From: Hericium rajendrae | Taxonomy: Eukaryota; Basidiomycota; Agaricomycetes; Russulales; Hericiaceae | NCBI GenBank assembly: GCA_033439255.1 | Contig: CM065885.1 | Location: 868,001-932,000, forward strand | DNA: 64,000 bases | Direction: 5' to 3' | Part shown: positions 1 to 64,000 of the stretch, piece after piece | Position numbering within the stretch: the first letter of the stretch is position 1 | Layout: the number at the start of each line of letters is the position of its first letter | Translations under genes and position numbers: made by a program | The notes under the pieces: model-generated | What the model was told of the DNA's origin: nothing | The model's input: only the letters and a program-made list of their open reading frames with translations | Database searches by the model: none

Positions 1-2150
1 GATTAATGCCACCCAACTTGGTGTTGACCTTCAGCGCGACGTTGGAGAAATATTGATCCTGCTTCCTGGAATCGGAATTGAGTGCCTTCGGGAGCTGCAA
101 GCATTGGGTCTGGACGCCAAAACGAACGGCGGCGAAGCGCTTGATGCCGGGATAAATGAAATCGTCTCGCTGGGAGAGCAAAACAAGGATGATGCTTGTC
201 TTCCCGCTCTTGATGAGCTTCTCCATGGCGTCTTCAACCATCTTCAATGCACCAAGCCGGGAAGGGTCGCGCAAGGGATTCGGCAAAGGAAGTGTGGACT
301 CGACCATTGGCGGGGTGTTCGGCACTGTCATTCCGCTGTTTCGACACTTGTCAGAGAATCCCTTCAGCAAATCCATCATCCGCGGATCTCGTGGCCCGTC
401 TAAGGTGTCCCTGCCGCCGTCGCGCACTACCAGGACTTTCCAGTTCGTCATGTCTCCGCCCTTGTGGAACTGCACGTTGAGAATATTCCAGCCCCCGTTG
501 TTGACGTTCGGCGGGCGCCCTCCTCTATACGAGATCTGGGGCGGGGGCAGCTCGCGTGCAGGCACAGTTGCCATGTTCGGGTCGACCGTGACACCAAACT
601 CGTTGAGGACGGTTGTGGTGGGCGTGAAGCCCATGGTCCCCAAACCGCGATTGACGATGAGGGTCGCATTGACACCGGGACGACGGCTCGCATGCCTGAG
701 CATTTCGGTAGTTTCGTTGGGGCTCAACCTGCCAAGATGCGGTTCGCCCTGCTGAATCGTGCATACTTCGGCAGGAAGGTAGGTTGCTTTGCCGGGCCTA
801 CCGACATCGACGACAGGTATGTCGTCCGCGTGTCGCAGAGTAATCCCGTATTCTGTGAGATAATTTAGCGTTGAATATTCACGACCATTAATATACGCCT
901 ACTTCTCTTGAAGAAATTCTCGACGGATATCCTGCCGCCAAATTCTTCGCAATTGAATTCTTGACGACGGGCTGTCTTGTTCCCGTTGATCTTGGTGATC
1001 ACGGATACCTTCTTGTACCCAAGGTGAGTCGTGAATACCTTGGCCCGCACCATGAAATCATTAGGATTTGCACCCATCGACGACCGGTCGAAGGCCAGAC
1101 AAGCGTCGGCCAGATTGCCAGGCTCGTAGAAAGCGCTCATACATACGTTTAGGTTGACCATGAGTTGCTTGTGAGTCGGTCGAATTGACGAAAAGAAGCC
1201 CATGAATGCCCACAGCCGTGGTCCCAGCTGCCTGCGTTCCTCGTCATCGAAAAAGTAACGGTTCTTCCCGAATCTGAAGCCGAGCTGCGAAGCTTGACGC
1301 TGCATGATGAGATTCAGCGCAGAGACGATACTGTCGATGTCTTCTGGAGAGCCACTTCTCTGGCCTTGAAGATACCTGCGGTGCAAGCTGAGCCAACTAG
1401 CCAATAGAATGCCGATGGGTCTTACTGTTTCAAAGGACCCAAAGGAAGGTCGCGAAGGAAGATAATGTTGACCGTGTATTCATCTGCATTCTGAGCAGGG
1501 CCCGGATCGCCGTCTTCGAAATATCGGACTCGCCCGCTGATCGGCTGTGGAAGCTTTCTCGCAGATATGAGGCGTTGAGTGCCATCATGTGCCGTATAAT
1601 TCTTGTGAGCCGCACCCACGCTGTTTTCGAACAGCTGGACAATTCGCTTCTTGACGCGACCCTTCTGCGACTTCGGCTCCGGCGTGATTTCGATGGTGTA
1701 TTCGTAGTAGGTTTCTTTCGACAGAGTGATGGGGAAGAAATTCGCGCGAACGATAAATGCTCGGCCAAGTGTTCCGTAGCCAGGACGAGCTGGCCTTTCC
1801 GGTCCAGTAATGCGAAGCGACTTGAGCTGTCGGACGAGATCATCTGCGAAATTGATTCTAGTATCGACCTGTGCTGGAGCGGGGTTGAAAATCAGTGGTC
1901 CCGTTGCGGGAGCCCCGCCTCGAGGTGAGAACCCTCCGCGCCCGCCGCCGCCGCGGTCGTAACCTCCGCGCGGTCCTCCACGAAACCCGCCTCTGTCGCC
2001 GCCAGGGCTGGACGTTTGGCTGCCACGACCTCTACTTCCACTCCCCCCGCCGCCGCGACCTCTGTCATATCCGCCTCCCCTCCCACCTCCTCTCCCGGCC
2101 GGCGACTGCCCACGTCCGCGTCCACGATCGTATCCTCTGTTCTGACTCAT
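1..2150 (-). CDS. Argonaute protein (partial; 3' end beyond window)
   Basis: Small-RNA-guided silencing effector. The N-terminus (residues 1-75) is an RGG/GRG-rich tail of the kind that is arginine-methylated in other Argonautes. The ArgoN domain follows, ending 'RDLPLGPLKQ'. Two 50-bp introns (1376-1425 and 853-902) join it to ArgoL1 and then PAZ, which reads 'KYGITLRHADDIPVVDVG' and, further on, 'PAEVCTIQQGEPHLGRLS'. ArgoL2 and Mid follow ('GGWNILNVQF'), and the reading frame reaches the Piwi entry motif 'NVALKVNTKLGGIN' exactly at the window edge. The catalytic DEDD residues would lie outside, so slicer activity cannot be judged. The frame is open throughout and splice sites are canonical. 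The start ATG at 2150-2148 is the first in frame and directly precedes the RGG region. Family assignment is certain; intron positions are by eye. Confidence 0.95.
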
Positions 2151-3517
2151 TGCAAAGTTTGTTGGTGGTGAGCAACAGTATGAGAGCGATGGAGGGTGTT
2201 GATGGAGAGAACCTGTCGAGCGCTCTTATGCGATCTGCCGGAGAGCGCAGCTCCTGGCTTCTATAGGTCCGCAGCACGGCTTCCCTAAATACGTTCATGA
2301 GCGCCCGGACCCCGGACGCCCTCGCATTCATATGAGGTACAAAGCGTGCGGGTGGAGGGGAAGAGGTATTAAATTACAAAAGAATACATAGAGAGTTTTT
2401 GTCTATCACCGACAACTACAGGAACAATGGTTGTCGGGGAGAGACAAAAAGAAACGACGACTTCGTACCGAGATCAAGCAATTTTTTTCATGTATTCCCA
2501 GCTGATGGCCGGAATCCATGAGTTTTAGGTGGCGGTCGGGCACTGGATAAGAGGTAATACGGCTGAATGCCGTAATGCGCGAGGTTTGGCAAAGTAGAAC
2601 TTATGACACTCATACCCTCGAATCGCGCGATGATAGCAGAAGCATGGTCCGGATCTTCTGTATCAGTAAAAAAAGCTGCGCTTTGAAGGCATGCGGTAGT
2701 CAGAAGGCCCAACCAGAAATACGACACACCTCGAGGATTCACCCTTATGGCCCTCAGATGGACAAGGCAAGTCACCATCACTTCGCCGCAGCAACTTCCG
2801 CCATGCCTTGTGACATTTGCCCCACACCTTGACCATAATTCATGCCGGAGATTTTAAAACGGCCAGGAGGTTGGATCGGAAATGCATCGCAGGAATGATG
2901 GGTGGGCGTTGCTCGGGGTTGTGCGAATCGGAATTTCAAGGATTTCAGTCTGCAACTACTGTCAGGTGTTCAAACAGACGTGCTGGATAAGAAAGTCCTA
3001 ACGAAAGCAGAGTTGAGTTACAGATGCGAACAAGATGCAAAAGTAAAAGGACAAGCCTGAGGCCTGAGGCCTGAGGGCGGAGCAATTTTTTGAATTCGGT
3101 TCGCGTGGTTATCTAATCTCGGACGGTGACTTGTACACAGTACACTCGACCATCATAATCTCGTTCACAACTTCAACTCGTCCGTCTCGTTGCATTTGCA
3201 ACAGTTAGAATGCCGTGTCGTATGATTTCAGGTGAGACGTACGTCTTTCGAGGTCCACATTCATATCGGATCGATCTAGAGCGAGAGACGAAGAGCTCGT
3301 CTCCTCAATATAAGTGGGTCTGTCTCTGGGCTCGACATCCAGTGGCAAGTGCCAATCACTGTCGCGTCTCGGTTGGCACCCTCTGCCCACCGGCACCTTG
3401 CACATCCCTCGAACTTCAACTCCCGTTCTTATCCCGCGTCCTTCCAACTTCAAGTGTCATTGCAACCACCACCATTATTCTCGGTGGTTCCCTGAAAATG
3501 ACTAGTGAACTTCAGAC
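2151..3517. other. Intergenic, no gene recognised
   Basis: Upstream region of the Argonaute gene and of a decayed membrane-family copy. Short open frames on both strands show no family resemblance. A small tandem run of CCTGAGG (three units) sits near 3057-3080, and a TATA-like 'CTCAATATAAG' lies at about 3303-3313. Nothing else could be supported. Confidence 0.5.
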
Positions 3518-4781
3518 ATGGTATGTGGATGGAAGACCGAACAGCGTCTGTTCAATGCGCTAATCTTTTGTCAAGTCTTTTCCAGATCAGATACTATCGC
3601 CTTCTGGGCGCGGGACATTTCTCTACTCGTGTGTCACGACGTTTATTATGTGCGTCTGGACTTCGGATGCACATGGAGGTGGAGCCTCCTGGTTACACCA
3701 CGCTGCGGCGCTTTGGGACCAAGCTACTCTGGACGTCATCAACAGTTCTTACTCCAGAAGCGGAGCTTATGGACGCAGTCCAGGGGCATTTGAAAGCGCT
3801 GCGTTAACCAATCTTATGACTTCGTTCCCCAGTTGGTTTCGCCTGCGAATCGATGGATACCGAAGGGCGGTGGGTTTCTAGCCAAAAGCTGGTATAGATT
3901 GAATGGCGTACACGTGTCGGGTGAGGAGATTGTGCGCCTCATGAAGGCAGGAACGATATCCCCCGTACCGTATCACGCAGCTACTACCAGCGACCGCAGC
4001 AAAGCCGACGCATTTTCGAAGTTGTTTGCATGCACGCAGGCGGGTTGGCTGGTAACGCAATGCGTAGCGCGGGCACGCGAAGGGCTCCCAATGACACTCT
4101 AGAGCTAGGGACTGTGGCAGAGTCGCTCTCTCCCTCGCCATATACGGTTTCCTCTGGCACATGCCGAAGGATGTCTCCACTCTCGTCGACATCAGGCCCA
4201 GAGCCAGAATGAATACGCCTCACCACACATCTGCCATGACAACGGACGCGGGAGACTATTGATTTGGATGTGCTACACGTCACCTGCATCACGGCAAGAT
4301 TCAATGCATGTGAAGATACAGAAAACACAGTGCTAACGAGCGGCTATCCGGCTCCCTCAAGCATTCACAAGTTTACCGAGGACCACGATCTCCTGAACTC
4401 GAATACGGTCGTCATGCTTGGCTGCATGATATTCGGTAGTATCCACTGTCTCGCCCGGGCTCTTCATTAAGATCGGCAGGTCAGCAAGGACATAAGCCAT
4501 TTAAGTCCTCCGGATTGTCAGGGAGCCGTTCAAGAGCTGCAGAGAAATAGCTATGGTGTGTATGCTCCGTCATCACCTCCACGCCTTTCTCGTGGGTGGT
4601 GGCCACTGTGGACAGGGATGCAAAGGAGCGACACTCCCCTGCGTGGTACACGAACGCGCTCCTTGCTGTGCATGTAGCATCGCGTGCGGTCCTCGTGGTG
4701 GAGATGTTCATAAGTCTGCATCGTGTGCCGGAGGGCGTGTTCCAGTCTGTGCAACGGACTAATTTCACCCCACCCTTCTAG
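3518..4781 (+). pseudogene. Decayed copy of a fungal multi-pass membrane protein (copy A)
   Basis: Same family as the intact genes at 5.06-6.38, 36.36-37.56 and 39.03-40.23 kb. It keeps the family's odd gene start, ATG followed at once by a GT donor (3518-3520, then GTATGT). Recognisable pieces in order are 'MCVWTSDAHG' (TM1 region), 'DRSKADAFSKLFACTQAGW', 'QCVARAREGLPMTL', then after a frame change 'RVALSLAIYGFLWHMPKDV', 'MFGSIHCLARALH'-like sequence near 4440-4470, and the C-terminus 'VVEMFISLHRVPEGVFQSV'. Several frame changes and loss of the region between about 4470 and 4600 make it non-coding as a whole. It lies tail to tail with the intact copy on the opposite strand, so the pair is an inverted duplication. 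Call is by comparison inside the window. Confidence 0.8.
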
Positions 4782-5057
4782 TTTTGCGGCCATGTACTCA
4801 TATGAGACGTTTTGGTTTCCATCGCTCTTTGATGCTAATCTTCTCGTAAATCTTCTCGTAACAAGAGGCGAGTGGCAACTAGCATACAGTCTCTCTGCTC
4901 TCCAGGATCACGATGGATGAACTCGAGTATACAGTAGGACTCGGTATAGTCATTGTGATAATGTATACAAATTAGGGAGCAATCATTCTGAGCAGGAAGT
5001 AAATAGGTACGCGTTCCATATCCGAAAACTAGCAATCTGTATGTAGAAAATGACTGT

Positions 5058-6375
5058 TCAAAAATTCGGTATGAAATACATCCATCGTACGTTCTCGTAA
5101 ACAGCTGAAGGCATACGACGCAGGCTGATAAACATCTCGATCAGGAGAATCAAACGAATCGTGACTGCGATGGCGGCAACGAGCGCACCGAACCAAGCGT
5201 CTCCATCCCAATCTTTCCGTTGGGCACGCGCTGCTTTGGTCAGCTCTTCGAAGTATGCCCACGGACCAACAGTCGATAGGATAGAACATATGCGCCACAG
5301 CCACTTTTCGACCGTCGAGGGAAAGAAAAAGTGCCATGCGAGACAGTGTAGGACGCCCCATGCAGCGCAGCCCATACCGAGAAGCTGTTGGTCCGCTATT
5401 TCGCTCTTGACTGCACGAGGCCGCTTCATCAATGCTCGGAAGCGATGGAACAGGATGATAGCCCGGGGCTCTGATCCATCGGGGAGTTCTAGGTCCAAAT
5501 GTGTATCTCTACCTAAGCCGGCCTCCGCTGCTGACACGCGCGGAGGGTGACTGGCAGCCAATTCCTCTTGGTATACACTGACGGAATGGGAGGCCGTCCC
5601 GATAGCGGGCGCTGGCCTGCTGTCGAGAGGAGCAGAACTATAGTTTGTGTAGGATGCCGAGTTCGGAAGGATGGGAATTTGGGTAGCAGCATCTCGCGGT
5701 GCATACCAGAGAAAGCCATATATGAGCAGGGACAGCAGGACATAGGCGATGGTGCTGAGCTCGAGAAGCGACATCGGGAGTCCTTCTGCCTTGCGCGCGA
5801 TGCACTGTATGGCTAGCCACGATGCCTTCGTACATGCGACCAGCTTCGCGAACCCATCGGCCTTGCTTCGGTCTTGAATCTCTCGAGCATGCGATCGGAC
5901 TTGGATAATTTCTCTCTTCTCCATGAGCTCGACGATACGCTTGTCGTCGACAACATCCCCTCCGAACGTGAATCCTCGCATGCGCGAGAAAAAGCCATCC
6001 GGAAGCGTCCATATAAAGACGCTCGTGCGCTCCTGCCCCAGATTCCTTGCATAGTACTTGTTAAGACGGCACACAGCGTCCCTCGCCTGGATGAAAAGTG
6101 TAACAGCCTTGAAGAGCATGTACTCGGGAAACATGATGGTGAAAAGCGTCCAGCCAGCCTTCTTCGAGAGATGCTGCCAGAATGTTTCGTCTTCGGGGCC
6201 GACATCCATGTGGATCGTGGTCCAAACGCAGATGATGAGAGTCGACATGCAGGAATATATGATGTCGAAAGTGCCTCGTCTAGACGGCCCGGGCTCGAGG
6301 CCCACAATTTGGTCCTAACGAATGTAAGAGTCAAATTATTTAAGGCGATGAAAACGGTGAAATGGAACTCACCAT
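5058..6375 (-). CDS. Uncharacterised fungal multi-pass membrane protein (copy B, intact)
   Basis: About 419 residues, function unknown. The first coding exon is the ATG alone (6375-6373); the next base opens the intron GTGAGT, which ends TTAG before 'DQIVGLEPGPS'. The rest is one open exon. Features: TM segment 'IIYSCMSTLIICVWTTIHM', a soluble stretch with 'TLPDGFFSRMRGF', the family signature 'DRSKADGFAKLVACTKASW' followed by 'QCIARKAEGLPMSLLELST', a TM 'YVLLSLLIYGFLWYAP', a variable hydrophilic loop of about 100 residues, then TM segments around 'GMGCAAWGVLHCLAWHFFF' and 'AIAVTIRLILLIEMFISLR'. C-terminus 'VRWMYFIPNF'. Proteins with this signature are numerous in agaricomycetes and ascomycetes but I know of no assigned role. 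The variable loop is the main difference from the copies at 36-40 kb. Confidence 0.85.
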
Positions 6376-7539
6376 CCTCTCCGTTAAGTAGTCGAAGATA
6401 AAAGAGACAGATGCAGACTCGGGCTGCCGTGAGGGAGCACGCCTTTATTGTGAGCCATGTAGGGCTAGGGCTCCGCAGCTACATAGGTTCGGAATTGGGT
6501 TCCGTTGCACGTTGGTGGTGTACCTTACTTCTATCTCGTGCACTGGCATTGTACTCGAGAAATGTAATTGGAGAGAAAAATAGCAATGAAGATGAGGATG
6601 CACCACTTGTTCATGTACATGGAGCCTTACCGGGGCAAAGAACACCATGGCGTGCAGACAACCCTAGTCCTTGGTACTGTATTAGTGATTCCGGGAAAAC
6701 TAGAACAAGCGATCTACGGCCGCAAATGATTGATTTGTCACTTCATAGTACGCGTGGAAGGGAATCCAGGGGATGATTGCAGAAAGTGCAGAGGCGTCAG
6801 GATCAGATCCATACTTATGTAGTTTGTCGTGGCCAGCAGGCCGGGTGCGAACCCGAAAGATAAGATAAGATTTATGCAACTGACGGCGTCCCATAAGTAA
6901 CTCCCATGTCCCAGTGTGTCGATGACAGGCTGGAAACTCAGCTTCGACCATCACTCTCACGCAATCTTTTGACGACTTAAGGTACTCACACAATTTTTCA
7001 CAGGATATATCATTGCAGACGGATCTAAGATCTGGACCAGAAGACCATAACCAGCTCGTTCATCTCGACGCTGGATCGTCGCTCCATTCGCAGCGGCATT
7101 GAAGCTGCATGGTCGGCCGAACTTTGATGAGCACGAACAATAGCAGGTGAACCGGTGATAGTTGAGTCACAACCTTCTGTTTAGACCGCACTGACTAACC
7201 TGGCTCTGTATGTATAGATGATGTAGCCCTCGCCCTTTGCACGAGGGCCGATTCCAAGTACATCTCGCCACTTATGGCACACCAAGCCTCTTTAATCTGC
7301 ATGCAGGGCATGCCTTTTCGAGACACGATGATCAGTCACACCCACGACAAGCCGCATCGGCGTCTCTCGTGTTCCAGCTATAGCATATTTGACAAGGACG
7401 TGAACTCGTTGATTTCGTCATGGGAACCCGAGGCTGAAGACTCACCTCCGCTACAGGATCACTTAGTTGGATTTGAGCCTGTGCCGTCCAGGGTTTGTTA
7501 CCAGGCCTGCCTGGCCCTTCCAGCCGATGATTTTGATGA
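6376..7539. other. Intergenic, no gene recognised
   Basis: Upstream of copy B. It contains one GATAAGATAAGAT motif at 6859-6871. A stretch from about 7274 ('...HLVGFEPVPS...') may be a very worn 5' part of the next membrane-family copy, but the match is too weak to annotate. Confidence 0.4.
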
Positions 7540-7800
7540 CACCCGTCCTCCTGATCCAAAAATCCAGCATCTTCTCCTGATACTCCTCGTTTGTGGACGT
7601 AACGCATGAGGCGTCTTACGAGGTCCTAGGCCGTCTCGCTTGGCATTTTCCTTCCCTTCGCCTGCCGAAAAGTGGCTGTGGCGCATATGTTCTGTCATGT
7701 CGACTGTTGGTCCTTGGGTATACTTGCGAGAGTTGATCAAAGCGGTGCGCGTCGAGAGGAAGCACTGGAGTTTCTACAGTTGGTTTGGTGGGTTCGTTGC

Positions 7801-7810
7801 TACCATCGCA

Positions 7811-7815
<5 letters not shown>
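7801..7815. repeat. LINE target-site duplication, left
   Basis: TACCATCGCACTCTT, immediately before the poly(T). The last T residues merge with the tail, so the exact length may be 13-15 bp. Confidence 0.9.
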
Positions 7816-7854
<39 letters not shown>

Positions 7855-9594
7855 CCAAGTTTATAGTCTATTTAAGGTTGCCCCCATGTCTAGACTGTAG
7901 GTACAAATGTGTGTGATGCATATCGTCCGTCTCGTAACACTGTGCCTGTCCTGCTCGTTCTCCCCCTCATTGCCCGCTGGGGACATTAGGGTATGGGCGG
8001 CCTTGTAAAGGTCATTTGGGTTGGGCTAAGCCCGATCGCGTTGCCGTGTCCTCGTATCGGCGCTGGGGGCAATAAGCCACCCGCGTTGGATCCATGTCTG
8101 TTGTCCATCCCTCCGCCTCTCTGCTGCCTCTGCTGGTGTCACCTGAGCGCGTCGCCGTCGGCGCCGTCCGCCATGTTCTTGAGGAAGTCCTCGTGCCGCA
8201 GGTGCGAGTGGTTCACGGACCAAGCTCCCGGCCAGTCCCGCAAAACGCTTCGACTCATAGATAAATCGGAATAGATCTTCAATGTGGGCCCCATCGTTGA
8301 GTAACCGCTCCAAGCGAAATTCGACGCCGCCGACTGCCCGCCTCAGCCGGTAGCGCGAGTTCGCATGCGCTGGGCATGCCATCACGAAGTGGAACACTGA
8401 TTCCGGGCGCTCGCCACACGCCGGACAATCAGGTGAGTCCTCCTTCTTGATGCGGTGAAGGTATGCCTGAAGCGGGATGTGCTCCGTGCGCAGTTGGATA
8501 AGCATCGCGGTTTGACGTCTCGTGAGGTTGAGTGAGGAAACGAGACGTCGAAAGTGTGGGGATGGGGATGTTGGGTCGATGCGTCGCAAGCGTTTGCTCG
8601 CAGATGACAGCGCACCGGTGTGATGATCATGATTCTCGAAGATGAGTCTTGCGCGTTTTTTGAGACGTGATCTGAAACTTTGCCTGATCGCCGATCGCCC
8701 GTAGGGCAGAGGACCTTGGAGGACTGTTGGAAGGCCTTCGACACCGCGTCGCCCGAAATATTCATCACCCCGAGCTGCCTTCTTCGCCGCCTCGTCACAC
8801 AACTCATTGCCCCGTACTCCTTTGTGTCCTGGGACCCATCGCATAGACAACGCTCGATCCTCCCTCGGTCTCCTCGCCAGGAGTCCTTCCACCTCGTCAT
8901 GTAGAACATCGAGCAGATAACTGCCCGACGTGCGTTCGAGGCCGCGAGTCGCGCGCAAGGCAGCAACATTGTCGGCACCTATGGAGGCGGGACCTCGTGC
9001 CCAAAATGTAGTTAGTAAGACGGTACCCAGAAGAATGCCAACCAATTCAGCCTCGTAGACTGTGTGCGTGTTTGCAGCCCCCAAATACTTCCGTAACTCT
9101 GCCACTTTCCTCTCTCCTTTAAATATGATCGCCGCTGCGCCCACGCCCTCATCAATCATCGACCCATCCGAGTAAACCCGCCATGTGTCTGTGTTGGTGC
9201 TTTCCGCTTTAAGAGCATCCTCCTTCGAATCCTCAATCGAAATCGGGAAGGACGGTAGCCATGCCGGCGTGCGGCGCGCCGTAGGGATGGTTTCGAGATT
9301 GTCAGGATCGAGATGATATGCATAGACGAGCCGGTCGAGTGGCGATTGAGGCGTCTCGTCTAGCTCGCGTGCGTGGAAAGATTGGCGCATGTATTCATGT
9401 AATGGATGCTTGGGCGGCACAGTGGCTAGGCGCGTGAAAGCATTGTGACAGGTCTTGTCTACGAGCAACTCAAAGGGTAAGAGGTCAGCATGTGCATCAA
9501 GGGAAGTATTGGGAGTAGATCGCAGAGCACCAGTGATGCTTAGAGCAGCACTGCGTTGAACGCGAGCGAGAGCGCGAATGAGGCCCTTGGTACG
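7816..9594 (-). mobile_element. 5'-truncated non-LTR retrotransposon (LINE, Tad1-like), RNase H end
   Basis: Read on the minus strand. The remaining open frame (about 9594 to 8026) begins in the RT thumb/connection region ('ALARVQRSAALSITGALRST', '...LPFELLVDK'). It runs into an RNase H domain with 'VYSDGSMID' (first Asp), 'YEAELVGIL' (Glu), 'GADNVAALR' (Asp) and 'WVPGHKGVRGNELCDEA' (His/Asp). A zinc knuckle 'CPACGERPESVFHFVMAC' follows, and the tail is basic. A 3' UTR of about 170 bp ends in a 41-bp poly(A), seen as poly(T) at 7814-7854. The endonuclease and most of the RT are absent, as expected of 5' truncation during target-primed reverse transcription. The frame is still open, suggesting a recent insertion. 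Assignment to the Tad1 clade is from the RNase H plus CCHC layout and is tentative. Confidence 0.9.
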
Positions 9595-9609
9595 TACCAT
9601 CGCACTCTT
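9595..9609. repeat. LINE target-site duplication, right
   Basis: Perfect second copy of TACCATCGCACTCTT, abutting the truncated 5' end of the LINE. Confidence 0.9.
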
Positions 9610-9683
9610 GTTTTTTCATCCTAGTTGAAACGTTTATCGGCCTGCGTCATATGCCGTCAGGCGTTTATGAGAACGTACGGTAG

Positions 9684-10027
9684 TCCTTCTCCTACCGCAT
9701 TTATAAGGAGAGGCATTGTCTGCATGCGGATTATACTACAGGTAACTAGATACGGGGCCCCTATATACTAACGAGCCTCATACGGGGTATTTACACGTTC
9801 ACGCATTGATCACTTTTTCATTGGCCATTACAGTAACCGCATTGTCGATTAACAGGCATCAGGCAGATAACGATACACACACACACATGGACCCGTACAC
9901 TTGTACATACAGCACCAATTACAAAGTCACACTCTACAGCCAATACAGACAAGTCCATTCATGCACCACAATTGCTTGCCAACGCGACAATGTCCGCGCA
10001 GCGCCCCAACCCAATTCAAAGAGCCCT
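9684..10027. other. Intergenic, no gene recognised
   Basis: 3' flank of the decayed membrane copy and of the NTF2-like gene. A short CA run lies near 9874-9887. Nothing else seen. Confidence 0.5.
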
Positions 10028-10888
10028 TTAAGACTCGTCTTCATCTTTCAGCGACGAGCCGTTGTAACCCGACGCGCGCGGCAGCCACACGCCAAACACG
10101 AGCTGGCTGAGCCGCGCGAGCACGTTCGACGCGAAGGCGCCGGCGTGCAGCGCCATGCGGGCGGGCCCGACGAGCGGCGGGATCGTGAGCGCGAGCATCT
10201 CCTGCGGGGACGTCAGCATGCGCGCATACATGCGCGCGGAAAGGGGCAGACGCACGTCGGGGTGGTAGTAGTCCTCTTGGTAGGCGATGTAGAAGAGGCC
10301 GTTTTCTTCGCGCAATTTGATGTGCACGAGGAGTCTGTGGGTGTGTATAAGCGGTGAGCGGGCGGGGAGAAGGGTGAGACGGCGGATGGGTGTTTACCTG
10401 GAGGGAGCGGGCGCGAAGAAACTCCAGCGCATGTGGAACTTCTGTACGACGTCGAGAAATAGTGTGTTCTGTTCCGGGACGTATGCTGTTGGAGAGGGGT
10501 TGTTCAGCCCAATGGCTGGGGAACGAGAGTGACACGAGGTTCGTACCTATCTCGCGCACGGTCACTTGAATATGCGGGGACATGATGCGATACCATCTGC
10601 GCGATTCAGGATTAAGACGTCGTCGGCGAGAGGTAAAAGACTTACTGGTATACTCCTAGGATGTCCTCGCGTGAATTATGAGCCGGCGGGACATAGCAAA
10701 GCGGGTGCTTGAACCCAGCATCGCTCGTGAAGTATCTATTCCGGAGGGCGATGGCAAAAGCTACTCAGCACATAGTCAGCTTGAGATAGAGAGACTCACC
10801 TTTGGATGGTGGCTTTCTGGATGTCGGGCGACTCGTTGCACGTCAGGATCTGGACCACCGACTCAACTTCGCACTCGGGATTCTGCAT
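10028..10888 (-). CDS. SigF-like NTF2-like domain protein
   Basis: Small soluble protein of a fungal family with an NTF2/SnoaL-like fold; biochemical role unknown. Exons read: 10888-10800 ('MQNPECEVESVVQILTCNES...'), then 'RYFTSDAGFKHPLCYVPPAH' to 'ILGVYQ', 'WYRIMSPHIQVTVREI', 'AYVPEQNTLFLDVVQKFHMR', and a long last exon 'LLVHIKLREENGLFYIAYQ' through 'YYHPDVRLPLSARMYARM' to 'SLKDEDES'. The order 'HPLC...WYR...SP.I' and 'GL(F/Y)YI..QEDYYHP' is typical of the family as I remember it. An extra non-coding first exon ending near 10942 is likely because the ATG sits directly after an acceptor (AACAG). It is divergent to the monooxygenase with about 200 bp between the two starts. Confidence 0.8.
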
Positions 10889-11095
10889 CCTGTTTCTAAC
10901 ATTAGTTCAAGCCGTTGATGGAGCCAAGCGGAGACATACGTGATATTTGGAGAGAGACGGGATGTATTGAGATGTTGGAAGCTGTCAGGTGTTAAATAGA
11001 AGCTGTGGCGAGCGGAGAGGGGTCGAGGTCCGGAGAAGAGGAGGGGGATGTACTAGATCGCGTCGCGGTCATAACTCCAAAGGCGCGTGATATCA

Positions 11096-13652
11096 TGAGG
11101 GACGCGTTTAGTGACGTCACCGCGTCACCGCTCATCCAACTCATCTTATATCCACTCGACCATGGCCTCCGTAATATTCAGCCTCTTATCATGTCCGTAG
11201 TCCGCGCCATACAGGCAAACTTACACATTTACTTTGACGAGTCGAAGCATTTCGCGAGGCATGGCCAGGTATTGCGTCTTCTCAGCCCAAAGAGGGCATT
11301 GTACCTTGCATTGAGCATTGCATACGTGCTAATTCAAGCAGTCATTATCTTGTTCTTCAAGCCAGTAGGTATCAATCGTGTTTTTCATCAGATCACATTG
11401 ATATATGCGTTGTAGGCACCACCGAAAGATGAAAAGCTGCACAGGCCATTCGGACGAATTGCCGTCGTCGGAGCGGGCTTGACGGGCATATCCTCCGCGG
11501 CCCACTGCATTGCACACAATTTCGATGTTGTTATCTTTGAAGGTGGGGGCACATGTATAGCCACTGTATAGCCATATTTCTTATCTTTACCGACCTTCTC
11601 CGTAGCCGACGATCGGCCGGGCGGGATCTGGGCCCATGTCAACAAATCGTCAGGTCTCCAACTCAACTCGCTTCTGTACCGCTTCCATCCCGGCGTCCTC
11701 TGGTCGCGCGCATTCCCCTACCGCGACGAGATCCTCGGAGGTAAGTATCCCGACTCGAGCTTTAGCTTCGTCGCCGACACTGACAGAAACCAGAAATCAC
11801 GCGCATATGGAAGGAGTACAGACTCGTCTCGCGCACCCGCTTCAACGTGCGTTTCATGTTAGTGCCTGATGCTAGCGGCTGAAGCCAGCACCAGACACCC
11901 GTTACCTCCGTGCGCCGCGCAGATGGTACACGCTCCCCCGGCGCGAAATGGCTCGTCAATGATGGCGCCGACGGTGCCTTCGATGCCATCATCGTCACGA
12001 TTGGCACGTGCGGCGAGCCGCAGATGATCGGCTTCCCTGGGATGCCCATGCGCGACGAGGATTGGCACGGAAAGCACAATGAGAAGCGAAAGAACGGTGC
12101 GCACGGCGACGCCGACCCGCGCGAGGATGGCGCGCCGTCGTTCGCGCAAGTCGCGAAGAATGAGCCGGCGATGCAGGATGACGGGCCGGCATCCCAGGCC
12201 GAAGAGAAGCGCCAGAACGAGAACGGTGCCGCGCAGAAGCAGGAGGAAAAAGAAACATTCGGGGGCGATGTCATACATTCCTCGCAGCTCGACGAGGCGG
12301 ACTTCAGAGGGAAGGCGGTGGTCGTCGTTGGGAGCGGCGCAAGTGGAGTCGAGGCGGTTGAGACTGCCCTGCAGCACGGTGCGAAGAAGACAATCATTCT
12401 TGCCAGAGATGACAAGGTGAATGATGGTTCTCCGTAGGCGCTGTGCCAGAGCTAATGTTATGTCATCTAGTGGATTATTCCGAGGTGAGTATTCGACGTA
12501 CTGCACTCATAGATGTTCTGAGACAGTCCGGCTGGAAGGAACATCGTCTTCGACACGATCGTCGCTGCCCAGCCCTTCGGACAAGAAATGCCCCTCAGGT
12601 ACGCCCTGTCAGTCACCACATCATTCCCCAATCTCGAACGGACGCTGCAGCTTTGTCTGGGAGGCCGTCATTCGTAAATGGCAGTACCACGGCGTCGAGG
12701 ACCTCATCCCCGCAGACAGAGGCCTATACGTGAGCACGCCTGTAAGCAGTTCCGCCTTTTAAGACACGCATATAGTGCGACTGACCGGGCACCAGGTCGT
12801 CAACGACGAGTTCCTCAACCATGTCCGCGCCAGCAAATGCGACTACGTCCGCGGCGACACGCTGCGCTTCACGCAGACCGGCGTGCAAGTGCGCGTGCGG
12901 CCGCGCGGGACCAAGCCTGGGCAGACGAAGCGGCACGATCGCGACGCGGAATTCGCTGTGCATGAGGTCCGCGCCGATAAGATCGTGCTCGCGACGGGAT
13001 ATAAGAAGCCGAGCGTCGAGTTCTTGCCGCGCGATCTGTTCCCGGAGGGGTACGACCGGCCGGATTTGTATCTGCAGAACTTCTCGACGGAGGATTGGAG
13101 CGTGCTGCTGACGAACTCGGCATATGTGAATGCGATCGGTGGGTTGTCTACGCACTGCTCGTGGTATGGTAGCTGATTCCGTTTGATGCAGGCACTGTGT
13201 AAGTCGCTTCCTCGCTTCCTCTCGCTGGAAAGTGAATAACTCACTCGGTCTGATCGACTCTTCACAGCGGACACTTGTAAGTCCCCTTCCGCCTCTGCCC
13301 ATGCCCGTCCTCACCTTGCACCAGCCACATCGGCATCTACACGCGCATCCTGCTCCTCTTCCTCCTCGACGAGAGCGCGCGCCCGACACCAAAGGACATG
13401 AAGCTCTGGGTGGACGCCGTGCGCTTCATCAAGCGTGGCGCCCGCGGCGGCGCGCTCCAGTTCTTCACATACATGGAGCTCAGTGCGTATCTACCATACC
13501 TACCTTGTGCGCTTGATGCATGCTAATGCTACGCGACAGCGATCTGGTTCGTGCTGTTCCATGTGTTCAGGCCGGACCGGATCCGGTGGGTGTTCTTCGT
13601 GATGCAGGGATGGGGGGTGCCTGTGCATAAGTATAATCGTGTGGAGGGGTAA
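11096..13652 (+). CDS. Flavin-containing monooxygenase (FAD/NAD(P)-binding)
   Basis: Likely oxygenates soft nucleophiles or ketones with FAD and NADPH; substrate unknown. A hydrophobic N-terminal segment ('ALYLALSIAYVLIQAVIIL') suggests membrane anchoring. After an intron comes the FAD Rossmann motif 'IAVVGAGLTGISSAAH', then 'DDRPGGIW'. The NADPH-type motif 'AVVVVGSGASGVEAVETA' follows an inserted, very charged loop (about 60 residues rich in K/E/A). Near the C-terminal half is 'IVLATGYKKPS', the usual FMO/BVMO ATG.Y motif. I read about twelve introns; two of the exons near the 3' end are only 7 and 9 nt (13192-13198, 13268-13276) and together rebuild 'NAIGTVGHFHIGIYTR'. Start choice: the ATG at 11096 gives a compact N-terminus; an in-frame ATG at 11005 is possible. 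Stop TAA at 13650-13652. Confidence 0.88.
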
Positions 13653-14027
13653 GGTGGCAGCCTATCAATACCAGGCTCGATAGCATGGTTGTTGCACTCT
13701 AAGTTGGATTGAGACTCCTCGCCTACGTGCCAAGGCATGGCCAGCGCGTTTGTGAGATTTGCGGCGATGTGTTGAGCTCAAAACGCATGCGTCTCCTCGA
13801 GCTGCCCATTCCGACAGCAGATCATCAAATACTTTAGAGGCCGGTTTGCGACTCTGAGTGGATGGGGCAGGCGTTCGGGTACCGACATCACATAACGGAT
13901 AATCGTTTGAACCAGAACTGAATCGTCATGGTAAAGATGATACCTATTCAATAAATACAACGGCATCCCAACTGCAACAACGATCAGCTTACCACGAGAC
14001 ACGCAAGCGACGGACGCAACTCACCGC
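13653..14027. other. Intergenic between convergent genes
   Basis: 3' flanks of the monooxygenase and Atg22. No coding signal or repeat recognised. Confidence 0.5.
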
Positions 14028-16328
14028 CTATCTCTCGCTTGCCCTGCCGTATACGTACCCTCGAGCATCCTCCCGCCCCTGCTCGACGTCGACCCACGCA
14101 AGTAGAGGAACAGCCGACCAAATCATGAAAAGGAGGAAGAAAAATGAGTAGCGGATGTTGCCGGTTGTGTCTGCAATGAGACCGACGACGAGAGGGCCAA
14201 GGAAGGAGGAAGACTGAACATGGCAGAATTAGCGTTGTGTCTGTAAGAGCAAGCTGAATGCATCGATGGTTTTACCTTGTCAGTAATCGAGAAGAGGCCA
14301 TACCTTTGCCAGCGATTAGAGTGTGGAACAGTGGAACTAGAGAAGATGATGCGTACCATCTTGCCTCTTCGCCAGGAGGGATAAGCTCCGCATATAGTGC
14401 TCGTGCATAGCCCTGGAATGCACCGTACACCGAGCCTAAGGGCGCATTGAATCCACCTCAGCATCTCATGAAACTCAGGGATATTTCACAGCCCACTCAC
14501 CGAAGTAAACGGCCAATGCAAACATTTCTCCACTCGTAGTCAATCCACCAAATCCCGCACCCTTGAAAATGGGCAGGAACCCAAGAACTCCGTACGCGGG
14601 CACAAGGCTCACGAGTCCGACGAGCCAGACGAGGACCTTGAGGTTCGACCACGCTAGTCTGCGCTGCAGGCGCGGCCAGAGCAGCGAGCCGAGGATGCCG
14701 GACGCAGGAGAGAGGACGCCAATGATGATTAGCGATTGCGCGGGGAGGTGCAGCGATGTTTTCGCGAACAATATGGCTGTCGAAGTGAGCGTCGTAAAGC
14801 CTAGTTATTTTGCACGTGAGTCAAAGGCCGAGAACAAAGAGAGACGAGACGCGCACCGTCTGAGAGCAAGAACCACGCGCCGAGGTATTTGAAGGTGTTC
14901 TTGAGCTTCCTGATCTCAGTCCAACGCAGCATCCCCCCGAGCCTCTTCCAAGCCTTCACGACCTCCTTCGACATGTGCCACTTTTCCTTCTCGTGAGCCT
15001 GTACATCTTCAAAATCCAGCTCTTCTTCTATCGCAGCTTCCTTCGCCGACGGCAGAAGCCACCCAGCTAACACCGATCCCAGCGCCCACCAGATCCCGCT
15101 CACGCCGACCGCGAGCCGCAGTGCCCACGTCGAGCCATGCAGCAGGGTCACAGGGATTAATGCAAGCAGAAGGACGAAGATGCCGGACCCGTACCCGAGC
15201 GCGATGCCGAAGGAGGAGAGGCGTGCAGTGCTGCGCGAGAGCGCGGCGACGTAGGACTGCTTAAGCTGCTTGACCTCGCTGGATGGCGGGGCGTCATCGG
15301 AGAGAAGCGGCTGCTCCGATTCATCTGAGGCATGCGGCCCGTCAGCATGGACATCTGCGCCGTCCGCTACGGCGCTTTCTTGGGCCCGCTGCAACGCAAG
15401 GCGCGCGTCGACCACTTCTGGCTCGCCCCGCGCGAGGCCGGGCAGGTACGCGTTCATGGCAACCACGGACGCGCCGAAGCCGACATTAGCGAAGATCGCG
15501 AAGAGGCCAGATAGTGGCCAAAGGGGCGATGTAGACGGGAGCGGGAGGAAGAGCGTGGCGGAGAGAGAGCCGAGGAGGGCGAAGGTAAGGAGGAGCGGGA
15601 GGCGGTGGGGAGCTGTGGACGGGTAAGAGGCAGAGACACAGCGAGGAAAGTATGACACATACGGTGGTCGGCAATGCCGCCCATGGAGATGACGGTCAAC
15701 GCTTGAAGAGCTACTGAGATGGAGTATATATAGAGACTAGACGAGTTTGAGGTCAAAATTGTTCGTTCCAAAAAGCACAGAGATAATCCAAAGCTCGCAT
15801 AATAGCAATGATTGCATGTCCGTCGAGAGACGATATGGATCAGAGGCAAGATCACTTGGTCTCGCTGCAACATCGCAGCGCAGCGCAGCCATACCAACAC
15901 CTCTCCCGATAGGTCGAAATAACGCCTCCACAGGAACGAATGCCGAAAACGACACTTCAACTCACCTGAAACTTGCCGTATCAATCCACATCCACCCCAG
16001 CTTGACCACACATCGCACATTCTCGTCTGGCGGCGCCGTCACCGTCGCATTGGGAGCAGCAAACCGCGCCGTGCATGGCGTGGTCTTGTCAGGCAATAAG
16101 TATCCGTTGTCGCGCGCAAATTGCTCGAGACAGATGGGCAGAAAGAGTGTCAGAGATACGATGACGAATACTTCGCTGCAAGAAAGTTAGATATTGAGTT
16201 CTGGTTGAACAGTGCGCGACATACCTGGCGAATGCATAGCTCAACCAGCCACGCAGCTCTCTTCGGTGTCGTTTTGCATCATGCACAGAACTTCCGTGCG
16301 GGTCATCGCCTGTCCCAATCATGAGCAT
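14028..16328 (-). CDS. ATG22: Autophagy-related protein 22, vacuolar amino-acid exporter
   Basis: Major-facilitator-type vacuolar permease that returns amino acids to the cytosol after autophagic breakdown. Reads 'LRGWLSYAFA', then 'SEVFVIVSLTLFLPICLEQF', a lumenal loop 'RCVVKLGWMWIDTASF', 'ALQALTVISMGGIADH', 'ANVGFGASVVAMNAYLPGLA', an acidic cytosolic loop around 'SEQPLLSDDA', 'ALGYGSGIFVLLLALIPV', 'WWALGSVLAGWLLP', 'KNTFKYLGAWFLLSDG', 'SLIIIGVLSPASGILGS', 'ALYAELIPPGEEARWYGLF', 'GPLVVGLIADTTGNIRYSFF', ending 'EDARGYVYGRASER'. These match Atg22 in order and spacing. The start ATG at 16328 opens a short hydrophilic N-terminus before the first conserved segment. A GATAAGATTAGATC element lies about 90 bp upstream. 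Confidence 0.93.
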
Positions 16329-16726
16329 GCCTCGAGACAGCGGGTAGGTGGTGGGTGCAGTTCATGCACATCGGAGCTTTGCAGGGTCGAACGCAGCTCG
16401 CTGTCGGTTTGGCCGAGATAAGATTAGATCCGTCGTGCCTTGCCTCAGCCCGTATGTATCTCACGAAGGTCTCCCCGCAAGTCTGAACCACATGTACTAC
16501 GCTGATATCACTTCTCTCATAATGACTGCCATGGCTGCAAACTTGGTAAGACAGGGACAGCCAATTCGATCAGCTATCCTATCACTACATAAATTATACA
16601 AATCGAAACCGATGGTTGTGTACACAGACTTCAACAAGATCCAGACATTCGATCCACTTTCTACCCAGTAACCCCCGTCGAAAGCAGGATGCGAACAATT
16701 TCGGATCAAGATGGGCAACATGAAAG
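16329..16726. other. Intergenic; upstream of Atg22 with GATA-type motif
   Basis: Holds GATAAGATTAGATC at 16417-16430, about 90 bp from the Atg22 start, and the 3' flank of the aldo/keto reductase. No further gene seen. Confidence 0.5.
16417..16430 (+). promoter_or_regulatory. Variant tandem GATA motif upstream of Atg22
   Basis: GATAAGATTAGATC; one base away from the exact repeated word found elsewhere in the window. Could bind a GATA factor (nitrogen control would suit Atg22), but this is inference. Confidence 0.4.
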
Positions 16727-18281
16727 TTACGTAGCCTTGCTCGGGACGATGGGCCCGCGGTAAGGCCAAGCAACCGCCTGCTGCCCGACGGAGGCCTGCG
16801 CCAAGATCCCTTGCCCCGTGCCATTTCCCTGAGAAGAAGTCCAGACACTATCAGCAAATTATTCAAGGCCATCCGCTCCGCTTAACTTACGATGAGCGTG
16901 TATGGGAAGCCGGGGTCGAGCGGTACGATGCTCTCAAGATATGCAATCTGATCCTTTGAGAGCGTGATCTCGAGGGCCTCAATGTTCGCCATGAGGTGCT
17001 CGACCTTGCGTCCGCCGAGAATAGGGAAGACATTCGTGGTCTTCTGCATCACGTAGGCGATTGCCACTGCACATCATGACCAGCGTGAGATTAGTCGACA
17101 GGCCTGGAGATCAGACGTACCGGCTTGGATGCTCTTAGCACCGAGTTCGTTCGCGACCTTCTCCAGAGCAAGACTCATGGCACGCTCCGTCTCCGAGCGC
17201 TCCCAGTCGTCGCCCAGAGCCCGCCCACGCTCACCCGTCTCGCGCCGCTTCTGCTCTTCGGCATCAGTGCGCAGTCTCCCTGCCGCAAGGACGTTCCAAG
17301 GCGCCAATGCGAGGCCTGCGTACCATGTATGAGATTTTGCGTTCATGAATTTCCCAGGACTAGATTGTCACTCACCCAAAGAGCGGGCCATGGGAATGAT
17401 CTCGCGTTCGAAGGATCGCGACAGAACGTTCCATTCGCCTTGATAGATGACGAAAGGCGTCTTTCCGTGGTCGCGGGCGTACTGATTTGCCTGACTCACG
17501 ACCCACGCGGGTGTATCCTGTACAAAAAAGTGAGAAAGCCATTCGATGAGAAGAGACAGGTGATTGCTAACCGAGACACCCTGTAGTGATTGAAGGGTGA
17601 GTAACACATCCGAATGTCGCAGAGGACAGCGGGAAACCTACCAGATAGAGTACTTTGCCCGACGCGACGAGGTTGTGCAGGCTGTCCATGATCTCCTCGA
17701 TGCTCGTGTCCCAGTCCCACCAGTGAACGTAAAGGATGTCGATGTAGTCGGTGCGCAGCTTCTGCAGCGAGTCTTTGAAGCTGACGTGCAGGCTCTTTGT
17801 GTTGTTACCGAAGTAGTTCACGCGCTGCTTGATGTTCGGGTCGCCTGTCTTGTAGAACATCGTGTACTGCAGCGAAAAGGTCGGATGTGAAAACAACGAG
17901 GAGTGGAATTCTGTTCACCTTTGTCGCGAGGACAATCTGATCGCGCACGCCGCGCGACTCGATCCATTCCCCGACAAACTGCTCAGACGACTCGTCCTGG
18001 CTAAACAACAGGACGTGGCTCAGTCTATCCCGTTCTTCCTCGAAAATTGAACCAGCTTACTAGTTGTTCGCCGTATCGATGAAGTTGCCGCCAGCCTGAA
18101 AATACGCGTCGAGGAGCGCGAAGCTCTGTTGTTTGTTCATGGAGCCCATGAAGGCCCACTTGTCGCCGATCGACATGGCGCCAAGCTGGAGAGGCGACAC
18201 ACGCACACCGGCGCGCGACGAGAGCGGGCGGTACACGCCCAGCGCCGTCGGGAGTTTGGAGGGTAGGCTCATCCAAGACAT
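16727..18281 (-). CDS. Aldo/keto reductase, aryl-alcohol dehydrogenase type
   Basis: NADPH-dependent reductase of the fungal AAD group, whose members reduce aromatic aldehydes to alcohols. N-terminus '[20 protein letters not shown]', then '[14 protein letters not shown]'. The catalytic tetrad can be followed: Asp and Tyr in '[17 protein letters not shown]' (Tyr rebuilt across an intron), Lys in 'QIVLATKYT', His in '[12 protein letters not shown]'. Further landmarks are '[20 protein letters not shown]', '[20 protein letters not shown]', '[14 protein letters not shown]' and '[13 protein letters not shown]' (cofactor phosphate binding). The last exon, after a 65-bp intron, encodes '[19 protein letters not shown]' and ends 'IVPSKAT'. 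Start ATG at 18281-18279. The palindrome about 180 bp upstream may be a regulatory site. Substrate specificity cannot be read from sequence. Confidence 0.92.
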
Positions 18282-19035
18282 TGTTTACGATATCGAGGTC
18301 AGGGTCGACTGCTGAAGTGAAGGATGTGAGGAGAGGAAGGCTGTTGAACATCCATCTCAATGTCAAGGCATCTTTATAGTAAAATACGACCCAGCTTCAG
18401 TCGGGCTTTCTTTCCGCCTCACATAGACCCACCTCCTTCAAGAAGCGGCGGGACTGACGCGTCATGATCCGTCAGTACTGACGGATCATGACGCGTAGTC
18501 GAAGATAGCGGCATAATCCAATCGAGGTAGGTCAAGATCGGCGTTAGTGACACTGAGCAGAAAACTATTCGTCTGTTGTCGATGTTCTCGCCGACAGCAA
18601 CACCATGGGACCAAGCCAGTGCAGAAACCGGGGCATAATGGGTGCGTGGCGTTATGGAACAGGCTCTAGAACTGCTATTCGATGCCGAGTGCTGATTATT
18701 CAGATGAAGCAGGGTGTTAGAAAGCATGCACGCCGAGAAGTTCGATAACGAAGCTAGGGACGAATACCTTATAGCGGGTTAAATTTGTAGTGAAAAAAGA
18801 CACTTACCAGTACAGCTTCGTCGTTGGGAGATCTCGCCCAATGAGAATACTTTCGCCGTGTGCTCGCCATACTTCAACTTGCTTTCTGAAACGAAGGCGG
18901 GCGACCGCGATAAGAATGGGCGGTGGAGATGACTGGAAAACCAATCAACCAATCACGGAGTCGGGACGCCATGATGGCATGCATCAAATAACATCTTATC
19001 TTATCGGACAAGATGCGCCCTTGTAAATGTCACTG
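18282..19035. other. Intergenic; promoter of the reductase and flank of the transposon
   Basis: Holds the 40-bp palindrome (18457-18496) and a GATAAGATAAGAT word on the minus strand (18993-19005). No gene recognised. Confidence 0.5.
18457..18496. promoter_or_regulatory. 40-bp perfect palindrome upstream of the aldo/keto reductase
   Basis: Two 20-bp arms meet at a central GTAC with no spacer and every position pairs; four more pairs (GACT/AGTC) extend it beyond a single bulged G. Each arm carries ACGCGTCATGATCCGTCAGT. A dimeric regulator operator, a terminator-like hairpin, or the remnant of a small inverted repeat are all possible. Confidence 0.75.
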
Positions 19036-19174
19036 TACACGGGCAGCAAGTTGATTCTCGATTTCAAACAATTTCAGTGATTTGTGATCTGGCTCTCCAA
19101 AATTGCCCAGATCGCCCAATTTGATTGCTCGATCACAGAAATCGGGCCGATTATGTAGTATCGCCAATCCTATT
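19036..19174 (+). repeat. Left terminal inverted repeat of the transposon
   Basis: Aligns with the reverse complement of 29966-30082. Strongest at the outer 16 bp and at 19137-19174; the middle holds about 20 extra bases including GCCCAGATCGCCCAATTTG. Confidence 0.7.
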
Positions 19175-19371
19175 GTTGTGGACAGACAATCTGATCTGAT
19201 ATGACGAACTCCTGAATCCAGATTGTCGTATATACCAAATCAGCCCCATTTGTAGTCAGCGGCCGGCGCGTAATGACATGTACATCCTTCTGCACAAGCA
19301 AGATCGTTGTGAACGTGGTTGGCGGGCAGTTTCTTCGAATGCAAGACGACAAGTATTATTCAGTCGAGTAA

Positions 19372-20600
19372 TTACTGATGCTGCGTCTTCTGCCTTTTAG
19401 GCAGCCGCATGTTCGATGGCGTGCCGGCTACAATGGTATGCAACATGTCTCTCTCGTAGTTATTCCTCGAGCCCGCTTCCTCCTGGGTCCCCTCCGCCGT
19501 ACTTGCATGGTATTCATCTTGCTGTACGGTGCTTGAGGTCGCATTTCCCTGCGCGCCTAGTTAGATGACCGTGAGACGATGCCGTGCACCCCGTGTTGAA
19601 CAACGACTCACCATCCATACCCCCATCTGCCTCCTGCACTGCCGTTTGGTCCGGCTCAGCTGTCTGCGATCCTTCCTTCTGTTCGAGACCGGTGTCGTTT
19701 ACCTTGTCGGTCCCAGAATCCACCTGCCACATCTCTATCTGCGAATGGAGTCTGTCCGGTATTACCCCACCGAGGCACTCAATCTCGGCCTCCAGTTCGC
19801 CAATGTACCACTGTTCGGCCTTCCTTTCGCATCGGTTAGCCTCCAGCATCTCATATTTTTCCGTATTGTCACTCTCCAGCTCAGTTAGGTCCTGCTGCAT
19901 CGTGGTTATTGTGCACCACAAGTCAAAAATCTCGGCCTTCAATGCAGCGATTTTCTCGTCCGCACCCTGGTGATTCTCGGTCGCCAACGCAGCATTTTGA
20001 TCGGCGCTCTGGCACCCCTCAACCAGGAAATTAATATCTTCTGTGTCAGGTTTCAGGTCAATGGCTCATCATGCTGCGGTGTTTGGGCTTACCGTGGTCC
20101 TCATCTCCTTCAACTGGGGAGATGCTATCATCTGCGAGCAATGCTTCCCCACCAAAATATTGGGTATCCGATGTCTGAGAGTCCAGGGCACCTCCTGGGA
20201 GAAAAAGGCTGTCCGTTGTACTGAGTGAGCTTGCAGGTCTGACGACGAGACACACACGCACCGGAGTCGCCCAGCGGAATTTTTGCCAGCCTGCGCTGCT
20301 CGACGCCCTGACCTTTTCCTCTCGGGAAAAGCCTCTTGAGATGGAGCTTGTGACAGCACATATTCCTCGTCGTCTTTTTCCATTGGACTTGACAGCAATG
20401 ACCTTGAACCAGTGCCCTGAAGTCCGCACGGGTTGGGCGTGCGGATGAAGGAGAGACAAGTCACACGGCGCGGGTCTCCCCAAATTGTGGCGGGCTGGTT
20501 TCAGGTCAAGTCGAGAGTCAGGGTCACTGCGCAAGGGTTCTCTGTGCACTCGTCCTTCCGCCAGCTGCTCTTCTGTCTGCCTGATTCGATACGCTTCCAA
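19372..20600 (-). CDS. Transposon accessory protein, coiled coil with C-terminal basic motif
   Basis: The C-terminal two exons are clear. After an acceptor at about 20027 comes 'CQSADQNAALATENHQGADE', a long coiled coil ('KIAALKAEIFDLWCTITTMQ', 'DLTELESDNTEKYEMLEANR'), an acidic linker, a 54-bp intron, then 'GAQGNATSSTVQQDEYHAST' and a C-terminus 'NMRLPKRQKTQHQ' that looks like a nuclear localisation signal; stop at 19372-19374. The upstream exon keeps an open frame through 'FSREEKVRASSSAGWQKF' to about 20600, but there is no ATG in that frame, so the first exon(s) and true start are unresolved; 20600 is only the limit of the open frame. Divergent from the transposase, so the two share a short promoter or overlap. 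No family recognised. Confidence 0.5.
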
Positions 20601-20654
20601 ATCATTAAATGTCCCTTCCCGATATTCATTGGGACAGCTCTGAAGACAAGTCGG

Positions 20655-23600
20655 ATGATGTCCTCCGACGGCCCCAAGGTATTTATCTCATACCCTGTCT
20701 TTTGTCCCTCCGTTTATATGTTCCTTTCAGCCTTTCTTGCATGTGGCCGCTCGAGGTTTCAATGCCTTGTTTGTCCATCCCCCGAAATTATGGGTCTTCA
20801 AAAAGCAGTGAGACATGAGGATATGGAAATCCATGTTCGCAATGTCTGTAAATTTGACAACACACCCCCTTCGACCGATCCAATAGCGAGTATGATGGCC
20901 CCTACACCCTCATCCGGAGATCACGATTTCAGAAGCCAGGCTGCGCCTGGAAATGCCCATGAACCGGACACAACACTCACTCTGCCGCACCCGGTGTCCA
21001 CAGGAAACAATCGTTCCCAGCATCTTGACACAGCAGATGTTGTTGATGAGTTGGTTGTTCCTGAAACAATAGCTATCCATGGACCCGCGCTTCCCAGCGA
21101 CCCACCAAATCAGCTATTCGACGATTATAGTGGCCTGTTCGGTGCTGTTTCTCAAGAGCCAATAATAGGAGCCCCCCCTCGCGTACGTTCTGCTTGGTGG
21201 AATCAGACGGCTGAGGCTGATCGGAGCGAGGATGACGATGAGATAGATCTTTTCGATGCGCTGAGTTCCGTTGGGTCAAGCGACGGCATGACACAGGATG
21301 AGGCCGATGACAGCGACATGGATGATACCTTTTCTAATGGCAATGTTCATGAGTCGTCAGAGGATTTATTGGGTTCGCTTCCTGCTAGTCTTATCAAACA
21401 AAATATTTATACTCATCGATCCATCTGTAGAACATGCCTCGAGCGACGGAGTCCGCCTAGCTGACGATGATGAGTGATGGCCATGGAAGACCCAGAAGGT
21501 ATATTGATACGTGGAACTGTCGTTCTGAATCACGCTAACCAATTTACCACAGGAGTGTCTGACCGACCTTTTAAGTGCTTTTCTGTGTGCCGTCTTTTCT
21601 GAATCCGAGCTAGAAATCACTCGCTGGTATGCAAGTAAACTTGGTGTCAAGAAGCTGCCGAAGATGCATGCCCTGAAGCAGCGCCGTGCACGCATTCTTG
21701 AGCTTGCAGGCACGGAACCCAAACTTGTCGATGGGTCTCTGGGGAACTTGTATTCGGTGGCTAGCCTAAGCAAAATTATTGCTGATGTGCGTACTCTCCT
21801 TATTCTACATACCTCTTTCTTATCTTTTGTTAGGAAATGGCAAACCCAAAAGTACGGCCACATCTGCATTTCCTTCCGGCCGACAACAACAACGATCATT
21901 CAGAGGCTCGTCATGGGGCTCGCTGGAGACATGAGGTCAACGCGAACATAGCAGGGCCTATGGCCCATGGAACAAATGATCAAGATTACTATGTGGAAGA
22001 GCCGGCTGTCGCAAATATTGATGACTTCAGGACGCTGGGTCCCGTATGGCCCATTCGATGGTTTGAGCGAGACGGAAAGACTTTTGCAATAGTTCATCCC
22101 CTCCGGGTCGACAGCGACATCACCTGTTATATGATAGATGCCTCGGAATGTTGGGAACTTCCCTTACATGCATTTGTTCTCAACTATCCCAAGCTCACTG
22201 CCGTGCATGCATTCCACGGACTACCACATCCCAGTAATGTCAAAGGTATCGTACATTTTCCTAATACAAAGGCTGCTCTCACGGTCGTTGTCAGGCTCCA
22301 AGACTCCTGCTAGTGCTAGCGATTCACCGTCATATTCAATCACGCTACCAAATCCATGGCGAACCAAAGCGAATGGCCTTCGCATCAAGTCACTGCCAAT
22401 GTGGCTTTACTGTGACGATACGTCCGGCAATGTGTCGAAGAAGTGGAATAAACATAACTCTTTCCTCTTCATTCTTGCCGGGCTTCTACAGGAACAGACT
22501 CTCAAGCCATACAATATACATTTCCTGTCGACCTCGAACCTCGCCTCCCCATTAGAAATGTTGGAGGCCATCGCGGCTGACTTGCGGTGTGTGATGAATG
22601 TGGGCTCATAGCTCTGCATCCTCAATTTATGCTTATACATTATGGCAGCACGTTGCAGACCGACGGACTTCGTGTATGGGATGTTGAACACCATGAGTAT
22701 GTTCTGGTCATCCCATGGATTCTAGCTTTTCTTGGCGACAATCCGATGCAGAGCGAGCTCGTGTCGCACATCGGCCTAAATGGAAAGTTTTTCTGTCGCA
22801 TCTGTAAAGTACTAGGCAAAGCCAAGGAACGTCCTACTGGCACTGCGGGAGAGATTGACCGTATCTGTGAATTCATGAAGGTGATGTCATTACAGATACT
22901 GATCTGGAGACATATTAATCGACAACTGAGCAGGCCAGAACTCCTCGGGTACTCAAAGACACGCTCAAAGTCTTGGGCGAGCAAATCAATGACATCATGG
23001 CAGGAATCCCATCGCGTGTCGACCCCGCCAGCATGAAAAGTGGTATAAAAGACAGACACTTCGTACCTCTCTTTGAGGAGCTCTCTGCAACATGTACATC
23101 AGTTCGGCAGAATAACAAAAAGCTCAGCAAGAAGGACACCAATGAAGGCCTTCTAGAGGCTTTGAAGAAAGTGGTTGGGGACCGGACGCCTGCCGACATA
23201 TTGAATCCGGTATACAAGATTCGAGGTCTGTAACTCATGCATATTCAGGCTGAGCATCATAATCTACAGAGTTGACGTGATATTTACAGAACTCGACCCG
23301 CATGCAGACATGCCAGTTGAGATCTTACATGTAGTCTTGTTAAGTATCATCAAGTACTTCTGGTGAGATGCTGTATCAAGGCAGAACTCTGTTGACAGGA
23401 AGGTTCTTCGGACTCGCCTTAAGAGCCTTGATGTCTCAGCCTTGGGTCTTAGTCGCCTCCAGGGAGACACACTTGTCAATTATGCTGGTTCGCTAACCGG
23501 GCATGATTTTCGGATCATGGTACAAGTCGCCCCCGCTGTTCTATATGGCCTGCTTCCGGAGCCTGCATATGAAGCATGGCTCGCATTGAGTCATCTCGCA

Positions 23601-26600
23601 CCGTTGATTTTTCAGCCCATGATTAAAGATGTTGACGAGTACGTGGTGAGTGCGAGTCGTTACTTGACATGATGAATTCTGACTTACGCCATGTACAGAC
23701 ACGTCTGCAGGCTGCCATTGATAATTTCCTGGGTGTGACAGCGCTTTGGTCAATCCAATGGTTCAATAAACCTAAATTTCACATTCTGCTGCACTCTCCT
23801 TGTAAGAGGTCTAGGGTTAGGGTCAAGAGATTCAGAAGCGGAAGGGCTTGATTATGTAACAGTAGTCACTTCATCCTCTTACTGTCATCGTAGCTGTTAG
23901 TTTTCCCCATAGAGTGGATTCCAACGCAGCTCGACAGGTGTGACTCAACCATCACCCCCATCTCCCTTACACTTTTTTGCGTTGCCGATCTCTCCATTAA
24001 CTTGGTAGGGACTGTAGGCTTCTAGCAGGTTAGGTGATCACACTGTTCGCTCCGTTGTGGCGTCAGTTTTGCACCGATTCCTATCGTTTTGGCATCGTTC
24101 GAACCGCGCGGATCGTACCTTTCGAACGCTGCCCCACACGCGAGGATTGGATGGGCAGAAGTTGCGGAGCCGTCGGGTTTTTGGAAGGTGATGGAAAATT
24201 AGTGATTGGGCAATAACTCGGGATCGAAGGCACGTAACATGTTCATCTTAGGCTCGTTCGAAAGCGTCACTCCGCAGCTTTCGATCGGTTCATCATACAT
24301 GTCAATCGGCCCACCCATCGTCGCGCGGCGATGTAATCATTGCTCCCATCCTCCTCCCCCCAGCTCTTCCTGTATCTCCACCAATTCTCCACCATTTCCC
24401 TCGTTCCAGGGCTCGTTCTATTCGCGTTCATCAGCCCTTTCACGCCATACCAAGGTTTCAATGCTATCTGAAGTCTTCCATACCCGGTTATACGATGTTT
24501 CCACTGCCTGTGCGGCCTACCTTGCAGCAGAACCCTCGGGGGCCACCTCTGCTGTGCAGTTGCTTGCAACTCCGTGAAGATTGTCCATTTTATCCCTTTC
24601 CTTGCAGTACCACCATCATACTGCCCCTCCTTCGACTTCTCGCTCGACACCGCTATCGTCCTGGACATTATCCCTACACACCTCTCTTTGGATGTGGTCA
24701 TGGTTCTTGGGGGCCTTGATCGAGTAGTATTTCTCTCTACGCGCCCCGCCATGTGCCCCCATATCGGCTGCCGACTATATTGGCAGGTGAGGTTTTGGTT
24801 GCATTCTCGTGCAGCGCTCGTTGCGATCGCACAGGAGTGTTTGGAGAATCTTGGTTGGTCTTTATCTTTTGGATATGCTCATAATATCCAGGAACTCTCA
24901 TGCTTGCTCTTCATCCTTATCCATTCATCCTATCCTTTCATCACTCTCATCTCTGTTTCTTGTGGACTCGGGATCGTGTCCAGAGGGGGAGGGTGTAAGA
25001 GGTCTAGGGTTAGGGTCAAGAGATTCAGAAGCGGAAGGGCTTGATTATGTAACAGTAGTCACTTCATCCTCTTACTGTCATCGTAGCTGTTAGTTTTCCC
25101 CATAGAGTGGATTCCAACGCAGCTCGACAGGTGTGACTCAATCATCACCCCCATCTCCCTTACACTCCTGAACATATCTGATGATTTGGACCTGCTATCC
25201 TGACAGCCACGGAGGGGTTTGAGTCATATAATCTCGTCATTCGACTACGCAGCGTCCACTCGAACCGCCATGCTCCGAGTGTTGACATTAGCACTAGCAT
25301 GTCATTTATGCATGCTGCCCATCATTTGGTCAGCGGCGGGTTGGTTTGAGAATCCAAGTCGGCACGCCTTCCAAGAGCAGCAGGTCGCAGTGTCCAAGAC
25401 CTGCTGAATGATGCGGTCTTTAGCAAACTGATGAATATGCCAGACACTGACACAAGTTGTCGTACGTGAAATTTATCTTTATCTTTATCTCAATAAATAT
25501 CTTACCATTCGAATCAGACTCCCACACGCGCATGGCCCATTCCATCACCATGCCCTTCAAACAGACTCTTACCGTGATGACAGCATCACACCGCCCACCG
25601 CGTGCTGTCCAGGATGGTAGCCTTTCAGTCATGGCATTGCCGAAGCTGAAGCTCCTCGATGGCGACATAGCACACAAAGGTCATTTTGTTGTCTTTGAAT
25701 CCACTAGTGGGTCGCTGGATCTGGGTCGCATCAAAGAGATCTTATGTGTCAAGTCACAGCCTTATGGATTCTTGCTCGAAAGATGGCACATTGGGGAGGA
25801 GGTGCTTCCCTATCGATTACCTGCCATATCGCCCATGAATGAGCTGCTCTTTGTGATCTACGATGTAAGTCAGTCCCTCATAACTATATATGCATGCATT
25901 TAAGTTAGCTGAGACGTTTTCAATAGCGCATCAAATGCTCTGTCCATGCCTTTCATAATTGTAAGCGACAGGCATGCAAGACGTCGAGGACACGTGTCCT
26001 TGTTCAAGAACGACAGGCCACAGACAAGCGGGACCTCGAATATCGGCACGAGGATGGACCAGATGATCTTATTCTCAATCTGGCACAGTTTCGCAGTGCT
26101 ATGGTCACGCAGGAATTACGGGCACCGCCCAACTTCCCTCTCCAATATACTGTCAGTTCACGCGGGACCTCAAGCCCAGTACAAAGCCCTGTTCGAACCC
26201 ACGACTGCAGTATTCCACCACATCTCTTGCACGGCTTGGTCGAGGTTGCAGTCAAGGCATATGATGCACAAAAAGAGATGCCCCCGCCCCAGAAAACAAC
26301 GGCTGGAACGAGGAAACGGAAGGCAACAGGGTCAAGTGTGCGCGGCGCCAAACGCGGACGGCCCTCGCAACCCACAAGTCGTAGCACCCAGGTCTCATCA
26401 AGAGCAGGTATGCCTGTCATAGTCGCTGCGTCACCCATGCCTGCATATGGAAACATAGTGAGCGCGTACACCTCAGGCCACGGGAATGGGTATGAGCACC
26501 CTAGCATGCAGTCCGCCACATCACCCGCGCCCGCATATGGAAACATAGCGAATGCATACACCTTCAGCCAGGGGCATGGGTATGAGCACCCTAGCATGCA

Positions 26601-27312
26601 GCTCGCCACATCACCCACGCCTACATATGGAAACATAGTGAGCACGTACACCTCAGGCCATGGGTATGGGTATGAGCACCCTAGCGTGCAGCTCGCTGCA
26701 TCACCCGCACCCGCATACAGAAACACAGCGAGCGGGCACACCTCGAGCCATGGGCATGGTTATGAACACCCTATCGTACTGCAGGTGCCTTCATTCGTTG
26801 TTCCTACAAACCAGCCTCACTTAGCTTATCACTATGATCCAGACTACACACTTTATCATTCACAAAATCTGCCGTCTCCTTCACTAAACTACTTACATCC
26901 TCAGGGAAATCTCGGGACACCATCATATCAGCATAGTCCATGGACACCTGGGCAAATGCCAAGTACCCCCGTGTTGCACCAGACTGCTCTGAGAGCCACC
27001 CCGGCTACACCGAGCACCTCGAGAGTCGTACAATACCCGGTGGCCAACTGGACTTATGAAGACGCACCTTATTCTCTGGGCGGCTCCACTTACTTCGGGT
27101 CAACGCCGAGTGCTATGCAACCACTTCCAGGCTTGCCAGCCTCAGTTCACGATGACCTGGTCTCGGAATATGCAGAAGGTGGAAATGCAATGTATTTTGG
27201 TAAGTTCGCATCATGTCAAAATGCAGCATCGATCACTTACTCGTTGCCAGATCCCCAGCGTGGAGCCAATTCTCAGCCATCGCAACAACCCCTCTATTAT
27301 CCACCTCGATAG
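20655..27312 (+). CDS. Transposase-like protein of a family expanded in agaricomycetes (interrupted)
   Basis: Starts MMSSDGPK, then a C2-H2-like finger ('FQCLVCPSPE', with H at 'RHEDMEIH'), an acidic low-complexity region, and 'ECLTDLLSAFLCAVFSESEL'. Core segments follow: 'KANGLRIKSLPMWLYCDDTS' and 'GNVSKKWNKHNSFLFILAGL' (the 'DDTSGN' signature), 'NIHFLSTSNLASPLEMLEAI', 'VIPWILAFLGDNPMQSELV', 'HIGLNGKFFCRICKV', 'ELDPHADMPVEILHVVLLSI' and 'TLVNYAGSLTGHDFRIMVQV'. An LTR element (23801-25164) sits in the exon after 'HILLHSP'; family similarity resumes beyond it ('GFESYNLVIRLRSVHSN', then 'VLVQERQATDKRDLEYRHED'). The C-terminal tail is P/S/Y/G-rich with four 30-residue repeats. Short frame interruptions follow the insertion. 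I know this protein type from many mushroom genomes but not under a formal name; a DD-type catalytic role is inferred. Confidence 0.7.
23801..23971. repeat. Left LTR
   Basis: 171 bp, TGTAAG...CTTACA. Contains TAGGGTTAGGGT, two telomere-like repeats, near its start. Confidence 0.9.
24994..25164. repeat. Right LTR
   Basis: 171 bp, one visible difference from the left LTR. Confidence 0.9.
26431..26790 (+). repeat. Four tandem 90-bp repeats in the transposase tail
   Basis: Units begin at 26431, 26521, 26611 and 26701, each starting TCACCC. They encode 30-residue repeats of the form SPxPAYGNI...Y(T/S)S.GHG.GYEHPSxQ. The unit length is a multiple of three, so copy number can change without loss of frame. 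Confidence 0.95.
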
Positions 27313-28203
27313 CAACGTACGTAAACATCCATTGAGTCGATGGCATAGCTAGTCATTGAACATTCGCAGCAGAGGGGAAGCAGCCGTATGGTGAGGGACA
27401 GCGTGAATCGAACAGTTGGCGCAGGCGTGTGCCACTGTGGTGGACTTAACGCGATAGATCGATCTGTGATGAATAGCAAAGATGGGTGCTGGCCGATGTG
27501 GATGGTCTGGTCGCTGTGTTCAAGAGCAACTCGCAATGTGTGATTCGGGATTGTGCAGATGAAATAGAGTCTTTTGTGAGATCATCAAGTCTGTAAGTTC
27601 GTGTGAGACGCTGGTGAGATGCCCAGGCAGAAGATCGCGCCCACTCAAAGTCCGCATGCCACGCTTCCTTGCAGTGAATGCCGTCGCCTCTGTCCCTTCA
27701 CCGTCCGTTGCTTCACTCTGTTTCTGGCCCTTTTCTTTCTCCCCCTTTCTTTGACTCTGAGAGATGAACGGCATGTCAGCATGCTCTGATAATACCACCC
27801 AAGCTACGTAATGGTAAGCTAGGCCAGCAAGTCATCTGGCTTCGAGACTGTTAATACAGGATTGGCCGTGCTGGCCGTTCGAGTGCTAGAATATGCCGCA
27901 GGAGCAGGACTGCAGGAGGTTCGTCATCCCAAGTCGCCAGGGCAGTCGTTCGACATCCGCACTGGCAGGAAAAGTCGAGGCCTTCTTGCACGTCCTAGTA
28001 TTTATTTATCACCATTTGTTTTCAATTTATTTCAGTCTGAACAAGAACGGCTGACTGCTGAGTGGCCACTGGAGCACATCCCAAGTGAGCGAACGTGTGA
28101 CTGCCATCACGTGGCACGTGCCATTCCGGTGAGGATTTTTTTCGGCGTTGTCTGTCAGTGGACTGATCCTGCTGCTTTGTTGCTCGATCCTCTTCCTCCC
28201 AAC
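27313..28203. other. Spacer between the two plus-strand transposon genes
   Basis: No protein family seen. The frame upstream of the companion gene is open from about 27862, so an earlier start is possible; the stretch is otherwise featureless to me. Confidence 0.4.
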
Positions 28204-29765
28204 ATGGCCTCACAGCAGCCTTCGACGTCGCGACAGCCTGCCCCATGCAATGTGGGTCCCATGCGAACACTTTCTGGCCACGTTCAGCCTAGCCTATATG
28301 CGAACTCTCCACGCCGACAGCTGTCTCTCACAGACAACAATGGGTTGCACCGGACTCAGTCGCTCCAGTTGCTCAGCCAGTTCAGCCAAGGTTCATCCAG
28401 CCAAAGCTTAGGTGATTCTTCTTATCCTCCGACGTCCGGAAATTACCTTCCAGCAAGAACCTCCGTCGAAGAAGGGTTTTTTGGATCGGCGAATGTAGGT
28501 CCAAGCATGGCATATGGACCGCCAGCTGCTGCAATCGTGGATGGCATCGCTAATCAGCTCAAGCTCAAGGATGAGCACCGTATCGAGCTACATACTTTCA
28601 GCCAAGTAAGTTTTTTTCTGATCGACACCAAATTTGTCCCGTTAACCATTTCACGTACCCAGGCATCTATCACTGTTCAGAACATGATGATATACGGCCA
28701 TCTCATGCAGCACGATGAACAAAATGAAGAGATTCTTACCGTCCAGCATGAGACTGTGGACAGGGTCGAAAGCGTGGAACAGCGCACGAGCCAGGGATGG
28801 CAGATGGCGAAAGTACAAGAGGTATGTACATTTCTCATATCTGCCTGTTCCGCACAAGGTGAGATATGCTGATGCACTCATACAGGAAATCCTCAAGGAA
28901 CTTACCCAACACTGGTTGACAAAACCGGTCAACGCCTACGGCAAGCCCCTGACCCGAAGCCTCGAGGTGAGCTTGAAGATATACTTGTCTGATCCACTCA
29001 ACTGTTGTCTCACATACTGTGCAGAAATACATATCGCAGAATGCGGTGAAGCTCCACCTACCGTTATACAACAATGACCCCATCATCAAGCGGACCGTGG
29101 AGAAATTCCTCAATAGTTATCAGACAACGCAGCGCAGGAACAACCTTCGAGGCGTATGTATTGACTGCGCAACGATCTTGTCCCGTTCTTATTAATGCGG
29201 CCTTCTTCTTTCTAGTTGATCGAGTCTATTGCACGAGATGACACCCTCGATATGTACACAACAAGGATGTTGAATCTATATGCCCAAGGTCCCAATAAGA
29301 AACCAACCAAGGCAGTAAAAGCGCAGTTTGCCCTAATGGTACGCAGCATGCTGAATATTATATATACATGCCAGACTAATGTGATCATACAGCACTTTGT
29401 TCAAGTCAGGCTAGCACGTGAGGGACGCAACCCTAAGGCATTCTGGAAGGACATGGACAGCAAACTGACCCATCTGGTCAAAGAGAACGGAAGGAGCCGC
29501 AAGGCCACGAAATGGGAACAGTAAGTCTTTGCTTCTGCGTTAGTGACGGCATTACTGAATGTATTCTAGATGGTATATGAAGATGATCGAGGATGACGCG
29601 AAGGCCTTCAGGACCTATGACGATGAACACTTGACAGGCCTCAATTTGGATGCTGAGAGTGACATCAGCGACCAGGAGGAGGGTCCCGCTGAAGGTGTGG
29701 CTGATGAGGAGGCTGTCGCTGAGGATTTTGCTGAGGGTGTCGCCGAAGGTGCCGAGGCATACTAG
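28204..29765 (+). CDS. Transposon companion protein of unknown function
   Basis: N-terminal half is low-complexity, S/Q/P-rich ('MASQQPSTSRQPAPCNVGPM'). The structured part starts 'IANQLKLKDEHRIELHTFSQ' and runs through 'ASITVQNMMIYGHLMQHDEQ', a coiled-coil-like 'ILTVQHETVDRVESVEQR', 'EILKELTQHWLTKPVNAYG', 'NDPIIKRTVEKFLNSYQTTQ', 'RRNNLRGLIESIARDDTLD' and 'REGRNPKAFWKDMDSKLTHL'. It ends in an acidic repeat 'AEGVADEEAVAEDFAEGV'. Six short introns were read (for example after 'HTFSQ', 'KVQE' and 'KWEQ'). Proteins with the 'FWxxxDxxLxxL' C-terminal part often accompany the 'DDTSGN' transposase in agaricomycetes, as I remember it. Start chosen at the ATG at 28204, which has a good context (CCAACATGG). 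Confidence 0.65.
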
Positions 29766-29965
29766 AGTCATGTTGAAGTCCTTAGTAGTAAAGTGGTGAA
29801 ATAAACGGTATTCATTGCCAACGGGTCTATATAACCTCTACAGAGTGTATATCTAACAGGGAGAGCAACATATTATCGCGGGACAGCAGGCAGGATAGAC
29901 GGGAGGCATGCCGAGACATGCCGATGCATGGCATGCCTGGGCGTCTGCGATAGACGGGATTGAAA

Positions 29966-30082
29966 AATCAGATTGGCCATTAAACATAGTCGGCCCGATT
30001 TGCCATCCTGCCCAATCTGATTGCCCTTTGTCGTGAATCACTCAGATTTAAGATTTCCGGAAATTGACTTGCTACCTGTGTA
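29966..30082 (-). repeat. Right terminal inverted repeat of the transposon
   Basis: Reverse complement matches the left end. Subterminal copies of an AATCTGATT-like word lie here (29966-29974 and 30012-30022), a usual form of transposase binding site in other DNA elements. Confidence 0.7.
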
Positions 30083-30284
30083 TGTTTCCTTGAAGTCGCC
30101 GTCAGGAAGCTGGGATCTCTTGAGCAAGTACAGAAGTGTCCTGAAACTATGCAGCCCCTCATATAAATTTGTACTATGTTGAAGCCATCCGAGCTAGTCA
30201 GTTGCGTTGACGACAGGCGCAGATTATGACCGTTGATTGAATGATTCCGCAAGCAGTCCATCACGAATGAATAGTACTTCCTCC

Positions 30285-30311
30285 CACCATCACCATCACC
30301 ATCACCATCAC
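30285..30311. repeat. CACCAT hexanucleotide microsatellite
   Basis: Four to five units just upstream of a decayed membrane-family copy; probably in its 5' untranslated region. Confidence 0.8.
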
Positions 30312-30341
30312 CCATATATCCATAGCCCGATGCCTGCAAAC

Positions 30342-31570
30342 ATGGTGAGTTTGAGAACTCTCGTTGAATTCCTTACGCGATAACTGACCCGTCGTTCAGT
30401 CCATGTTCGAACCCTCGAACGAGATGGTCGGCTTCGTCTCGATGAACATGCGTAGTACCCTCGATATCCTGTATGCCTGTCTCCCCGTGCTTATCAGCTG
30501 CGTGTGGACACCCGTGCATATGGACATCAGCCGCAATTTGCAGACGCCAATGAAGCGCCTCTGGCGGAAGCTTGGCTGGGCGATGATGACCATCGTCTCC
30601 CCCGAGCGCATCCTTGTCATAGCCATCCATGAATTCGTCGGAGCGGAGTGGACCATGAACCGTGTCAATACATTCCACGACACGGAGTGGGGGAGGACAT
30701 GGCGGAAGAAAATATGTGGACGTTGATGGATGACTTCTATCTGAATATGGACGGTCACAGATATGAGGATCGTAGCCTATCGTCCGAGAGCATCGTCGAC
30801 TCATGCGCGACAAAGCTATCCCACCCATCCGGTCCCACACCAGCAAAATCCAGAACCGCAGCAAAGTCGGCTCATTCACGAAGCTGCTTGCGTGCACCCA
30901 GGTATCGTGGCTGGCTGACCAGTGCATCGGGCGCAAAGCTGAGGATCTTCCGACGTCACTGTTGGAGCTCGGGACGATCACATATGTCTTCATATCCCTG
31001 GTTATATATGCTTTCTTTCAGCAAAAACCAAGGATGTTGTCACTCACATCATTGATGTCTACCGCTTGCCGAGTTCCAAATCCAAAGTGACTGCACCTGG
31101 CGTGCCTCGCGTTGGTCACGAGGCCAGTGTTCGGACGCTGTGTTCGGAGGAGATAAAGCAGAGTGCAGACGAAGCAGAACGAGGTTTTATCACAGACCTC
31201 AATACACGGCGCGTCACCTCTCGCCGCAAATCTTCCCCTCTCATCAAGTGCATCCAACATCACGAACAAGGTCACTCGAGCCTTCGGCATGACCGGATGC
31301 GCTTTCTACGGCGACTTCCACTGCCTTGCGTGGACCTTTGGCTTCCCAACTGCGGCAAAGAAGTGGCTCTGGCGCGTGTGCTTCATCGTGACGTCCCTTC
31401 CTCGAACCCCGTGGCTTGCTACCTGGTTTGATAAAAAGGGCTTTGATGAGATGGAAACACATATAACCGTGACGACGTGCACATGTGTTACTTCACGTGT
31501 AATCATCCTCATTGAGATGTTCGTGAGTCTGCGGAGGATCCGAGCGGGCATGTTCCAGATTGTTCAATAG
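30342..31570 (+). pseudogene. Decayed membrane-family copy (copy C)
   Basis: Begins with ATG (30342-30344) followed at once by GTGAGT; the acceptor is at 30399 and exon 2 reads 'SMFEPSNEMVGFVSMNMRST', then 'LDILYACLPVLISCVW'. The frame shifts near 30695 (the family's 'EDMWTL.DGF' is read in another frame) and again before 'NRSKVGSFTKLLACTQVSW'. Later pieces are 'GRKAEDLPTSLLELGTITYV', 'VTRAFGMTGCAFYGDFHCLA', 'KKWLWRVCFIVTSLP' and 'VIILIEMFVSLRRIRAGMF'. Otherwise full length, so loss of function looks fairly recent. It lies about 260 bp beyond the right end of the transposon. Confidence 0.85.
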
Positions 31571-32364
31571 TCGTACTCTATACCGCATTTTTGATCATAT
31601 GACTCTACCGAGCAGAAAGCTGTCGATAGCGAAGTTGGCATTGTCTCTCTTCCGTTATCTTCTACGGTATCTCATGGGTCATAACATGTCTTGCTCAATA
31701 TGTACTTACCTTCATTCTTGGGTGCGGCAGCATCCATGCGGGTGATAAGGTTGCTGGCGTTGCTGTACATACAGCTGGAGGGCAAATCGAATAATCGTCC
31801 ACGTGTCTTGCGTGCCACCATTCAAGCATTGGGCCGTCGATCTGGAGCGCGCAAAGGCCGGTCAATGTCAGCGTCACAACTCGCGTGAGGGCCTCTCGTC
31901 CACGCAGCCTGGTAGCAGGGCAACACCTAGCAATACGAGCGATGTGGTGACCAATGTGGATGACCTAAAGCTGGGTTTCCTTTAGCAGTGTATCAGAAGA
32001 GACAGAACTGGTGCAGGTGCACTGTAGAAAGAGTCAGTTCCAGTCGACAGCCGCCGTGACCAGTGGGAATGGTCGTCGATGTTGGGACACCCGAGACGTG
32101 TCTCTGCCCGCGGCAGTCGTGAAGCTTTCTGGAACTGCGTGGTGTGATTTGAAATATTTTCGTGACAGAAAAGGCCAGCATTGTATACAGCTGCAAAGGT
32201 TGAGGACGGAATGAATGGGATCATTTGCCAGAAGTTCAAGAAGGAAACGACAAACGATCGGAATTACTTCCGCGCCGCTGCAGCAAATCTTATCTTATCA
32301 GTGTTGCCCACACTACGCTTTGCAAATTGCAGGTCAGAAAGAATATCATTTACTTCAATTTCCA
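31571..32364. other. Spacer between copy C and a tRNA-Asp gene
   Basis: The last 150 bp match, in the same order relative to the tRNA, the blocks upstream of the two tRNA-Asp genes at 36 and 38.7 kb, including ATCTTATCTTATC at 32287-32299. The rest shows nothing. Confidence 0.5.
32287..32299 (-). promoter_or_regulatory. GATAAGATAAGAT motif upstream of tRNA-Asp
   Basis: 65 bp upstream of the tRNA 5' end; the same word is placed likewise at the other two tRNA-Asp genes. Confidence 0.45.
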
Positions 32365-32453
32365 TCCCTGGTAGTGTATCGGCTAGTACACCCGCTTGTC
32401 ACTAGCTTCTGCTGAGTGCGCGGGAGAGCGGGGTTCGACTCCCCGCCAAGGAG
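32365..32453 (+). tRNA. tRNA-Asp (GTC), with intron
   Basis: Acceptor TCCCTGG pairs with CCAAGGA (one mismatch), discriminator G as in eukaryotic tRNA-Asp. D stem GTGT/ACAC, anticodon stem CCCGC/GCGGG, loop TTGTCA-C with anticodon GTC at 32398-32400. A 17-bp intron (32402-32418) sits one base after the anticodon, the standard eukaryotic place. T arm CGGGG-TTCGACT-CCCCG gives a clean B box. Confidence 0.9.
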
Positions 32454-32671
32454 ATAGGCAGTGAAAATTTCCATTTTGCTTTGTTGCATCGTGCTGTGGT
32501 TGTGCTGCATGGACATACATACTTGTCGGACGCCTTGCCGTCACTCACGACATCCGTTTGTCCTTTTCTGCAGAGGCACCGGTGCTCGAATCATCGTATA
32601 ATGGCTATGACCTGCAAACATCGTCCTTACTATTCTACAAACACACATACAAGCTCATCCATATGGGTATT

Positions 32672-34902
32672 CTATACCCGCGCCACCAGCACCGGCAAGC
32701 CAGACTCCCGCCTTCCCTTCACGCCCGGACTCGAGATAGGGCCCATGCGCCACTCGATGGTTGCGTCCTTCGGCGGTGCCAAGCGCAGCGCCGGCAAGAG
32801 CGTCGCGAGCACAGTTTCTGCCGTGCACATCAACACACGATCCACGACGGCCATTGGAACACCACTCACTGATTTCCAGCAGCGCGAACTTGAACCCGCT
32901 GCGCAGTGCATACAACTCAATCAGCCAGGCATAAAGCGAGAAAGGAAGGAGAGCACGCACATGCAGCTGCGCCCGCCGCCGTAGAACGTCAGCGTGTTCG
33001 CATACACGCCCGGCACGCCCGCGTCGCCGACGGCCGCGGGGAGCGGCGCGAGCCAGCGCTCGGGGCGCCACGCCGTGGCGTCGGCGCCCCAGAGCTGCGG
33101 ATCGCGGTTGAGCCCGTAGATCGACGTCACGACGTCCGTGTTGGCGGGGATGTGGATCGGGCCGGCGGTCGTCGGGAGGATGGCAGCGGATTTTGCGCTG
33201 TGCGTCGTATGTTATCAAGGTAAGGTGAAGTCAGCTATGCAGAGGGGGAGACGCACGTGCGGATGATCATCGTGAAGGGCGGGTACCTTTGGGCTCGTTA
33301 GTACAGGGTAAAGGGAAGGGCGCGCGACGTACAGGCGGAGTGTCTCGCGCACGACGGCCTCGAGGTATGGTAGCGCGTTGAGCGCGTCGTAGTCGAGCTC
33401 GCCCGCGCTCTCGTCGAGCGCGGCCACGAGCTCTGCGCGCAGGCGCGCCTGTGCATCCGGGTGCGCGGCGAGGACATGCATGAGGCGCGAGAGCGCGGAC
33501 GTCGTGGTGTCCATCGCGGCGAAGATGAGCACGCTGCAACGCGTTAGCAGCAGTACATATCACATGCTTGGAAAAGAAGACGTACTTGACCTGGGCGAGC
33601 AGCTCCGCCTCGCTCAGCCGCTCAGCGCCCTCCTGTGCCTGTGCCCGCACTGGCCCTGAGATCAGTGCTAGCCTAAAGGAGCTTGAACAGAACGACTTAC
33701 TTAGAACACTCATGATGTCTTTCCCACCGTCAGCGCCGTCAAGCCCATCCGCGAGTTTTGCAGCGAGGACGTCGCGTGCGCAGGCGTCCATCGTGTCGAC
33801 AGAACTCACGAGACGCTGCCACGCAGGCCACGGCAGCGCATGCGCGATCGCGCGGCGCAGGCTCGCGGGGCCCGCATGTGCCATGAAGGGCGTGAGCGAC
33901 TGCAGGAACGTCAGGTCCGAAAGCGCGGGGCTGCGTGCGGGGGCAGGTGAGCACGCGGTGCAGAGGCGGGGCACAAGAGAAGTGGACGCACACGAGCGCC
34001 TTGACGGCGCCGCCGTAGGCGTCGCTCTTGCCCTCGTTGTTGAGCGCGTCAAAGGAGTGTCCGAGGCCGCCCTGGCCGATGAGCTCGAGCGCGAGGCGCG
34101 TCGTCCACGCGAGCATGTCGAGTTCGGTGGGCCCGGCGGCCGTCTGCGCGACGAGAATGTCGCGGAGCTGCGGGGTGTCAGCAATTCGGCAGGAGTGCGG
34201 TGGAGAATGGCAGCGTACCTCGTTGGTGATGCGCTGGAAGATGGGGGCCATGGCGCGCATGTGCGCGACGGAGAAGACGGGGTTGAGCAGCTTGCGCTGG
34301 CGGCGGTGATGGTCGCCTGTAGGTCGCGTTCGGTTAGCTCCGAGTACATTCTGTCGAGTAAGACATACCCGTGGTGGAGAGGATCCCCTGGTTGCCGAAG
34401 ACAATACCTGTCGACCTGGGCGAATGTAAGGATGTCCTGATGGTGACAAGTTAGGCAGGAGGTAGGAGACGTACTCGCGAAAGGCATCAGACTCTTCGTA
34501 GATGTGCTGGTCTTTGAGGACGATGTGCTGCAGCGCCTGTGGATCGCTCACATACAGCATAGTGTCCTGCCCATACGATTAGCCACGCACAGCGGAAACG
34601 AAGTAAGGGATACCCACGCCGAAGAAGCCGGATAGTCTGACAATGCGACCGTATTTCTGGATGATATCGTCATGGAATTTGTATCCCACAATGGGATGAA
34701 AGAGTTGTTCGAGATTGCCTTTGCTTCCTGCGTCAATTTCGCCCAATGGCCTCTACTGATTGAGATGCTCACCAACGATAAACGACGGAGAAGGCGGGCC
34801 GGGGATGCGGCGGAGAGCACTCTGCCTCAACCATCCACGGACGAGTTTGAATGCGAAGGCGAGCACGGGAGCGGATAGTATGAAGAGAACAAGGTGGAGC
34901 AT
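32672..34902 (-). CDS. Cytochrome P450 monooxygenase
   Basis: Membrane-anchored haem-thiolate oxygenase. N-terminal anchor 'MLHLVLFILSAPVLAFAFKL' is followed by the proline-rich hinge 'RRIPGPPSPSF'. Then 'YGRIVRLSGFFG', 'TMLYVSDPQALQHIVLKDQ', 'DHHRRQRKLLNPVFSVAHM' (helix C W/R region), the I-helix 'VLIFAAMDTTTSALSRLMHV' with the acid-Thr pair, the K-helix ExxR in 'LEAVVRETLRLYPPF', and 'WRPERW'. The haem loop is 'FYGGGRSCIGFKFALLEI', rebuilt across an intron placed inside the Cys-Ile codon pair. C-terminus 'GLPVLVARV', stop at 32672-32674. About a dozen short introns. The haem loop has Tyr-Gly where most P450s have Phe-Gly-x-Gly, a common fungal variant. Substrate unknown; the layout recalls CYP5150/CYP512-like fungal families, but that is a guess. 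Confidence 0.9.
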
Positions 34903-35632
34903 GGTGTTCGTCGGTCGCAGAACGGAGGCCTCGCTGTATATATGGCGAGTGACTGGCTAGAAGCGCGCTATCCTGGGTAATTGTTTTGTTATAAGTCAGT
35001 CGGCAGAACGTGATGTGCTCACCAAAGGTCCATGCGGATCGCTCACTATTCGCAATCAGAATCAGACTTGGTACGCCCACAGAGAGCATTACGATTGCCT
35101 TGTCTATTCTGCCAGCAGCTTATGAGATAACGCACCGTCCCATCAGCGCTGATCTCCTGCCCTCCGAAGCAGATCCGTGATCCAAGCGCTGTCCTCCATG
35201 GCCTAACCCCTCGTCAGGAATGGCCGGTCAGCAGACGCTGGGGTGCGAATGCGCCTGTCAGATGAACAACGCGCTCGACATATTTGGAGCGTCTAGAGTC
35301 GTCGTCATATGAAAGTTGCGACTCAATAGGACGACTGCCTTTAGGGTCCGGGGAGTGGTCATTTAAGCTGATGTCTCTGAGCGGTTCACATCCTATGACG
35401 CGTTCGTCTTCTCCGAGCCCGGCGTGGTCCTGCGTGATCAGATGTGAGAGAGAGGAATCCACTCACCGGTGTCGTCACCACACGTTTTTGAAACTTCGAG
35501 CGCCGTGAGTTCTGTGCCCATCGCATCGAGTCTGTGTCCATCGTGTAGAGATCGCGAAATCATGCAGATGGGGAGTGCACTCGGAACTTGAACGGAACAC
35601 CGCACTAAGAGTATAAGATTGACATGGGAACT
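34903..35632. other. Intergenic, no gene recognised
   Basis: Upstream of the P450 and just before the tandem duplication. Short open frames only. Confidence 0.5.
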
Positions 35633-35901
35633 CTGGGCGAAATACGCTTCTGAGGCACGATGTCCGAGTTCATCAGCGGACTGGGCTGGCGTAGGCACGC
35701 CACCCCCGTGGACGTGCTGGGGTCATGGAAAGTTCGTTTCGTGCCCGTGTCGTGTCGTGACCGGGTGGAATGTGCAAGATCACGATGCTTTTATGGATGT
35801 GGGCTATAGGGCTCGGCGGAGCAAACCGCTAGTGATGATGATGAGCAATAAGCAAGAGACAAAAATATTCTGCACACCTCAGATATTGAGATCATTAGCA
35901 G

Positions 35902-35997
35902 CTCCTTGGCGGGGAGTCGAACCCCGCTCTCCCGCGCACTAACTTTAAGCACAAAGTAAGTGACAAGCGGGTGTACTAGCCGATATACTACCAGGGA
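35902..35997 (-). tRNA. tRNA-Asp (GTC), with longer intron
   Basis: Same mature sequence as the 32.4 kb gene apart from the intron, here 24 bp (CTTACTTTGTGC... type) against 17 bp. Acceptor, D, anticodon and T stems are intact. Confidence 0.9.
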
Positions 35998-36058
35998 CTG
36001 GTATGAGTGAAAATTACGTCCACTGGGACCTACAAAGCGGAGTGTGAGGAGTACTTGT

Positions 36059-36071
36059 GATAAGATAAGAT
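36059..36071 (+). promoter_or_regulatory. GATAAGATAAGAT motif upstream of tRNA-Asp and membrane gene
   Basis: 62 bp upstream of the tRNA 5' end, in the divergent spacer before the membrane gene at 36361; the same arrangement is kept at 38711-38723 in unit 2. Confidence 0.45.
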
Positions 36072-36360
36072 TCCCTGCGATCGGCGCAACTCCCACGGAA
36101 GTTGTCCTTTCCTTCTTGATCTTTAATTGTCGATCGCCAAGACGAGGACTGCACACCTGTGTCGCAGACTGTCCGTCTCTTATTCCAGGATACTCTAGGT
36201 ATGGCTGTCAGCTCAGCTTTCCCCTCAAGTGTTTAGGCTTCACCTCTTGAATCTATACCTATCGCAGACGACAACCGCTCTCCCTTCCTAAAGGACCTGC
36301 GACAAGGTCCATAAACTTCCTTATCACATCTCGAACAGAAACGCGGGCCGTGTGGATAAC

Positions 36361-37557
36361 ATGGTACGTGGTTACTTACTGAAGCACTGATTGCGATGTA
36401 ATGAACACTGAGAGCAGGCATCGGCTCAGGACAAGAATCAGCTACTCGGCTTCGACGACTCACCGACAGGACGCGCCACCCTCGACATCCTATACACCTG
36501 CCTCCCCATCCTCGTCACCTGCATTTGGACGTCGCTGCATATTAACCTGAGCACCAAGCCGAAGACTCCCTGGAAGCGTTTCTGGAGGAAAATTAGAAAC
36601 ATGCTCATATCGACCCTGGCGCCGGAGTACATGCTCGGCGCTGCGCTTATGGAGCACATAGCCGCTCGGAAAGCCATGCATGCAATCAATGACCATCACG
36701 CCATTCATTCTCTGGGCAATCATGTGGAGGACATGTGGACACTCACAGACGGGTTTTTCTCCGGGATGAAAGGATTTCGGTTCGAAGGACAACCAATAGA
36801 TGCTGACCGCATCTTAGCCCTCATGAAAGAAGGGAAGACCTTGCCCGTCTGGTCTCATGCACGGGCCATCAGAGATGCGAGCAAATCTGACGACTTTGCA
36901 AACGTGTTTGCTTGCACGCAGGCATCATGGCTTGTCATCCAGGGCCTCATTCGTAAAGTGGAGGGACTGCCGACATCTTTTCTCGAATTGGGGACCATCG
37001 GATACGTCTTGGTATCCGTTGCCGTATATGGGCTACTCTGGCACAAACCGATGGACGTCACTACCCCCATTGATATCGCCTCTCGGAGTGTCGTTTCTGC
37101 GGACACTACAAAACTTGGACACGCTGACGAGGAACACGAGAAAGAGCAAGACACATTCGCAAACCAAGCGATTCTCATAGCACCCCCACACCGCCCCACC
37201 ATTCGTTCATTTATAGAACGGCATGCAGGCAGAATAGCCATGGCTCTCTTGGTTGTGTGTTGCGCGGCATATGGTGGATACCATTGCTTCGTCTGGAACT
37301 TCGTCTTTTCCTCGCCTGCTGAAAAGCGGTTGTGGCACGTGAGCTCCCTCCTAACGTGTCTTCCGGTTTTCTGGATTGCTTTCATATTGAATGATACGAC
37401 CGGATACAGCTTCCATCCTATTGTGTACATCGTATCAGTTACCAGCTACGTGTTATTACGGGCGATACTAGTTGTCGAGATGTTCATCAGCCTCCGCCAT
37501 ATGCCTGCCGGTGTTTTCGAGACTGTACAATGGACCAATCTCGTACCGCATTTCTGA
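36361..37557 (+). CDS. Uncharacterised fungal multi-pass membrane protein (copy D, intact)
   Basis: 376 residues. First coding exon is the ATG only (36361-36363), then a 66-bp intron (36364-36429), then one long exon beginning 'DKNQLLGFDDSPTGRATLDI'. TM1 is 'LYTCLPILVTCIWTSLHINL'. The family signature follows: 'MWTLTDGFFSGMKGFRFEGQ', 'ASKSDDFANVFACTQASWLV', 'GLPTSFLELGTIGYVLVSVA', 'VYGLLWHKPMDVTTPIDI'. After a short hydrophilic loop come TM segments 'IAMALLVVCCAAYGGYHCFV', 'LTCLPVFWIAFIL' and 'SYVLLRAILVVEMFISL'; C-terminus 'VFETVQWTNLVPHF'. No catalytic motif seen. The start is fixed by the identical ATG-donor arrangement in every copy of the family in this window. Function unknown; the even spread of TM segments suggests a sensor, channel or transporter-like role, not supported further. 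Confidence 0.88.
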
Positions 37558-37891
37558 CCATGACCAGCTACTATAACTTCCTTCTGCAGACATATGCCTT
37601 CACTTACTGTTACCTTTCATACCTACCGGTGCGGGGTTCTCTTCGCGCTCCGTCTGTACTTACGATTCTCGCACTGTCGCCTTGCACGCCTTGTTTACTT
37701 CTCTTCTATGGACTACGATCTCGATAAACGACAGTGTCACAGCAGACGAAACATATATATAAATTGAGATCACATCCTTCCTATATTCCTTCGCACGAAG
37801 TAGGTAGCCGTTGACTGCAATAAAACATACCATCTCAACTAGATCGCGACCAATTTCCCTCTCCTGGAATGCATCTATGTAATATCCGGAG
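37558..37891. other. Spacer between copy D and the SUMO remnant
   Basis: 3' flank; nearly the same as 40230-40595 in unit 2. No gene seen. Confidence 0.5.
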
Positions 37892-38253
37892 CTATGCGAT
37901 GCGATGCTGTGGTAATCGCGCCCCGCCGACCTGAAAACATCAAACTGAGTGAACATCGGCATTGGACAGAACTAAAAGCTGCCAGATACCTGCTGGACGT
38001 GGGCCTGGATCTCGTCGTCATCTTCCATTTCCAGCTGAAGTGCATGCATGATTTTGAGATCAAAAGACTGATCAAGGTGGGAAGGGCGAGACGCACGCTT
38101 TCCGGGGTGTCTTCGTCCTCTGGTCGTAGGCGCTTGCCCTGGTAGGTGAATCGAATGGTCGCTGCATACAGAAAATGAAACAACTGGTATTAGAGCGATA
38201 TTCTCAGCGTCATATAAATGACGTACGCACCAGCATCCATGTTCCACGCTTTC
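37892..38253 (-). pseudogene. 5'-truncated SUMO paralogue (exons 3-6 only)
   Basis: Created by the tandem duplication. Keeps exon 3 ('KAWNMDA'), exon 4 ('TIRFTYQGKRLRPEDEDTPE'), exon 5 ('LEMEDDDEIQAHVQQ') and exon 6 ('VGGARLPQHRIA', diglycine present), but exons 1 and 2 with the start codon lie outside the duplicated unit. Splice sites remain intact and no stop interrupts the exons, so the duplication is young. Could be expressed only if a new promoter and start were captured. Confidence 0.85.
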
Positions 38254-38557
38254 TAACAATGGGATCGCACAGAACATATCGTGTCAGCCCTGGGCGAAAT
38301 ATGCTTCTGAGGCACGATGTCCGAGTTCATCAGCGGACTGGGCAGTGGGCTGGCGTAGGCACGCCACCCCGTGGACGTGCTGGGGTCATGGAAAGTTCGT
38401 TTCGTGCCCGTGTCGTGTCATGACCGGGTGGAATGTGCAAGATCACGATGCTTTTACGGATGTGGGCTATAGGGCTCGACGGAGCAAATCACTAGTGATG
38501 ATGATGAGCAATAAGCAAAAGACAAAAATATTCTGGACACCTCAGAATAAGCAGCAG

Positions 38558-38650
38558 CTCCTTGCAAGCGGGGAGTCGAACCCCGCTCTCCCGCGCACTA
38601 AGCATAAAGTAAGTGACAAGCGGGTGTACTAGCCGATATACTACCAGGGA
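38558..38650 (-). tRNA. tRNA-Asp (GTC) copy with altered acceptor, likely inactive
   Basis: Matches the 35.9 kb gene through D, anticodon and T arms (intron slightly shorter), but three extra bases between the T stem and the 3' acceptor strand (plus strand CTCCTTG-CAA-GCGGGG) break the acceptor register. Best read as a tRNA pseudogene. Confidence 0.75.
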
Positions 38651-38710
38651 CTGACATGATTGAAAATTATGTTCACTGGAACCTGCAAAACGGAGTGGAG
38701 GAGTGCCCGT

Positions 38711-38723
38711 GATAAGATAAGAT
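38711..38723 (+). promoter_or_regulatory. GATAAGATAAGAT motif, unit 2
   Basis: Duplicate of the 36059 site, 61 bp upstream of the tRNA copy. Confidence 0.4.
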
Positions 38724-39029
38724 TCCCTGTGATCGACGCAACTCCCACGGAAGTACTTAAATTGTCCAAGTGTTTCCTTCTTGAACTTGAATTGTCGATC
38801 GCAGACGAGGACTGGCATACCTGTGTCGCAGACTTTCCGTCTCTACTTATTCCGGGATACCCTACTACTAAATAACGCTGTCAGCTCCTCACCCTTCGCT
38901 CTTCAGGCTTCACCGCTTGAATCTATACCCATCGCAGACGACAACCGCTCTTCCTTCCTAAAAGCCTGTGCCAAGTTCCATAAACTTCCTGATCGCCTTT
39001 CGAACAGAAACGAGGGCTGTGTTGATAAT

Positions 39030-40229
39030 ATGGTACGTGATTATCTACTGAAGCAATGATTGCGATGTAGCGAACACTGAGAGCAGTCATCGATTCAGGA
39101 CAAGGATCAGCTGCTCGGCTTCGAGCACTCACCGACGAGACGCGGCACTCTCGACATCCTATATACCTGCCTCCCCATCCTCGTCACCTGCATTTGGACG
39201 TCGCTGCATCTTAACATGACCAGCGAGCCCGAGCTTGCCTGGAAGCGGTTCTCGAGGAAAGTCGCTCACATGGTTTTGACGATCCTGGCGCCGGAGGGCA
39301 GGCTCAGTATGGCGGTTGGCCAGTATGCGGATGCTCGTATAGCAATGCGCACCATGAATGAATACTATACTATCAGGTCTTCCAACAGCCATTTGGAGGA
39401 CCTATGGACACTCACCGATGGATTTTTCTCTGAGATGAAGGGATTCCAGTACCAAGGAAAGCCTGTCACGGCCAGCGATATCGTGGATCTCATGAAGAAA
39501 GGAGAAATTGCTCCCGTATGGTCTCATGCACGAGCCATCAGAGACAGGAGCAAAGCCGACCCTTTCGCTAAGCTCTTCGCTTGCACTCAAGCACTGTGGC
39601 TGGTCATCCAATGCTTGGCAAGGAAAGCGGAGGGCCTACCTATGTCTCTTCTCGAGCTTGGGACGATCGGATACGTGCTCGTGTCCGTCGTCCTGTATGG
39701 GTTACTTTGGGACAAGCCGAAGGATGTCACCACCTACATCGCCATCCCTCCCAAGAGCTCTGGCTTTTCTGAAGACATGACCCTTGCAGACAATGGAAAC
39801 GAGGAAGCGGGGGATCCAATTGCAAACAAACCACTTCTTTCAGACTCCCCCCTCCCCTCTCCCGCCATTTGCCCATTTATAGAACGGCGCCCAAAGATAA
39901 TACCCGAAGCTTTCATAATTGTGTGTTGCGCGCTATACGGTGGATACCACTGCTTCGCCTGGAACTTCATCTTTCCCTCTCTTGCCGAAAAGTGGTTGTG
40001 GCGCCTGAGCTCCCTCGTAACGTGTCTTCCGGTTTTCTGGATTGCTCTTATATTGGATGAAGACCTCGATGGAAAACCTAGCATCCAGCGTTATGTGTAC
40101 TTTGTATGGTCTCCTGTCTACATATCATCCCGGGCGATACTCGTTATCGAGATGTTCATCAGCCTCCGCCGTATGCCTGCCGGTGTTTTCGAGACTGTAC
40201 AATGGACTAGTCTCATACCGCATTTCTAA
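39030..40229 (+). CDS. Uncharacterised fungal multi-pass membrane protein (copy E, intact)
   Basis: 377 residues, duplicate of the gene at 36361. ATG-only first exon (39030-39032), 66-bp intron (39033-39098), exon 2 'DKDQLLGFEHSPTRRGTLDI'. Signature 'DRSKADPFAKLFACTQALWL' and 'ARKAEGLPMSLLELGTIGYV', C-terminus 'VFETVQWTSLIPHF'. It has diverged from copy D mainly in the region after TM1 ('SEPELAWKRFSRKVAHMVLT') and in the hydrophilic loop, while the 3' flank is nearly unchanged, so coding divergence is higher than flank divergence; gene conversion or positive selection could explain this. It retains 'KAD.FAK.FACTQ', closer to the consensus than copy D. Confidence 0.88.
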
Positions 40230-40595
40230 TCACGACCACTTACTCACAGCTTTTCGCTCTTATGCTTCTATGCCCTTCAAACCTACCAGTATCGGGATTC
40301 TCCTCGCGCTCTATTCATGTTATCTTACGACACTTCAGATACGGTACTGCACTTACGATTCTCGTGTTGTCACCTTGCACGTCTTGTTTTCTCTTCTGCG
40401 ACCATGATCTCGAGTGACGATTGTGTCACAGCAGATGAAACATATATATAAATCGAAATCCCATCCTTCCTATGTTCCTTCGCACGAGGCAGTTAGCCAT
40501 TGATTGCAATAAACCATACCATCTCAACTAAATCACGACCAAATTCCCTCTCCTGAAAGGCATCTTTGTGATGTGCGGAGCTATGCGATGCGACG
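40230..40595. other. Spacer between copy E and the SUMO paralogue
   Basis: 3' flank only; duplicate of 37558-37891. Confidence 0.5.
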
Positions 40596-41224
40596 CTATG
40601 GTAATCGCGCGCCGCCGACCTGAAGACATAAAACTGTGTGAACATCGGCATTGGGCAAAAGTAAGAGCTGCCAAATACCTGCTGGACGTGGGCCTGGATC
40701 TCGTCGTCATCTTCCATCTCCAACTGAAGTGCATGCATGATTTTGAGATCAAAGGAATGATCAAGGGGAAGGGCGAGACGCACGCTTTCCGGGGTGTCTT
40801 CGTCTTCTGGCCGTAGGCGCTTGCCCTGGTAGGTGAATCGAATGGTCGCTGCATACCGAAAATGAAGCAACTGGTATTAGAGCGATATTCTAAATGTCAT
40901 ACAAACGACTTACGCACCCGCATCCATATTCCATGCTTTCTAACAACGGGATCGCACAGAACATATCGTGTCAGCCTCATGCGACGTGTCGGCCAAGACA
41001 TCAATGCACACGCACCGCAGCTGCAGTAAACACCTTCCGCACGTACTGAGTCCGCTTCAAAGCGAGCTTCACCACTACTCGCAGCTATTAAAATTATTGC
41101 ACTGCAGAGATTCGAAGGCGGCACGCTCACCGCGGTCCTCGTACACCACCCGCACCTGGATCTTCGGCTTCACGTCCGACTGCGACGCCTCTTCTTCGAC
41201 CTGGGATTGTTCGTGCTCGCTCAT
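40596..41224 (-). CDS. Divergent SUMO paralogue
   Basis: Ubiquitin-like modifier of about 102 residues after splicing. Exon 1 'MSEHEQSQVEEEASQSDVKP' plus 'KIQVRVVYEDR'; exon 2 'VVKLALKRTQYVRKVFTAAA'; exon 3 'KAWNMDA'; exon 4 'ATIRFTYQGKRLRPEDEDTP'; exon 5 'LEMEDDDEIQAHVQQ'; exon 6 'VGGARLP' with stop at 40596-40598. It has the same exon order and the same junction places as canonical SUMO next door. The beta-grasp landmarks hold ('F.Y.G.RL...DTPE', 'LEMEDDDEI.A...Q.GG'), and a diglycine is followed by a four-residue tail to be removed on maturation. Exons 1-3 are much more diverged than 4-6, so E1/E2 contacts may differ. The extra acidic N-terminus could carry a SUMO-chain lysine (VKPK). Expression is unproven, but all splice sites are intact. 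Confidence 0.75.
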
Positions 41225-41632
41225 TGCTACAGTCATACAATAGATAAGAGATACAGAGGCGATGAATCGGGTGGTGGGTATCGGTGGTCGGTGGTTGGCG
41301 GTTGTGGGGCTGGCAGAAGACGCGTGTTTGGACGACAAACAGACACGCGCTTGGAGACGCGTCCTGTCACGGCACGGTCACGCGTTTATGATGATTTATG
41401 ATCGTTCACGAGCAGCTCAATCGTATTTTTGCGGTAAGGTATAAGGGCGCGTCGGGGAATTACAACAAATATAGAGCCCGGTGGTTATAGATACACAGCG
41501 CCAGTAGCGTAGAAAGACGGAGACGGAGACGGAGAGGTGCGGTGCGGTTCTGCTCGCTCATGGCGAGGTGTGATGACAATAGGCATCAGTGGAGTGTCAC
41601 AATCAGGACGGGTAGGAGGAACAAGGCCAAAG

Positions 41633-42278
41633 CTATGGATGATCATGACCCCCGCCCAACTGAACATGTCCGTGGAGATGTCAGACAGCATTTCTGAGAT
41701 AAATTGTGGACACTTGCCTGTTCGAGATGCGCGTCAATGATATCGCCGTCCTCCATGTCTCTCTGTGACAGAACGATATGCATTAATGACCATATATGAG
41801 AAACGAAGAGAAGAAGCGACGTACATCTGCTGGTGTCTCTTGTGGTGTTAAACGTTGTCCTTCGAAGACAAATCGCAATGTTCCTGCGTTGAGTGCGCAC
41901 TAATGAGCTTCAAGTAGCATGATACAAGTGGATCTCCTCACCGGGGTCCTTTTGAAAGCGTTTCTGAAGATTTGAGAAAGGCAAAGTCGGTCCACAACTA
42001 GTCACCGCAGAAGGGAGTGAAGACGAACCTCGGCAGCATCGAATATCTTCTTGAATGACGTGTTTGCCTTCACTTTGATGGTAATGGCTTCATTATGAAG
42101 CATTAAAAGCATCATACGCAAGAAGAGACGACCGAGGTTTGATAGCATTCGACCGGCAAACAGAGATGGAAGCCTGTCAGAGTTCTGGACAAGAATAACA
42201 ACACCATTACTCACGCGACCCCTCGAAGTTGATCGTGATGTTCAGCTTCGGCTTCACGTCCTCTGGTTCCGCAGACAT
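41633..42278 (-). CDS. SMT3: SUMO (small ubiquitin-like modifier)
   Basis: 89 residues after splicing: 'MSAEPEDVKPKLNITINFEG', 'ITIKVKANTSFKKIFDAAE', 'KRFQKDPG', 'TLRFVFEGQRLTPQETPAD', 'MEDGDIIDAHLEQ', then 'LGGGHDHP'. The diglycine before the GHDHP tail is the maturation site for the SUMO protease. Conserved hydrophobic surface and the acidic 'MEDGD' turn are present. Six exons; the last intron uses a GC donor in the strong context CAG|GCAAGT (near 41720). Divergent to the small membrane protein gene at 42520 over a 241-bp promoter that holds GATAAGATAAGATC in its middle. This is presumably the organism's main SUMO gene. Confidence 0.92.
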
Positions 42279-42396
42279 CGTGCTCTATGTCGTCGTCGGG
42301 GCTGGCTAAAGGTGAAGGTGAACACGGGCAGGTTCGCGGCGAAGTCGAGGACAAGGTGTGACGACCGTGTTGTTTGTTCCGCACAAAGAAAAGCTA

Positions 42397-42410
42397 GATA
42401 AGATAAGATC
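42397..42410 (+). promoter_or_regulatory. GATAAGATAAGATC motif in a shared divergent promoter
   Basis: Lies 119 bp from the SUMO start and 110 bp from the start of the 42520 gene, so one element could serve both. Confidence 0.5.
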
Positions 42411-42519
42411 TGACGTTGGGTTTCGCCTCCCCGCCGCCTGCCGCCGCTCTTCGTGTTACTTTTGTCAAGGGACTGCTGATCTCCTCTCTTGAGCTATATA
42501 CCGCACATCGACAGACACT

Positions 42520-43200
42520 ATGGAGCAATCTGTTAAGGTCAATAAGGATGCAGATACAGAATATCTGGTTCGCAGGTCCATGACGAAGGGCTATCAACTG
42601 GGTTCTCTCGTGGCGCCGCCCTTGTACGTGGGTTTCATGCTCACGAGGAGACGGGGCGTTCCGTTCAGTATAAATCGATTCCTTCGAGCCACCTGGATAG
42701 GAAGCGCTGCTGGTAACTATGAGTCAATCGTTCGAAACAGGTGTGCTTGCTGAACTCGCCGCGTTCTGACCAGGTCTTGTAGGTGGTGGAGCCTTCGGAT
42801 ACGTCAGATCGGTCAATTCCAACGCGGAAACACTCAGAACGCGCAGACTACGGGCTGTATACGATGTGCGTATCTTGTTCGTACTATTTCAGCTGTTCTC
42901 AATACATTCACCGTCAGAATGCGTCCATGAGGGCAGACGACCACGCAACCATCGGAGCCATCGTCTTTTCAACTCTCACGACGGCAGTCCTTTGGAATCG
43001 TGCGAAGGTCATACACTGTGAGTTGTACTTCATCATATCACAAAGAGGGAAGCTCGCTCATTTCATTGGTTTTTCTAGTGGTCTTGGGCGGAGCTGGGCT
43101 GGGTTCTGATCTAGGCCTGCTCGTTCATGGTGTCAAAACGTTATCTGGTGACGTGCCTTCCCCTACTCAACCTTCACCAGTCAAAGAGTCGTCACAATGA
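42520..43200 (+). CDS. Small conserved fungal membrane protein, function unknown
   Basis: About 150 residues after removal of three introns. Reads 'MEQSVKVNKDADTEYLVRRS', 'YQLGSLVAPPLYVGFMLTRR', 'RGVPFSINRFLRATWIGSAA', 'GGGAFGYVRSVNSNAETLRT', 'RRLRAVYDNASMRADDHATI', 'GAIVFSTLTTAVLWNRAKVI', 'HLVLGGAGLGSDLGLLVHGV' and a polar tail ending 'PVKESSQ'. Three or four hydrophobic stretches, two glycine-rich (AAGGGAFGY, LGGAGLG), suggest a small multi-pass protein of an inner organelle membrane such as the mitochondrion. I recall similar proteins across Agaricomycetes with no assigned role. A TATA-like GCTATATACC sits near 42492-42501, about 25 bp ahead of the ATG. Confidence 0.8.
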
Positions 43201-44073
43201 TCGCTTTGTTCCGCCCAGTAAGTCGTTCTATGGACTATCGGGCAAGATGTACTGACTTCCGCGTGGAGTCTTGTTCCATACAAATAGAACGGATACGTCC
43301 GGATGTCAGCCTCTTTTTGAAGGTCTTCTGTAGCATGGGGAACACACTATTCCCGGTCACTCTACAGTTAGGTATGACCGCTCTCTGCTTTACATATATA
43401 CGGCAGGTAGGTACCGCGTACCTCAATAGCAGCTTAAATCGAGAACCATACCTCCGTCAGTATTCAATATATTCTCCGCTATCGATGCAGCCTGCCTACG
43501 TTGGCGGCATTCACAAAAGTCGTATCAGAAATAGCGTTGCATGAGCAAAGCATGAGTACTGCAATCCAGCTCTTATAATCATGGATCACTACTGATAGAT
43601 TGTTTCTGAATTCCTAACACGGTTATAATTACTCGCTTCTGCTTTGACGTTCGTTCGTATTCCTTTCTCCCCATTTTATAGGTATCCATCTCTCACTTAT
43701 CTTTGCTTTCGAACCCATATTCTCGTCTTGTTTCTGTTGTTGTCTACTCGTCTACTATCTGCGTCGTCCTGGAGGAGACGAGGAGATACCCATGGATCCT
43801 TGATAACCTGCAGATCGTTGGAGAAGGGGGATGTTGCACCTGAATCTAAGGTGAAAGTTGGAGTACCGTCCGCGTCGTTGCTCCTAGCAGCCCGCAGGAG
43901 ACAATCAGGACCAGTTTTACCAAAGTATGTGTACAACAGTAGCAAGGGGAGCATACAGTTCCGGATCCGAGTTCTAAGCCCTGGGCAATTCTGGTATAAT
44001 ATCCGAGAAACAGCATACGAATCTAACAATGATCTAGCAACCAATCACAGCCAACCTCGAAATCTACTAGGGT
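43201..44073. other. Intergenic, no gene recognised
   Basis: A long plus-strand open frame begins at 43644 but its second half is antisense to the carrier gene and its first half has no family resemblance. Nothing else seen. Confidence 0.45.
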
Positions 44074-45509
44074 CTACTTCGTCTTCTCATTCCAGCTGCA
44101 ACCCAAGCACATCAGCACACTCCGCCACCGCACAAAAAGGCACTCACATATCCATAAACAGCTTCCACAGCACCGAGAACATGAGTCCCTGGCACCCGTT
44201 CGCAAGGATGCGCGTCTTGAGCCCGCGCCCGAGCAGGCCGGACACGCCGTCCACCGCGATAACGGCGCGCGCCGCCTGCACGTACCCGATGCGCGTCTCG
44301 TTGACCTGGCGGTACGTCTTGACGACGCGCAGCGAGTTTGAGACGCTGTCGGACACGACGGACGCGACGAAGCCGATGAAGGCCTGGCGCGCAAGCGTCT
44401 GCAGGAGGGTGTGTGCCGGCGGCAGCGCGCCTTGTAGGTAGTTGTACGTGCCGAACCACTGGGCGCGGTTAGTGGGGTGCGCGGTGCGGGGGTGCGGGGC
44501 TTACGGGGTAGTGCCCGACGAAGGTGGCGGCTGCGGTCGCCCAGGCGCCGTAGAATAAGGACACGATGCCGTACATTTGGATCTGGTGTTATGGGTTTGA
44601 GGATAACCACGTCGTAAGAAGATAGAGCAGCATTTTACCCTCTTCTTAATGATACCCCATCCTCGCTGGCCCTGCGTCTGCAGGGTCGTCTTTACCGTAT
44701 CGACAGGCGTGAGTATCATCCTAAACAAGGCAGCAGCAACGCTCGCAAAGATCGTTTGCACAAGCGCAGGAAGAGTTCGCATGAATGTGTTCGACTGCAA
44801 CAACGCGAGGATGCCTGCGTTGGCGGCGGTGTCGCCGAAGCGCGAGACCGGGCCCTGGATAAGCGCGGCAAGCAGGCCCTGGTAGTAGCGACCGAAACCG
44901 CCTTCGTTGTAAAGTGCGCGTGGCGTGGGTGGTGGTGGTCCCGTAGCGGTACTGGTAGTTCATGATAGTCCGCAGAGGCTGAAAAAGTGTAAGGAAATGG
45001 CCATGAATGGACGAAGAATGTTTACCATGAGGGTGAGTACTTGAAGGACCATGGCTAATGGGCTGCGTGAGGTTTACAGATGCCGTGTTCAGCAGAAACT
45101 ACGTACCGGCAGCACCACTCAAGCCACCGCCCAAAGCACTGAACAGTGCCTTGCCGAGGTCAAACTACCCGAGATGTATAGTATATCAGAAATCATTGCA
45201 GATGACAAGCAAAGCACTCACGTCGACATCGTCCGAGTCCATGAATCCCTTCACGAAGAACACGACGGCAACCGTGCACAGCGAGATGAGGACGATATAC
45301 CAGAACACGACCCACGCGCTGAGCTTCTTCTCTGGGAGCGGCTGGTCCGCTTCGTCTGCTGGGCCGGCGTCCTCGAGCGTCACTGGGATCACGTCCACCA
45401 CCGTCGCGAGTTCACCTGCGGCTGACGTCTCGTGGTAACTGGGCGGTTTCTGCGATGCAAGCAACGGCTCGCGCTCTTGATCTGCTGGAGGCGGCTTGGA
45501 TGCAGACAT
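44074..45509 (-). CDS. Mitochondrial-carrier-type membrane protein
   Basis: Resembles the SLC25 carrier fold, but is atypical. The N-terminus 'MSASKPPPADQEREPLLASQ' is cytosolic and acidic, then a TM 'WVVFWYIVLISLCTVAVVFF'. Next come 'FDLGKALFSALGGGLSGAAA', 'PLRTIMNYQYRYGTTTTHAT', 'RYYQGLLAALIQGPVSRFGD', 'ALFRMILTPVDTVKTTLQTQ' (a PxD-type carrier signature), 'YGAWATAAATFVGHYPWFGT', 'SVVSDSVSNSLRVVKTYRQV' and 'GLLGRGLKTRILANGCQG'. The last intron (GTGAGT at the 'FMD' codons, acceptor TTGCAG) adds 'IWNEKTK', stop at 44074-44076. Substrate unknown; the extra N-terminal TM and weak repeats suggest a specialised carrier. GATAAGATAAGAT lies at 45628-45640, about 120 bp upstream. Confidence 0.82.
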
Positions 45510-45627
45510 GGCTGTGCGAAGGAGCGCCGCCGGTGGGAGGCAAGTCTGCAATCAGGTCCTGTCACGCGCCTGATTCAGATCAAGCTGACCAGATTGTGTA
45601 CACGCGATCGCACGCAACCAACGCGCT

Positions 45628-45640
45628 GATAAGATAAGAT
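45628..45640 (+). promoter_or_regulatory. GATAAGATAAGAT motif upstream of the carrier gene
   Basis: 119 bp from the start codon, the same distance as at the SUMO promoter. Confidence 0.5.
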
Positions 45641-45840
45641 CCTGGTCAGGCCGTGTGCAGGCTTCTGGAGTTTGTTTTATTTACCTCTTTTCATTCATCC
45701 AAATTTCGATGCCTGACATCCTCGATACTTACTGGAAGGTCACATTCAGCGATAACACTCTCTGCCGCGCTAAGGAAAAAAACTGGACACCAACATGTGC
45801 CATCAGGTCTCTTAAAGTTTAGAGGGATGCACGCTCATAG

Positions 45841-45911
45841 GCATCAATGGGGTAGTGGTAACCTGGGTCGTTGCCATCGACCCGCCGGGGGTTCGATTCC
45901 CCCTTAATGCA
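45841..45911 (+). tRNA. tRNA-Gly (GCC)
   Basis: 71 nt, no intron. Acceptor GCATCAA pairs with TTAATGC (one C-A mismatch), anticodon stem GGTCG/CGACC with loop TTGCCAT (anticodon GCC), T arm GGGGG-TTCGATT-CCCCC. Discriminator A. Confidence 0.9.
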
Positions 45912-45929
45912 TGGGATGACCCAGGGTAA

Positions 45930-45996
45930 TTTTTTTTCTTCTTCTTCCAATTTAAAGTCTATTTGGGGGGCAACCCTATGTCTAGACTCTAGACTA
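45930..45996 (-). mobile_element. LINE 3'-tail relict beside tRNA-Gly
   Basis: Reads, like the 7.86 kb LINE tail, poly(T)-CCAA(N)TTTA(A/T)AGTCTATTT...GG..GC..CC..ATGTCTAGACT. Only about 65 bp remain. The poly(A) side faces the tRNA 3' end about 18 bp away. Confidence 0.65.
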
Positions 45997-46271
45997 GTAG
46001 TATCTTTTTTTTTTCTGTATGCAGATCTAAGTCCTGACACCGGCGGGCCGCTGATAACTTTACTACTCGACGCAAACTAGACGTCATTCATACATCAATA
46101 TCGAGGGTTGAAAACGCCAGCTAGTTGATTCTGGTGATCGTAACTCAAGAACTGATGAGACCAGTGACCGACTGGTGCGTTCTCATTCCTTCACCCCAGC
46201 ACCGAAGATGAGTCGCTAGAAATGAACGATACACAGTGCAATGTTCAATATATTGACGCTACAAGCCAACT

Positions 46272-46337
46272 ACAAGCCTTCACCACAAGCCCTCGTCACA
46301 AGTGCTTTGTCGCAAGCCTTTGTCGCAAGCCTTCGTC
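46272..46337. repeat. 13-bp minisatellite at the 3' end of an AAA ATPase gene
   Basis: Five imperfect units of the form (A/G)CAAGCCTTCGTC. It encodes the C-terminal 'CDKGLRQSTCDEGL' repeat and runs past the stop codon. Confidence 0.8.
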
Positions 46338-48072
46338 GTTCGAGGTGGTTTATATAAAGGAGCATATTTTATATCGTTTCTCTCGTCGCCTTCAACTTGC
46401 TGCACTGATGCCGGCTTGAAGTCCTCCTGCGCTGGTACAAACTTGCCAGTGAATGGCTTCATTGGCAGCGCGGGCGATATATGTATCAACGCTCTCTCTT
46501 CCGCAGCATCCCCGTGTTGTGATACATCAGAGTTCTTTGGACACTCGATCTTCCCTTGCGGTTTCACTTCGTCGTTCTGTTTGTCCAAATCCCATTTGGA
46601 AAGGTTGCGGAGGAGCCATTCTTTGGATGCCACGAAACTACCTTGGATAGAGAGCGTACGTGCGATGCAGAGACGCAGGCAACGCAAGCTACAAGTAGTT
46701 GGTCAGTCGGGGAGCACGAGCGAAAGATATCAAATAAGAACTCACAAATGTTCCAGACGGGCAAAGCTGGCACCTTCCGTCGCATCCACCAGACACTCGA
46801 GTACGTCTCCTGGGAAATCTATCACATCACTAGTTATCATCTTCTCGATCTTGGGTTGTAGAAATTCGATCCGTTGTTCCGGTCGAGGAGACTCGAAAAT
46901 ATACTCGGGACAAGTGTCAAAGCGCGTTGGACGAATCAAGTTCGCGGCTTCGATACGCTCTGGGTGATTCGTTGTGGCGATGATAAGGACACCGGTCCTA
47001 TTCTCGTCAAGCTCCCGGAGGAAGGCTGCCTGCGCGCCATCTTCGATTATCTCATCCAAATCCTCGAGCACCAGAATACAAGGAGCATGAGTGCGTGCAC
47101 GCGAGAATATATTTTCAATTTCCGCCATTCGGACCTGTGTAGCACAAGTCAGCAGGATCTATAGCGGCTGAGAAAAAGGCAATTTACCGAACTTAAAGAC
47201 GTTTCGGCCATGGATTTAACATACAGAGCCGGGTATTGCGCGTCTTTGAGGAGCGCGAAGATGCTCTGTGTCTTTCCATTCCCCCGACCAGACAGCAAGA
47301 TACCCCGAGTCCATGGGACGGCCCACTCGTTCTCATAAAGGCAGTGACTTTTGAAAAAGCCGTCCACATCTGCGCGTAGCGTCTCTTCGACACTATTCTT
47401 CAGAATGAGATTTTCCCATCGTGCGGCTTGTACTTTCCTGTAAAGCTCTTTGTCCTTCGCCCAGATAACGCCCCGATTTGACCATACCTCTTCGTGTAGA
47501 GCCATTTCATACTTGCGCATCGCCTCCAACAGAGCTTTCCCAGGGTTTCTATCGGGCTGCTTCTCGTCCGTCCTGTGAGCATTCGCGGGCTTGTCGAGGG
47601 TTCGCGTGCCTTCATCCTGAAAAGGATCAATCAGCATTTCCCCAGGCTGCTCCGCTTCCAACTTGAATGCAAAGAAATAGAAGTAGTGAGTGGCCTTGCG
47701 ATCCCACATAGTGATGTATGCTGTGAAGTCGGTTCCCTTGTACTTGAACGTTATCTTGCGCACTAGGTAATCGAGACGCAAGGCAAGCGTCTTCCTGTCG
47801 GTTGCATGGATAGGGAATGATATGCGCGAGCCGGATGACGATGCCGGTAATGTGACATCTGCATTAGGCGGACTGGACTCGAACTCATGGGTTTGAAAAG
47901 ATATGCCATTAGACTCCAAGAATGCGATGAGCGGAAAATCAGAGCCACGACACTCGTAGGTAATGTGTTCCTCGTCCTTGTGGCAAGTGGATAAGCCGTT
48001 GCACAGCCTGAAGTTTATGTTGAAGTCTGGCGTATTGAAGGCTAGTTTGAAAACTTCGGCAATGGAACTCAT
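46280..48072 (-). CDS. AAA ATPase, Bcs1/fungal type (paralogue 1)
   Basis: N-terminal region (residues 1-200) has no known fold that I recognise. AAA core: 'RGILLSGRGNGKTQSIFALL' (Walker A), 'APCILVLEDLDEIIED' (Walker B with the DE pair as DLDE), sensor-1 'LIIATTNHPERIE', and the pore/arginine-finger region 'IRPTRFDTCPEYIFESPRPE'. The usual GPPGNGKT is SGRGNGKT and the usual 'LNRPSRFD' is 'LIRPTRFD', so nucleotide handling may differ from the sister gene at 52.7 kb. The C-terminal tail is long, polar and ends in a short repeat. Three exons; start ATG at 48072. Role unknown; relatives unfold or translocate proteins. Confidence 0.85.
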
Positions 48073-48817
48073 GGCTGTTTTGTGGCAGAGAAGTGAGGGA
48101 ATACAGGGCCAATGGGTTGAATCTTCTGTAAGGACGGAAGGAAATACCGCTTTTATACCCCTGCCAGATGGCGCCTTGAACAGCAGCCTTGGCCTCAGAA
48201 GGTAGGTTGATAAGCAGATACGTGCTCATACAGTGGCGACGAGGCCGCCACTGTGTAGTCCGTATAGTTCTACTTGGGAATATAGTCTTCTGTTTGCAGC
48301 ATCGTCATGTTCCATGAAGCTGTACATCGCCTTATTCCAAAATGATACAGTTCACGCTGACTGCGGGGGACAATAAGACAATAAGTTTCACGTCAGCGGG
48401 CAGAACAAAATAAAGCACTCATCCAATGCTGTGGCCATCCACGCCACAGCTTGTGCGGTTATCGTGACGCAGAAAGATGACAAAAACGAAGACACCACTT
48501 TTGCATATGATCATGCCTGTGATTGTTCTGTGACTGCTCCGTGTTCACTCATCAAAGCTACACTTCAAATACAACGTAGCAGGATAGGATGGCGCGTCGG
48601 GCAGTTTACACGTACCTGAGATCAAACACTGGACGGAGAAGCTGGTTATTCCGACAGAGGAACACGGCGTCGCTGAAAACGGAAGAACGGACATGAAAAC
48701 GGAAGAACGGACATGGATCCGGGAGCGCTATGCACGCCCAACGGGATGACGTCTGAGATCGAGCAATACAGTACAGATCTATCTCCGATAACAATCACAC
48801 ACAGAATAAGACTACAT
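48073..48817. other. Intergenic, no gene recognised
   Basis: Contains a 20-bp tandem duplication (48675-48694 and 48695-48714). Nothing else seen. Confidence 0.5.
48675..48714. repeat. 20-bp perfect tandem repeat
   Basis: Two exact copies of GAAAACGGAAGAACGGACAT, likely replication slippage. Confidence 0.95.
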
Positions 48818-50481
48818 TCATTGCGTCTGTTCTGCATACACCTATCGCCACACAAACATCAGCGTCTGTCGACACCAAAGCCGAGCAAACGCTTACCTTG
48901 ATCGTCTTGTCCGCCCCACCCGTGATCAACCGCGTTCCCGTCTGATCGAATGTCGAGCAGAACAAGCCCGCCTCGGCCTCGAGCGACCCCGGCTGCGGTA
49001 TATCGTCCATGTGCTGGAACGGCGTGCCGGTATTGTAATCCCAGAACGTCATCGTCCCGTTGTCGGCTGAAAGCAACGCCCCATCAGAATGCGCCACACA
49101 CAGAGGAGGTAGCGTGGCGTGCGTACCGCCCGAGAAAAAGACACCCTCCGAATTGACGGACAGCGTGTTGATGATGGCGTTGTGCCCGCTGAAGTTGAAG
49201 ACGAACGTGCCCTCGGGGCACTTCCACTTCTTGATGTTGTTGCCGCCCGCGGAGCCGGACGCGAAGGAGTACTCGGTCGGGTGGATGGCGAGCGCGCGGA
49301 CGGATTTCTTGTGGTGCGTGAGCGTGACCATCGTTTTACCTGCTGCGAGATCCCAGAGGCTGATATTGTTGTGGTCAGTGATGATGGAGCACTGGAGAGA
49401 GTGATACGCACCGGACAGTCGAGTCCATACTTCCAGTAATGACTTGTGGATCCGACTCCTGGCACTTGACGTCTGCAACTGTCGCTGTGTGTCCTGAGAG
49501 TACGTGGACTTGCGCCTTCGTACGCATGTCCCACACGCGCGCTGAGGCATCGCGACCCGCAGTGACGAGGACATCGAGTGTTGGGTGCAAGCTCAAGGAG
49601 TAGACTCCTGACAGATGGCCGTGGTAATGTCGGATGACCTTGTTCGCCTCGAGGTCCCAACACTTCACCATCTAGAACAGACGCTAGCGTAAATTCCAAA
49701 AGACCGACGCGAGATAACAGGAGACGCACCTTATCCTCTCCACACGAGAACAGGTACGGATGCCGCGGAGAAACCGCTAGACCCCGCACTGTCGAGATGT
49801 GTCCCGTTAACGACAGCTTCAGCTCCCCGCTCGCCAGGTCCCAGACCTTGATGACACGGTCGCCAGCACCAGTCGCAAACCACTTGTTGCCCGGCTCCAC
49901 TGCGACACTGCGCACCCACCCCAAGTGCCCGGAGATGACGCGCATGAGCTTCCATGGCGGGTGATATGTTGGCTTGAGCGTGCGTGTCGTTTTGTGTAGT
50001 GTGAGTGCCGATGAGAGGTGACTAGAAATGGTGGAGGGGGCGCGTTCGGGTGTTGGGTCGATGGTGGAGATGATGCGTGAGGTTTCCGCATCCGAGGCTG
50101 GCACAAACGGTAAGTTTTCATCAGAGAAATAACAATGGCAATACGCACGACCGGCTGTAATGGCTTTTCGCTGCTCTTTGGGCCGTGCGGGGCCTACAGG
50201 AACCTGCTGTGCGAGCAGTGCAGAAGGAAGTTGTTTGTACTCCTTGTACTCGTCGTTTATTTTAACCGCAAGGCGCATTCGTGCACTGTCGTGAACGGTT
50301 AGGATTCATAGGACGGCAATGGACATCCAACGACAGCCTGATAGATGTCAAAGAGCAGAACGAACCTTTTCTCCTCCTGCGCCATCCCCGCGTCCGGACA
50401 TGACGCAAAGACACTATACGTCCGTTTGGCGTTGACTTTGAGCAGAGGTTCAATCGGAGGAAGACCTGCAGCAGTGGCCAT
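48818..50481 (-). CDS. Pleiotropic regulator 1 / Prp46-type WD40 splicing factor
   Basis: Nuclear spliceosome component of the Prp19-associated complex. N-terminus '[20 protein letters not shown]' then '[20 protein letters not shown]'. The propeller has seven WD blades: '[20 protein letters not shown]', '[20 protein letters not shown]', '[20 protein letters not shown]', '[20 protein letters not shown]', '[20 protein letters not shown]', '[20 protein letters not shown]' and '[17 protein letters not shown]'. The final blade is '[20 protein letters not shown]'. A 24-nt last exon (48841-48818) adds 'VYAEQTQ'. Blade order and '[15 protein letters not shown]' are diagnostic for PRL1. Divergent from TFIIS with 290 bp between starts. 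Confidence 0.93.
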
Positions 50482-50771
50482 CACGATAGGTCAAGAGAAG
50501 TGGCAGAGGGTTTAGAGGATAAAGGGAGGTCAAGGACGCGTCTGACAGCGACGAGAGTGCTTTCGGCGTCGTCAAAGTGTTTACACGTGTTTGTGGCACC
50601 ACGTCGCCGCTATCGCCCGCACACGACCGTAACTTGACCACTAACCAGCTGCTGACCGCACACACTGGCAAGGAGAGGCTGTTCTGATTTCGATCTCGTT
50701 GCATGAAAACGCGGGTTTCGGTGGAGAATCGCTAGCTAGCTGTAGTAGATAGATCAAAGACGAGGAAACGG

Positions 50772-52321
50772 CATGTCGGACGCGGTAGAGCTGAAAAAGC
50801 TGGTGAAATCCCTGCAAGGTGCCGCGACCAACCAGGTGTGTATTTTCAACGAATTATCTAGGTATCCCCGTTCATTTTCATTTTACTGATGTTATATTTG
50901 CTTTGCACAGGAGATATTGGGTATTTTGCAGGTCTTCAAGAGCGAGGCGAAGATTACGGAGGCAATACTTAGGGTGAGTCCTCCATTTTGATATCTCCCC
51001 ATCACCCACTGGTCTCGACTTGACAGTCGTGCGAGGGGACACTGATGACTTGGTTGCTTATCTTTTTTGAATGTTGTGTTACAGGAGAGCAAGGCTGGAC
51101 TGGCAGTGGGCAAGCTTCGTTCGCATTCTGCGAAGGAAGTCTCCGACCTCGCGAAAGAAGTTGTCAAGAAATGGAAAACCGAGGTCGATAAGGAGAAACA
51201 GGCCGCTGGGACCAAGTCTACTCCCAAAGCTACAAATGGAAAGACTGCCGGTGAGTGTTCCATGCATGAGGTATCACCAGTGATAATAATGACTTGATCG
51301 GTCCCGCAGCACCGACACGAAAGGCGTCTACTGCTACCCCATCAACGCCCAGCACCCCATCGGCTGCAAATGGTGGTGCTGCAGGCAGGACAACCAAGTC
51401 AGATGGCATCAAGACTGATGTGACTGGGGACAAGACGCGCGACAAATGTATTGAGCTCATATATGATGGTCTTGCTGCCGACTCGGGAGCGCGTGAGTCG
51501 TCTTCTCGATTTCTATATCAACATTGCTTTCAATCGCGGCTGTCTCTTCCTCTCTTACTTGTACTATTTGCTGAGCGACCTTCCCCATCCAGCGTCAGAA
51601 CAGATTCTCACTCGAGCTAAAGCGGTGGAGAGTGCAGTTCTTTCGGACCAGAGAGGAACGACTCCTGGTTACAAGAACAAGATTCGACAGCTCATCGTGA
51701 ATCTGAAGGATAAGAACAATCCCGGTTTGCGTGAGAGCGTCGTTAGCGGTGATATCCCAGCAACCAAGTTTGCGAAGATGACGAGTCAGGTATGATATGT
51801 TGCGATACCTACTCGTCTGATATATGGCGGCTGATGTCATGTAGGACATGGCATCTGAGGAGCGGAAGGCGGCGGACAACAGGATCAAGGCAGAGAACTT
51901 CTTCCAGTCTCTGGGCGCGGAAGAGCAGCAAGCAGAAACGGATGCATTCCAGTGCGGAAGATGCAAGCAGGTCAGTGCACAATATACTCCAGGTTAGACG
52001 TGTTTGCTGAAACACTGGTGTGCTTGCAGAGGAAGTGCCGCTATCGGCAGGCGCAGACGAGAAGTGCTGATGAGCCGATGACGGTCAGTTTTTCCCCTAT
52101 GCTCTTTGTCCGTAATATGCTCAATCATTTTGTTCTTTCCAGACATTCGTAACGTACGTTCTATTTTTAACCAATTTATTATTCTTTCTGAGCTCGGCTT
52201 CCCCATCTAGCTGCGTCAACTGTAACAACAGGTCAGTTACTTATTGTCTCCCACTCCTTTTTTTTTATTGCTTTACGGTGCTAACGGGACTTCTTTGTTA
52301 CCCAGATGGAAGTTCTCATAG
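50772..52321 (+). CDS. DST1: Transcription elongation factor S-II (TFIIS)
   Basis: Rescues stalled RNA polymerase II by stimulating transcript cleavage. The N-terminal LW/TFIIS-N domain reads 'MSDAVELKKLVKSLQGAATN', 'EILGILQVFKSEAKITEAIL', 'ESKAGLAVGKLRSHSAKEVS' and 'LAKEVVKKWKTEV'. A linker rich in T/P/S/A follows, then the central domain 'RDKCIELIYDGLAADS' to 'NPGLRESVVSGDIPATKFAK' and 'MTSQDMASEERKAADNRIK'. The zinc ribbon has 'FQCGRCKQRKCRYRQAQTRS', the catalytic pair 'ADEP' (family: Asp-Glu), and 'TFVTCVNCNNRWKFS'. Seven introns; the tail is spread over small exons, the last one 'WKFS' with stop at 52319-52321. No oddities. Confidence 0.96.
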
Positions 52322-52716
52322 GTCCTTTCGTCATCGCCTTCCGTTCGTCTCATGCAATGCTCGGCTTCGTCACTTGTTCTTCTATGATCGGTCTTTGAAT
52401 ATGCTTACATTAGACCCAGTTTATTGACCCCTTGCGCAACCGCTTTACTGCCCTCCTCTGCCCGCCCTATGCTTCTTCACCATGCAACTGGACAGTGTTT
52501 CTCCGCCTTCCTTCCCGCCCAGCTGTGCTGCTTGCTGTATACCGATGCCACTTCCTGGTTTTGGTGTTTTGTAGAATAGTCACGGTGATTTCAGCGATCG
52601 TATGTTTATTTTGGAATACATGATGTCGATTTCTATTGCATGTACTCAATCCAACAACGATCCTATTATGGTACCGTTCTATCTTTACATGGACTTTCTG
52701 ACTTCATCCTTCATAT
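52322..52716. other. Intergenic between convergent genes
   Basis: 3' flanks of TFIIS and an AAA ATPase. Nothing recognised. Confidence 0.5.
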
Positions 52717-54236
52717 CTAGAAATTGGCCCCACTGTGCGCGCTGCTCTTTGCGACCGGGTCGGACGGCGACCAACAGCTGTCAGGCTCGTCAGCAGCCTC
52801 CTCTTCAGCCTCCTCTTCGCCCTTCTTCTCCTCCTTTTTCTTACCCGGTTTTGCGGTCTTGATGATCTGCGCAGACAGCGCCGAGACCTGGGCGAAGAGC
52901 AACTCCTCATATGGCGTCGACGCTGCTTGGATAGAGCGCGTGTGCGCTACAGACAGGAGGAAGGACACGAACCTGCGTGGGTGTGCTCCGTCAGCCAGGT
53001 ACCATGCTATGTGCATTAGAAGGCTACTCACAATTCCTTGAGAAAAGCGAAGCTAAAGCCCTCCGTCAGATCAGCAACCTTCTCCGCGATGTCCTTCTCC
53101 GCCATCTGGAACTTGATTCCCTGCGTCCCTTCTCCAGCCGGCTTCCCGACCATCTTCGCGACCCACTTCCGCGCAAAGTCGACGCGCAGCTCGCGCGATG
53201 GCAGCCCATACGTGTACTTCACGTCGAAGCGCGAGGGCCGGTTGAGGATCGCGTCGTCGATGCGCTCGGGGTGGTTCGTCGTCGCGATGGTGAGGATGCC
53301 GCTGTTGGCGGCGAGCCCGTCGAGCTCGTTGAGGAAGAAGGAGCGCACTTTGGGCGTGACCATCGCGTCGAGATCCTCGAGCACGAGGATGCACGGCGCG
53401 TGTCTGCGCGCATGCGCGAAGATGCTTCGGACGCCGTATTCGGGACCCTGCAATCTCACGGTGAGAACGTTTGATTGACTTATAAAATGAAAAGGACTCA
53501 CATATGGCGTAGTGAACGACTTGACGTACAGCGCCGGGTAGTCCGTCTCTCGCAGCAGCGCTTTGATGCTCTCCGTCTTTCCATTCCCGGGCGGCCCAAG
53601 GAGCAATATACCTCGCTTCCACGTGATTTCAAGTTGATCATACACGTCCTTGCTCTCGAAGAACCCGCGCGTGTCGCGCCGCAGGCCCTCCTTGAACTTG
53701 TCATCAAGCACGACATCCTCCCAGCGCGCCGCATGCACCGCCTTGTACAGCTTCTTGTCCGCCTTCCACGCTCCGCTCTGGTACACCCAGATCTCCTCGC
53801 GCAGTGTCCCGCCGTACCTAAACACTGCATTTGCGAGTGCGACGCCGGCCGACGCGTCGGGCCCGTCGAACACGAGATCGTAGAACCAGCTCTCCATGCG
53901 GTCGCGTATCCACGTCGCCTTGTACGCGGTGAAAGTAGTTCCGTCGACCGCGAAGGTCGTCTTCCCGGCGACGACGTCGGGGTAGACGGTCTGTTTCCGC
54001 CCGTCGTAGGGATGGAGCGTGTAGGTCTCGGCGGTGGCGGTGGAGGCGTGAACCGTGGGCGTCACATTGATGGAATGCAGGTAGGCTGAGAGCGGGAACG
54101 CGTCCTCGTCGTTGACGACGAGCGGGACGTGCTGGGATGTCTCGTGGAGGGCATAGAGGCCTCTGAGGATGTTGACGACCTCGTTGGGCGTGGTGGCTCC
54201 CAGGCTGTTGGAAAGGACATGAGAAAACGTCGGCAT
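52717..54236 (-). CDS. AAA ATPase, Bcs1/fungal type (paralogue 2)
   Basis: Family sister of the 46.3 kb gene. ATG at 54236 ('MPTFSHVLSNSLGATTPNEV'). Variable N-terminal region, then 'WKRGILLLGPPGNGKTESIK' (complete Walker A), 'APCILVLEDLDAMVTPKV' (Walker B, with Ala after DLD where Glu is usual), 'ILTIATTNHPERIDDAILNR' (sensor 1) and 'PSRFDVKYTYGLPSRELRVD' (arginine-finger region). Two introns are seen, the second splitting 'FAFLKEL/FVSFLL'. The C-terminal tail is lysine/glutamate-rich ('PGKKKEEKKGEEEAEEEAAD'). With the Walker B Glu replaced by Ala, hydrolysis may depend on another acidic residue or be slow; the equivalent residue in paralogue 1 is Glu. Function unknown. Confidence 0.88.
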
Positions 54237-55083
54237 GATTGGGATAAGCAAGAAGAGCTGTGAGTGGGAGCTTGGTAGATTGAGATGCTGCCAGTGGGCT
54301 CAGATTGCGAGCCTTAAATAGGGATTCGGAATATACGCGGACCACGGAGCATCATAGGAACGCGTGCGGGGCAGAGCATGTAGAACCAGCTAGAGCTGTG
54401 CCCATCTTACTTGATGACGATCGCTTTGAGTCGTACGTAGGGGCAATGTAGATGTAGAGTACTCACTCGGAGATGTACTTAAGCGGACAGCGCTTGGGGC
54501 AACGAGGCAGGCTATCGGGCGCGCATAGTCTAAGTCTCGAATGAGATCTCGCACGACGTCCTAGGAAAGAACATCCAATGATCCAGTAAACGCTCTGAAC
54601 AAAGCAACGGGCGGCAAGTCGTGAGAATCAAGCGCTGAGCATTGAACTGTTGCACAGGCTGATTTTAAGTGAGATTTCGAACTCATCCAAGTAAGTGGTC
54701 TGCTGTCAGTCCGCCTTCTCGATCGCCCAACATCCATCAAGAGGACTATTTGTAGAACTGAACGGTGATAAACTGGCAAAGCTTTGACTTGTCGTGATTC
54801 AAATGCAGCCCATTGCTTCGCGCGTGATATTTGACTGACGCCGACGAGGCAGTGTGGAAGCATGTCCAGGGAACCCCATGGGAAAGAAAGAAGGAACTTG
54901 ATTCCGCAGCGATCCCAATATCCAGGAACGACAACATGAAGGTGCAGCAGTAACTGTGGAAACTGCGACGAAGAGTTGGGTGAGACCTCGAAGTGGACGG
55001 ATGATAAGGTGCAAATCGAAGTCCTCACCAGGGCGATCGAAACGGAACCCGGTGATTAGATGTATCTAGCAGCGCCCATGAAT
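54237..55083. other. Intergenic, no gene recognised
   Basis: Short overlapping frames only; no repeat or RNA gene seen. Confidence 0.5.
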
Positions 55084-55961
55084 CTAGACCTTCATCTTTG
55101 ATGAGGCCCGCATCTCGTCCCAGTCATCCCAGCACAGCGCGAGCACGGTCGTGTCCCTACCTTCCTTTCGCTCTCCCGCTTGTTCCCTATCCCACTGATC
55201 ATCCCGTCTGATCGCTTTCCCATTTCCGACCTTGCCATCCTTGAGAATCCTTTCCCATCGCATGACCGCTTCCAGCTTGAACCCAGCCCTCTGCGCAGCT
55301 CTGATGCTCCTGTGATTATCAGCGTGCGCCTTCCATTCCACGCGGCGCAAGTGGAGCGTGTCAAGGCAGTAGCTGAGGAGCAGACACACAGCGTGTGAGG
55401 CCGCGAACGTCGGTGCTCCGCGAAAGGCAGGGAGGACGATGATGAAGCCTAGTTCGGTGCACAAATTGCTTGGATCGGTGTTCAGCAGGCCAATCGTGCC
55501 CGCCAGAGAGAGCCCACCCGTTTCGGGGCCAAGCTTCGAGGATGACGTATCCTTGTGAAGAATGGCAAAGAGGATGCAGCCGGCGCTTGGTTGTATACGC
55601 CCTTCAATGAGCTCCTTTGTGAAAGATGCGGCAGAAGGGAAAGGGAGATAATTGAATATGTCAGGGTCTGACAGTGATGCGGTAACAAATGATGCCGCGT
55701 GGGCTGATGGCTGTAAGATGCATCAATATGAGTACAGCGATCGCAGGTGATTGCTAATCAGTCAAAGTAGAGAACAGAAATCTGCTGCGATCTGCAGAAA
55801 GTTGGCTTGCTTGGACGACTCACAATGAATGGGGTAAGCCTGAAGCTTTCGTCCTCTAGCATCTCTACAGGAAAGCAGAAGTTGACATCGTATGGGCGAG
55901 TCTCTCCGTCCACCTTGGCTCTCATGCCATGGAGATCCTGGCTGGAGTAGACGGCACTCAT
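55084..55961 (-). CDS. GNAT-family N-acetyltransferase
   Basis: Acetyl-CoA dependent transferase of the RimJ/RimL-like fungal type. Exon 1 'MSAVYSSQDLHGMRAKVDGE' to 'EDESFRLTPFI'; after an intron of about 110 bp the single long exon reads 'PSAHAASFVTASLSDPDIFN', 'YLPFPSAASFTKELIEGRI', 'LAGTIGLLNTDPSNLCTELG', 'FIIVLPAFRGAPTFAASHAV', 'LLLSYCLDTLHLRRVEWKAH' and 'ADNHRSIRAAQRAGFKLEAV', then 'MRWERILKDGK'. The 'N..S...A.R.GF' block is the classic GNAT motif B, and 'GFIIVLPAFRGAP' with the following helix is motif A, the CoA-binding loop. The C-terminal 'RDTTVLALCWDDWDE' is also typical of fungal members. Acceptor unknown. Confidence 0.88.
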
Positions 55962-56780
55962 AGTTTTCTTCTGGCGGCTAGTCGACGAAATTGGAAGTGA
56001 CCTACGAAGTTGGAAGTGATCTGTAGGTGGATAAGGTCCACGGGACGCCAATATAGGCTGGAGTAGAGACGCGGAGGGAAGTGATACGCGTTCTCCACAT
56101 CACCATGCTGTACCATGCAAGTTCGACTCATCGCGGACACTAGTTGAAATTGTCAAGTTAGTAGCACACGTCCAAACCTGGAAAGTATACAGTATATCGA
56201 TAGGATATGATCGACGTGAAGATCTTCCCCGTATTCCCCAGATTGTTAAACCCTTTCCATCGGACGGATCATTGTCTGCAATAGGTTCATACATGACACT
56301 GCCTTTGACATCGAGGTGGTTGTAGACAAACGCGTGAAGAGGTGAGGTCTGCCTGATACTTAGATCGATTTCTGACCATTGTGCAGGACCGTCGTACCTA
56401 GAGCTTTCATAGATAATTTTGTGCTCACCGAGATCCCTCTATGCATCGATATGCATCCTGCGTTGATGATTGCATACCTAAATGCATGCTGCGTCCTGCT
56501 GCGTCCCGTTGGTCAGAGGGGAGTGAACATCGTCACCATCAGTTTCGGGTCAGTTCCGAACAAAAGTAAACATATGATGGGCAGGAAGTCATCGAATAAG
56601 GAAAGTCTGAGGAAAATTCGGTTCAGAACCAACCATAAATGGACAGAATTGTAGAGAATACGTAACTGCGTCAGCGCGTCTCGTCAATTCAACTTCTGCT
56701 GCTCGTCTTCAGCTCTTCGTTTCCTCCCGCTTCCTCCAACTTGCGCCTTTCCAGCTGTCTTTTGTATTGTTAAAACCAAA
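55962..56780. other. Divergent intergenic region, no gene recognised
   Basis: Between the acetyltransferase and CFIm25 starts. Short frames only; a pyrimidine-rich stretch lies just upstream of 56781. Confidence 0.5.
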
Positions 56781-57836
<1,056 letters not shown>

Positions 57837-58006
57837 ATTCTTCTACGTCGTCGTTTCATCAGATAGAAACTTGGACAAGTCTGTCAAATCGCACTGTTTT
57901 GCAGAGACGTTGTAGAGCAAGTATTATATCACCTTTAATCTTGGGTGTGCGGCGTCTGCACCTTATCCCCACCTCGCTTAATCCCCACGTCGTGACCGGT
58001 GTAAAG

Positions 58007-58310
58007 ATGATGTTTCATTCGGCGGTTCTCGATGATAAGGTGAGCTTGCTCAGAAAATGGCCTCGTAAAGGATGAAAGGAGTATAGGTGGTTATTGCGCG
58101 AAGGGCAACCCCAGTTGCGGAGGCTCTAGAATGTTGCAACTTGACTCAGGTGTGTCTTGTACAGCCATTCGCATGTATTCCGCAATGCTTTTATTTCTAC
58201 AGGTCGTGTCTCAGGACGGTACGGACAAGTTAGTCGAAGAACGGAGCTCGTTTCTCTGGGATCCGCCTGGAACTTGTTCGTTCAGAACAGTTACTGGTGG
58301 CCAACAGTAA
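58007..58310 (+). CDS. Small hypothetical protein
   Basis: Three exons read 'MMFHSAVLDDK', 'VVIARRATPVAEALECCNLT' and 'VVSQDGTDKLVEERSSFLWD' followed by 'PPGTCSFRTVTGGQQ', stop at 58308-58310, with canonical splice sites (AAG|GTGAGC, CTCAG|GTGTGT). The frame stays open upstream ('SLNPHVVTGVK'), so the start could be earlier, even joined to more exons back to about 57870. It follows CFIm25 on the same strand with under 200 bp between. Family not recognised. Confidence 0.4.
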
Positions 58311-58433
58311 GCCAGACATTATATGCGCTACTTATAGCCATACTGCCCACAGCGTGCGCACTGCAGTTCTGGAATTGGGCTTAACTTTTTTTGGAGGCGT
58401 ACTGGCGGGCAGAGCACGTCAGCTGTCTTTCGG

Positions 58434-58775
58434 TCAACTCTGATCATCATGTAATTCTATGTAGGTCGTCATGGCTTGTGCGGGCACGAGATCCAGCAAA
58501 ACGTTGGTTTTATCGCCTGCCTCGTCAATCAGCTTGACAAGGCTGGGGATATCTGAAGATATTCCAGGCCCTCGATTCGAAAGAGAGTTCGTGCGAGACA
58601 TCATGAGACCCGTGAATACGAGAGGCATTGGAACCTGGGTCGTAGCGAATCCTGCGTCCCGTAACCATACGAGCAGGTGTCGGAGATGAGGGATGGCACA
58701 AAGCGTTTTGGCTAGCTTTAGCTGTGGTATGTCCCTCGAACTTCTCTGGCAGTCCTTGATCAGCGCAGTATTCAT
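58434..58775 (-). CDS. Hypothetical protein, low confidence
   Basis: An open frame from the ATG at 58775: 'MNTALIKDCQRSSRDIPQLK', 'LAKTLCAIPHLRHLLVWLRD', 'AGFATTQVPMPLVFTGLMMS', 'SLVKLIDEAGDKTNVLLDLV', ending 'ELHDDQS'. Composition looks protein-like (hydrophobic core alternating with charged turns), but no family is recognised. A second frame upstream ('LQEALHEYCADQGLPEKFEG') suggests an extra exon. It could be noise or the end of a worn gene. Confidence 0.3.
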   Translation of the reverse strand: MNTALIKDCQRSSRDIPQLKLAKTLCAIPHLRHLLVWLRDAGFATTQVPMPLVFTGLMMSRTNSLSNRGPGISSDIPSLVKLIDEAGDKTNVLLDLVPAQAMTTYIELHDDQS

Positions 58776-59465
58776 GCAGGGCTTCTTGCAACTTGAAAGA
58801 CCTGCAATGCGATGGGCAGCAGGCGACTCCACGTTGCTGCAGTAAACGTACAAGGTGCAGGGAGGCGTGCATATCTTGGTTTCAAATTGAGCTGATTATA
58901 CGTCTTATATCTCACAGGAGTCTGTCCGTGCCGTCTTCCCGAGGCCTTCGAGCAAGCCGGGCACCGGAGCATGCAACATGTGTATGGTTTCTGCAGGCCG
59001 TGTGGGCGGAATGGGCGCCAATCATTTGGATCCTGACCAGGACCCCGGAACAGCCCTTTTCGATCTCGCCTTGCGTCCTAAGTTGGATTGTGCGTTCGAC
59101 CGTCGCTGCTGCGTTCGTCATTCTGGATACGCCAATGTCTATATGCAGGTGCCGTGGTTACCGCATCCAAAAAAGTACGATGCACATACCAGGACTCGCT
59201 GTTCATGGTCAGACTCCATCGATGCGAGACATGCGTTGTAGCTTCTTCAGCAGTGCCTCACCTTGCAGAAGCTTCTGAGACCCTCACGGATCAGACATCT
59301 GTGACGCTCTTTTGATGCCTTGATTATCTTGCCTCGCATGCCAAGAGCATAATGGTGTAAAATGCATGCTGTTAGACTGATGAAGTCTTCTCCTTTCCTG
59401 TCCAGCACTCCCCGGCCCCTCTCGTCTTTCGTGCTCTGGTCGAGCCCATACAGCATCCTGTCGCG

Positions 59466-61091
59466 ATGTGGTCCCGAAATGGATGGCTCTGGCATGTAAT
59501 CGTTCTAAATGCCTGCACAAAGGCATATGCAGCGTTCAGCTTCCAATGGACCGAACCCACCGAGTGCGGTACCATGAATGTTACTTGGTCCGGTATGTGC
59601 GAAGCGTCTCATCATGTTATCGCATTCTCATAATAATGCTCTAGGCGGCTTACCGCCATACACCATGTTGATTGTCCCGGTCCGTTCTCTAGCTCGCTTT
59701 ATTTACAAGTCCGTTATCAATATCGTTTTCATAGGAGCATGCCGCAATGATCACCAATCAAATACCCTCGTACAATTGGGATGCGGCAACGTTCTCTTTG
59801 CAATTGCCTTTAACGCAGGGCAAGAGGATGGTCATGACAATGTCGGATTGGGATGGGTTTGCATCTTCAGGAGTCAGCGAGATCGTGGTGGTGGGTGCTT
59901 CGAACGGGACAACCTGTGACGATGCGGATGCACCAGCTTTCAACTTTGCTACACCCGAGAATTTGCAACAGTGCTCGTGAGTACAACGCTGCTTCACTCA
60001 CGCATCTTCATGCCTGACAGGGATGTAGACCCTTCATTATCAACGGGTATACTTCGGGGGCGCTATATCCTGTAACGCTTCATGTACGGCCGCCTTTACT
60101 TTGGGATCTTTCCTTGCTGATTTTTTTAATCCATAGGCCTTTGTCCCCGGAGGCACAACACTTACTCTCCCTGGCACTGGAGATACCATTAACTGGAAAG
60201 CCAATGCTCCAGCAGGGACAACGATGATATTCAGCATCACTGACGTCAGTGGACGAGCTGGCGGGACATCAGATTTCTTGACTGTGGCTAACAGCACCGA
60301 CACGTCTTGTTTTGACGCAAATGCTCCTTCGTCCATCTCATCGTTCCCCGCGACGACTGCAAGCTCAACCTCTTCGACTTCAGGCTCGAGTTCAACTCTC
60401 CCAGGCTTAAGCTCAAATCCTCCGACCTCGGGTTCACCGTCCACAAGCACTCAATCGACAAGTCGATCTTCCTCGCCAATAGCTTCTGCCAGTTCCGGCC
60501 TATCTCGGAACACTTTGGCCGCCATTGTGGTTGGAACTGTGATTGGTGGGTTGGTCGTCCTTGCGGTCGTGTTGTCCTTAGTGTGGTGTCGACGAAGAGC
60601 ATCAAGAGACGGCGAGATTGTCGACTTGGGTATGACCGAACACTAGTTATGTGCAATGCCTCTCTGACCTGGTGCTGATTGTAGCTGACGATCCACCCAC
60701 GCCGACACCCGGGATATACGAGCCAACGCCTTACTCGCTTCGTGGATCGCCATCACATAAACATGTGTCCACCGTCAGCACACCCCTGCCAGAAGTGTCA
60801 GATCTCGATGCCATGAGCTCGTCTCAACCATCGGCCGCCGCCGTTGCCGGACCGTCCCTCACGCGAGAGCTGTCCACCACTTCTGCATCAATACCCACGA
60901 CATACATCGTCCACACGGACGCGGAGGGCGCACGAAGGAACGTTGTGGAGCTTCCGCCGCAGTATGACGAGCGGATATCGTCAGGGCTGCTAGACGTGTC
61001 GAGCAGCGCCCGTGCCGACGACTCGTCATCAAGTCCGTTAGTGACGCCATCGGAGAAGGATGTATTGGTTTTATCGCCTCCCACGACTTGA
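59466..61091 (+). CDS. Serine-rich single-pass surface protein (copy 1)
   Basis: Likely a cell-surface or wall-sensing protein. Signal peptide 'MWSRNGWLWHVIVLNACTKA' ending before 'AFSFQWTEPTECGTMNVTWS', an Ig/lectin-like ectodomain start I know from many basidiomycete proteins. Next 'GGLPPYTMLIVPEHAAMITN', 'FSLQLPLTQGKRMVMTMSDW', 'AFVPGGTTLTLPGTGDTINW' and 'MIFSITDVSGRAGGTSDFLT'. A Ser/Thr-rich stalk of about 80 residues follows (O-glycosylation expected), then TM 'AAIVVGTVIGGLVVLAVVLS', a basic stop-transfer 'WCRRRASRDGE', and a cytosolic tail of about 140 residues ending 'SEKDVLVLSPPTT'. Layout recalls Wsc/Mid2-type sensors, without a WSC domain. One intron near 60060 has a GC donor where copy 2 has GT. 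Confidence 0.8.
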
Positions 61092-61998
61092 TGACTTGAA
61101 CGACTTTCACATTTTGCTGACGAATATTTATATGCTTTCTGCGAATGTGTACAGAATCTTTATTCTCATATGTCTGCTTCCAAAAAGGATCACAAAAGCT
61201 CTTCGAACATGGTTTGTTTCGTTGAGGACTTGATCCAGTCTGACCAATAAATCACAGATCCTTCTCGCGGCTCACGTTGTTTACAGCGCAAACACTTCGG
61301 TCCCGTCTCGAAAGTAGACGAGCTCCTAATGCAAGACGCTGGAAGACATGCCATAGGACGGGGCAGCAGGGGCCTTGGCATTGCTGTGGGGAAGGACACG
61401 CTGCGCGGAATGCAAGGTCTGCAAAAGATGATTCGAATTGAAGTGACCATGTCTCTTATAGCTCACAGGAGTCCGCGCCGCCTCCTCGAGGTCTTTGAAT
61501 AGGCCAGGCAACGCAGCATGGACCCTATGGGCGGAACGGGCGCCAATCATCTGGATCCTTCGAAGTTGACCGGGACCCCGGAACAACCCTTTTCAACACA
61601 GACGCGCAAAAGCACCACTGATCTTCAATGTTGGTGAGTTCGACATTCGCTGTTACATTGATCTTTCTGACATGCGCCTACATCTGTATGAAGGGATTGG
61701 GATTACTGTATCCAAAAATATGACAGACATACTATGATTCGATGTCGACGGACAAATCCCATCGATGCGAGACGTGTCGTACTGCTTCTTCAGCAGTGCC
61801 TCACCTCACGAATGCTTCTGAGGCCCTTACGGATCATAATCATTGTCGGTGTCTTGACGTCTTGGCTCGCATGAAAAGGTTATAGCGATACCAAAAACGT
61901 GTCGGACTGGTGAGCAACCGCTCTTTCTCTTTCCATCCCGCACCCTCTTCCGCTCATCCCATCTTCCCGATTCTGGTCGAATCTTGTCGGCTATCCCA
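61092..61998. other. Spacer between the two surface-protein copies
   Basis: From about 61350 it repeats the region upstream of copy 1 (from about 58800), including 'GGGCGCCAATCAT.TGGATCC' near 61540 and 59010. It is the promoter part of the duplicated unit; no other gene seen. Confidence 0.6.
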
Positions 61999-63378
61999 AT
62001 GCGGCCTCGAAGTGGATGGCTGTGGGATATTTTGATCCTCAATGTCTGCTCAACGGCTTATGCAGCGTTCAACTTTCAGTGGACCGAGCCCACTGAGTGC
62101 GGTACCATGAACGTTACATGGTCGGGTATGTACGAAGCACCTCACGGCCTTATGGAATCCTCATGAAAACATTCAGATGGCGTGCAGCCATACAGTCTCT
62201 TGATTGTCCCGGTCTGTCCTCTAGCTCCGCTCCGTAGCTACGAGTATCTTACCATAGTGATTTTTCTAGGAGCACAGCGAAGAGATCACGTATCAGATAC
62301 ATGATTGGGTCGATTTGACATTCTCTTTTCAACTGCCTCTGCCAAGGGACACGAGAATGATCATGACAATGTCAGATTATGCAGGTTTTGCGTCTGCGGG
62401 TATCAGCGGGATTATAGAAGTGGAAGCCTCCACGGGGGCAACCTGTAACCAAATGGGTGCGGCAGCTGTCACTTTCACTACACACGAGCTTCTGGAGCAG
62501 TGTCAGTGAGTCCATCCTGCTTCAACCCGGTCATTCTCCTATCTGATGAGGAGGGCATAGACCGTTTTACATCACTGGTTATTCTGGGGTTGTATATCCT
62601 GTGACGCTTCGCGTATGGCTGCCTTGCCTGCTGGATCCTTTGCCTGCTGATAATTCTGTCCGCAGGGCTTTGTTCCTGGAGGAACAGTTCTTGCGCTCAC
62701 GAGTAATGGAGATGCTGTCGAGTGGAATGCTAATGTCCGAGCAGGGACATCGATGATATTCAGCCTGACAGATGGCAGCGGACGACCAGGTGGGACATCG
62801 GCCATCCTCACTGTGGCAAACAGTACCGATACGGATTGTTTTGACGCAAATTCACCTTCGTCTACGTCGTCGTCTCCCGCGGCGGCCACCAGCTCTACGC
62901 CTGCAAGCTCAAGCTCGAGTTCAACGTCCTCAAGCTCGAGTTCCGCTATTCCAAGCTCGAGTTCGACTCCAACCTCACATTGTACTCTCCCGGGCTCGGA
63001 TTCAACTCCTCCGAGCTCAAGTTCGCCGTCCACAAGTACTCAATCAGCGAGTCTGTCTTCCTCCGCACCACTTACCTCCAGCTCCGGCTTGTCTCGGAAC
63101 ACTTTGGTTGCTGTTGTGGTTGGAACTGTAGTTGGTGGATTGGTTTTCCTTGCAGCTGTGTGGTTCTCGGTTCGGTGTCGACGAAGAGGGTCCAGAGACG
63201 GCGAGATTGTCGATTTGGGTACGGCTGAACGCAAGCACTCTGCAGTAGCATCACTGACTTGGCGCTGATTGTAGCTGACGATCCCCCAACGCCAACACCC
63301 GGGCTATACGAGCCAACAATTTCCTCGCCTCGTGGATCAGCATCATATAAACATGTGTCCACCCTCAGCACGCCCTAG
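61999..63378 (+). CDS. Serine-rich single-pass surface protein (copy 2, shortened tail)
   Basis: Tandem duplicate of the 59466 gene: signal peptide 'MRPRSGWLWDILILNVCSTA', 'NFQWTEPTECGTMNVTWS', 'PYSLLIVPEHSEEITYQIHD', 'MIFSLTDGSGRPGGTSAILT', a longer Ser/Thr stalk, TM 'VAVVVGTVVGGLVFLAAVWF' and 'RCRRRGSRDGEIVDL'. The cytosolic tail stops after 'YKHVSTLSTP' (TAG at 63376-63378), about 110 residues short of copy 1, because an inverted-repeat element begins 10 bp later. The ectodomain and stalk differ noticeably from copy 1 while the TM and juxtamembrane part are conserved, which may point to diversifying ectodomains. Whether the short tail still signals is unknown. Confidence 0.8.
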
Positions 63379-63387
63379 ACCAGGACC

Positions 63388-63998
63388 CCTGCAATTTCCC
63401 TTATATGTCTGGGCCGGCGCCGGACACGATTGGGCACCAAAGTGGCCAAGCACTGGGCCAGAACGGACATATTTGGGCCTCTTCGGGCAGGGTTGTGTGG
63501 GCCATATCGCGGACATCAACGGGGGTCCCGGAGGAGGTCTGGTCCATGCCGGACATGATGTCTTCTGGCGGCAACCGGGCTCTCCGTTATAGGTGAAGCG
63601 ACCGGTCACGGAGAGTCGTCCCCAGCCAGCTTGTCGCCGCCCGCCGCCTCGAATCACAGATGCCCCACAGTGCCCCACCACACACGCCGGGTGGGCGCCG
63701 GGCCCAAAATCAATGAAGCAGGCGCCCTGTCCGAGTGCCGACCTCAAGAATGACCTTGACCCTCGCTTTCGCCGCTAACTGGTGCCGGTTCTTGGTCCAG
63801 AGCTGCCGTAGCAGCTAGCTCGCAGAACAACGACAAAGTTTGTTCCGCCGCGCCTGCAGGGCGCAGGAGGAAAAAATTCGTATTTTTTGGATGTCTGGGC
63901 CAGATCACGGACGAAAAGTGGCCCCCGGCGGATGTCTGGGCCAGCACGGACACAATCGGGCCCAAAACATGTCCGGACATATATGGGCAAAATCCAGG
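63388..63998. mobile_element. Small inverted-repeat element (MITE-like) at the right edge
   Basis: About 611 bp. Left end CCTGCAATTTCCCTTATATG and right end (reverse strand) CCTGGATTTTGCCCATATAT match over about 26 bp. The interior repeats TGTCTGGGCC at 63405, 63890 and 63930 with nearby CGGACA(C/T) words on both strands. No open frame of note. The right end lies 2 bp inside the window, so a target-site duplication cannot be seen. Confidence 0.6.
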
Positions 63999-64000
63999 AT

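Follow-up and report, generated by a model that had tools for sequence, protein, structure and literature searches.

Plant members of EnSpm/CACTA encode a second, DNA-binding protein, and 2-bp target duplications occur in Plavaka transposons. To our knowledge, proteins with a DDTSGN or DDVSGN motif are abundant in mushroom genomes and have no family name. The fungal lineage ESTA was named in 2025, and its three described families, found in rusts, carry a TET/JBP dioxygenase (Kojima 2025, PMC12730594). As described there, ESTA was recognized through RAG1 similarity in HHpred, and Data S1 of that paper holds, by its title, ESTA sequences without TET/JBP. Four fungal CACTA-like sequences were reported in PMC1636069. 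Among titles and abstracts of open-licence papers we found none that links DDTSGN proteins to a transposon, and a search of such papers for the string DDTSGN found no occurrence.

We analyzed a 64,000-nt window from Hericium rajendrae (contig CM065885.1, positions 868,001 to 932,000, forward strand, here contig C8; positions below are those of the window). Window positions 19038-30080 are occupied by a DNA transposon whose terminal inverted repeats are imperfect. As the preliminary description had claimed, three genes lie between the ends, namely gene A on the minus strand, the DDTSGN transposase gene B and the companion gene C. The best explanation of the locus, which we regard as very probable, is a three-gene cut-and-paste transposon with a TA target, whose gene B product would be a DDE transposase acting on the ends.

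Ends, target duplication and copies of the element

The outer TA on each side (19036-19037 and 30081-30082) is the target duplication, and the element proper is therefore 19038-30080, or 11,043 bp. Its ends are roughly 140 bp long, consist of three blocks and terminate in CAC...GTG. The left terminal inverted repeat (19038-19177, plus strand) has the outer block CACGGGCAGCAAGT, the middle block GTGATTT and the inner block AAATCGGGCCGATTATGT, and the right one (29963-30080, minus strand) reads CACAGGTAGCAAGT inward. The outer inverted blocks of the window copy, TACACGGGCAGCAAGT and TACACAGGTAGCAAGT, match those given in the preliminary description, and the inner block claimed there is present as well (19139-19177 against 29963-30001, 79% over 39 nt). 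Aligned with each other, the two 160-bp ends scored 38, against a maximum of 29 among 500 dinucleotide shuffles. In the window copy, the subterminal repeat AATCNGAKT occurs 0 times in the first 250 bp and 5 times in the last, and it is absent from a 790-bp element described below; its count is asymmetrical between the ends, and it was left out of the argument.

A copy on contig C6 is about 70% identical to the window copy, and the homology starts exactly at 19036 and stops exactly at 30082, the limits proposed beforehand, with the TA on each side included. Thus the proposal of an 11-kb DNA transposon with long imperfect terminal inverted repeats is supported by the ends, the TA duplication and the limits of homology to C6. 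The third copy, C8b, lies about 0.77 Mb from the window copy on contig C8. Two short elements, of 763 and 790 bp, have ends in common with the long copies. A genome search with the end pattern gave 5 matches, compared with 0 in the reversed-pattern control. TA flanks were present in all five insertions examined (3 long, 2 short). The ends of C8b taken alone form a weak inverted repeat, whose score was reached by 4 of 500 shuffles.

The preliminary description had found no clear target duplication and had proposed a comparison of occupied with empty sites. Run within this genome, that comparison fixes both the ends and the TA duplication through copy C8b, the one insertion of five for which an empty site was found. 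Joined flanks gave 19 matches, 12 of them flanks of known copies and 7 at other places. Five of these seven, paralogous places on C1, C9 and C13 (95-97%) and on C6 and C5 (83-84%), cross the C8b junction uninterrupted with one TA; the remaining two are partial matches that stop short of it. The empty sites have a single TA, and the occupied C8b is bordered by TA on either side, so that TA is the sequence duplicated on insertion and the element terminates in CAC...GTG. These sites also join the two sides of the whole three-gene unit, which indicates that it integrated as one piece.

Genes A and C were each detected at the same 3 loci and nowhere else in the genome (the counts are lower bounds), while relatives of the gene B transposase were found at 9 loci. 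The preliminary description had tied all three genes to the ends and had named the lack of such an association as refuting the unit. Checked in this genome, the tie holds for A and C, as all three loci with A or C have the ends and all three genes; it is looser for gene B, relatives of which also occur at six further loci without detectable A or C. For the four DDVSGN loci and C18 the sequence covers the transposase surroundings only, and they were left out of the end comparisons. The six loci, together with the decay of the window copy, are what one might expect of a chance cluster, in which an old transposase gene lies beside two host genes between coincidental inverted repeats. However, three separate copies (window, C8b and C6) have A, B and C in identical order and orientation between matching ends, and the C8b empty sites span the unit as a whole, so that we consider a chance cluster extremely improbable.

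The three genes and a nested insertion

Gene B of the transposon (about 20609-27312, plus strand; start and exon limits approximate) is a multi-exon gene, with several introns in different frames in the copies examined, and is broken in the window copy. Its product carries the CMCT signature, with D, D and E as putative catalytic residues besides C(2)C and three H. The candidate first catalytic residue is either of the two Asp in CDDTSGN (22414-22419), both invariant in the four-sequence alignment A1; in a 9-copy alignment, Asn replaces one of the two in C8b and likewise in C3d. The candidate second Asp (22737-22739) lies in GDNPMQSE, is invariant in A1 and is aligned with ADYPEQ of Plavaka and GDMPA of Transposase_21. 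It is followed by the C(2)C motif CRIC (22794-22805), found in A1 and in both profile alignments, and by the H(3)H motif HILLH (23780-23794) and the Glu of TEGFES (25212-25214), the probable third catalytic residue, both found in A1 and in the Plavaka profile alignment. In C6 numbering, the residues invariant in A1 are D244/D245, D328, C347, C350, H470, H590, H594 and E611.

Between HILLH and TEGFES, gene B is interrupted by a nested, TRIM-like LTR mini-element of 1.36 kb (23801-25164). It has two 171-bp LTRs, TGTAAGAGG...CCCTTACA, and is flanked by a CTCCT target duplication (23796-23800 and 25165-25169); its LTR occurs at 6 places in the genome. As this is an insertion inside gene B, the transposon without it is about 9.7 kb. 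Gene B continues past the insertion to about 27312, with two in-frame TGA codons (25179-25184) at a place that is open in the C6 copy. Because of the mini-element and the in-frame stop codons no whole transposase is possible, and the window copy is dead.

Gene A (19372-20500, minus strand; exon limits approximate) is recognized by protein-level matches to the C6 and C8b copies. Its product has, by eye, a coiled-coil-like stretch and a basic PKRQK stretch. Gene C (28204-29765, plus strand) has 7 exons and six GT-AG introns, is open from ATG to TAG and encodes a companion protein of 405 aa. Neither window gene matched a Pfam family above the curated cut-off, and phmmer with gene C against PDB gave chance-level, non-DDE matches, none significant; the A and C proteins thus have no detectable similarity to anything named in Pfam or, for gene C, in PDB. 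All three proteins are conserved between copies. As gene B is saturated at synonymous sites, selection is expressed as pN/pS, and the values were 0.29 and 0.31 for gene B, 0.52 in both comparisons for gene A, and 0.45 and 0.48 for gene C.

Relationship to Plavaka, EnSpm/CACTA and ESTA

A profile comparison of the transposase with known DDE families, proposed in the preliminary description, was productive in part. No Pfam model passed its cut-off, either with single exons of the window or with the spliced C6, C18 and C5 transposases, and gene B as the query of a profile search in PDB gave chance-level non-DDE matches, with no DDE enzyme and no RAG1. By hhalign, gene B aligned with Plavaka from D2 to E with a probability of 94% (E 1.2e-7, score 65.3; best of 20 column shuffles 20.9, reversed 19.3). 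The Plavaka profile was built from 14 loci and reached from before the first Asp to beyond the last Glu; it replaced a short and shallow one from one long ORF, which had given a probability of 0.8%. The alignment with EnSpm Transposase_21 was weaker and covered the D1-D2 half (score 34.7, E 0.0017, probability 15%; best of 20 shuffles 21.5, reversed 16.8). The Plavaka and EnSpm profiles built here had a mutual score of 20.6, not above noise. Judged by these alignments, the putative gene B transposase is homologous to CMCT transposases and is a distant relative of Plavaka and, more weakly, of EnSpm/CACTA. The element has CAC..GTG termini and a TA duplication, within the CA..TG termini and 2-5 bp duplications of CMCT elements, and its transposase shows the D, D and E of that clade, the second D being separated from E by C(2)C and H(3-4)H.

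These likenesses might suggest an ordinary Plavaka or EnSpm/CACTA element that has merely diverged. The homology to Plavaka extends from the second D through C(2)C and the three H to E. The CAC..GTG termini are like those of the EnSpm families described in PMC12730594, and EILHVILLG of the C6 copy resembles the L/V/I-D-X-L/M-H-X3-L-G reported for animal CACTA-like elements (PMC1636069). However, no PF18759 (Plavaka) or PF02992 (Transposase_21) match, among 132 and 31 match pieces genome-wide, lies inside C8:887036-898082, nor was either found in the spliced C6, C18 and C5 transposases, and the companion genes differ from those of Plavaka. As described in PMC12730594, PlavakaA has TGT..ACA and PlavakaB CATCA..TGATG termini, unlike the present element, and rust EnSpm families have 3-bp duplications instead of TA. 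We therefore regard a merely diverged member of either group as unlikely.

Zisupton/KDZ elements are likewise large DNA transposons of fungi that carry additional genes, but the 8-bp duplications described for Zisupton (PMC12730594) differ from the TA found here, where no Pfam family passed the cut-off. We rejected a Tc1/mariner element, for which the TA duplication alone speaks in favor and Pfam support is absent. Helitrons are ruled out by the inverted repeats and the target duplication.

Membership in ESTA is a closer question. By the description of ESTA in PMC12730594, the element shares with it the CMCT motif set with C(2)C and H(3-4)H, the TA duplication, here read from empty sites, the CA..TG termini and a fungal host. 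The described families carry TET/JBP, whereas the present element carries two other, unnamed genes, and no TET/JBP gene was matched over the Pfam cut-off in genes A, B and C. This is not decisive, because Data S1 of that paper has ESTA sequences without TET/JBP, the hosts of which could include mushrooms. On the other side, our PDB profile search, a weaker method than HHpred, gave no RAG1, and the strongest relative tested in this genome was Plavaka. We thus consider membership in ESTA possible, though we tend to doubt it.

We give about an even chance to the reading that DDTSGN/DDVSGN proteins serve as transposases in a CMCT lineage of its own, intermediate between EnSpm and Plavaka, with a TA target, three-block ends of about 140 bp, and one branch in which three genes, two of them for proteins of an unknown kind, move as an obligate unit.

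Proposed mechanism and significance

We infer how the element is cut and what A and C do as follows. The gene B product, as a DDE transposase, would bind the roughly 140-bp ends, cut beside the terminal CAC/GTG, insert at TA and duplicate it. Genes A and C would travel along and presumably assist, perhaps by binding the ends or in assembling the complex. TnpA of plant CACTA elements serves as the model for such a helper role.

With these results, a transposase family outside Pfam coverage can be assigned ends, a duplicated target and a set of genes, so that DDTSGN-type genes can be annotated as mobile genes rather than host genes of unknown function. The element is a further TA-targeting CMCT element in addition to those of ESTA, the one such lineage that we found in print, and may bear on how target choice changed within the CACTA/Transib/RAG1 group. 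Genes A and C are two new candidates for accessory proteins.

The relative on C11 is surrounded by a 207-bp perfect inverted repeat, which we do not claim as the ends of that element.

Ends, copies and target site of the element

The Hericium element, from a genome of mushroom type, is a transposon of the CMCT clade (DDE transposons including EnSpm/CACTA, Transib, Plavaka and ESTA); it carries three genes and duplicates TA at its target. Using both ends of the window copy as queries against the whole assembly (46.8 Mb, 19 contigs; the window is C8:868001-932000), we found one long relative on contig C6 (C6:280228-290221, minus strand, 9,994 bp including its TA) and a short element on C5 carrying both ends. 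The limits of homology between the C6 copy and the window fell at exactly 19036 and exactly 30082. A third long copy, C8b (C8:99775-119985), has the same left start, and its right end lies past an inserted sequence. A genome-wide search with the outer and inner block pattern yielded five places (window, C6, C5, C12 and C7), against none for the reversed-pattern control. The C12 and C7 places (C12:1017358 and C7:2864227) are 99.8% identical over 3.1 kb, a stretch that takes in an end-bearing element of 790 bp as well as the sequence flanking it on either side. Because this identity extends into the flanks, they were scored as a single insertion, which appears to have been duplicated later, and recently.

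Aligned with each other, the two ends of the window copy (160 bp each) beat 500 of 500 dinucleotide shuffles, and the ends of the C6 copy and of the short C5 and C12 elements each likewise scored above all 500; the score of the C8b ends was reached by 4 of 500. The inner blocks of the two ends (window 19139-19177 versus 29963-30001, inverted) agree at 79% over 39 nt. When nine ends were aligned, TACAC was invariant; an outer (G)SYAGCA, a middle GTGAT and an inner AAATCGGGCC came back from end to end with departures, for example in C8b and the short C12 element. A perfect 40-bp palindrome of two adjoining 20-nt arms (window 18457-18496) lies outside the element, some 540 bp from its left end.

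All five insertions (window, C6, C8b, C5 short and C12 short) show TA-CAC...GTG-TA, with no longer repeat outside. To distinguish a TA duplication from a TA inside the repeat, the flanks of every insertion were fused with one TA and searched against the genome. Nineteen matches were obtained, 12 of which fell on flanks of the known copies (two being the duplicated C7 site) and 7 of which lay elsewhere. The C8b insertion site is within repeated sequence, and its junction was spanned by five of these seven places, on C1, C9 and C13 at 95-97% and on C6 and C5 at 83-84%; the remaining two were partial and stopped short of the junction. Each of the five empty sites has one TA, in the context GCGAAAAG-TA-GGATT, and the occupied C8b site reads GCGAAAAG-TA-element-TA-GGATT. 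The same fused-flank search of the genome found no empty site for the window, C6, C5 short or C12 short insertions. Because the empty sites carry one TA and the occupied site two, the target duplication is TA, the termini are CAC...GTG, and C8b, its three genes included, arrived in a single insertion. The three-gene transposon of the preliminary description is real and its interpretation holds, and the C8b empty sites supply the TA duplication that it had missed.

Gene content across loci

Gene A (about 19372-20500, minus strand) encodes a coiled-coil-like protein with a basic stretch, as judged by eye, and gene B (about 20609-27312, plus strand) encodes the DDTSGN transposase. Gene C (28204-29765), the companion protein, is a complete 405-aa open frame of seven exons with GT-AG introns, whose stop codon was read. 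Towards its C-terminus, the open frame of gene B contains a 90-bp tandem repeat (3.8 copies, window 26431-26773).

Across the whole genome, gene A was detected at three loci (at least 9 match pieces), as was gene C (at least 15); they coincide and are the three long elements, in which gene order and orientation agree. Gene B has nine loci, namely these three, near relatives on C11 and C18, and four with a DDVSGN-type motif (C3, C5 twice, and C6). At the other six gene B loci, genes A and C were not detected in the genome search and may be absent or too diverged. The C11 relative shows a 207-bp inverted repeat, 100% identical, around its transposase (1923-2129 and 9135-9341 of the C11 stretch), with ends AGTTCAACTC...CCCCAAGT and more related repeats alongside. 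To our knowledge, mushroom genomes abound in DDTSGN proteins.

The synonymous sites of gene B are saturated, so selection is expressed as pN/pS and by no stronger figure. For genes A, B and C, the values were 0.52, 0.29 and 0.45 between the window and C6, and 0.52, 0.31 and 0.48 between the window and C8b, a pattern that fits selection acting on each of the proteins, least strongly on A.

Decay and guest insertions

The copy in the window is dead. A TRIM-like LTR mini-element (window 23801-25164; 171-bp LTRs that are 99% alike, TG...CA ends, CTCCT duplication) interrupts gene B, separating the H(3)H motif from the catalytic Glu. Downstream of it come two in-frame TGA codons, and another TGA, seen on reading the sequence, stands at 21475-21477, near the end of an upstream exon, where the C6 copy reads open. 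The 11-kb unit initially described thus includes 1.36 kb of a later guest. Six places in the genome carry the mini-element LTR; two of them, on C14 (226243 and 231369), lie 5.1 kb apart and may represent a full-length relative.

The C8b insert, between genes B and C, contains a long open Ty1/copia polyprotein frame (within C8:107001-111000; RVT_2, E 1.4e-48; integrase core, E 2e-11). The C8b locus was read on either side of C8:111001-118000.

Affinity of the transposase

According to PMC12730594, PlavakaA has TGT..ACA termini with 2-bp duplications, PlavakaB has CATCA..TGATG termini with 2-3-bp duplications, rust EnSpm has CAC..GTG termini with 3-bp duplications, and ESTA is the name given to elements that resemble EnSpm but duplicate TA, known there from rusts. 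The Hericium element shares the structural description of ESTA given there and might belong to it; mushroom members may even be among the ESTA sequences in the Data S1 of that paper. Plavaka is the nearest in tested sequence similarity, and the CAC...GTG termini of the Hericium element resemble those of EnSpm. The Hericium element lacks tested features of both Plavaka and EnSpm. Fungal CACTA-like sequences were reported in 2006 (PMC1636069). Our guess at the roles of genes A and C derives from plant CACTA elements, because these employ TnpA beside the transposase, which is background knowledge echoed in the same paper.

No Pfam model exceeded the cut-off on gene B, whether exon by exon (window) or spliced (C6, C18 and C5). 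The genome gave at least 132 pieces matching Plavaka (PF18759) and at least 31 matching Transposase_21 (PF02992); among the matches listed, none of either lay inside the element (C8:887036-898082). When the genome was searched, the last third of gene B matched five loci of Plavaka type with 26-27% identity and a best genome-wide E of 5e-5. A gene B profile of nine copies (eight kept by the program) aligned to a Plavaka profile of 14 loci with a probability of 94%, E 1.2e-7 and a score of 65.3, compared with at most 20.9 for 20 column shuffles and 19.3 for the reversed control. The paired motifs were GDNP/ADYP, CRIC/CPKC, EILH/DILH, HILLH/HSLVH and TEGFES/TEMFER. With two Transposase_21 proteins from the same genome the alignment was weaker and covered the D1-D2 half plus C(2)C (score 34.7, E 0.0017, probability 15%; shuffles at most 21.5, reversed 16.8), and the Plavaka profile gave no alignment above noise with those two proteins (score 20.6).

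The CMCT signature residues are D, D, E, two C and three H (PMC12730594, Figure 4 legend), and gene B has the full signature, invariant in four divergent copies. From its place, the first catalytic Asp probably lies within the DDTSGN motif; the Plavaka alignment begins downstream of this motif. When all nine copies are aligned, C8b has Asn in place of one of the two Asp that could be the first catalytic residue, and so does C3d.
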